A stretch of 31,003 bases of DNA from a virus (IMGVR_UViG_3300009431_000398:1-31003); one strand, 5' to 3'. Shown: positions 1 to 31,003, counted from the stretch's first letter. Translations and numbers: made by a program. Notes: generated by a model from the letters alone, not told the origin.

Positions 1-847
1 GGCCTTCGATGCTCGCGCCGTACTGAGGGTTACCCGCAGAGTTGCGCCACTGCACCCAATACGAATCCCCGGCGTTGATGGTGATGCCGCTCCCCGTCAA
101 GTCCACGGTGGCACAGGCGTTGCCCAGGCTGTCGAAGGTGTTAGTCACGTTGCGGAAGGCCGCGTTGGGAACCGTGGTGTTGATGATGCGGACACTCGTC
201 GCCGAGACATGGTGCCCCGCGATGAGGAACTGGTCCGTGGTCGTGTTCACGAACAGAGCCGGGGTCCTGTGGAGACGGGTGTTCGAGCTGCCAGGCGCAC
301 CGAGGATGGTGGGGTAGAACTCCCCCTCCACGTTGCTGTCGTGGTTCGGCCAGGTGTCCGCGGTTACCTTGTGCGTCGGCAGCGGGTAGAGGGCTGTGTC
401 CAGGAAGGGTGCCTCCTCGATTACCGCGGTGACCGGGCGCGGGTTCACGTCCCAGCTGGGATTGCGGACCACCCCGTCGATGACCTCCAGATGCTTCCCG
501 CTGCCCTCTGCCCACAGCAGGACCTTCGCCTTCGCCGCCCCCAGGTTGTACCCACGCGAGACGAGTAGAGGCACGTCCACCAACTCGCTCAGATGCAGAG
601 TGACGTCCAGGGACTTGGACTCCGGTTCGTCGGTGAATAGGGTGACCGCCTGCTCGATGCTGTCCCCGATGACGAGCCCCGGCGAGTAGATGACGTCCGC
701 GCCATTCTCTCCGATGGGGGCGGCCACGACGTCCTCAGCCAGGTGGAGCTCAAGGTCACCGATGGTCAGGTTCACCAGTACGCGCACCTGGTGCCCGAGC
801 AGGTCCGAGTACCCGAACCGAGCGGCGATGGGAGACACAACAGACAT
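1..847 (-). CDS. Tail/baseplate-region protein, 3' end cut by the window
   Basis: A minus-strand reading frame starts with ATG at 847 and stays open to base 1, giving 282 residues with no stop, so the C-terminus lies outside the window. A good ribosome site (AGGAG, then TCCGGC) precedes the ATG, ten bases after the stop of the large Asp-box protein. The N-terminus (MSVVSPIAARFGYSDLLG) leads into beta-rich sequence alternating hydrophobic and polar residues, with a segment LVSRGYNLGAAKAKVLLW. I recognise no named domain. Its place downstream of the tape measure and a receptor-type protein makes a distal tail, baseplate or fibre-associated role likely, but this is inference from gene order only. 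Confidence 0.8.
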   Translation of the reverse strand, partial: MSVVSPIAARFGYSDLLGHQVRVLVNLTIGDLELHLAEDVVAAPIGENGADVIYSPGLVIGDSIEQAVTLFTDEPESKSLDVTLHLSELVDVPLLVSRGYNLGAAKAKVLLWAEGSGKHLEVIDGVVRNPSWDVNPRPVTAVIEEAPFLDTALYPLPTHKVTADTWPNHDSNVEGEFYPTILGAPGSSNTRLHRTPALFVNTTTDQFLIAGHHVSATSVRIINTTVPNAAFRNVTNTFDSLGNACATVDLTGSGITINAGDSYWVQWRNSAGNPQYGASIEG

Positions 848-856
848 GCCGGACTC

Positions 857-3800
857 CTAGTTCAGCTCGTAGAAGGTGACCGTATCGGCACGCTCGACCT
901 CGTCCACCCCCTCAGTACCCAAGGGCACCTTGGTGTTGATGGGATTCTCAGCCCTGCATAGCATCCACCAGCGGTCGTCCAGAATGAGCTTGGTGGTGCT
1001 GCCCCCGGCTGCTGCCTGCGGGATGTTGCGGACGAGGACCAGCGGCTTGCGATGCTCGACGCGGTCCAACACCCCCTCCAACATCCGGATGGTGTCGTGA
1101 GGCGTCGCGATGGCAGCGCCCCCCGCCTGCCCCGCGATGTAGTCGGGGTTGGGGTTCGTCAGGTCCACCTGGGTGTTGTCCACGGCGTCGTCGGACCAGG
1201 AGAGTTCGTACTCCCTGCGACGGTCGCCCAGCTTGCGGGAGCTGTAGCTGCGGTTGGTCCGCTCGATGATTTCCACGTTGGGGTTGCGCAGCGTGGAGTA
1301 CCCGCGGGAGTGGTTGCGCCCGAAGACCGCGCACGGCCCGAACAGGAACGACCCAATCTGGAAGTACCCGTCCGCGGTGCTCTGCGCAGGGATGAGCAGC
1401 CGGAACAGCTCATAGCCTGAGTTGTAGGCGTGCCGCAGCGCGAGCACGTTTCGCCGCCAGATTTCCAGGGTGCCGCTGGCAGCCTCAGTGCCGTCCATGT
1501 ACGCAGTGTCCAGGGTCAAGGACGGAATCTTGGTGTTGACGCCTGAGCCACGCCAGGCCCCCTCGGTGTTGTGGGCAATCTTGTGCAGGGCGCTCTCCCC
1601 TGCACTGAGCTTCACGGTGTCGCCGGCGTGCGCCTCGTTGAAGAGATAGCGAGAGCCTGTGGTCACCTGGGCCTGGTCAGGCCGCAGGATGCGCCCCTTC
1701 CTGGTGAAGGCCAGCCCCGACATGCCCGACGCTGCGTCCACCACGATGATGTCGTCCCAGGCCAGACCAGCCGTGTCCCATCCCTGAATCTTGCACGTCT
1801 GGAAGTTGATGTCCCGGAACGCCGCCGCCAGGGAGTAATTCTCCATGAAAGTGTCGGTGAACAGATCCTCAAACTGCCACACAATTTGGACCGCCACCGA
1901 GTCGGTCAGGCTGCGCCAGGGCTCGCCTGGCGACGGGCGCAGGTTCACATCCAGCGCACTCAGTGGGTACGTGTAGATGGGCTTACAGTCCCACTTATCG
2001 CCGAGCTTGGTCGGGCCGCTGCTCGCGCGGACCTTCAGTCCCGACTTGAGGTTGTACGGCAGCGTCGGAAGGGACTTGGGATGTACGTCGGTAGGGTTGC
2101 TCCACCCAGCGGCGTACACCAGCTTGGACCGCTCGGTCCAGGTGGTCATGTAGAAGCCAAAGCCCACCGGAGCTGACCACTTCGAGACAGCCGCGTTGCC
2201 GCCCCCACGGTTGCCCCACTCCATGCGGTCGCGGTTGCCGTTCGCGCCACCGTCATCGACGACCGACCCTCCACCGCCCTCGACCCAGTCACGGATGTGG
2301 CCGTCCTCGGCGTGGAAGACGTGAGCGTCCCCCTTCTCCAGCGCCACCCGGATGTGCTTCCGCGAGGTCATGTCCAGGTTCACCGTGCAGAGCACAGCGC
2401 CGTTCGGGTCAATGAAGCGGTACTGGGTCGTGCTGAACCTCACGATGACCTGGTAGCCGTAGGTGGCTCCGTCAGACAGCTGCAGAAGGACCGAGACATC
2501 GTCGTTGGCGACACTACCACCACTGTCCACCTGAACCGCGAACTCGGCGAAGGTCTTGCTAAGGTCGTAGGTGTACTCCACATGGTAGTAGTTCGTCTGT
2601 GCCAGCCCCGTGCTGCACTGCAGCTCCCCGACAGCTGTCTGCGACTCCGTTCCGCCGACTGCCACCCTGGTCCAGCCCTGGGCGTTGGGCAGCGAAATGG
2701 GCATGTAGGTCAACCCACAGGTGGAACCCCGTACCCGCCCATGACCGAAGTGGTACATGTCACCGTAGGTCTCGCCGTAGGTGGCGCTCGGAACCTGACA
2801 CGGAACGGTGTGGCTGCTGAACCCACCCAGCTCGATGGCCACGACGGACTTCTCTCGGTAGTTCCCCGTCACCGCCGTGAATCTGGAGCACAGGAACGCC
2901 CGCCCACCCGTACTGGCGCACGAGAAGGAGTGGAAGTATTCCGTCTGGTTGTCCTGATACCAGATGTTATAGCGCCATTCGCGGGCGACCGGGGGACTCG
3001 TCTGCTCCCAGCCCGGCCAGGACTCTCCACCATCCCTGCTGGCAAACAGCTTGATGCCGTTGTCGCCGCCCGAGAGGTTCCCCTGGACAGCCAGGTAGAT
3101 GATGCCGTCCTCGTCCGTCCACGTGGTCAGTCCGTGGGGAGCCGAGAAGATCAGCGAGTTGGACAGGTTCGTCGGGCTCACCTCGGCAGCGTTATGCGAA
3201 GCCGAGTACAGCTTGCGGACCATGATGTCGTTGTTTTCGACACATCCCAGCAGGAACCCCCCGCCAGGAATCGCCGTAATGTCGGGGTAGTACGGACGCT
3301 GCCCAACCACAGGCGCGTACATATCCTCCACCAGGTGGAAGATGCCGCCGAGGTCGTCCGAGACGTACTGGGCCATATCGGGGTTCACCGTCCCAGCCTC
3401 GTAGTACCAGACGAACAGGACAATTTCGTCGTTGCTGTAGGCCGCCGTCAACCGCTTGGGGTCGGGGTTGTTCGAGGTGTTGTCCCACAGGTTGCGCTCC
3501 AGCGCAGACGAGGCATGGAGGGTCCACGTGGTCCCTTCGTCATCGGTACGATACACGTCCACCTGGGAGGTATCGGGGGCGATGGTGATGAGCAGGACCC
3601 GACCACTCGGGAGCAGCACCAGACAACTCGGCTTCTCCCTGACCGCGTCGGCGGGGACGCCAGGGTCAGTGCCTGCCGACCAGGCACTCGTGTCGGGGTC
3701 GTAGATGTAGATTTTCGGCAGGCCTGTGTTGTCGGTCTGCCCGCACATCATCAACTTTCCGGACTTCATCCGGATGACGTCGCAGTGGTGATAGTTCGGA

Positions 3801-4165
3801 GATGCGGTCGTGGTCCAGTGCACCGGCAGCCAGCCGGTGATAGCCACGAACGGGTCGTGCCCCTTGATGGCGGCTGCGCCATCCCCAGCGTCCACGTCCC
3901 TAAACCCGATGCCCGCTCGCTCGGGACCAGGGTGCCCAGCCCGTAGAGTCTGGACCTCGATGTGCCCATCTGCCCCCTGCTCCCCGCTGGCTTCCAGGGC
4001 ACAGTAGGTATCGTTCACAGGCACAGGAACACCAGGACGAGGCCCGGTCTCGGTGTACGCGCTGTCCGTCGCCCCGACGCCCTTGTCCTTGATGGCGTCG
4101 TGGTTCATGCGCTCGTCCTGGAGCACCACTCCCTGCGCGTACGGCTTCGCAATCTCGTTTCCCAT
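857..4165 (-). CDS. Large tail protein with Asp-box (BNR/sialidase-like) beta-propeller segment
   Basis: This 1102-residue protein starts two bases after the tape measure stop. Residues about 110-400 look like a sialidase-type beta-propeller: Asp-box-like motifs appear near 206-214 (RTDDEGTTW), 269-275 (SDDLGGIF) and 376-383 (SRDGGESW), the last matching S-x-D-x-G-x-x-W well. Between them are strand-turn-strand repeats such as LVLLPSGRVLLIT. The remaining 700 residues are beta-rich and unassigned. Asp boxes occur in glycan-binding or glycan-cleaving propellers, and position next to the tape measure suggests a tail-tip or receptor-binding protein that recognises or degrades surface sugars. No catalytic Arg triad or nucleophile could be assigned, so enzymatic activity is unproven. 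There is no signal peptide. Confidence 0.85.
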   Translation of the reverse strand: MGNEIAKPYAQGVVLQDERMNHDAIKDKGVGATDSAYTETGPRPGVPVPVNDTYCALEASGEQGADGHIEVQTLRAGHPGPERAGIGFRDVDAGDGAAAIKGHDPFVAITGWLPVHWTTTASPNYHHCDVIRMKSGKLMMCGQTDNTGLPKIYIYDPDTSAWSAGTDPGVPADAVREKPSCLVLLPSGRVLLITIAPDTSQVDVYRTDDEGTTWTLHASSALERNLWDNTSNNPDPKRLTAAYSNDEIVLFVWYYEAGTVNPDMAQYVSDDLGGIFHLVEDMYAPVVGQRPYYPDITAIPGGGFLLGCVENNDIMVRKLYSASHNAAEVSPTNLSNSLIFSAPHGLTTWTDEDGIIYLAVQGNLSGGDNGIKLFASRDGGESWPGWEQTSPPVAREWRYNIWYQDNQTEYFHSFSCASTGGRAFLCSRFTAVTGNYREKSVVAIELGGFSSHTVPCQVPSATYGETYGDMYHFGHGRVRGSTCGLTYMPISLPNAQGWTRVAVGGTESQTAVGELQCSTGLAQTNYYHVEYTYDLSKTFAEFAVQVDSGGSVANDDVSVLLQLSDGATYGYQVIVRFSTTQYRFIDPNGAVLCTVNLDMTSRKHIRVALEKGDAHVFHAEDGHIRDWVEGGGGSVVDDGGANGNRDRMEWGNRGGGNAAVSKWSAPVGFGFYMTTWTERSKLVYAAGWSNPTDVHPKSLPTLPYNLKSGLKVRASSGPTKLGDKWDCKPIYTYPLSALDVNLRPSPGEPWRSLTDSVAVQIVWQFEDLFTDTFMENYSLAAAFRDINFQTCKIQGWDTAGLAWDDIIVVDAASGMSGLAFTRKGRILRPDQAQVTTGSRYLFNEAHAGDTVKLSAGESALHKIAHNTEGAWRGSGVNTKIPSLTLDTAYMDGTEAASGTLEIWRRNVLALRHAYNSGYELFRLLIPAQSTADGYFQIGSFLFGPCAVFGRNHSRGYSTLRNPNVEIIERTNRSYSSRKLGDRRREYELSWSDDAVDNTQVDLTNPNPDYIAGQAGGAAIATPHDTIRMLEGVLDRVEHRKPLVLVRNIPQAAAGGSTTKLILDDRWWMLCRAENPINTKVPLGTEGVDEVERADTVTFYELN

Positions 4166-4167
4166 GG

Positions 4168-6366
4168 CTATGCCCTGTTGAAGCTGGGCACATGCGTGCC
4201 GCTCTTGGGTTGAATCGTCCTCACCAGCTCATCGTACAGGTCACCGCTCCTGGTCCTGACCGCCTCGTGCGTGCTGGCGTTGGTCGTCCTGTTCGCCACC
4301 CGCTGGATGATGGTGAAGTTGCCCCCGGCGCGCTCGCCCCGGTTCATCGCGCGGATACCTTCTTCCCCGCCCCTGGTCTTCACGCCCAGGTTGTTGACCA
4401 TCGCCTCCCCGCGCTGCGCGAGGACGTGGACCTCGTCAATCATGCCACCAGCGTGGAGCTTCGGAGGGGGCTCCGTTGCAATGATGGCCTCCTGGACGGC
4501 GAGCTGCGCGAGCGCGGCAGGGATGGCGAACGGCCACGCAGGAGCGGGCACCGTCGCCATGATGTTCGTGATAGCCAGGGCGGTATTGAGGGCGGCCGTG
4601 GACATGGCGAGGACCTGTCCAGCCTGCCACGCTTCCATCGCCTGGGCCTTCTGCGCGTCCGTCAGCTCCTCACCGCTGCTGGTCATGCGGTTGTAGAGGG
4701 TGTAGGCCAGCCCGGTGAAGGAGTCCAGCATCGACGCCATGGAGGCCGTGGCGCTCTGGACCATCATCAAGTTGAACTCCCGCGCCTCTTCCAGCGCCTC
4801 GTCGTGCCAGTCGCGGGAGAGGGTCGTGCTGGTCTTCCAGACAACGGCGGCCTCATCCACCGACTTCTGGATGCTCGGGACGTAGCCCTGCCAGGCGTCC
4901 TGCAGCTCGTTGACATGCTCCCGCGCCAGCTCGCCGAGCCGTCCTCCTTCCTCCTCGACAGCATCCGAGACCGCACCCGCCACGGCCTGGTGCTGCTGCT
5001 CGGCTCCCTCCTTGACCCTGCCTGTGGTCTTGTCGAACTTGCCGAGGAAGGTATCCAGCGCCCCTGGAGCCGTCAGCCCGTACTCCTCCAGGATGTACTG
5101 GTTCATCAACTCGAACTCCTTGCGGGTGAGCCTCACCTCACCGCGCAGGGCTCGCATCCCCTCCTCCATGTCCTTCGTCGTCTCGACCACAGCGTCCATC
5201 GGGTCCTTGACCAGCCCCACCTTCTCCCCGAGGCTGAGGAAGGCGTCTGCCATGTCGTTGATGGACTCCCGGAGAGTCTCCCCCTTGTCGAACAGAGCCA
5301 CGAAAGCGTCGATGACCAGCGTGGTCCCATTCTTCACGATGGAGAGGACATCGGCGAGGGTGTCCAGGACGCCCGACAGCTTGATGACCATCTCCAGCAT
5401 GTCAACCAGACCGTCCAGCACGTCCTCGGCAAACAGCTTGTTGAGCGCCTCGCCCAGCTGCTCCAGGTCCCCGGTCTCGCGCGCCTCGACCATGATGGCC
5501 TGGATACGGTCAGCCGTGCTGGAGAGGACCGGCTGCATCGGGTCCAGCACCTGGGTCTTCAGGGCCTTGAACGCCTGGTGGAGTAGGTACAGCGCATCCT
5601 GGAGAGCCTCGGAGCGCGTTGCCACGTCGGTGGTAATGAGCCCCGCCCGCTCCATCTGGTCGAACGACTCGCGGAATGGACCCGCCCCCTGCGAGAAGGC
5701 GTCCACGAGGGACCGACCAGCTCGACCCATGAGGTCCGCAGCCACAGCCGTCTGCGCCGCACGGTCCCCCAGCTGGGAGATGCCATCCGCGATGGCCAGG
5801 AAGCGCTCGTCCAGGGGCATCCGCGCCAGCTCTGCAGCATCGAGCCCCATCCGCTCGAACTGCTCCCCAGCTAGCCCCCCCTTGGTGCGCGCCTCGTCAA
5901 TCTTGCGGTTCAGGTTCAGCAGCGCCACCTCAGCCTTTGCGCTGCCGTCGGTCATCAAGTCCAGGGCACCCTGTATCTTCTGGAACTCCTCTGCGCTCGC
6001 GCCCACCCCCTTGGCGCGCTTGACCATCAGGTTGGTCTCGGCAGAGAAGTCGATGACCTGCTTGACCACCAGACCCATCGCCGCCGCAGTAGCAGCCGCA
6101 GCAGCCGCCACACCCTTGAGGCTCGACTGAAGCTCCTCCCCAGCCTTCTTGCCCTTCTTCCCCGCCTCCTGGGCGTCGTCCCCCATGTCCTCCAGGGCGT
6201 CGCCAGCCTCCTCGGTCGAAGCCGCAGCCTCGTCCATGGCGTCGTCCATCTGCTGACCGAGGGTGTCCACCGCCGTCTCGACGTTGTCCACCTCCTGCGC
6301 AGCCTGAGCCAGCGCTGCCAGGAGCTGGTTGATGTCCAAGGTCCAAGTCTGTCGGATATCGCTCAT
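4168..6366 (-). CDS. Tail tape measure protein
   Basis: This 732-residue protein has the composition of a tape measure. The N-terminal ~100 residues form a long Ala/Asp/Glu/Gln coiled coil, followed by a Lys/Gly turn, an Ala-rich helix (AAAAAATAAAMG, about 87-98) and IDFSAETNLMVKRAKGVGASAEEFQKIQ, typical of TP901-type tape measures. Then come helices with LMGRAGRSLVDAF and hydrophobic stretches near 540-640 (ALNTALAITNIMA, WPFAIPAALAQLAVQEAIIA) that may insert in the membrane. The C-terminus is Gly/Arg-rich. It sets tail length and is ejected with DNA. At roughly 1.5 angstrom per residue this implies a tail near 110 nm (family rule of thumb). It follows the tail-assembly chaperone pair, the canonical order. 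Confidence 0.95.
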   Translation of the reverse strand: MSDIRQTWTLDINQLLAALAQAAQEVDNVETAVDTLGQQMDDAMDEAAASTEEAGDALEDMGDDAQEAGKKGKKAGEELQSSLKGVAAAAAATAAAMGLVVKQVIDFSAETNLMVKRAKGVGASAEEFQKIQGALDLMTDGSAKAEVALLNLNRKIDEARTKGGLAGEQFERMGLDAAELARMPLDERFLAIADGISQLGDRAAQTAVAADLMGRAGRSLVDAFSQGAGPFRESFDQMERAGLITTDVATRSEALQDALYLLHQAFKALKTQVLDPMQPVLSSTADRIQAIMVEARETGDLEQLGEALNKLFAEDVLDGLVDMLEMVIKLSGVLDTLADVLSIVKNGTTLVIDAFVALFDKGETLRESINDMADAFLSLGEKVGLVKDPMDAVVETTKDMEEGMRALRGEVRLTRKEFELMNQYILEEYGLTAPGALDTFLGKFDKTTGRVKEGAEQQHQAVAGAVSDAVEEEGGRLGELAREHVNELQDAWQGYVPSIQKSVDEAAVVWKTSTTLSRDWHDEALEEAREFNLMMVQSATASMASMLDSFTGLAYTLYNRMTSSGEELTDAQKAQAMEAWQAGQVLAMSTAALNTALAITNIMATVPAPAWPFAIPAALAQLAVQEAIIATEPPPKLHAGGMIDEVHVLAQRGEAMVNNLGVKTRGGEEGIRAMNRGERAGGNFTIIQRVANRTTNASTHEAVRTRSGDLYDELVRTIQPKSGTHVPSFNRA

Positions 6367-6370
6367 CGGC

Positions 6371-6712
6371 TCAGTCCTTCATCCACCAAGAGACAGCGTC
6401 CGAGGACGCCCCGTCCTTGACGAGGGCGCGCCGAAGCATCTGCTGGCGCTGCGCCTGCTCGTGCCGCGACCCGCGACCCCTCTTGCCCTTGCGCAGCATG
6501 AGGAACTCGTGCTGGTCGCAGAGCTTCAACGGGGAGATGCTCGCGTACCGCAGCTCCTGGTTTTGCTCGGTGAGGAGACGATGGTACGCGAGGAGGTCCG
6601 CCTGCACCTCCTCGTCCTGCTCGTAGAAGCCGAGCGGATTCCCGCCCAGGAGGTACAGCCCGATCTCCAGGGCTACGAAGTGGAGGGGTCCTCCTGGGCC
6701 TTGGAAAAATCC
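6371..6712 (-). CDS. Tail-assembly chaperone C-terminal extension (likely frameshift-expressed, gpT-like)
   Basis: This minus-strand frame opens just after a TGA at 6715-6713 and runs in the -1 frame relative to the upstream chaperone, ending four bases before the tape measure ATG. It reads convincingly as protein from the overlap onwards (FVALEIGLYLLGGNPLGFYEQ, then a basic helix GKRGRGSRHEQAQRQQ and WWMKD at the end). A GTG at 6607 could start a 78-residue product, but the coding-like sequence continues upstream of it and the purines before it leave almost no spacing. A -1 shift inside 6712-6673 would give a fusion of about 262 residues, the usual G/GT arrangement of siphovirus chaperones. 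Whether shift or internal start is used cannot be decided here. Confidence 0.7.
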   Translation of the reverse strand, partial: GFFQGPGGPLHFVALEIGLYLLGGNPLGFYEQDEEVQADLLAYHRLLTEQNQELRYASISPLKLCDQHEFLMLRKGKRGRGSRHEQAQRQQMLRRALVKDGASSDAVSWWMKD

Positions 6713-7158
6713 TCACGCTTCTCCACCTTCTTCGCCCCCACCACCGACTGCGCCAGGTTGGCGAGCATCGGTGGGAAGGCGTCCATGAGGTCCCCAGGCG
6801 CGTAGTCGGCCTGGTGAAGCTCATCCAGCACAGCCCGTCCAAACGCCGAGTAGTCGTCGCCGTGGTCCTCGAGCCTGGCCTCCAGGTCGAGGTCGAGGTG
6901 ATACCAGCACAGCCCCATGGCTGCCGCACCCAACTCCCACAGCGACTTGGTCCGCTCCAGGGTCGAGCGGTCGGGCATCTTCGAGTCGTCCCGCTTCTTG
7001 AAGTCGTACAGGCCCTGCTTCTCCATCTCGCCCAGCAACTCCAAGAGGTAGATGGGGAAGGGGAAGCGGAAGTGGTGCTCGCCCTTGTCGCCGAGGGTAA
7101 GCGCGAACCAGAGCTTGGGGTTGTCGGGGATGACCCGCTGGGTCTCTCGCTGCTGCAT
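6673..7158 (-). CDS. Tail-assembly chaperone (gpG-like)
   Basis: This 161-residue soluble, mostly helical protein starts after GGGAGGACAGG and lies directly before the tape measure, where tail-assembly chaperones sit. It begins MQQRETQRVIPDNPKLWFAL, has an aromatic/charged middle, and ends KREDFSKAQEDPSTS. The family wraps the tape measure and helps tail-tube polymerisation. A second frame overlaps its last 13 codons and continues to 6371. The overlap contains a T5 run (codons GAT TTT TCC at 6711-6703) and a C4 run (6688-6685), either of which could let the ribosome slip by -1. Assignment rests on order, size and the overlapping second frame; I do not recognise a sequence signature. Confidence 0.75.
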   Translation of the reverse strand: MQQRETQRVIPDNPKLWFALTLGDKGEHHFRFPFPIYLLELLGEMEKQGLYDFKKRDDSKMPDRSTLERTKSLWELGAAAMGLCWYHLDLDLEARLEDHGDDYSAFGRAVLDELHQADYAPGDLMDAFPPMLANLAQSVVGAKKVEKREDFSKAQEDPSTS

Positions 7159-7208
7159 CCTGTCCTCCCTTTCGGGGGTGCGACCCGCAGGCCGCTATGG
7201 TAGTTCGC

Positions 7209-7454
7209 CTACTTGTCGGCAGGCTTCTTGGGCTTGGTCGCCTCGGGCTTGGACAGCTCCACGAAGTCGGGCACCTCAGCCAGCTCCCGTCGTGCGTGCT
7301 CGCACAGCTCCATGGCGTGCTTCACGCGGGCAACGGCACGCCGACGAGGGTACGGGCGACCGCCCGGGTTCATGTTCGGACCGCCCCTGGAGGTCAGAGC
7401 CTCGTGGATGGCTCCCAAGCGCTTGATGGTGTTGTCCAGCTGCTGGACCTTCAT
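7209..7454 (-). CDS. Small tail-region protein, unknown
   Basis: An 81-residue basic protein. The ATG at 7454 is chosen because AGAGAGGAGCGAGGCG gives a strong ribosome site. A longer in-frame reading to 7865 only shadows the neighbouring gene. It begins MKVQQLDNTIKRLGAIHEAL, has an Arg-rich centre (GGRPYPRRRAVARVKHA), a predicted helix (MELCEHARRELAEV) and a Lys/Pro-rich end (KPEATKPKKPADK). It sits 14 bases after the tail protein at 7469-8014 and before the chaperone, so it belongs to the tail operon. I recognise no family. Confidence 0.75.
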   Translation of the reverse strand: MKVQQLDNTIKRLGAIHEALTSRGGPNMNPGGRPYPRRRAVARVKHAMELCEHARRELAEVPDFVELSKPEATKPKKPADK

Positions 7455-7468
7455 CGCCTCGCTCCTCT

Positions 7469-8014
7469 CTACGCGGCGTCGCCGATGAGCATGAGTTCGT
7501 AGGTCTGGGTACTGGTAATCCCGCCGATGTGCAGGATGTCCGCGGTGGCGTTGGTGACGGTGACCCCGGAGGGGAACGCCATCAGGAGACAACCGCCAGC
7601 CGGGACGTGGATGAGGTCGCTGTCGTCGGCCAGCCAGCCCTCGGTGCCGACCGCGTCCACCCAGGCATCCGCAGCGCCAGCGCCATCCGTCCCGCCACCG
7701 ACCACGAGGTAGTCGGAGCTGGACGTGTTCCGCAGGAACAGGAGCTTGATGTTGGCGAGGTCGATGGTCCGCTCGGTGTCGTCGTCGGTGTCCTCGTGCG
7801 GCAGCGCCTTGAGGTCCCAGTTGTCGTGGGCTCCCGCAGCGACGGAACCGTCCTCCTTGGTCCACATCTCGTCAGCCTGGCTCGCGCCCGAGCCGTCCGG
7901 CCAGTCCAGCGACTCCTCCAGAGTCGCCGGGAAGGACTGAGTACCCAGTCCGAAGGCGACCTTCCGGGTCCCGATGACTCGCGCCAGAATCTTGGTCGTC
8001 AGTGTGCCTGCCAT
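7469..8014 (-). CDS. Putative tail structural protein
   Basis: This 181-residue acidic protein starts with ATG at 8014 after TAGGAGGGACGGAACC. The sequence has beta-strand character: MAGTLTTKILARVIGT at the N-terminus, a polar centre (EDTDDDTERTIDLANIK), then a strand-rich end LIHVPAGGCLLMAFPSGV and ADILHIGGITSTQTYELMLI. The C-terminal part resembles the compact beta folds of tail-tube or tube-decorating proteins. It lies between the tail-tube candidate (8028-8528) and the chaperone, so it may be a second tube or tail-surface protein. No family is recognised with certainty. Confidence 0.7.
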   Translation of the reverse strand: MAGTLTTKILARVIGTRKVAFGLGTQSFPATLEESLDWPDGSGASQADEMWTKEDGSVAAGAHDNWDLKALPHEDTDDDTERTIDLANIKLLFLRNTSSSDYLVVGGGTDGAGAADAWVDAVGTEGWLADDSDLIHVPAGGCLLMAFPSGVTVTNATADILHIGGITSTQTYELMLIGDAA

Positions 8015-8027
8015 GGTTCCGTCCCTC

Positions 8028-8528
8028 CTAGCTCACGATGGTCGGTCGGACCGCGTAGCTGGTGAAGCTGATGGACAGCTGGTTGGGGTCGCCCTCGGAC
8101 ATCGAGCCGGTGACATGGCAGTAGGGCAGCTCGATTTCGTGGTCCGCGGCGTCGCCATGCGTGACCCCGGCCATCTTCCACTTGAGGGTGAGGGTAAAGA
8201 CCTCCCCGTTGGCTCCCTTCGTGCTCACCCAGTTGGTGCCGACCAGCCCCGACTGCATGAGAATCTCCTCCAGCGTGGCATAGGCCGCATCGCTGAGGTC
8301 CCGCAGGTACGCGGTGAACGTCCCGGTCATGGGCTGGTCATCGCCGTACCGGATAGCCGGGTCGGCGGCAATGCGCCCACGGTCCAGAAACAGGTTGACA
8401 GACTCCTGCGGGATGTTCAGGGAGAAGTCCCCCGCCTCGAACGCCACCTCCAGCGAGTTCGCCCCGCCGTTGTCCTCGAAGGTGAGGGTGCCGTCCCGCT
8501 TGGTCTTGACGATTTCGCTGTAGGGCAT
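8028..8528 (-). CDS. Major tail (tube) protein candidate
   Basis: This 166-residue protein has an AGGAGGCGAA ribosome site. The N-terminus MPYSEIVKTKRDGTLTFEDN continues with LEVAFEAGDFSLNIPQ, and the body is rich in beta strands (TGTFTAYLRDL, VFTLTLKWKMAG, LSISFTSYAVRPTIVS), fitting the beta-sandwich of a siphovirus tail tube. It sits between the connector genes and the tape measure in the expected order. The first ~40 residues are clearly related to residues 25-58 of the zinc-finger protein at 15471-16115 (same VKTKRDG, EAGD and S-x-N positions), so a module is shared across two structural loci. The tail-tube call is from order and fold-like composition. Confidence 0.75.
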   Translation of the reverse strand: MPYSEIVKTKRDGTLTFEDNGGANSLEVAFEAGDFSLNIPQESVNLFLDRGRIAADPAIRYGDDQPMTGTFTAYLRDLSDAAYATLEEILMQSGLVGTNWVSTKGANGEVFTLTLKWKMAGVTHGDAADHEIELPYCHVTGSMSEGDPNQLSISFTSYAVRPTIVS

Positions 8529-8540
8529 TTCGCCTCCTGC

Positions 8541-8963
8541 TCACGGCCCGAAATAGTCTCGGACCAGGTCCTGGATCTCGTTGGTCAACTCGTTGGTGAC
8601 CGCCTCGAACATCTGCTCCGTGTCCTCCAGGCACTGCCCCTCGGGGTCGCCTGGGAAGCGGACATAGGGTGCATAGTCGATGGGATTCACCAGCTCTATC
8701 CGCAGCTCGTGGAGGCCCGCCCCCGTCACCGCGTACCACTCACTCGCCGAACGACCCGTGGACTCCGAGGGGCGGCCGCTCATCTGCGGCGGATTGTTGC
8801 CCACCCGCTCGTTGACCCACAGCTCGTTGTAGACCTTCTGCCGCATCTCCTCAGCCCGCTCGGAAATCAAGGAGCGCACGTCGGGGAGGACCTCCTCCAT
8901 CATCAACTCGGCGACGGAGAGGGCTCCACGGCGGTCAGCAGCCTGGTCCGTGGTGATGGGCAT
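8541..8963 (-). CDS. Minor tail / neck protein, HK97 gp10-like candidate
   Basis: A 140-residue protein starting at 8963, two bases before the end of the upstream frame, with GGAGGTCTACCAGTAGC ahead of it. The N-terminal half is a long charged helix (VAELMMEEVLPDVRSLISER). The second half carries a conserved-looking core: RSASEWYAVTGAGLHELRIELVN (written here as RSASEWYAVTG, then LHELRIELVN) and IDYAPYVRFPGD, reminiscent of the A-x-Y-x-x-Y-V-x-x-G signature of HK97 gp10-type proteins. The end is acidic (TNELTNEIQDLVRDYFGP). These proteins act at the head-tail junction. Assignment is moderate, from the core motif and position. Confidence 0.7.
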   Translation of the reverse strand: MPITTDQAADRRGALSVAELMMEEVLPDVRSLISERAEEMRQKVYNELWVNERVGNNPPQMSGRPSESTGRSASEWYAVTGAGLHELRIELVNPIDYAPYVRFPGDPEGQCLEDTEQMFEAVTNELTNEIQDLVRDYFGP

Positions 8964-8965
8964 CG

Positions 8966-9259
8966 CTACTGGTAGACCTCCTCGAAGTCGAAGTCCGACA
9001 GCAGGTCGTCCTGGACCCGCTGGTGCACGTCGGGCACATCCCGAGCTACCTTGGCCTGGTTCGCCCCGATGATGGATACCGCCGCCAGAGCAACCGCGGG
9101 AGTCAGCAGCTCATCCACAGGCCACCCCTTCGGCGTGTCCACGACCTTGACCACCTCTTCCCCCGCGGGGCGCTGCTCGGCAAGCACCTTCGGGGCAAGC
9201 TCGTCCACGGCGGCTCGAACCACCTCCATAAAGTCCATGCTCTGGAGACGGATGGTCAT
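8966..9259 (-). CDS. Small neck-region protein, unknown
   Basis: A 97-residue protein beginning MTIRLQSMDFMEVVRAAVDEL. The ATG at 9259 overlaps the TGA of the upstream gene as ATGA, a sign of translational coupling. A longer in-frame reading to 9376 would sit inside that gene and is rejected. The protein is helical, with an Ala-rich hydrophobic centre (LTPAVALAAVSIIGANQA) and an acidic end (DDLLSDFDFEEVYQ). The hydrophobic segment could be a buried helix rather than a membrane span. Its role is probably structural, at the neck. No family recognised. Confidence 0.7.
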   Translation of the reverse strand: MTIRLQSMDFMEVVRAAVDELAPKVLAEQRPAGEEVVKVVDTPKGWPVDELLTPAVALAAVSIIGANQAKVARDVPDVHQRVQDDLLSDFDFEEVYQ

Positions 9260-9708
9260 GGCGCGGCATCCGGAAGTCGGCGGTTGTACTCGAAGCCGTA
9301 GAGGAGGTCGTTGAAAACCCACTCCGCGCTTGTATGCAGCACCTGGGAGGACCCCTTGTAGACGGGACGCACCCACAGCAACGGCTGGTTGGTCCTGCTC
9401 AGAAACATGCCGGTCACAGCCTCCTCATGCTCGTAGGCCAGGAACTGGGAGAAGCGCTCGGCCTTGCCCAGTCGGTACGCGATACGCACCCGAACCAGGG
9501 CATCCACCCGAATCACCGTCCCAGGGCGTCCACGCATCTTCCCCGAGTCGGTCTCGGAGATGGTCACGTTGAACCCCATGTGCTGCTTAGTCGAGGGAGC
9601 CCTGGTCACATCCAGAATCTCCTTGACCTCGACCACGCCAGGGCAGGCCGCCTCGATGCGGTCTGCCAGCGTCCGGTGAAGCTCGGTCTTGGTCGTCGTG
9701 CTCATCAT
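9256..9708 (-). CDS. Neck protein, tail-terminator-like candidate
   Basis: A 150-residue protein starting MMSTTTKTELHRTLADRIEA. Its ATG at 9708 overlaps the upstream TGA (ATGA); the second Met at 9705 is an equally possible start. Reading further upstream to 9819 would only shadow the connector gene. An N-terminal helix is followed by strands (VVEVKEILDVT, HMGFNVTISETD, VIRVDALVRVRIAYRLG), a helix FSQFLAYEHEEAVTGMFL, then LLWVRPVYKGSSQVLH. This alpha-beta pattern and the position fit tail terminator (gpU-like) or tail-completion proteins, which cap the tube and join it to the head. The call is tentative and rests on pattern and order. Confidence 0.65.
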   Translation of the reverse strand: MMSTTTKTELHRTLADRIEAACPGVVEVKEILDVTRAPSTKQHMGFNVTISETDSGKMRGRPGTVIRVDALVRVRIAYRLGKAERFSQFLAYEHEEAVTGMFLSRTNQPLLWVRPVYKGSSQVLHTSAEWVFNDLLYGFEYNRRLPDAAP

Positions 9709-10445
9709 TCCCACCCGGAGACGTTGGTGAACAGGACGGGTGTGCCACCCTGGTCCTGCTCCTCTTCGGAGGGCTCTGCGTCCTCGTCGAAATCGTAGGT
9801 GAAGCGGATATCGCCCCACCCATCCGAGTAGCTCCTCTGGTACTGGTCGGCCAGCTTCATGTACTTCCCGTCCGAGGAGGAGGACGCGGCGTAGTCCCGG
9901 AACACCAGCGCCAGCGTCAGGTCGAGGTGGACGCCGTACAAGGACCCAGGAGACAGGATGAGGTTGGGCCGCCTACCGTCCTCCAGGAGCTTGAGCTGGA
10001 TACGGTTCCATGCCGCGTCCAGGTACTGCTGCAGGTTCGCCTGGTCGCTGGAGACCCACTCCCGCAACTCGGTGTGAACCCTCAGCAGGTCATCCTCGGT
10101 CACCACCGGGTACAGCTTACGCAGTACCAGGGCGGCGTCACGGGAGAAGCCCACGGGCTTGCCGTCGATGGTCAGGAACCACTCCTCGAACCACAGCTCC
10201 GATAACTCCTCATCCTGGGTCAACGCGACGGACACCACGTGCGTGGCGATACCGTTCACGATGGTCACGGCAGAGGCGTCGAGGAGCTTCTCCCCCGACC
10301 CATTCTTGAGGGTCAGCGTCCCAGCGGTGGGCACGACCAGTTTCCCGCTGCGCCACGCAGGGGCCTCCAGCGTCTGTTCCTTCCCTCGCTCAATGAGGTC
10401 AGGAACAGGCCCGGTACGGAAGCTGTAGTCAGTCCCCTGAGGCAC
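9705..10445 (-). CDS. Head-tail connector/adaptor candidate
   Basis: A 246-residue protein. It starts with GTG at 10445 after AGGAGGGCATC, an excellent ribosome site. The N-terminus MPQGTDYSFRTGPVPD leads to strands (LVVPTAGTLTLKNGSG), a central domain (LTIDGKPVGFSRDAALVLRK), then helices DLLRVHTELREWVSSDQANL and AAWNRIQLKLLEDGRRP, and LDLTLALVFRDYAASSSSDG. The helical part resembles head-tail connector (gp6/gp15-type) proteins with D-L...L-R, and the C-terminus is very acidic (DFDEDAEPSEEEQDQ). It begins the neck and tail run. Its first 133 bases lie inside the end of the upstream gene in another frame, which is unusual for this compact genome. Confidence 0.7.
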   Translation of the reverse strand: MPQGTDYSFRTGPVPDLIERGKEQTLEAPAWRSGKLVVPTAGTLTLKNGSGEKLLDASAVTIVNGIATHVVSVALTQDEELSELWFEEWFLTIDGKPVGFSRDAALVLRKLYPVVTEDDLLRVHTELREWVSSDQANLQQYLDAAWNRIQLKLLEDGRRPNLILSPGSLYGVHLDLTLALVFRDYAASSSSDGKYMKLADQYQRSYSDGWGDIRFTYDFDEDAEPSEEEQDQGGTPVLFTNVSGWE

Positions 10446-10969
10446 GATGCCCTCCTATCCTCGCAGCCTTGACCGCAGAGCAAGCCCAGCAGCGCCCCAC
10501 CAGTGCCCCCGATGTACGCGGCGATGGGGGCGCCGCCCCCGTCATCGGTGGAGCCGTCGCCCCGGCGTGGCGTGGGCAGCACTTCCTCCACCGCTTCCGC
10601 CTTTTCGGGCTTGAAGTTGGGGTCCGGTGGCGCCTTGCCATGTGCTGGTTCAGGCCGCACGTCGCCACCTGGCCGCTCCGTCTGCTTTACGGGTGCGAGG
10701 AAGCACACGCCATCCGGGAGTTGCTGGTACGTCTTTTGGCGTAGCTCGTGTAGCTTCTCGGCACCGGGCGGGACACAGAATCCCGCGGTCGTGTCTTGCA
10801 CACACTGCCCATCCGCGTACAGTTCCGCGTGCTCCGTGAAGGCGACGATACAACCGCCAGAATCGGTGTAGAGGGTGCCGTCCTCATAGACGGCGACGAA
10901 CCACTTGGTGTTCTGCTGCGCCTGCGCCAGCATCGGCAGCGCGAGAATCAGAACCAGGATGTAGCGCAT
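10313..10969 (-). CDS. Exported protein with signal peptide and Gly-rich hydrophobic segment
   Basis: A 218-residue protein with an AGGAGGTCGTC ribosome site. It has a clear Sec signal peptide (MRYILVLILALPMLAQA, predicted cut after AQA). The mature part contains Cys at 40, 56, 65 and 89, an even number that could form disulfides outside the cytoplasm. A Pro/Glu-rich linker (100-145) is followed by a Gly-rich hydrophobic segment (APIAAYIGGTGGALLGLL, about 147-164), possibly a membrane anchor. The last ~44 residues overlap the connector gene in another frame and are Arg-rich and low in information, so the natural end may be nearer residue 175 if a frameshift is present. The role is unknown: spanin-like, cell-surface or moron functions are all possible. 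Confidence 0.6.
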   Translation of the reverse strand: MRYILVLILALPMLAQAQQNTKWFVAVYEDGTLYTDSGGCIVAFTEHAELYADGQCVQDTTAGFCVPPGAEKLHELRQKTYQQLPDGVCFLAPVKQTERPGGDVRPEPAHGKAPPDPNFKPEKAEAVEEVLPTPRRGDGSTDDGGGAPIAAYIGGTGGALLGLLCGQGCEDRRASCLRGLTTASVPGLFLTSLSEGRNRRWRPLRGAAGNWSCPPLGR

Positions 10970-10978
10970 GACGACCTC

Positions 10979-12343
10979 CTAGTCGTGGGGCGCGTTGATG
11001 GTGATCAGGGAGACATCGAATTCCGCAGTGTCCCCGGCCAGGATGTATGTACGTAGGATGAAGTTGGAGTCGAAGGCGATGTTGCGGCACCAACTCTCAG
11101 CATTGCGCGCGACCTCGTTCCAGGTGCCCCCTGGCGTAACAGCCAGGGTGTATGCGCCGTAGGTATCACGGGTAAATAGGACGCTATGAGCTTGCCCTTC
11201 TAGCGTCCATGTGTTGCTTTGGAAGTAATAGCCGCCGTCCCGAACGATCAGATTCCGAACCAGCCCTCCTCCCGTGAGGAATACGTAGGTGGCTTCATTA
11301 CCCGCACCGCCCTCGTTGTCGTCAGTGAGCCCGAAATAGATGTAAGTATCGTCATTGTTGGACAGGTTCGTGTCATCGAACGTTACCAAAACGGCGAACT
11401 GCCCCTCACCACAGAGCGCGTAATCCGCCGACAACTCCAACTTGACTAGGTGGTTTTCCAGACCACCCGAATCGTTGGTCCGTGAAAAGGTGAATCCGCT
11501 CGACGTCCGCTGAAATACGTCTGTCCCGCCGGGAGGGGGGTCCCAATCTCCGAAGCCAGAACCACCATATACGAACCCCGTGACAGGGTCTGTGCCTCCG
11601 CCCTCCACGTAGTAATCGTAAGTCGTCCCCGTGAAGTCTACGCGGTAGAGGCCGTCACCCCCGCCTCCTCCAGTGAAGGCGTCGAAAGCGGCGAGACACC
11701 CATCTGCCTCGGTCTCACCCGCGCAGTTGCCGCTCGGCACGGTCACCAGGTCCACGTCGTCGGCGTCCACCCCGGCGAAGTTGCCGCCATCGAGGGTGGG
11801 GGAGTCGCCCGTGCCCACGGCCTGCGCTCCAGACCCGGCCATGGTGTTGACGGCTGCGTGGCCCGTGCCGTCGCTCGATATGTGCGTGTGCGCCGCCTTC
11901 GCCTCAGCCGCGGTGACTGCGCTCGCGCCTCCCGTGTCGAGTCCTTGGTCCGTCCCCTGGGTATGAGCCAGCGCAGTGTTGCTCGCCACATCGGCATGGT
12001 CGGACCCGTCGCCCGTGCGGTGCGTGTCACTCAGCGCCACGTTCGCATGGTCCGCCCCGTTGCCGGTCACATGCGTGGAGTTCGCATCCACCTCGTTCCA
12101 CGCTGCACCGTCGTAGCAGCGGCGTAGGTCGCTGGTGGTGTTGTAATAGCACTGCCCCTCACGCGCAGTGCCCGTCCCATCGCCGCTCGCATCCCAGTGG
12201 TTCGCTTGGATGTACGTGAGCGCAGCCGCGTCGCTCGCGTGGTTCCCCAGCTCGTACTCAGGCGTGACGTCCGCACGCGCGAACAGCACGCATGCCAGCA
12301 GCGCCACCGCAGCGAACGCCAGCCTCGTCGTCCAGTTCCGCAT
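10979..12343 (-). CDS. Exported fibre-like protein with DGSDH repeats
   Basis: The ATG at 12343 has GAGGTGG upstream and gives a standard signal peptide (MRNWTTR, then LAFAAVALLACVLFARA). An ATG at 12355 has no ribosome site, although it overlaps the upstream TGA. The protein has 454 residues. Mature residues ~60-90 contain the fibre-type motif G-Q-C-Y-Y-N-T-T...YDGAAW. Then come three imperfect repeats with T-H-x-T/S-x-D/N-G-x-x-H-A-x-V, typical of phage fibre shafts, an Ala/Gly-rich stretch, a Gly-rich hinge (FTGGGGGDG), and a beta-rich C-terminal domain resembling a lectin-like jelly roll. A fibre-like protein carrying a signal peptide is odd, since virion proteins are not exported. It could be a cell-surface protein made during infection. 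Confidence 0.75.
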   Translation of the reverse strand: MRNWTTRLAFAAVALLACVLFARADVTPEYELGNHASDAAALTYIQANHWDASGDGTGTAREGQCYYNTTSDLRRCYDGAAWNEVDANSTHVTGNGADHANVALSDTHRTGDGSDHADVASNTALAHTQGTDQGLDTGGASAVTAAEAKAAHTHISSDGTGHAAVNTMAGSGAQAVGTGDSPTLDGGNFAGVDADDVDLVTVPSGNCAGETEADGCLAAFDAFTGGGGGDGLYRVDFTGTTYDYYVEGGGTDPVTGFVYGGSGFGDWDPPPGGTDVFQRTSSGFTFSRTNDSGGLENHLVKLELSADYALCGEGQFAVLVTFDDTNLSNNDDTYIYFGLTDDNEGGAGNEATYVFLTGGGLVRNLIVRDGGYYFQSNTWTLEGQAHSVLFTRDTYGAYTLAVTPGGTWNEVARNAESWCRNIAFDSNFILRTYILAGDTAEFDVSLITINAPHD

Positions 12344-12351
12344 CTTCCACC

Positions 12352-12588
12352 TCATCCAGACACCAGGTCCCAGGTCGTCAGCGCGCCAGGACGCGGCATA
12401 TACCGCTTATTGTTCGTGGTATCGAAGTACGGGCGCCCAGCAGTGCCTGCACCGCTCGGCGGTCCCACACCCGAATCCTCATCCACCGCGGTCGCCAGGT
12501 CGGCACTGTCCACCGTGCCATCGGCGTTGCCATCGTAGTCAGCGACCTTCATGCCGCCGACGCCGACGATGCCCTTGTTCCCAGCCAC
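12352..12588 (-). CDS. Small protein with dockerin/EF-hand-like calcium loop
   Basis: A 78-residue protein starting with GTG at 12588 after AGGAGGTGTAGC. Residues about 17-35 read DYDGNADGTVDSADLATAV, which matches the D-x-N-x-D-G-x-V-x-x-x-D-L calcium-loop pattern of type I dockerins and EF hands. Only one copy is present, whereas full dockerins carry two. The C-terminal half contains GRPYFDTTNNKRYM and TTWDLVSG, a motif also seen in the neighbouring fibre-like protein (CYYNTT...YDGAAW), common in phage fibre and collar proteins. The gene ends in a TGA overlapping the possible upstream ATG of the exported protein. A metal-stabilised structural or adaptor role is inferred. Confidence 0.65.
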   Translation of the reverse strand: MAGNKGIVGVGGMKVADYDGNADGTVDSADLATAVDEDSGVGPPSGAGTAGRPYFDTTNNKRYMPRPGALTTWDLVSG

Positions 12589-12598
12589 GCTACACCTC

Positions 12599-12880
12599 CT
12601 AGCTGGCCTTGAACGGAATGGTGGCCGCTCCTGCCGCCGTGAGCTTCACGTTGAAGAGGAGCCGCTCCCCCTTGCCCATGAAATGCTCCCAGTAGGCCCC
12701 AGCAAGGTTGGGGTACTCGACCTGGTCACCACCCGGCGTCTCCAGCCTCACGGTGAACGCCGACGCGCAGTAGCACACCAGGTACTCAACCCCGCGTAGC
12801 TCGAAATCGGCCGCCTGGTATGCACCAGTCGCGGCGACGTTGATGCTCTGCGGCCCATGCTTGTTGAGAGGGTCAGCCAC
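12599..12880 (-). CDS. Small structural-region protein, unknown
   Basis: A 93-residue protein starting with GTG at 12880 (GGGGTGAGCC upstream) and beginning MADPLNKHGPQSINVAATG. It is beta-rich: YLVCYCASAFTVRLETPGG, VEYPNLAGAYWEHF and ERLLFNVKLTAAGAATIPF. The compact beta pattern would suit a head decoration or surface protein, and it sits downstream of the capsid module between two similarly small genes. No family is recognised, and the function is inferred from context only. Confidence 0.65.
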   Translation of the reverse strand: MADPLNKHGPQSINVAATGAYQAADFELRGVEYLVCYCASAFTVRLETPGGDQVEYPNLAGAYWEHFMGKGERLLFNVKLTAAGAATIPFKAS

Positions 12881-12891
12881 GGCTCACCCCC

Positions 12892-13167
12892 CTACACACC
12901 AGCGATGGCGAGCCAGGTGCCAGCGCCGTCCTGGGAGACGTACATCCTCGAGCCCGCTGCACCATCCTTGCGGATGTACAGCGACCCCTTGGGCGCGCTG
13001 TGCGTCGGAGCCCCGTAGGCTGAGTCCAGCAGCGGAGCGGACTCCATCGCCCCATTCTTGTGGTAGTTCGCGCCCACGATACCGAGGGAGCAGACCGCCA
13101 CAGGCTTCTGCAGGTTGAAGGGCCGCAGATGGTTCGAGGGCTTGAGGGTGAGCTTGGTGTACGGCAT
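12892..13167 (-). CDS. Small structural/decoration-like protein
   Basis: A 91-residue protein starting MPYTKLTLKPSNHLRPF. Strong GAGGAG ribosome site, but that site lies in the 3' arm of a 5-bp hairpin (TCCTC/GAGGA, 13172-13185) that could limit initiation. The C-terminal half carries KGSLYIRKDGAAGSRMYVSQ and DGAGTWLAIAG, a repeated strand-turn pattern with paired DG turns common in phage structural surface proteins. It probably decorates the capsid or belongs to the neck. The 79 bases upstream contain no gene. Confidence 0.7.
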   Translation of the reverse strand: MPYTKLTLKPSNHLRPFNLQKPVAVCSLGIVGANYHKNGAMESAPLLDSAYGAPTHSAPKGSLYIRKDGAAGSRMYVSQDGAGTWLAIAGV

Positions 13168-13171
13168 CGGC

Positions 13172-13185
13172 TCCTCCGTGGAGGA
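13172..13185 (-). promoter_or_regulatory. Hairpin overlapping the ribosome site of the 12892-13167 gene
   Basis: On the minus strand TCCTC-CACG-GAGGA forms a 5-bp stem with a 4-base loop, and its 3' arm is the ribosome-binding sequence 4-5 bases from the ATG. It could dampen or time translation of the small downstream protein. It is a short stem, so chance is possible. Confidence 0.35.
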
Positions 13186-13245
13186 ACGGCTCGGCGGCTT
13201 TCAGCCCCGAACGGATGCCCGTACCCCTGGGGGTGCGGACAGCTG

Positions 13246-13422
13246 TTAGGTCTTCTGGCGCGTCACCGCCCCCTTGTCTGCCCGACGCGCCACACGTCGG
13301 GCCAGCTTGCGGGCGTCCTCTCGGGACATGCCCTGGTGCTTCTGTAGCTTGGCGGCGAACCGCTCGGTCGCCTCACGGCGGCCAGGCTTCTCGCCGGACT
13401 CGATTCGGTTGCTGGAGGCCAT
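13246..13422 (-). CDS. Small basic helical protein, unknown (58 residues)
   Basis: The ATG at 13422 abuts the TAG of the upstream 311-residue gene (TAGATG), and the frame runs to TAA at 13248-13246. The protein (58 residues) starts MASSNRIESGEKPGRREATE, continues RFAAKLQKHQGMSREDARKL, and ends with basic residues. It is highly charged, predicted helical, and rich in Arg and Lys. Immediate coupling to the upstream gene and normal codon composition support it as real. A small basic protein beside capsid genes could bind DNA or the capsid interior, but that is a guess. Confidence 0.6.
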   Translation of the reverse strand: MASSNRIESGEKPGRREATERFAAKLQKHQGMSREDARKLARRVARRADKGAVTRQKT

Positions 13423-14358
13423 CTACTTGCTGGCCCCCTTCGCCTTCGGCTTCGGCTTGCGCGCCTTGACCTTGGGCTTCGGCTCGGGTTCAGGGTCGCT
13501 GCCCCCGCGGTTCGAAAGGTCCACCTCATCGGCATCCGCATCCATGGCGAGGGAAACCCCCTCGGGCACTTCCACGCCCGCCGCAGGCTGGGCCTTGGCG
13601 TCCAGCGCCGCGACCATCTCATCCTTCACCGACGACGTCCCCTTGGCCGCCTGCTCGGCAAAGATGCGGACCTCCTCGATGGCCTGCTCCACCGACTCCC
13701 CGCGCATCATCGCCAGGACGCGCCGCTGCTCTCGCAGGCGAGCCTCCAGCAGAGTGTTGCGCGGGTCCTTGAACAGGTCCGACTGCAGGCGATGGACGGC
13801 GCTCTCCCTCTTCTCGATGAGGGTGTCCTTGATGAGCGGGTCCAACGGCGCAACCAGACGATGCTCGACTAGGTGGTCCACGAACGTGCGGAAGGCCCGG
13901 TCATCCCGAATCCACTTCCGCACGATGTTGCCGACCACGTGGGGACGCTCGAACACGGTGCGGTAGTGGTAGCCGCCTCCCTGCACGGCGTACCGTCGCA
14001 GGTAGTACCCGCCCTCGAAGCGCTTCCCGTGGATGGTGCAGCTGAACCCCTGGAGACGGTCGTCGTCCTGGTAGATGATGCTCCACCCCCGACGCCGCAG
14101 GTCCGCTTCAGCCCTGGTCAGGTCACCAAACGAGTCCACGCCGCCCAGTCCGGGCTCGTGGTGGAAGCGTCCGAGCACAGGGTAGAAGCCCAGGTCCTCG
14201 GTGAAGTTCCACCGGTTCGGGTGGTGCGTCAGCTCGAAAGGAGCATTGGGCTGTGCGCCCCGCTTGGGCAACCCTCCCTGCTTGGCAGGACCACGGGTCA
14301 CCACGGTCTCTGCCTTGGGCACAGGGTTCCTCGGGTTGTGGGTCATCAAGTCGGTCAT
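13423..14358 (-). CDS. Head-region protein with charged Pro/Lys tail, unknown
   Basis: A 311-residue protein with GGACGGAACAG before the ATG. Residues ~1-45 are basic and low complexity. Residues 45-190 form the probable folded domain (RWNFTEDLGFYPVLGRFHHE, TRAEADLRRRGWSIIYQDDD, FEGGYYLRRYAVQGGGYHYR). Residues 190-260 are a charged helical coil (ESAVHRLQSDLFKD, LLEARLREQRRVLAMMRG). Residues ~290-311 alternate Glu/Pro and Lys/Pro (SDPEPEPKPKVKARKPKPKA). It sits directly downstream of the major capsid gene. A structural or capsid-internal role is possible. No family is recognised. Confidence 0.75.
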   Translation of the reverse strand: MTDLMTHNPRNPVPKAETVVTRGPAKQGGLPKRGAQPNAPFELTHHPNRWNFTEDLGFYPVLGRFHHEPGLGGVDSFGDLTRAEADLRRRGWSIIYQDDDRLQGFSCTIHGKRFEGGYYLRRYAVQGGGYHYRTVFERPHVVGNIVRKWIRDDRAFRTFVDHLVEHRLVAPLDPLIKDTLIEKRESAVHRLQSDLFKDPRNTLLEARLREQRRVLAMMRGESVEQAIEEVRIFAEQAAKGTSSVKDEMVAALDAKAQPAAGVEVPEGVSLAMDADADEVDLSNRGGSDPEPEPKPKVKARKPKPKAKGASK

Positions 14359-14389
14359 CTGTTCCGTCCTTCCCGCCCTCTGGCGTGGT

Positions 14390-14444
14390 CCCCGCTCATC
14401 GGGGGCGCTCCGGGCTGTGGGTATGTCGAACCGCCGTCAGGCGG
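14390..14444 (-). terminator. Two tandem hairpins after the major capsid gene
   Basis: Directly after the capsid TAG, the minus strand has CCGCC-TGAC-GGCGG (14444-14431), and 27 bases further CCCCG-ATGAG-CGGGG (14404-14390). Both stems are perfect 5-bp GC-rich helices. Neither has a T tract, so they are weak intrinsic terminators at best and may protect the abundant capsid mRNA 3' end or mark a processing site. The 87-base gap holds no gene. Confidence 0.4.
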
Positions 14445-14445
14445 A

Positions 14446-15366
14446 CTACATCTTGCCGATGGTGGTCACGCCCCGCGCATCCTCGTTGATACCGAAGGCC
14501 GCGTAGTAGTTCCCGACCACCTTGGTCAGGCCGCCAGCAGCGCTGCGCTCCAGCTCGACCCAGATGGCCGAGTCGTCCACGGCGACCTGCAGGAACGGGC
14601 TCACCGGAATCTTGCTCTCGTCCAGGGACGGAGTGGCCTCGGCACCGGCGACAGCACCGTAGGCGAACATGCCGCCGTAGTACCCGCTGCCGTCGTCCTG
14701 AACCTGCGAGGAGGTCCAGATGTCCACGCCGTTGAAGCTGCCCTTGTACCCCTGCGACTTCATGGCCAGAAGCTCGGCGGTACTGCCCTGGAACTGGATG
14801 GCCCCGCCTTCACCTCGCAGCGCCGACTGGAACTGGGTGAACTGCTTGGGCTTGGTGACCCAGAAGACCGGGCCGCCCGGAACGTCAGCCTCCTCCAGCG
14901 CGAACTGGGCGTCGTAGAAGGTGTCCACGTCGAAGTCCACAGCGACGCCGCCCGCCGTGGTGCTGAACCCGTCGATGGCCAGAGCGATGAGCTCCGAGGC
15001 TCGCCGGACTGCACCCATCGCGATACCGGCACCCAGGCGAGGGATGTCCACCTTGCCGTTGGAGACCAGCTGCATGAGGTCCGTGGTGTCGTACCGCAGG
15101 GCCTGGCGCGCCACGGTCAGGGTGACGCTTCCGTCGCCCAGCGCCGAGTTGCCGACGTCGGCACCCTCAGCCACGGCAGCCATCTTCTCGTCGAACTGGA
15201 CCTGGGGAATCTTGACAGCCGCGCTGCCAGAGCCCGCCGGGTCGTCCGCGTAGAAGACGGTGTGGCGCAGGTCCACACGGTCCGCGATGAGTTCGAAGAT
15301 TGCCTGGTTGAGGACTGCCGCGACCACGAGGTCAGCGTGGTTGGCATACGAGACTTCGCCCGCCAT
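14446..15366 (-). CDS. Major capsid protein
   Basis: A 306-residue protein. The ATG at 15366 is chosen (MAGEVSYANHADL) because GGGAGAATCGAT precedes it at good spacing. A GTG at 15393 is in frame but lacks a site. It begins with an N-arm/helix (LVVAAVLNQAIFELIADRVD), then AVKIPQVQFDEKMAAVAEGA, the P-domain-like strand GSVTLTVARQALRYDTTDLM, A-domain strands (GGPVFWVTKPKQFTQFQ, FNGVDIWTSSQVQDDG), and ends LTKVVGNYYAAFGINED. Overall pattern, size and place between scaffold and connectors fit an HK97-fold capsid subunit. It has its own leader with a possible promoter and hairpin upstream, which would suit high expression. Confidence 0.9.
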   Translation of the reverse strand: MAGEVSYANHADLVVAAVLNQAIFELIADRVDLRHTVFYADDPAGSGSAAVKIPQVQFDEKMAAVAEGADVGNSALGDGSVTLTVARQALRYDTTDLMQLVSNGKVDIPRLGAGIAMGAVRRASELIALAIDGFSTTAGGVAVDFDVDTFYDAQFALEEADVPGGPVFWVTKPKQFTQFQSALRGEGGAIQFQGSTAELLAMKSQGYKGSFNGVDIWTSSQVQDDGSGYYGGMFAYGAVAGAEATPSLDESKIPVSPFLQVAVDDSAIWVELERSAAGGLTKVVGNYYAAFGINEDARGVTTIGKM

Positions 15367-15373
15367 ATCGATT

Positions 15374-15408
15374 CTCCCGAAAGGGGTTGTCACCTAGCCC
15401 TTTCGAGA
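15374..15408 (-). promoter_or_regulatory. Stem-loop in the major capsid leader, overlapping its ribosome site
   Basis: Arms CGAAAGGG (15378-15385) and CCCTTTCG (15398-15405), plus outer TCT/AGA pairs, form a perfect 8-bp core stem with a 12-base loop on either strand. On the minus strand the 3' arm runs into GGGAG, the ribosome site of the capsid gene. It could act as a translational control, an mRNA 5' stabiliser, or a transcription pause/terminator for the upstream gene. Which of these applies is not decidable by sequence. Confidence 0.5.
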
Positions 15409-15443
15409 TTTACGCGCAACGACGCGAGGGCGACTACATCCTC

Positions 15444-15474
15444 AGGGTAGCCCACGCTGGTAGCAGAATGTCAA
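15444..15474 (-). promoter_or_regulatory. Possible promoter for the major capsid gene
   Basis: On the minus strand a perfect TTGACA (15474-15469) overlaps the TGA stop of the upstream gene and is followed 19 bases later by TACCCT (15449-15444). The -35 match is exact, but the -10 match is partial and the 19-base spacing is long. Position about 80 bases before the capsid ATG, with the leader hairpin between, is sensible for an extra capsid promoter. Confidence 0.35.
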
Positions 15475-16115
15475 GTCCGAACGTGCCGAAGGTACTCGGC
15501 GTAGACCTCTGGACCCATGAATAGGGTGTTGGGGTGGCCTTCAATCATCGCGCAGTCGCGTGGGAGCATGTGGTTGGACATCTGAACCCGCATCCCATCG
15601 AGCGGACCGAACCGCTCCCAGGGCTTCGGCTCGACCGCTCCGTCAAAAGGGTCAGGCTTCCCTCCCAGGATTTCCTTCATCGCGATGAGAGCCACGTCCG
15701 CAACCTCTACCTGGCAGCTCCTGCACTTCCAGGTAGCCCGAGACTCGTTCCGCACCCAATCGTGGGGGCACTGCCGTTGCTTCTTCCGCTGGTGGGCAGA
15801 CGCAGACAGCACCAACCCATCCTTCGCAGCCTGGATGACCTTGTAGACGTCCTCGGTGGGGATGGAGGTTGACAGGCTGGTCATGGACTTGCCTAGGTCC
15901 TGCATCGCCTTGGAGGCATTCCTGGTCGCCTGCTCCAGGTTGCCCATGTTGATGGACATGTCCCCTGCTTCGAGCGGAATCTGAAGCTCTTTGTTGTCCC
16001 CACTGCGCAGGGTCACCACGCCGTCACGCTTGGTCTTGACCACGCGCCCCCTGCGCACGGCCTTCCCCGCTGCGGCGTCCCGCCTCGTGGTCGCCTTCAC
16101 CTTGGTGTGCGGCAT
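15471..16115 (-). CDS. Zinc-finger structural-region protein sharing a module with the tail-tube candidate
   Basis: A 214-residue protein whose ATG overlaps the upstream TGA. Residues 1-23 are basic. Residues 24-58 (GRVVKTKRDGVVTLRSGD, then LEAGDMSINMGN) closely match the N-terminus of the tail-tube candidate at 8028-8528. Residues 60-105 are helical. Residues 116-134 hold C-P-H...C-R-S-C, a likely zinc site (C116, H118, C131, C134). The C-terminal domain (about 165-214) ends NTLFMGPEVYAEYLRHVRT. It lies just upstream of the capsid gene. A morphogenesis or capsid-associated role is likely. No known family with this domain order comes to mind. Confidence 0.75.
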   Translation of the reverse strand: MPHTKVKATTRRDAAAGKAVRRGRVVKTKRDGVVTLRSGDNKELQIPLEAGDMSINMGNLEQATRNASKAMQDLGKSMTSLSTSIPTEDVYKVIQAAKDGLVLSASAHQRKKQRQCPHDWVRNESRATWKCRSCQVEVADVALIAMKEILGGKPDPFDGAVEPKPWERFGPLDGMRVQMSNHMLPRDCAMIEGHPNTLFMGPEVYAEYLRHVRT

Positions 16116-16357
16116 CAGGGTCTCCAGTCGCCTTCGAGGGTCGTCTCCAGTCGCCGCTCGTCCACGTGGTCATACGGACCCGCGATGCGCCGCATGGTCT
16201 CGACAGCCCGCCGCCTCGATGAGAAGCACCCCGGACGGTCGTCCACGTACACCAGGTCCCACTTTCCCCGGCTCGTCTTCCCGCGCAGATGGTACTTCCT
16301 GGCGTTGGGCTCGTTCCGCACATGAACCACCTGATACTGGATGAAGAGGTCAATCAC
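16115..16357 (-). CDS. Small basic protein, unknown
   Basis: Start chosen as GTG at 16357 (80 residues), since GGAGG lies nine bases upstream and it overlaps the upstream stop by eight bases. The ATG at 16387 would overlap the upstream gene by 38 bases and has no ribosome site. The protein reads VIDLFIQYQVVHVRNEPNAR, then KYHLRGKTSRGKWDLVYVDD and a basic helix SSRRRAVETMRRIAGPYDHV. The strand-helix mix suggests a small folded domain, with basic character that could bind nucleic acid. It is coupled to the zinc-finger gene by an ATGA overlap. Confidence 0.65.
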   Translation of the reverse strand: MIDLFIQYQVVHVRNEPNARKYHLRGKTSRGKWDLVYVDDRPGCFSSRRRAVETMRRIAGPYDHVDERRLETTLEGDWRP

Positions 16358-16601
16358 CGTCCCGACCCTCCACGATGGTCGCATCATTCAAAAGGTTCGC
16401 CAGGCCCCATAGCTCTGCCCGAAGGCGCTTCCTCGCGTCATCCGTCATCCCAGTCCTCGCCACCTTGACGACGAGCCCGCCCATACGCCCGAGCGCGTTG
16501 GACAGGTCTCTCGCCTCGGGGCTAGCGTACTCCTGGGGCCTCCCGCGACGGCCGGTCGGGGGTGGGGACGGAAGACCCGTCAGTGGACAGAGGCGGCCCA
16601 T
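16350..16601 (-). CDS. Small helical protein, unknown; possibly near-leaderless
   Basis: An 83-residue protein with an ATG at 16601. The N-terminus MGRLCPLTGLPSPPPTGRRG is Pro/Gly-rich; then come helices EARDLSNALGRMGGLVVKVA and DARKRLRAELWGLANLLNDA. No ribosome site precedes the ATG. Instead an AT-rich patch with -10-like GATAAT/TATAGT sits only 11-23 bases upstream, so the mRNA would have almost no leader. The C-L-T-G-L-P motif resembles short conserved phage proteins of unknown function. Confidence is moderate because of the weak start. Confidence 0.6.
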   Translation of the reverse strand: MGRLCPLTGLPSPPPTGRRGRPQEYASPEARDLSNALGRMGGLVVKVARTGMTDDARKRLRAELWGLANLLNDATIVEGRDGD

Positions 16602-16611
16602 GAATTACATG

Positions 16612-16646
16612 ACTATAAATTATCAGGCACGAGCCTCGACGTCCAG
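16612..16646 (-). promoter_or_regulatory. AT-rich promoter candidate before the 16350-16601 gene
   Basis: In an otherwise GC-rich sequence the minus strand reads CTGGAC (16646-16641), a 16-base spacer, GATAAT (16624-16619), and then TATAGT (16617-16612). The -10 is good and the -35 poor. It follows the strong hairpin at 16683-16712, so a terminator-promoter pair would split the scaffold transcript from the capsid transcript. Confidence 0.35.
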
Positions 16647-16682
16647 GGGAGAGCTTCGGAAGATGACACCAGAGACACGAGC

Positions 16683-16712
16683 GGGGAGACCGAACCGTCC
16701 TTCGGCCTCCCC
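16683..16712 (-). terminator. Strong 12-bp hairpin, likely transcript end or processing site
   Basis: On the minus strand GGGGAGGCCGAA, loop GGACGG, and TTCGGTCTCCCC pair over 12 positions with a single G-T. This is the strongest inverted repeat seen in the window. It sits about 40 bases after the stop of the zinc-ribbon gene. There is no T tract behind it on the minus strand, so it may terminate weakly or with Rho, or act as an RNA processing site. Confidence 0.5.
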
Positions 16713-16754
16713 TTCCCGTGCGTGCTCCACAATGGAGGGGGTACGCGAGGGAGT

Positions 16755-16958
16755 CTACCTCGGTGTGAACATCCAGCGCAAGAGAGCAAGCGGGTACGGG
16801 CCTTCGTACTGGAACACCCACCCGTTGAACGGTAACCAGTCCATGACCCACGACCAGAATCCGAACAGGCAGGAGCAGTAGGGGTCAGTGCAGAAACGCA
16901 TCGGCAGGCCGTAGATGATGACCTTATCCGCTTGCCCGTGGCATCGTGGACAGCGCAT
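16755..16958 (-). CDS. Small zinc-ribbon protein with hydrophobic C-terminal half
   Basis: Start at ATG 16958, directly overlapping the scaffold TGA (TGATG); a GTG at 16961 would add one residue. The 67-residue protein begins MRCPRCHGQADKVIIYG, with a second Cys set in RFCTDPYCSCLFG, so two CxxC-type knuckles could bind one zinc. The second half is Trp/Phe/Leu-rich (FWSWVMDWLPFNGWVFQYEG, PLALLRWMF), which could associate with membrane or pack against a partner. Its role is unknown. It is coupled to the scaffold and followed by a strong hairpin. Confidence 0.65.
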   Translation of the reverse strand: MRCPRCHGQADKVIIYGLPMRFCTDPYCSCLFGFWSWVMDWLPFNGWVFQYEGPYPLALLRWMFTPR

Positions 16959-17752
16959 CACCGCCGGTACTTGTCCAGCAGGCCTGACTCCTTGAACTCC
17001 TTGCGGCTCATCCTGGCGATGTTGACGGGGTCCAGGCTGTCGCCCACGTTGGGGGTGCGGGTTACGCCCTCGTTACCGGGGGTCTTGCGCTTCTTCTTCT
17101 TGCCCTTGCCCTTGTCCTTGTCGTCGTCCCCCCCCTTGCCCTTTTTCTTGTCCTTGTCGTCCGACTCGTCGTCGTCATCGTCGTCATCGTCGTCCGACTC
17201 AGAGATGAAGGGTGACAGGTACTTCGCCTCGCCCTTCTCGGCCGCCTTCACCTGACCCGCCAGGAAGTCCTTGAACGACTTGGCCCCGTCGTCCTTGTCC
17301 TTCTGCTTGCGGTACTTGTTCACCAGCAGGTCCTGGGCGTCCTCATCGTCGATACCCGCGCCGAGCATGGCCTTGTCCCGCTTGTACCTGACTTGCTGCT
17401 GCTCCAGCTTGGTCTTGTACTCGTCCCGCTCCTGCTTGTACCGCTTGGCGTCCTTCGCCTGAGTCTTGACCACGTCGAAGTCGTCGAACCCGTCCATCTG
17501 GCCCTTGAGTTGGTCCCGCTCCTGCTGGGTCTCCTGAAGCCGTTGCTTGTACCCGCTCGCAGCTGCGGCCAGCTTGGAGTTGTCGTCGTTGACCCTGGTG
17601 AGCTGCGCCAGGGCCTCCTTCTTCTTGCCTATCTCCTCGTTCAACCGCGACCGAGGAACCATGTCCCCGCTGTCGCTGCCCCCGCCGTTTCCACCGCCCT
17701 CGCCACCATCAGCCTGATACACCGGACCCCTCGGCCCATACTTTCCGAACAT
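16958..17752 (-). CDS. Scaffolding protein
   Basis: A 264-residue protein with AGGAGGTCGAGG before the ATG, between portal and capsid genes. The N-terminus is Gly-rich (about 15-30). Residues ~35-125 form a long coiled coil (RLNEEIGKKKEALAQLTRVN, RLQETQQERDQLKGQ). Residues 130-180 are helical. A run of Asp (187-195) is followed by Lys/Gly/Asp repeats to ~223, and the end is basic helical (NIARMSRKEFKESGLLDKYR), as in scaffolds whose C-terminal helix binds the capsid. It directs procapsid assembly and is lost before packaging. The Asp-run/Lys-run pair is an unusual charge-blocked linker, and its GAY-triplet coding is repeat-prone. Confidence 0.85.
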   Translation of the reverse strand: MFGKYGPRGPVYQADGGEGGGNGGGSDSGDMVPRSRLNEEIGKKKEALAQLTRVNDDNSKLAAAASGYKQRLQETQQERDQLKGQMDGFDDFDVVKTQAKDAKRYKQERDEYKTKLEQQQVRYKRDKAMLGAGIDDEDAQDLLVNKYRKQKDKDDGAKSFKDFLAGQVKAAEKGEAKYLSPFISESDDDDDDDDDESDDKDKKKGKGGDDDKDKGKGKKKKRKTPGNEGVTRTPNVGDSLDPVNIARMSRKEFKESGLLDKYRR

Positions 17753-17766
17753 CCTCGACCTCCTGG

Positions 17767-19356
17767 TTACTGCGCCTCGTCCTCACCTGGCGCGGGTTCG
17801 TTCCCCTGGTCCTCTGACTCCTGCTGGTCTCCCTCGCCCAGTCCTTCGTCACCATCGGAAGGGCCGCCATCCCCACCGTCGTCCTGGCCGTCGTCTGGCT
17901 CGGGCTCCCCACCCGCAGCAATGAGGGCGTCCTCCTCCTTGATACGGAGAAGCTCCTCGATAGCCTTCTCTCGTGTCACCCCAGGATGCAGGTCCATATA
18001 GGCATCCACCAGGGACTCCAGCCCGAGCGCTCGGAGCTTCTCGTGCTTCGTAAGATCCACCTCAATCTCGGCAGCGGTCTTGGGCAGCCCTGGGTAGGTC
18101 AGGGAATACCCAGCCTCCTCGACGTCCCCACCCTCCAGCGAGTCCGAGGCGTTCAGGACGATGGCAGACAGGGTCAGCAACATCGAGTCCCCGCGGTTGA
18201 ACTGAGGCTCGAACTGCCGCTGGGCTTCCCGCACCGCATCCCGCTTGATGGAGATGGCGTACCCCGACTCGGCCTGCCCAGTGCGCTCGAAATCGTTGGG
18301 ACCGATGTCGAAGTGGACCGAGAGCCTCGACTCGAAGTCGGCGATGGCGTCACCCAGGGTCTTGGGGTCCACCGGGGGATTCCACTGCCCGATGCTGCCC
18401 GACGTCTGCCCGTCCGTACGGAACTGCATGACCGACGACGGGTCGGTCGTCACCGCCGAGTGGTCGCTGTAATCCTTCTTCTTGCCCTTCTTGGACGTGC
18501 CTCTGAGGAAGGCGTCGATGGTCCACTTCTGCGCCCAGGCGCAGTCGCGGGTATTGTGCAGCCAGTACGTCCACAGGACCGAGATGGTGAGGGAGCCCTC
18601 GACCATCTCCATGCCCTCGTAGGTGTCCCACAGCTCACCCGTCCGCTGGGCGTGGTACAGGACATAGGGCATGACCGGCTCACCCTCTTCGTCACGGAAC
18701 GGGTAGGCAGCCCCCTCGAACGTGTCCCCCAGGACGTCGGCGGTGATATCCTCATAGTCGTCCGACGACTTGGCGAGGTACACCCGGAAATAGGGGTTGT
18801 CCAGGTCACGCAGGTCAGCGACGTCCCAAGTCCACTCCTCCTCCCCCTCGATAATGCGAGGGCGAGCCTCCACGACGTAGTTCGGCTGGTCGGGCCGGTT
18901 CGCGCTCGCCTCGGCGTAGACCATGTCCGGGGTGACGATGCGGAACATGAGGCCGCCCTCTTCCGACCACGAGGGACGCACCAGACACTCCCGCAGACCG
19001 ATGGTCAGCCTCTGCAGGCGCGTCGCCATCTGCCACCAGCCCGCCTCGTCCACCTCCGTGAGGAACGGCTCAGCCTGCTCCTCAGTCACCTCGTCAGGAA
19101 CGTGGACAGTGGGAGGTCGCGAGTACAGCTTGGACAGCTGGTTGACGACCGAACGGAAGACGTTGGTGGACATGTCGGGCTTGCCCTGGACGTGCTTCCG
19201 GATGGGGTCGAAGTGGTCGGAGAGGTGCCTCTCCAGGTCGTGCTCCCACTGCCCTGTCAGGATGCGCCGTCGCTTCCGAACGTGGTCCCTGCGGGCCTTC
19301 TCATCACTGCCCCCAGGCAGCGGCGGCATCCGTTCGAGGTCACCCGACTTCGCCAT
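17767..19356 (-). CDS. Portal protein
   Basis: A 529-residue protein starting with ATG at 19356 after GGGAGGTAGGAG, four bases from the upstream stop. It has the layout of SPP1/HK97-type portals: a basic N-terminus (DHVRKRRRILTGQWEHDLER), MSTNVFRSVVNQLSKLYSRPP, a clip/wing region with ITPDMVYAE-like strands (IVTPDMVYAEASANRPDQP), a stem region (TISVLWTYWLHNTRDCAWAQ), then SGYAISIKRDAVREAQRQFE and FNRGDSMLLTLSAIVLNASD, ending in a long Asp/Glu/Gly-rich tail (about 480-529). It forms the dodecameric DNA channel at one vertex and docks the terminase. Order (terS, terL, small gene, portal, scaffold) supports it. Confidence 0.93.
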   Translation of the reverse strand: MAKSGDLERMPPLPGGSDEKARRDHVRKRRRILTGQWEHDLERHLSDHFDPIRKHVQGKPDMSTNVFRSVVNQLSKLYSRPPTVHVPDEVTEEQAEPFLTEVDEAGWWQMATRLQRLTIGLRECLVRPSWSEEGGLMFRIVTPDMVYAEASANRPDQPNYVVEARPRIIEGEEEWTWDVADLRDLDNPYFRVYLAKSSDDYEDITADVLGDTFEGAAYPFRDEEGEPVMPYVLYHAQRTGELWDTYEGMEMVEGSLTISVLWTYWLHNTRDCAWAQKWTIDAFLRGTSKKGKKKDYSDHSAVTTDPSSVMQFRTDGQTSGSIGQWNPPVDPKTLGDAIADFESRLSVHFDIGPNDFERTGQAESGYAISIKRDAVREAQRQFEPQFNRGDSMLLTLSAIVLNASDSLEGGDVEEAGYSLTYPGLPKTAAEIEVDLTKHEKLRALGLESLVDAYMDLHPGVTREKAIEELLRIKEEDALIAAGGEPEPDDGQDDGGDGGPSDGDEGLGEGDQQESEDQGNEPAPGEDEAQ

Positions 19357-19359
19357 CTC

Positions 19360-19596
19360 CTACCTCCCGTCTCTCGTCAGCCAGTACACCCAGCCCCTAG
19401 CGGTCTTCAACTCCTGGTAGTACCTCTTGGCCTCTACCATACCCCCATCGTTGTAGGCGAGGGTATCCTCTCTAGACGTCGTGGTGAAGCGGAACACGAC
19501 GACCCCCTGGTGGTCAAGAGAAGCGAAGTAGTCGTGGCCCTGGTACTTCAGGTAGGCCGCGAGGGGGAGCTTCCGCGTCTCGAACACCTCAGCCAT
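19360..19596 (-). CDS. Small protein between terminase and portal, DUF5659-like
   Basis: A 78-residue protein beginning MAEVFETRKLPLAAYLKYQG; its ATG at 19596 overlaps the terL TGA. A longer in-frame reading to 19803 only shadows terL. The pattern (short N-terminal strand, KLPLAAYLKYQGHDYF, VVVFRFTTTSR, a linker, and a helix AKRYYQELKTARGWVYWL) resembles the small DUF5659 proteins, many of which sit beside phage terminases. The family has no known function. A role in packaging or portal assembly is guessed from position. Confidence 0.75.
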   Translation of the reverse strand: MAEVFETRKLPLAAYLKYQGHDYFASLDHQGVVVFRFTTTSREDTLAYNDGGMVEAKRYYQELKTARGWVYWLTRDGR

Positions 19597-21062
19597 CAGA
19601 CCACCCGAATCTCCCTCACCTCTCGCGACGTCGGGTCCAGCAGCTCTGCCAGCCCGTACCGTGCAGCGTCGATGGTGTGGGTCAACCTTTTGTCGTCGCC
19701 CGACGTCGTGCCCTGCCAGTTCCGAAGGGCATGGATGAAGGTCGTACACCGCTCGTGGACGAGCAGCCGCCCCGACAGGAAGGCGGCGTTGAGCACCCGG
19801 CACCCGAACTTGATGGACCCTGGACCCTTCCTGGGCTTGAGCACCTCGAAGGGGGGCTCCCAGCTCTGCTGCCCCACCAGTCCGGCGAACTCCTGTTCCA
19901 GCGTCTCATTCACCGACGCCAGTGCCGACTTGCCCTGCGAGTTGACGTCCCCGTGGGCTCGCCCGACGTGGAACAGCGTCAGCTCGTGCGAGAGGAGCAT
20001 CTCCTCGACGTGGCGCGCATCCATCGCCGTCGTCGTCCGACCAGCGGAGACGTACTCGTCCAGTACCAGCGCCTTCGCCTTCTGGCTACGCTGGTCGAGC
20101 CAGTAGAGGTACAGCAGAGCCACCTGGTTGCCCGGCTGCTCGCCGTGGTCGAACGTGAGCCCGACCTCGACCTCGAACCTGGGCACGTCCTTCGCCGTGG
20201 CGACACACCCCCCATCCTCCACGCGCCGGTCATCGAACCCCTCGAACAGGCGGTCAAGCGCTGCGCCCTCCCAGTCCCCGTCGATGCGCTGGGCGCGCTC
20301 CCACGGCGGGATGTTGGCGACTTGCTCCTCGATGTCCTCCTCGGTACGGTGCGGGCAGTCGGCGGGGGTGAGTCGGATGACTGTCTGGGACCATGTCGAG
20401 TCGTCAGCCTCTACGATGTCCCGCAGCCACTGAAGGTTCGACAGCAGGGAGGAGCCGCTGTGCTCGATGGGGGTGAACGCCATGAGGATGGGGGCGTTGC
20501 GCTCGCCCGCCGCTCGCATGATTTCGCCCCACCTGGCACGCTTCGGCGGCTCGTTGATGACCACCACGTCAGCGGATACACCAGCAAGGGCTCCCCCGTC
20601 CTGCTGACCAGAGCGGAAGATGACCTGGGACCCATTCTTGAGGAGGATGCCCCGCCGTCCACGAACGTAGTACCCACGAATCTGGTCGTAGGAGCAGACC
20701 GGGTGGAGCTTCCCGTGAGGCTCCAACTCCCTCAGCCGCTTGCAGACGTCGTCCGCGTAGGACCCTTCGAGGTCGGACACGACGTAGAGGATGGTGCAGG
20801 GAGCCTTGGAGCTCCGATAAGGATGCTCACCGAGCAGGAAAGACCAGACCTCTGCGGAGATGGCGAAGGTCTTGCCCACCTTGTTGCCACAGCGGAGGAA
20901 GCGCTTGCGTGAGGGGTCCTCGTGGAAGCGCAGCTGCCCCGGTGACATGCCGCCCTGCCCTGGCTTGTTCAGCCAGTACAGCCCGAGAGGGTTCGCGGCC
21001 TCAAGCCTGGCCAGCTCGTCCAGCCCGGCGAGGGTCTTGGGCTTAAGGCGGGAGTAGGGCAT
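19596..21062 (-). CDS. terL: Terminase large subunit (TerL)
   Basis: A 488-residue packaging motor. The N-terminal ATPase has Walker A CGNKVGKT (58-65), an Asp-poor Walker B VVVINEPP (166-173, with Asn170 where Asp is usual, and Glu171 as candidate catalytic Glu), and coupling motif MAFTP (194-198). The C-terminal RNase H-like nuclease has acidic residues in TFDHGE (D305), VLDEY (D335, E336), GDVNSQGKS (D372) and HTIDAARYG (D465). It hydrolyses ATP to pump DNA and cuts concatemers. Its ATG overlaps the terS TGA. The Walker B substitution should be checked against close homologues. Confidence 0.95.
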   Translation of the reverse strand: MPYSRLKPKTLAGLDELARLEAANPLGLYWLNKPGQGGMSPGQLRFHEDPSRKRFLRCGNKVGKTFAISAEVWSFLLGEHPYRSSKAPCTILYVVSDLEGSYADDVCKRLRELEPHGKLHPVCSYDQIRGYYVRGRRGILLKNGSQVIFRSGQQDGGALAGVSADVVVINEPPKRARWGEIMRAAGERNAPILMAFTPIEHSGSSLLSNLQWLRDIVEADDSTWSQTVIRLTPADCPHRTEEDIEEQVANIPPWERAQRIDGDWEGAALDRLFEGFDDRRVEDGGCVATAKDVPRFEVEVGLTFDHGEQPGNQVALLYLYWLDQRSQKAKALVLDEYVSAGRTTTAMDARHVEEMLLSHELTLFHVGRAHGDVNSQGKSALASVNETLEQEFAGLVGQQSWEPPFEVLKPRKGPGSIKFGCRVLNAAFLSGRLLVHERCTTFIHALRNWQGTTSGDDKRLTHTIDAARYGLAELLDPTSREVREIRVV

Positions 21063-21655
21063 CAGGTGTCGGAGTCAGTGTCGTCCAGCAGGTCTCCAGC
21101 GCCCTCGTTGATGAGACGCCGGGTCAGCTCGGCACGCTTGGACTTGAGCTGTTCGGGGGTGAGGTGCATGGACTCGTCGGAGGGATCCTGCTGCTCGATG
21201 ACCTGCCGTCCGTACTCGTGGGGGAACCGACGCTCGACCACGAAAGCTGCAGCCTTCCAGTCGGCGGGGATGGCGGGTGACCCCTTGACCTTGACCTCGC
21301 CCTTCCCCTTGCACCGCTTGCACTTGATGAGGTCCTTTACCTGACCAGGAACCTTGCCGTCCCCGTCGCACTCGGGGCAGACCTCGATACGGTCAGCTGT
21401 CCCGTCCCGCCCCTGGGCGGCCTGGCGGATGAGGGCGAGATTCTCCATGAGGCCTCTGGACTCCGCGCGTGTGACGGCCTCAAGGAATTCACGTTTCTTC
21501 CCTCGGGTCTGTGCTCTGCCCTGTTCGAGCCAGGAGTAGAAGGTCTGCTCGGAGATGCCCCCTAGTTGTGCTGCATGTCGAAAGGTAGCTCCGAGGGTGA
21601 TAGCACCGATGATGGTCTCTTGGACTTGAGGAGTGAGTTTGGAACGGCGGCCCAT
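21062..21655 (-). CDS. terS: Terminase small subunit with DnaJ-like zinc module (TerS)
   Basis: Start chosen as ATG 21655 (AAAGGAGCTGCT upstream), giving 197 residues. A further in-frame ATG at 21703 has no site. Residues ~5-47 (LTPQVQETIIGAITLGATFR, then GGISEQTFYSWLEQGR) are the DNA-binding helix-turn-helix typical of TerS, and 48-80 a helical oligomerisation region. Unusually, residues 93-119 carry CPECDGDG...CKRCKGKG, two CxxCxGxG motifs as in the DnaJ zinc domain. A further domain follows (ADWKAAAFVVERRFPHEYGR). TerS recognises the packaging start site and loads TerL. Stop overlaps the terL ATG. Its promoter region and a repeat nest lie directly upstream. Confidence 0.9.
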   Translation of the reverse strand: MGRRSKLTPQVQETIIGAITLGATFRHAAQLGGISEQTFYSWLEQGRAQTRGKKREFLEAVTRAESRGLMENLALIRQAAQGRDGTADRIEVCPECDGDGKVPGQVKDLIKCKRCKGKGEVKVKGSPAIPADWKAAAFVVERRFPHEYGRQVIEQQDPSDESMHLTPEQLKSKRAELTRRLINEGAGDLLDDTDSDT

Positions 21656-21761
21656 AGCAGCTCCTTTGGATAGAGGGTAGCCGTGGAGAGTCAAGGGTTG
21701 CAAGGGTGGAGTGGTGTTAGGGGGTAGAAGTACAAGTGAGTTCGGAGAGCTGACGTCCTAC

Positions 21762-21789
21762 GTTATATGAGGAGGTCGTAAGTGGTGAA
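21762..21789 (-). promoter_or_regulatory. Promoter candidate for the packaging/head operon
   Basis: Minus strand: TTCACC (21789-21784), 16-base spacer, TATAAC (21767-21762), a good sigma70-like match (4/6 and 5/6). It lies about 107 bases before the terS ATG in the only long non-coding gap. A second, weaker pair TTGACT-16-TATCCA sits nearer the ATG (about 21694-21667). Confidence 0.55.
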
Positions 21790-21877
21790 CGTGGAATGGA
21801 TGTTGAGGTTCATACGTAGATGGTCAAGAGAGAGGTGGTCAAGAGTCATGTACGTAGATGAGTAGAGGACGTGGAAT
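21789..21877. repeat. Nested direct repeats upstream of terS (order C-A-B-B-A-C)
   Basis: Three short words each occur twice on the plus strand: ACGTGGAAT at 21789-21797 and 21869-21877; TACGTAGATG at 21813-21822 and 21851-21860; TGGTCAAGAG at 21821-21830 and 21836-21845. They are arranged symmetrically in order but as direct repeats, not inverted. The gap 21656-21902 has no gene. Repeats next to terS are typical of TerS-binding pac/cos sites, and the B word on the minus strand (CTCTTGACCA) also contains a -35-like TTGACC, so a regulator-binding role is an alternative. Confidence 0.65.
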
Positions 21878-21880
21878 ACA

Positions 21881-21897
21881 GCGCGCGCGTGCGCGTG
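21881..21897. repeat. Alternating GC/GT purine-pyrimidine tract
   Basis: GCGCGCGCGTGCGCGTG is a 17-base alternating purine-pyrimidine tract in the non-coding gap, four bases from the repeat nest. Such tracts can adopt left-handed DNA under supercoiling. Its nearness to the candidate control or packaging region is noted, but function is unknown. Confidence 0.5.
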
Positions 21898-21902
21898 AGG
21901 GG

Positions 21903-22136
21903 TCAGGAGCGTTTGAGGGAGGGGTCGAGGTAGACGAGTGCGGCGCTCTCCTGGGGGATGTGGAAGACAGCGGTGACCCTGAACATGGCCATGCCGTGCG
22001 GAGCCTTCTTCCAGTGGGAAGGGATGGGGTGGTCGGGTCGAAGCCAGACGAGGTCGCCCTTGGAGGGGACGTACTCGACCTCCGTCTCGGTGAGGGTCTC
22101 GTTGGTCTCGCGGTTGATGAAGTCGGCGGTGGTCAT
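21903..22136 (-). CDS. Small beta-rich protein, unknown
   Basis: A 77-residue protein starting MTTADFINRETNETLTETEV; ATG at 22136 overlaps the upstream TGA (ATGA). It continues YVPSKGDLVWLRPDHPIPSH and GMAMFRVTAVFHIPQESAAL, ending LDPSLKRS. Strand-rich with a G-D-L-V-W core, like small barrel (SH3-like) domains. It is the last gene of its short operon before the terS control region. Not recognised. Confidence 0.65.
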   Translation of the reverse strand: MTTADFINRETNETLTETEVEYVPSKGDLVWLRPDHPIPSHWKKAPHGMAMFRVTAVFHIPQESAALVYLDPSLKRS

Positions 22137-22396
22137 CGGGACACCCCCTGCTCCTCGGCGGCGGCCAACTCGACTACGTGGCGCAGGACGAGCGCGAAGG
22201 ACCTGTTGGTGGTGGAGAGCTGCTCGCGGGTGGCGAGGAGCTGATTCATCTTCGAGGAGACGGTGTCCCAGTCCCCGCGCTCGCGCGCTGCGACCATCTC
22301 GGCGTGCAGGTCGTTGCACAGCTGGTGCTGGGCCTGTACCTCTCGCTGGATGCTCTTGAGGGTCTCATTGTTTAGAATCTCTGTGGCGGTTGTCAT
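22133..22396 (-). CDS. Small helical coiled-coil protein, unknown
   Basis: An 87-residue protein beginning MTTATEILNNETLKSIQREV. The ribosome site GAGAGGTAGCACC lies at the end of the first copy of the repeated leader (22404-22484). The sequence is almost wholly helical with heptad character (QAQHQLCNDLHAEMVAARER, MNQLLATREQLSTTNRSFAL, LRHVVELAAAEEQG). It probably forms a helical hairpin or dimer. No family recognised. Confidence 0.65.
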   Translation of the reverse strand: MTTATEILNNETLKSIQREVQAQHQLCNDLHAEMVAARERGDWDTVSSKMNQLLATREQLSTTNRSFALVLRHVVELAAAEEQGVSR

Positions 22397-22403
22397 GGTG
22401 CTA

Positions 22404-22484
22404 CCTCTCTCTTTCTTATGGCTCCATGGTAGGCGAAGCCGCCGGGGTCTGGATACCGGCTAATTTGGTGAAATCCTTGGTTTT
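22404..22484 (-). repeat. Repeated leader element, copy 1
   Basis: On the minus strand AAAACCAAGGATTTC (22484-22470) is followed by GGTATCCA, an A/G base, CCCCGG, then TACC-TGGAGCCATA and a GAAAGAG purine run ending in the ribosome site of the 22133-22396 gene. The same order of words occurs at 23207-23297. The spacers differ in length and sequence while the words are kept, which points to conserved regulatory elements rather than recent duplication of the whole segment. Confidence 0.6.
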
Positions 22485-22486
22485 CC

Positions 22487-22951
22487 TCACCACCACAGCG
22501 GACGAGACGAGTGCCGCCAGCGGGCGAAGGACGACTTGTCCCCGCGGTAGTAGCGGCGGTAGGCCACGACGGGGTTCGAGTGCCTGAAGCAGTCGGGCAT
22601 CGCCTGGGCGAAGGAAGTATGGCGCTCGAATGGCACGCGGGGCAATACCTCGGCACAGCGCTCGATGATGCGCAGAGCGGCGTGGGTCTTGCTGTAGCGG
22701 TCGGTGTACTCGTCGCAGAGCGCACGCCCGTGCTCGATGAGCCACGACCAGTTCGAAGGGTCCGACGCCGCCCAGAGTACGACGGGGTGGCGCTGGTGCG
22801 TAGGCTTGTACATGGCGTCGGTGTGCAGCCCCAGGAGGTCGGCGACGGTGGAGAGAATCTGTGCCGTCTCAGTGGGCATCTTGACCACATGCTGGTCGCA
22901 CTGCGCAGTGGCCGCGAGAATGGGATGGTCGTGGAGTGCAAAGACGTTCAC
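22487..22951 (-). CDS. Conserved phage protein with CD-x-HVVK-M-x-ETAQ motif
   Basis: Start is GTG at 22951, overlapping the upstream TGA (GTGA). The frame is open to 23359, but the extra part lies over another gene and a tRNA. The 154-residue protein shows a pattern I know from many phage proteins: an N-terminal VNVFALHDHPILAATAQCDQ, HVVKMPTETAQILSTV, then MYKPTHQRHPVVLWAASD, WLIEHGRALCDEYTDRYSKT, FAQAMPDCFR and AYRRYYRGDK...W. Family members are widespread in phages. Some database entries associate the family with DNA glycosylase-type repair, but I cannot confirm this from sequence. Conserved Cys, His, Glu and Tyr suggest an enzyme. Confidence 0.7.
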   Translation of the reverse strand: MNVFALHDHPILAATAQCDQHVVKMPTETAQILSTVADLLGLHTDAMYKPTHQRHPVVLWAASDPSNWSWLIEHGRALCDEYTDRYSKTHAALRIIERCAEVLPRVPFERHTSFAQAMPDCFRHSNPVVAYRRYYRGDKSSFARWRHSSRPLWW

Positions 22952-23196
22952 GGCGTAGCATCCCAGCCCGCATCCCGCTCCTCGATGCGGACGCGCTCGT
23001 TCAGGCAGTCGCGGTAGCCGTCGCAGCCGCGCTTGGTGGGCCAACCCTCGGGGTTGTAGCAGACCGCGCACAGGCTCTCCTGCTCGGGCTGAGCACAGCC
23101 GCGACAGGGAAGCCCAACCGTGGTGCCATCGGTGGTGGTCATGTCCCAGTGGATGAAGTCGGCGCAGGGTCCGGACTGACAGGATGGGGTCGTCAT
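22948..23196 (-). CDS. Small Cys-rich (zinc-binding) protein
   Basis: Start is ATG at 23196 with GGGAG ten bases upstream; further in-frame sequence reaches into the repeated leader. The 82-residue protein starts MTTPSCQSGPCADFIHWDMT and has nine Cys, including LPCRGCAQPEQESLCAVCYN and KRGCDGYRDCLNER. The C-x-x-C ... C-x-x-C pair (PCRGC, LCAVC) is a plausible zinc knuckle, and a second set follows. The first gene after the tRNA cluster; translationally coupled to the following gene (GTGA). Function unknown. Confidence 0.65.
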   Translation of the reverse strand: MTTPSCQSGPCADFIHWDMTTTDGTTVGLPCRGCAQPEQESLCAVCYNPEGWPTKRGCDGYRDCLNERVRIEERDAGWDATP

Positions 23197-23206
23197 GGCT
23201 TGCTGG

Positions 23207-23297
23207 CTCCCTCTTTCTATGGCTCCAAGGTACTTGGCAGACCGGGGCTTTGGATACCACAATGCGACGGAAGCCTAGGAAATCCTTGGTTTTTTTG
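23207..23297 (-). repeat. Repeated leader element, copy 2
   Basis: Minus strand words in the same order as copy 1: AAACCAAGGATTTC (within 23297-23279), GGTATCCA, CCCCGG, TACCTTGGAGCCATAGAAAG and a purine run near the ribosome site of the 22948-23196 gene. It begins four bases after the tRNA-Glu 3' end. A seven-A run precedes it on minus. The palindrome CCAAG-TAC-CTTGG lies inside this copy (23224-23236). Confidence 0.6.
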
Positions 23298-23300
23298 GAG

Positions 23301-23374
23301 TAGGGCAGGCGGGACTTGAACCCGCTTTCTCCGGCGTGAAAAGCCGGTGGCTCGTCCACTTCGCCTTCTGCCCC
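23301..23374 (-). tRNA. tRNA-Glu (anticodon TTC)
   Basis: Minus strand, 74 nt. Acceptor GGGGCAG/CTGCCCT (first pair G-T), a short 3-bp D-stem GGC/GCC, anticodon stem CCGGC/GCCGG with loop TTTTCAC (TTC), T-arm GCGGG-TTCAAGT-CCCGC, discriminator A, no encoded CCA. Confidence 0.85.
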
Positions 23375-23380
23375 ACATGG

Positions 23381-23453
23381 TCTGGGAGGCAGGACTCGAA
23401 CCTGCGTGCTCCAGCTCCCAAGGCTGGCGGGCTACCAACTACCCCACTCCCAG
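23381..23453 (-). tRNA. tRNA-Pro (anticodon TGG)
   Basis: Minus strand, 73 nt. Acceptor CTGGGAG/CTCCCAG, D-stem GGGT/GCCC, anticodon stem CCAGC/GCTGG with loop CTTGGGA (TGG), T-arm GCAGG-TTCGAGT-CCTGC, discriminator A, no encoded CCA. All stems pair fully except one T-G in the D-stem. Confidence 0.9.
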
Positions 23454-23455
23454 AC

Positions 23456-23528
23456 AGCCGACGCCCGGAATCGAACCGAGAACCGACGGGTTACAAATCC
23501 GCCGCTCTACCTATTGAGCTACGTCGGC
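23456..23528 (-). tRNA. tRNA-Thr (anticodon TGT)
   Basis: Minus strand, 73 nt. Acceptor GCCGACG/CGTCGGC, D-stem GCTC/GAGC, anticodon arm GCGGA-TTTGTAA-CCCGT (TGT) with an A-C mismatch next to the loop and a closing G-T, T-arm CTCGG-TTCGATT-CCGGG, discriminator T, no encoded CCA. The weak anticodon stem is the only irregularity. Confidence 0.85.
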
Positions 23529-23544
23529 AATGATGATGAAGGGC

Positions 23545-23563
23545 GCACCCCGAACCGGGGTGC
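23545..23563. other. Perfect 7-bp hairpin beside tRNA-Thr
   Basis: GCACCCC (23545-23551), loop GAACC, GGGGTGC (23557-23563). It sits 17 bases upstream of tRNA-Thr on the minus strand. There is no T tract on either side. It may be an RNA processing structure or, for plus-strand readers, nothing. The stretch 23529-23646 otherwise holds no gene that I can see. Confidence 0.5.
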
Positions 23564-23646
23564 TAGATGGTGGGCATTTCTGGTTCGCGCCAGTGCATAC
23601 GCGGAGCCTACCAGCGTCGACTGAGAAGTGCTACCATCTTCGAAGT

Positions 23647-23722
23647 TGTGGGGTAGAGCAGCTGGTAGCTCGTGAGGCTCATAACCTCAAGGTCCTGGGT
23701 TCGAGCCCCAGCCCCGCAACCA
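23647..23722 (+). tRNA. tRNA-Met/Ile-like (anticodon CAT), plus strand, CCA encoded
   Basis: 76 nt. Acceptor TGTGGGG/CCCCGCA (one T-G), D-stem GAGC/GCTC, anticodon arm TGAGG-CTCATAA-CCTCA (CAT), T-arm CTGGG-TTCGAGC-CCCAG, discriminator A and encoded CCA. It lacks the three G-C pairs of an initiator stem, so it is elongator Met, or an Ile-ATA reader if C34 is modified to lysidine. It is the only gene on the plus strand. Confidence 0.9.
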
Positions 23723-23726
23723 TTCT

Positions 23727-24083
23727 CTACAGCGGCAGCACAGCCCCGCACCCACGACAGGTGGTACGGTCTGCGAGCGCAAGCGCCTCTCGGTAGTGGG
23801 GACGCTGGCAGTAGGGGCAAGTGACCAGCTCTGGCTTCTGCGCCTCAGCCTGAGCAAGCTCCACCAGCACGTCGGCGTAGCAGTGGTCCCTGACGATTGC
23901 GTTTGACCCGTATGGACCCGTTCTGCGCCTCAACTCCTCTTCGGCTTGCTCTGCGAGCGCACGAAATCGCTTCCAGTCGTCCACGTCCATGCTCACGATG
24001 TCAAAGGCGGTCAGGGCCTGGGGCTCGCCCCCGAGATTGAGCACCATGGAGGAGTCAGTGTCAACCGGCTTGCGGGTGGTCAC
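23727..24083 (-). CDS. Small protein with C-terminal zinc ribbon, unknown
   Basis: Start GTG at 24083 overlaps the upstream TGA (GTGA), giving 118 residues; the frame upstream is shadow. The N-terminus is VTTRKPVDTDSSMVLNLGGE, then FDIVSMDVDDWKRFRALAEQ, a charged helix EEELRRRTGPYGSNAIV, and YADVLVELAQAEAQ. The C-terminus has CPYC and CRGC, separated by 17 residues, a clear zinc ribbon (about 89-113). Function unknown. Ends five bases before the opposing tRNA-Met. Confidence 0.7.
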   Translation of the reverse strand: MTTRKPVDTDSSMVLNLGGEPQALTAFDIVSMDVDDWKRFRALAEQAEEELRRRTGPYGSNAIVRDHCYADVLVELAQAEAQKPELVTCPYCQRPHYREALALADRTTCRGCGAVLPL

Positions 24084-24328
24084 TTCGGCTCCAAGGCGGC
24101 GCGGGCTTCGTCCATCGCGAGGTTCCACCGGCTGATGTACATCGCGGGATCATACCGTTTGGACTCGTCCGCCTTCACGATCGCCCTCAGCACCTCCCGC
24201 ATCCTCGCCGCTTCGTCGCAGGCGGCGTCGCGCTCCCGCTCCAGGTCGGCGAACTCACGCCGCGCACGGTGGCCTTCCGGCAACGTTGCCAGGAACTCGG
24301 ACAGTGTCATCTCTCGCATCTCACCCAT
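24080..24328 (-). CDS. Small helical protein, unknown
   Basis: The second of two adjacent ATGs (24328) is chosen because GGGAGG stands five bases upstream; ATG at 24331 is almost as good. The 82-residue protein is helical and charged (MTLSEFLATLPEGHRARREF, DLERERDAACDEAARMREVL, RAIVKADESKRYDPAMYISR). Coiled-coil character is likely. It overlaps the upstream gene by eight bases. Not recognised. Confidence 0.65.
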   Translation of the reverse strand: MGEMREMTLSEFLATLPEGHRARREFADLERERDAACDEAARMREVLRAIVKADESKRYDPAMYISRWNLAMDEARAALEPK

Positions 24329-24761
24329 CATCGCCTCCCGGCGCGTTGCATCTCTGGCACCTCACCGATCTCGCTGCCCCGGGTCTGTCGAGCGTTTCGA
24401 CATCAGGTGCCCAACCAGTCCCGCCACAAGCGCCGCAGCGCTGGGAATCGACAGCAGGACCGCAGCGATGATCGTTACCGCCATCACTTGCTCTGCCACT
24501 GGCATTCGTCTCCTCCGCTTCGTAGTAGTCCCGATACCACCTCGCGCACGACAGGCACTCCAGCGGGTAGTTGCCGCCGTCCTTCACGGGCTTGCGTCTA
24601 CACCCCTCGCAGCTGTCGCGGGCGTCCCATAGGGCCAGGAGGGCGGCTCGCTTCCCCTTGACATCGGGCGCCCCAAGCGATGACCATAGCGTTCGTTCGG
24701 CTCGTCGGGTTTCACCAATCAGCGCATCCACCGCCGCCTCGATCTCGGATCTACTCGGCAT
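24321..24761 (-). CDS. Protein with two zinc-knuckle sets, unknown
   Basis: Start ATG 24761 (MPSRSEIEAAVDALIGETRR) has GAGGG upstream and overlaps the previous gene by 11 bases, giving 146 residues. The N-terminal half is helical. The second half carries two cysteine sets: CEGCRRKP...LECLSCARWY, and RCGACGGTGW...RCQRC, the latter with a half DnaJ-type CxxCGGTG motif. The linker around residues 85-105 is Gly/Asn/Asp-rich. It probably binds two zincs. No family with this arrangement is recognised. Confidence 0.65.
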   Translation of the reverse strand: MPSRSEIEAAVDALIGETRRAERTLWSSLGAPDVKGKRAALLALWDARDSCEGCRRKPVKDGGNYPLECLSCARWYRDYYEAEETNASGRASDGGNDHRCGPAVDSQRCGACGGTGWAPDVETLDRPGAARSVRCQRCNAPGGDDG

Positions 24762-24933
24762 CGTCTTCGCCCTCTTCGCACTCACACGTTCCGTAGTTTT
24801 GCTCGATCACGTCGAGAACTCGGTCTCCTCCAGCGACAAGAGTCCACCCCAGGAAGAGCAGCACGAACCATCCTGGAGGGGTCACAATCAGCAATGCACA
24901 AACGAAGGCGATGCTCTCTACAACCGACTTCAT
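24751..24933 (-). CDS. Small membrane protein (holin-like candidate)
   Basis: Start ATG 24933, since GGGAGAA lies six bases upstream; the frame is open further to 25032 but without a site. The 60-residue protein has two hydrophobic segments: SIAFVCALLIVT (about 7-18), then PGWFVLLFLGWTLVAGG (about 20-36), and an acidic Cys-containing C-terminus (ECEEGEDDAE). The size and two close segments are compatible with a small holin, but no endolysin gene is nearby, so membrane localisation is all that can be supported. Confidence 0.6.
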   Translation of the reverse strand: MKSVVESIAFVCALLIVTPPGWFVLLFLGWTLVAGGDRVLDVIEQNYGTCECEEGEDDAE

Positions 24934-25000
24934 GACTTCTCCCATTCTGGCACCACGCAGATCAGCCGGCCCCACGCCGACGCGCCCCCATACATTATCT

Positions 25001-25636
25001 TCAAGCTTCCCCCGGCTCGCGCCCCTTGCCATGGAGTACCGCCTGCCCGTTGGCGATGCTCATCCCGACCACGTTGGCGCGACCCCATTCGTGCCGGGTG
25101 TCCAGCAGGACGGTGGTCTTCTCCTCGTCGCCCTGAATCCCGGCGATACCCTTGGAGTCGTTGTCGTCGCCCATACGGGACTCGCGCTTCTCCTCGGTCC
25201 GCTTCGCGACCCTGCCCCACCCGTACTTCCGTTGTTCGGGGGTCATCTTCTTGTGAACCGACGCCACCGCCAGGCGCTCGATGTTGTACCAAAACCAGTC
25301 CTGTTCATCGGGCGAGTCCTCCCCGGTGCACAGCTCGAACAACTCATCCCCGAGGATGGAGCGCGTGGACTTGGAGCAGAAGTCGGGCAGCGCTTCAGGC
25401 TCGGGCTCGTCGTTGTCGTCGTAGTACCACCCGCGGTCGTCGTGCCAGACCAGGCGTCGCTGCCGCCCTCCCAGGTCGAGCACGACGATGGTGGTCCCGT
25501 TGGTTCGGGGCATGTTGCCCGTCTCGCCGTGGATGACGTGGGACCCGTTGAGTAGGTCCATCCCCCGCCGCAGCGGGAACTGGACCTCCTTCATCAAGTG
25601 GACCATGTCCTCTCTGGTGACCTCTTCATCCTCCAT
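25001..25636 (-). CDS. Acidic protein, unknown
   Basis: A 211-residue protein, GGGAGGCAAGTAGC upstream. It begins MEDEEVTREDMVHLMKEVQF, with strands VVLDLGGRQRRLVWHDDRGW (about 51-70) and an acidic linker EPEPEALPDFCSK. Then a mixed helix/strand region (LGDELFELCTGEDSPDEQDW), a basic helix RKYGWGRVAKRTEEKRESR, and KTTVLLDTRHEWGRANVVGM. It is placed between the RuvC-like gene and the small membrane protein, so an accessory or regulatory role in the early region is likely. Not recognised. Confidence 0.7.
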   Translation of the reverse strand: MEDEEVTREDMVHLMKEVQFPLRRGMDLLNGSHVIHGETGNMPRTNGTTIVVLDLGGRQRRLVWHDDRGWYYDDNDEPEPEALPDFCSKSTRSILGDELFELCTGEDSPDEQDWFWYNIERLAVASVHKKMTPEQRKYGWGRVAKRTEEKRESRMGDDNDSKGIAGIQGDEEKTTVLLDTRHEWGRANVVGMSIANGQAVLHGKGREPGEA

Positions 25637-25637
25637 G

Positions 25638-26189
25638 CTACTTGCCTCCCTTCTGAAGCTGGAGCTCCACGCCCCGCTCCGTCATGTACCAGATACCCAC
25701 CCCCACCGCCGCGCACTCGTCCTCTGTGAGCTTGGGCAGCCCAAGGACCTCGCGGATGTGGAAGATGTACGATTCAATCTGATCCTCCCGCGGAGCCCTC
25801 AGCTTGATGCCGGGGACCGCTGCCTTCTTCCAGGTCGCCGGGGCCACTTCCTCATAGGGTAGCCGCTTCATCATCCCGATGGTCAGCCAATGCCCCTGCC
25901 GTAGGTAGAAGGTGCGGAGAGACTTCTGTGCCATGCCTCGACCTGGGTACGGAGCCTCGATGACCAGCTTCTCCGGTCGGGTGCGCTCCATCAGCAGGGC
26001 GATGGCGAGAGGGTCGCTGCCCTTGACCCTGAAGATGGACGGGCGACGGACAACCCCGTCCACGACTACCCACAGCGCTGCCGCAGCCCACTCCCCCGCG
26101 TCGATGGTGAGGACTCGCGAGGGGTCGCGCTGTCGGCGGTTGTACACCTCGACGCCCTTGAGGTCCTGTCGCTTGGTCCGCTTGCTCAT
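25638..26189 (-). CDS. RuvC-like resolvase/nuclease
   Basis: Start ATG 26189 (MSKRTKRQDLKG), seven bases inside the upstream stop; 183 residues. The RNase H-like resolvase pattern is visible: strand with VLTIDAGEWAAAALWVVV (D30), strand KLVIEAPYPGRG (E78), a helix QKSLRTFYLRQGHWLTIGMM, and C-terminal helix DECAAVGVGIWYMT with D157/E158. These would be the metal-binding acids. The K-x-x-x-V-P-G-I-K-L region follows the pattern of phage and RuvC resolvases that cut Holliday junctions before packaging. The second acid set is less certain than D30 and E78. Works with the recombination genes nearby. Confidence 0.75.
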   Translation of the reverse strand: MSKRTKRQDLKGVEVYNRRQRDPSRVLTIDAGEWAAAALWVVVDGVVRRPSIFRVKGSDPLAIALLMERTRPEKLVIEAPYPGRGMAQKSLRTFYLRQGHWLTIGMMKRLPYEEVAPATWKKAAVPGIKLRAPREDQIESYIFHIREVLGLPKLTEDECAAVGVGIWYMTERGVELQLQKGGK

Positions 26190-26194
26190 CGCGG

Positions 26195-26380
26195 CTACCA
26201 CTCCCAGTCGTTGCGATGCCGATTGCGGTAAGGCCCGAACTCCCACTCATCGCGAGCATCCCACTCCTCATCCAACCGCTCCTGCTCTTTCCGCATACAG
26301 TCCTCGCAAGCGGGGTCAAGTTCGGACTTCTCCCCACCACAACCAGGGCACCAAGCTGGGTCTTGTCGTCGCGGCATCAT
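26195..26380 (-). CDS. Small zinc-knuckle protein
   Basis: Start ATG at 26380 or its neighbour 26377; 61 residues, overlapping the upstream TGA. MMPRRQDPAWCPGCGGEKSE contains C-P-G-C, followed by ACEDC 14 residues later, together a four-Cys zinc site. The rest is strongly charged helix (RKEQERLDEEWDARDEWEFG) and ends in NRHRNDWEW. Probably a small DNA- or protein-binding accessory. Not recognised. Confidence 0.6.
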   Translation of the reverse strand: MMPRRQDPAWCPGCGGEKSELDPACEDCMRKEQERLDEEWDARDEWEFGPYRNRHRNDWEW

Positions 26381-27198
26381 TCAACCTCCGGGTACTGCCT
26401 CACGGCCCAGTCGGGCCAGAGGTGATGCGCGGGCGAGTGGATGACCCTGCCATCAGGTTCCAGGACCATCTGCTTGGCGAAGACCGCCGTTGACGAGTGA
26501 TACTGCTGGCACTGCCGAATGATGTCCCAGGCCCAATCGAGCTTCATGGAACGACGTCTCGGTCCGGACTCGCACCCGACGATGACCCAATGGATGATGC
26601 CGTCGTCCTCGCTCCACAGCCCTGGTAGCTGCGTCACATCGCGCCCGTCCTGGTCAAGCCGTAGAGGCACGACAATCGACTCCAGCAACGGCTCCAGAGA
26701 CAGGAACCGCACTGAGGGGTTGATACCCATCAGGTAGTCCACAGCCTCGAAGACCTCGTTTTGCGTCGAGGCCGAGTGCCCCACCCAGACATGAGGGTTG
26801 TCCTCCAGCCACCCCTCGGGGAACACCTTGGGGTCGGCCAGGCGCTCGCCTCGCTTGGTCAGAATCTCGAAGGTAAGGTCCGGGCGCTGCTCGATAATGG
26901 CCCGCACCTCGGCGCGCCACTCGTCGGCGGCCTCGTGGCAGAAGTCCATCCAGCTGCCCAGGAAGACCCGCTCGCCCGACTGCCACTTGTACGGACCATG
27001 ATGCGCGGTCCCTACTCTGGCAATGGGCTTGCGGAACGTCGATGGACGGGAGCGCGTGACCCGAGCTGGGTCCTGTCCGTATCGTCGCTTTTCTCGGTAC
27101 ATGTAGCAGAGGCGACACCCCTCGAAGGAGGTCTTGGTGCAGCCCTGCCACGGGTTCCAGGTGTGGTGGGTCCAGTCGATTGCGCTGTCGGTGCCCAT
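26377..27198 (-). CDS. DUF5131 (phage Gp37/Gp68) family protein
   Basis: Start ATG 27198 (MGTDSAIDWTHHTWNPWQGC), overlapping the upstream TGA as TGATG. An ATG at 27207 sits too close to its AAAGG. The 273-residue protein shows the family pattern: W-N-P...G-C-T-K, Cys20-x7-Cys28-x2-Cys31-Tyr, EILTKRGERL, WVGHSASTQ, FLSLEPLLESI, and WVIVGCESGPRRRSM. The three-Cys cluster suggests an iron-sulfur centre like radical-SAM enzymes. The known family function is not established; proposed nucleotide or DNA modification is inference. Sits in the accessory block between small genes. Confidence 0.9.
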   Translation of the reverse strand: MGTDSAIDWTHHTWNPWQGCTKTSFEGCRLCYMYREKRRYGQDPARVTRSRPSTFRKPIARVGTAHHGPYKWQSGERVFLGSWMDFCHEAADEWRAEVRAIIEQRPDLTFEILTKRGERLADPKVFPEGWLEDNPHVWVGHSASTQNEVFEAVDYLMGINPSVRFLSLEPLLESIVVPLRLDQDGRDVTQLPGLWSEDDGIIHWVIVGCESGPRRRSMKLDWAWDIIRQCQQYHSSTAVFAKQMVLEPDGRVIHSPAHHLWPDWAVRQYPEVE

Positions 27199-27401
27199 CA
27201 CCGCCATCCTTTCTTGTCTGCGAACCAGCGCAGAAGATAAAGGTCTAGGTCGCCGTCTCCACGCTCCAGGCCCTCGCCATCTTCTGGCTCAACGATGACC
27301 GACCGGGGAACCCACTCCTCATCCCCGCCGACGTCAACCAGGACGGCTTTCGCCGTCGTGGCCTTGACCTCGTCCACGTCCACTCGTGTCACGTCTCCCA
27401 C
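27198..27401 (-). CDS. Small beta-rich protein with KAVLVD...W-x-P motif
   Basis: GTG at 27401 chosen because GGGAGG stands eight bases upstream and the codon lies just behind the membrane protein gene; 67 residues. VGDVTRVDVDEVKATTAKAV and LVDVGGDEEWVPRSVIVEPE match a common small phage protein pattern (K-A-x-L-V... then W-x-P-x-S), whose function is unknown to me. The end DLDLYLLRWFADKKG is a helix. It overlaps the membrane protein stop by no more than a few bases, so the two are coupled. Confidence 0.6.
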   Translation of the reverse strand: MGDVTRVDVDEVKATTAKAVLVDVGGDEEWVPRSVIVEPEDGEGLERGDGDLDLYLLRWFADKKGWR

Positions 27402-27406
27402 TGCTG

Positions 27407-27529
27407 CTACCTCCCGCCACCCAGCCTCTGATACAGGGTGACACATAGAAACCCGACCACCGCGCCCACGACGACGCCGCCACCAGCGGCGAACAACTCG
27501 GAGGCGCGCAGAAGGGGTTCGTGTTCCAT
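27407..27529 (-). CDS. Very small single-span membrane protein (40 residues)
   Basis: ATG at 27529 to TAG 27409-27407. Protein MEHEPLLRASELFAAGGG continues VVVGAVVGFLCVTLYQRLGG. It has one Gly/Val-rich transmembrane stretch (about 12-33), a short acidic N-terminus and a basic C-terminus, suggesting the N-terminus faces out. GGAGGAGGT lies about 12 bases upstream, a little far. It fills the gap between the helicase loader and the next gene exactly, which supports it as a real gene. Function unknown; phage antiholin or inner-membrane regulators have this size. Confidence 0.55.
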   Translation of the reverse strand: MEHEPLLRASELFAAGGGVVVGAVVGFLCVTLYQRLGGGR

Positions 27530-27535
27530 GGAACT

Positions 27536-28252
27536 CTACCGACCTCCTCCAGCCCGCTGGTCCTCACCCTGCAGGCGATACCCTCGGCACAGCTCGGCCA
27601 TCCTCGACGCGATACGAGCAGACAGGACGCCACTGACTGTGGCGACCACCTTGGGGTTGCCTGCGGGCCACAGGTTCGACGTGACCACCGTGGTCAGGCT
27701 CGCCCCGATACGAACGTCCATGACCTCCTCAGCGATACCGATTGCCCAGGAGGTCACGCGCCCCGCCCCAAGGTCGTCCAGCAGCAGCGCGGGGGTGGTA
27801 CGTGCGATGTTGAGCAGGTCCGGACCGCTGTGGTCCGAGCTGTAGTCCATGCGCGAGCGGATATCGGCGAGGAGGTCCATCCAGCGGATGTACTTCGCCG
27901 GGTAGCCGCGCTCGACCATCGTCTGTACCCAGCACGCGCCGAGGTACGACTTCCCGTGCCCAGCAGGTCCGTACAGATACAGGCCCTTGCTGCCTGGATG
28001 AATACGCTTCAGAGCTTTGACTGCCCCCTGTTGTGCCCGCTGCGGGATGACCGTCTCCAGCAGCATCCCGCGCCACAGCTCGGGCACGCCGCACTGTCGT
28101 CTGTAGACCTTCACCCGGTCGCGCCGATGGCGCTCGCCGTACAGGTACGACAGGACCTCCTTGTCCGTCTCGCTGTGGCATCGCACTCGCAGCTCATCAT
28201 CGGACAGGGCTCGAAGCTGGGCGCGCAGCTCTGCTACCTCCTGCTCAGTCAT
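27536..28252 (-). CDS. DnaC/IstB-like helicase loader ATPase
   Basis: A 238-residue protein, with strong AGGAGGTGGGCGACG site; overlaps the upstream gene by eight bases. N-terminal helical domain (1-85) with TEQEVAELRAQLRALSDDE. AAA+ core: Walker A GPAGHGKS (95-102), Walker B LLLDDLG (156-162), sensor I TSN (191-193), and Box VII Arg in ARIASRM (212-218). C-terminus is short and basic. This family loads the replicative helicase onto single-stranded DNA, acting with the initiator-like gene just upstream (28245-28688). A phage helicase is not in the window, so it may recruit the host helicase. Confidence 0.9.
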   Translation of the reverse strand: MTEQEVAELRAQLRALSDDELRVRCHSETDKEVLSYLYGERHRRDRVKVYRRQCGVPELWRGMLLETVIPQRAQQGAVKALKRIHPGSKGLYLYGPAGHGKSYLGACWVQTMVERGYPAKYIRWMDLLADIRSRMDYSSDHSGPDLLNIARTTPALLLDDLGAGRVTSWAIGIAEEVMDVRIGASLTTVVTSNLWPAGNPKVVATVSGVLSARIASRMAELCRGYRLQGEDQRAGGGR

Positions 28253-28688
28253 CGTCGCCCACCTCCTTCCTCAGCTCAGCCTCGTCGGCTTCGAAGTGCC
28301 TGGCCAGCCCTTCATCCTGACCGGGCTCCCGGTAGACCCCGCCGTGAACCTGGGGGCCTTCCTCCTCCTGCTGCTCTGCGTCCGAGGCCATCTCCTCGAA
28401 CCACTCCAGCTTCTCCCCATTGCGGCAGATGAGGGTCAAGTCGGTGTAGCGCCTGGTGCGCTTGGACCCATCCCTGTTGTACCCGCGTGCCATGTGGAAG
28501 TCGCTGGAGGCGCAGCCGTCGATGGCTGTGCGGATACGGTCTTCGCTGTACCCCTCACGAAGGCGAGCAAGGACCTTCTTCCGACGACCAGGGGTGAACC
28601 TGGTGGTCTTGGGATTCTTGCCCATCTTGGCGACCCAGTACAGGAAGACCGCCCGCGCAGCCTCGTTCCTCTCGTCCTTCTTGGTCAC
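28245..28688 (-). CDS. Replisome organiser-like DNA-binding protein
   Basis: Start GTG 28688 (AGGTGATGTGAC upstream). The 147-residue protein has the domain found at the C-terminal end of many phage replication initiators: AVFLYWVAKMG, T-P-G-R-R-K-K-V-L-A-R-L-R-E-G-Y, ARLREGYSEDRIRTAIDGCA, SSDFHMARGYNRDG, YTDLTLICRNGEKLEWF. The C-terminal ~45 residues are acidic. It probably binds the replication origin or ssDNA and hands on to the adjacent DnaC-like loader. The longer N-terminal HTH domain typical of full-length initiators is missing, so this is a short version. Confidence 0.8.
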   Translation of the reverse strand: MTKKDERNEAARAVFLYWVAKMGKNPKTTRFTPGRRKKVLARLREGYSEDRIRTAIDGCASSDFHMARGYNRDGSKRTRRYTDLTLICRNGEKLEWFEEMASDAEQQEEEGPQVHGGVYREPGQDEGLARHFEADEAELRKEVGDDD

Positions 28689-28698
28689 GTCACATCAC

Positions 28699-29292
28699 CT
28701 AGAAGGGGATGTCCTCGTCGTCGTCGTCGTACGGAACCCGCTCCTCGGGGTTACCGTCCGTTTCCGCAGGATGTGGGGGCTCCCCCTCGACCTCGCGTTC
28801 GGGCTCGTAGCCAGGGTCCTGGTCCCCCTCGAAGCCCGCGAAGTCGTGGTAGTAGCCATCCGCGTACTTCACCTCCCCGGTGCCCTCGGGCGGGGACCAG
28901 CCGTGGACGTCCTCGCGCATCGGGTCGTCCTCGTCCCACGGGTGAAAGCGGGCGATGTCGTGGTATTGCCCGGTCTTCACCACCTCGGCCTTGAAGGGCT
29001 TGCCCATGAACTTCCGGAGGTAGGAGTCATGACCGAGGTCCCCCTCCTCCATCATCCCGATGGACTGCGCGAGATTGCCCAGCCGCCAAAGGGCCTGGGG
29101 ACTGAAGGAGAAGTTGGTGTACAGTCGCCCGCCGCGGACGGACGGACTGACGCCAACGACCTCTGCGGAGACGTAGCTGGCCTGGGGTCCGTTGCGGCGC
29201 TCCATCTTCTTGATGGCGAGTACGTGCTTCCCGGACTTCATCTGCCCGCCGAGGCCGTACTCTTTGCGGTTGGGGTTGAACGAGCCTGACAT
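28699..29292 (-). CDS. ssb: Single-stranded DNA-binding protein (DUF669-like)
   Basis: A 197-residue protein with GGGAGACAAGTAG before the ATG, immediately after the Sak4-like stop. N-terminal ~125 residues form a strand-rich region (HVLAIKKMERRNGPQASYVS, TNFSFSPQALWRLGNLAQSI, PFKAEVVKTGQYHDIARFHP) fitting an OB-type fold. The C-terminal ~70 residues are Glu/Asp/Pro-rich, ending DDDDEDIPF, almost identical to the acidic tip by which bacterial SSB recruits replication and repair proteins. Position next to a Sak4-like ATPase matches the known SSB-recombinase pair in phages. Confidence 0.85.
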   Translation of the reverse strand: MSGSFNPNRKEYGLGGQMKSGKHVLAIKKMERRNGPQASYVSAEVVGVSPSVRGGRLYTNFSFSPQALWRLGNLAQSIGMMEEGDLGHDSYLRKFMGKPFKAEVVKTGQYHDIARFHPWDEDDPMREDVHGWSPPEGTGEVKYADGYYHDFAGFEGDQDPGYEPEREVEGEPPHPAETDGNPEERVPYDDDDEDIPF

Positions 29293-30180
29293 CTACTTGT
29301 CTCCCTTCGTCTTCTTCTTGCCCTTGGACTTCTGCTCGGCCTTCTTCTCTTGCTTGGGGTCGGGGTCGGGCTCTGCGTCCTTGGCGGGGTTGTAGGTCTT
29401 GATGCGCTGGAGCCAGTGCCCGACGGTGTTGTCATCGGACAGCGGCTCGCGGTGCTGGAGAGCCGGGTTCGGCTTCGCCAGAATCTCGTCGCCCACCGCG
29501 AGGAACACGCCCTCGCGGATGACGTCGTCCTTCCCGCCGATGCGAGTCTGAAGGTGGCAGATAGCCGAGAAATACTGACCCACCTTGGTCTTGGCGGCTC
29601 CCTGCAGGGCGGGGCGCGCCTTGATGGACCCATCGTCGGCGACCACCTCATCCGAGATGGCGGTCGCGACCACGTCCACGTCGAGGTCACGGAGGGCGGT
29701 GAAGGCTCGCTCCATGTACGTGCCGACCACCATCCAGTCGTCACGGGCGAGAGCCCCGGCGCGGAGCTTCTTGTTGCCGGGCGGGCGAGACGGGTCTACC
29801 TCGACCTTGGCCTTGACCAGCCGCTGAAGGTCGGTCAGGCCATCGAGGACCACGACGTCGTAGGCGGTCCGCATCGCCAGCCCCGTACCTCGGCAGTCGT
29901 CACAGCCCTTGCCTTCGCAGTCGTCGTGGGTCTTCTGGAGCTTTCCCATGAAGGCCAACCAGTCGTCGTAGGACTTGAGGTGGACCACGGTGGCCGTGGG
30001 GTTCGACTGCGACACCTGGAGCATCCCCTGGGTCTCCGTGAGCCCCACGAGTACACGCGACAGGTCGAGCGCAGCTCGGACCGCATTGTAGGTTTTGCCG
30101 CCACCACTGCGGGCGTGCACCAGGAGCTTGGCGTTCCTGGCCCACGGCAGCGCGTCAGCCTTCACGAATCGGATGGACAT
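29293..30180 (-). CDS. Sak4-like RecA-fold recombination ATPase with Cys insert
   Basis: A 295-residue protein beginning MSIRFVKADALPWARNAKLL. Walker A ARSGGGKT (23-30), Walker B VVVLDGLTD (109-117). Sensor-like VVATAISDEVVADD follows. These single-domain RecA-like ATPases (AAA_24 / Sak4 type) anneal or exchange DNA strands together with SSB. An insert at about 88-100, CEGKGCDDCRGTG, gives three Cys and a DnaJ-like half motif, between the Walker A and B strands. The C-terminal 40 residues are a Lys/Glu/Pro tail ending KSKGKKKTKG. Confidence 0.85.
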   Translation of the reverse strand: MSIRFVKADALPWARNAKLLVHARSGGGKTYNAVRAALDLSRVLVGLTETQGMLQVSQSNPTATVVHLKSYDDWLAFMGKLQKTHDDCEGKGCDDCRGTGLAMRTAYDVVVLDGLTDLQRLVKAKVEVDPSRPPGNKKLRAGALARDDWMVVGTYMERAFTALRDLDVDVVATAISDEVVADDGSIKARPALQGAAKTKVGQYFSAICHLQTRIGGKDDVIREGVFLAVGDEILAKPNPALQHREPLSDDNTVGHWLQRIKTYNPAKDAEPDPDPKQEKKAEQKSKGKKKTKGDK

Positions 30181-30192
30181 AGGTTCCCCTTC

Positions 30193-30207
30193 CTCGCCAG
30201 CGGCGAG
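30193..30207 (-). promoter_or_regulatory. Hairpin in the leader of the recombination gene
   Basis: CTCGCC-AGC-GGCGAG on the plus strand (perfect 6-bp stem, 3-base loop), which is about 12 bases upstream of the ribosome site GGAAGGGG of the Sak4-like gene on the minus strand. The gap 30181-30303 has no gene. May be a small attenuator or processing hairpin. Confidence 0.4.
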
Positions 30208-30303
30208 TGCGCCTGGTCTGTAGTCTGAGGGGTGTCGGCGGGTCGGCGCTCGCCCTGTGACGCCCCTGGCCTGCTACTTCCCGAGAGATATCACGACCGA
30301 ACG

Positions 30304-30795
30304 TCAGTCCGCGTCGCCACCCTCGTCGTCATCCTCGCCGGGGGCCCCGTCCGGCTCGTCGTCGTCATCGTCGTCCACGTGCTCCATAACCGACTCGGGG
30401 TCGAGGTCGCCCGCCGCTGCGCGCGTCTGCTCGTCCACCCAGTCGCGCTGCTCGGGGTTTGCCTCCATGATGGTCTTGAGCCGCTTCTTGGCCTCGCGGA
30501 GGTCCTTCTTGAGGTCGGCCATCTCCGTCTTCTTCCCGGCAATGAGGTGCTTCTCCTCCTGCCAGTGCTCCTGGACCTGCTGGATGAGCTTCTTCCGCTC
30601 ATCGGTGGTGCCGGGAACCGGGCTCTCAATGAGGCGGTGCTTCTCCGCGCGCACCTTCCCGATTTCGGTGTCCCAGTGCTTCTGGCGCTTCTTGACGTCG
30701 CCCTCCAGCTGCTCCACGCGAGAATACGCATCGCGCATCTTGCCCAGATGCTCGGTGTAGGCTCCCATATCCAAGACCTCCTGCGCTGTCTCCAT
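30304..30795 (-). CDS. Coiled-coil protein with poly-Asp tail, unknown
   Basis: A 163-residue protein, GAGGTAGACG before the ATG. METAQEVLDMGAYTEHLGKM leads into a long coiled coil (about 20-115: KMRDAYSRVEQLEGDVKKRQ, ERKKLIQQVQEHWQEEKHLI, KTEMADLKKDLREAKKRLKT). The last ~30 residues are Asp/Glu-rich (HVDDDDDDEPDGAPGEDDDE), coded by GAY repeats. It resembles scaffold-like or nucleic-acid-mimic proteins, but its early position upstream of recombination genes argues for an accessory role there. Not recognised. Confidence 0.7.
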   Translation of the reverse strand: METAQEVLDMGAYTEHLGKMRDAYSRVEQLEGDVKKRQKHWDTEIGKVRAEKHRLIESPVPGTTDERKKLIQQVQEHWQEEKHLIAGKKTEMADLKKDLREAKKRLKTIMEANPEQRDWVDEQTRAAAGDLDPESVMEHVDDDDDDEPDGAPGEDDDEGGDAD

Positions 30796-30803
30796 CGTCT
30801 ACC

Positions 30804-31003
30804 TCAGAATGGTGTATCGGGGTCACGTTCACGAGCCGCCTGCTCGGCCTGTCCGAGCTTGAGCTCCAGCTGTCCCCGTGTGGTCATACAGTCGATACCC
30901 GCCCTGGCGAGATGGGGGTATGCCTCCCTCTCGACCAGGTACGGCTTGTCATGCTGGTGCAGCTCCTTGCGTCGGAAACCGGCCAGCTCGAAGTCGTCCA
31001 CGC
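30804..31003 (-). CDS. Unknown protein, 5' end cut by the window
   Basis: The minus-strand frame enters from the right edge and stops at 30804 (TGA), giving at least 66 codons. A GTG at 31001 could be an internal codon. The visible part is VDDFELAGFRRKELHQHDKP, YLVEREAYPHLARAGIDCMT and a helical end QLELKLGQAEQAARER, finishing DPDTPF, which resembles the C-terminal tip of SSB-type proteins (acidic then P-F). No family is recognised from this fragment. It is followed eight bases later by the coiled-coil gene. Confidence 0.65.
   Translation of the reverse strand, partial: VDDFELAGFRRKELHQHDKPYLVEREAYPHLARAGIDCMTTRGQLELKLGQAEQAARERDPDTPF

Follow-up and report, generated by a model that had tools for sequence, protein, structure and literature searches.

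Gene order in the late region

The genes studied here come from an uncultured tailed phage, in which they separate the capsid block from the head-tail adaptor. The window, that is, the whole stretch of DNA that was analysed, spans 31,003 bases and is a complete virus record from IMG/VR. All structural genes are on the minus strand, in the order terminase (with a Terminase_6N match), portal, scaffold-like protein, major capsid protein (MCP), g311, the region of interest, head-tail adaptor, tail genes, tape measure and hub. The MCP (14446–15393) is followed by g311 (13423–14358), which is conserved in synteny and forms the upstream border of a slot. The downstream border is the adaptor (9705–10445), assigned from a weak PHROG 442 match and a conserved syntenic family.

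Between these borders, the first genes encode small proteins. g91 (12892–13167) has a fibre-type C-terminal motif and is conserved in the relative L006; it matches the N-terminus of a 607-residue fibre of the relative L005, and a similar 74-residue protein occurs in L120. The decoration-like g93 (12599–12880) has conserved counterparts in the slots of L005, L089, L090, L091 and others. DOC78 (12352–12588) is a 78-residue cytoplasmic protein. It is followed by FIB454 (10979–12343), a fibre-like protein with repeat similarity to phage fibres, and SP218 (10313–10969), a small Cys-containing protein; both are predicted to be exported. The preliminary description had placed an island of exported proteins between decoration-like genes and the connector; the flanks are g93, g91, g311 and MCP upstream and the adaptor downstream.

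The window MCP matches those of known phages at 28–30% (Pelagibacter phage HTVC112P and Phage DSL-LC06), and by this sequence measure known phages are only distant kin of the window phage. In both, few small genes separate the MCP gene from the tail genes. The pair of FIB454 and SP218 is recorded in one metagenomic record only.

Elsewhere in the window, the scaffold-like protein (16958–17752, minus strand) has a C-terminal part with an extreme Asp run followed by Lys/Gly/Asp blocks. A DUF5131 protein (26377–27207, minus strand; PF07505, E 5e-50) belongs to a family known from phages. A 60-residue ORF (24751–24933, minus strand) contains a strongly hydrophobic segment, has a plausible ribosome-binding site and may encode a small membrane protein.

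Signal peptides of FIB454 and SP218

Signal peptides were scored with a simple rule-based scan for n-, h- and c-regions and an AxA-type cleavage site. FIB454 and SP218 show all of these Sec-export features and rank top among 201 ORFs on both strands, with a score of 3.05 each. The FIB454 signal peptide comprises 24 residues (codons 12272–12343), starts at ATG 12343 with AGGTGG upstream and reads MRNWTTRLAFAAVALLACVLFARA, ahead of DV. That of SP218 comprises 17 residues (codons 10919–10969), starts at ATG 10969 with the Shine-Dalgarno sequence AGGAGG upstream and reads MRYILVLILALPMLAQA, ahead of QQ. The mean Kyte-Doolittle (KD) hydrophobicity of the N-terminal core over 12 residues is 2.92 for FIB454 and 3.01 for SP218; the next-highest value among the 30 other predicted proteins is 2.16, for the capsid protein, which has no n- and c-regions. 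In FIB454, the predicted cleavage site lies between ARA and DV, with a lipobox (LLA before Cys18) as a less likely alternative. FIB454 could thus be a type I secreted protein or, through LLAC at Cys18, a lipoprotein.

Misassigned start codons would remove these signals, a concern raised in the preliminary description that the data do not sustain. The only later FIB454 starts that remove the signal are GTG 12307 and GTG 12289, both without a good Shine-Dalgarno site, and the alternative in-frame ATG 12355, which overlaps the DOC78 stop, yields an identical signal. In frame, third-position GC over the first 20 codons reaches 0.95 in FIB454 and 0.90 in SP218, a bias strong enough to indicate that the signal codons are translated. 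Fortuitous hydrophobic N-termini are a natural suspicion in GC-rich DNA, which yields many spurious ORFs rich in Ala, Leu and Val, and one antisense spurious ORF did score 2.69. That ORF has no Shine-Dalgarno site, however, whereas FIB454 and SP218 are adjacent, are the two best of all ORFs scanned, have fitting Shine-Dalgarno sites and carry the third-position bias through their signal codons; chance is therefore a very unlikely explanation. Export of at least one of the two proteins is predicted with high confidence.

FIB454 is built like a phage fibre

FIB454 consists of 454 residues. The signal peptide (residues 1–24) is followed by a fibre-type motif at residues 63–85 (GQCYYNTTSDLRRCYDGAAWNEV), THRxxDGSDHxDV repeats at ~90–160, a Cys pair at 207/216 and a beta-rich C-terminal domain at ~230–454. 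The protein thus combines two features of phage fibres, the THRxxDGSDHxDV repeat and a YxNTT...YDGxxW motif. Its repeat region matches a 522-residue fibre of L005 at the same position at 37% (E 6e-13, a value of the kind that repeats inflate); this fibre occupies the equivalent slot position and is signal-less. We examined ten loci with the THRxxDGSDHxDV repeat in IMG/VR, one of them on the L005 contig. None of the ten encodes a signal peptide, and their N-terminal hydrophobicity is at most 1.12.

The N-terminal motif has weak matches (E 3e-3 to 5e-3) in putative tail fibres from Pelagibacter and Synechococcus phages, and three of these, inspected at full length, have no signal. Repeats and motif (YxNTTxxxxRxYxGxxW) are common to FIB454 and a set of phage tail or head fibres (for example L005 5626–7194; L136–L144; Pelagibacter phage HTVC034P gp43), none of which, among those inspected, has a signal peptide; mature FIB454, unlike them, has six cysteines. 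The preliminary description had taken the fibre-like motif shared between two of the island's proteins as support for a common exported purpose. The motif is real, but g91, which is not exported, and ordinary tail fibres of phages have it too, and so it provides no argument for a joint exported purpose. We found no report of a head fibre with a signal peptide in the open-access literature.

Searches with FIB454 in IMG/VR, GenBank phages, plasmids, PHROGs, Pfam, NCBIfam and PDB yielded no usable homologue, and no relatives of its C-terminal half were detected. A resemblance of the C-terminal domain to the 263-residue slot proteins of L089 and L091, suspected by eye, gained no support from profile comparison. 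AlphaFold models of FIB454 and SP218 (pLDDT 39–40) were too poor for use.

SP218 and DOC78

SP218 comprises a signal peptide (residues 1–17, with predicted cleavage between AQA and QQ), a four-Cys domain (~18–95), a Pro/charged linker (~95–145) and a Gly-rich, weakly hydrophobic segment with two Cys (~147–166). Its last 44 residues lie in an overlap with the adaptor gene (window 10313–10445, 133 bases) and look unconstrained, and codon bias in the overlap follows the adaptor frame. The functional end of SP218 is probably near 10445; the overlap may be natural or a sequence error. No usable homologues were found in IMG/VR, GenBank phages, plasmids, PHROGs, Pfam, NCBIfam or PDB. Of the earlier portrayal of this protein as carrying a signal, Cys pairs and a possible anchor, the first two elements hold. 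The candidate C-terminal anchor (APIAAYIGGTGGALLGLLC) is marginal, averaging ~1.5 on the KD scale (calculated by hand), and is absent from the list of transmembrane segments.

DOC78 has one dockerin-type Ca loop (DGNADGTVDSADL) and a fibre-type motif. We rejected its assignment as a dockerin: it has a single Ca loop rather than two repeats, no Dockerin_1 match (Pfam gave no match at E≤10) and no export signal. As DOC78 lacks a signal peptide, the exported genes number two, FIB454 and SP218, and not three as first proposed. A separate comparison of DOC78 with the N-terminus of the 522-residue L005 fibre gave no support for homology.

The Ca loop of DOC78 is one of the few features that would fit a surface adhesion unit (dockerin, adhesin) captured from a host, as the preliminary description had suggested; another is the lower third-position GC of the island, described below. 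Yet searches of phages, plasmids, Pfam, NCBIfam and PDB returned no match to such a unit. The single plasmid hit (Shinella, E 0.2) runs antisense to a gene for a transporter. Both the fibre motifs and the repeats are of phage type, such similarity as could be detected for FIB454 is to fibres of phages, and DOC78 has no signal. A host origin is extremely unlikely.

Cysteines and the question of a virion role

Mature FIB454 contains six cysteines (65, 76, 207, 216, 311 and 419), and SP218 contains six ahead of the overlap (40, 56, 65, 89, 165 and 169), so the number in the mature chain is even in both. In FIB454, Cys 65 and Cys 76 replace hydrophobic motif residues of ordinary fibres, as seen by comparing GDLYFNTTTNRLRVYNGSAW (HTVC034P gp43) with GQCYYNTTSDLRRCYDGAAW (FIB454). 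Relative to the pooled structural proteins of the window, cysteine is enriched in FIB454 (P ~0.04) and SP218 (P = 3e-4); leaving out the Cys-containing hub protein gives P = 0.002 and P = 7e-6, respectively. The enrichment points to an oxidising compartment, as supporting rather than decisive evidence, because the choice of background matters.

These data bear on the main rival explanation, that FIB454 is a virion protein carrying a signal. It could be a head or tail decoration fibre whose hydrophobic segment is unused, or it could be exported and oxidised and join particles at lysis, with SP218 as a periplasmic helper. The detectable similarity of FIB454 is indeed to virion fibres, and the equivalent place in relatives is taken by decoration- or fibre-like proteins without signals. 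The complete n-, h- and c-regions of FIB454, the independent and even more canonical signal of its neighbour SP218, and the cysteine enrichment all weigh against this explanation, which we consider rather unlikely.

A variable slot in related phages

Close and middle relatives were collected by profile searches with the MCP, two in IMG/VR and one in bacterial genomes, and duplicates were removed. This yielded 18 distinct relatives with a complete stretch from g311 to the adaptor and MCP identities of 31–74%. As a guide to the host, the capsid search of bacterial genomes retrieved nothing beyond one 4-kb contig; it is assigned to a Chloroflexi MAG but is most likely viral and was binned along.

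The relatives keep the order MCP, g311, a ~50-residue helical protein, the variable slot and the adaptor. The slot is empty in five of the 18 (L094, L007, L100, L102 and L106). A single protein occupies it in L096–L099 and L104 (142 residues) and in L093 (177 residues), and sets of 70, 89 and 263 residues or similar are present in L089, L090 and L091. In L006, it contains a g91-like protein and a membrane-anchored protein; in L005, proteins of 607, 97, 522 and 143 residues. Apart from the membrane-anchored protein of this one relative, filled slots hold decoration- or fibre-like proteins, and a signal-peptide-like start is absent from all 213 candidate ORFs in the slots of relatives (20 slots, including two incomplete ones). 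The preliminary description had proposed asking whether related phages lack the exported genes while keeping the flanking order, and this is so in all 18 distinct relatives. On this comparison of sequences, the slot is variable and dispensable; for this group of uncultured viruses, it would represent an insertion site that follows the capsid block and precedes the adaptor.

The membrane-anchored protein of L006 (L006:6963–7454), directly ahead of the adaptor in the place of SP218, is coiled-coil-like with an N-terminal transmembrane segment. At its N-terminus, it is similar to a membrane protein encoded on the L005 contig, downstream of the hub gene there (L128:495–917, E 8e-5).

Composition and transcription

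Third-position GC is 0.73 in DOC78, 0.68 in the C-terminal half of FIB454 and 0.77 in SP218, compared with 0.84–0.90 in core genes; the N-terminal half of FIB454 is at 0.84. Slot genes of relatives show a partial dip only. The low values suggest, without proving it, a recent acquisition of DOC78, SP218 and the C-terminal half of FIB454.

Classical morons are transcribed from a promoter of their own and carry their own terminator. Within 9500–16000, we detected neither a sigma-70-like promoter nor an intrinsic terminator; a promoter of another type may be present. The moron label introduced in the preliminary description therefore fits in part: the pair is absent from relatives that keep the flanks and deviates in composition, but no recognisable promoter or terminator of its own was found. 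With the variable slot and the absence of signals from the slot proteins of relatives, a putative cell-surface module expressed with the late genes is nevertheless the best-fitting of the readings then offered.

Comparison with lysis genes and exported phage proteins

Exported phage proteins encoded in late operons usually serve lysis or are small exclusion lipoproteins. In the relative L131, the genes beyond the tail encode a small transmembrane protein and then a muramidase endolysin matching PF11860 (E 4e-13). Next come a Pro-rich lipoprotein of 47 residues, with the lipobox LIATC, and a holin-like protein. Together, these genes form a compact lysis cassette (L131:10135–11536) whose Pro-rich lipoprotein is Rz1-like. 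An Rz1-type lipoprotein beside the endolysin points to a two-membrane (Gram-negative) host for the phage group. Judged by eye, the window record stops inside the gene that in L131 precedes this cassette, and the window's own lysis genes are not seen because the record ends before that region.

This truncation leaves room for the idea that SP218, or the pair, is spanin-like or lysis-accessory machinery relocated into the structural operon. The L006 slot protein, with its likeness to a membrane protein beyond a hub gene, fits that idea. In addition, SP218 resembles the unimolecular spanin T1 gp11 in having an N-terminal signal and a possible C-terminal membrane segment. Unimolecular spanins are recognized by a lipobox, a C-terminal transmembrane domain and the absence of periplasmic cysteines (PMC6139136). 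SP218 has no lipobox, has several cysteines predicted to be periplasmic (40, 56, 65 and 89) and lies in the wrong genomic place, and we rejected it as a unimolecular spanin. Its C-terminal hydrophobic segment is marginal, the fibre repeat is foreign to known spanins, and the window's own lysis region simply falls outside the record. A relocated lysis function is improbable.

Other parallels are found among exported lipoproteins of phages. The T5 protein Llp, whose gene neighbours that of the receptor-binding protein, acts from the periplasm and stops receptor binding (PMC9586334). By analogy, FIB454 and SP218 would share with T5 Llp and T1 Cor a phage origin, a signal peptide and action at the envelope. 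They differ in build: Llp and Cor are small superinfection-exclusion lipoproteins that bind the phage receptor, whereas FIB454 is a protein of 454 residues that carries fibre repeats, and SP218, lacking a lipobox, is no lipoprotein; in FIB454, LLAC at Cys18 may be a lipobox or merely part of a type I signal. No sequence similarity to Llp or Cor was detected. The Ltp-type lipoproteins of Streptococcus phages are likewise exported and vary among close relatives, and their moron character has been discussed (PMC3952083). Ltp, however, is a prophage-expressed lipoprotein of a Gram-positive host, whereas the window pair is in a late operon with no promoter seen.

A possible secreted effector derived from a fibre

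We propose, tentatively, that FIB454 and SP218 are a moron-like late pair in a variable slot, in which a fibre chassis was given a Sec signal; with its function read broadly, this proposal is plausible although short of probable. We lean slightly towards export combined with a role outside the virion. The more specific idea that a structural fibre turned into a secreted effector, exported to the periplasm or surface with disulphides and working with a second secreted protein, is possible but less than likely.

From the signals, the late-operon position, the fibre chassis and the variable slot described above, we infer the following course of events. The fibre or decoration chassis of FIB454 would have acquired a Sec signal peptide and cysteine pairs, and SP218 would be its small, secreted, Cys-rich companion, maybe tethered by the C-terminal segment. 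Judging from their position in the late operon, both would be transcribed with the structural genes. Sec export, cleavage and oxidation would take place in the periplasm of the Gram-negative host, where the C-terminal domain of FIB454 may bind an envelope or receptor ligand. The late-infection cell and its debris would then cease to bind progeny or competing phages, a superinfection exclusion or receptor masking like that of T5 Llp and T1 Cor in effect. Receptor masking in particular, drawn by analogy, is doubtful.

If the proposal is true, phages would redeploy adhesion domains of the virion as effectors in the envelope, and the pair would allow the masking of receptors by copies of a phage's own fibres to be tested directly.
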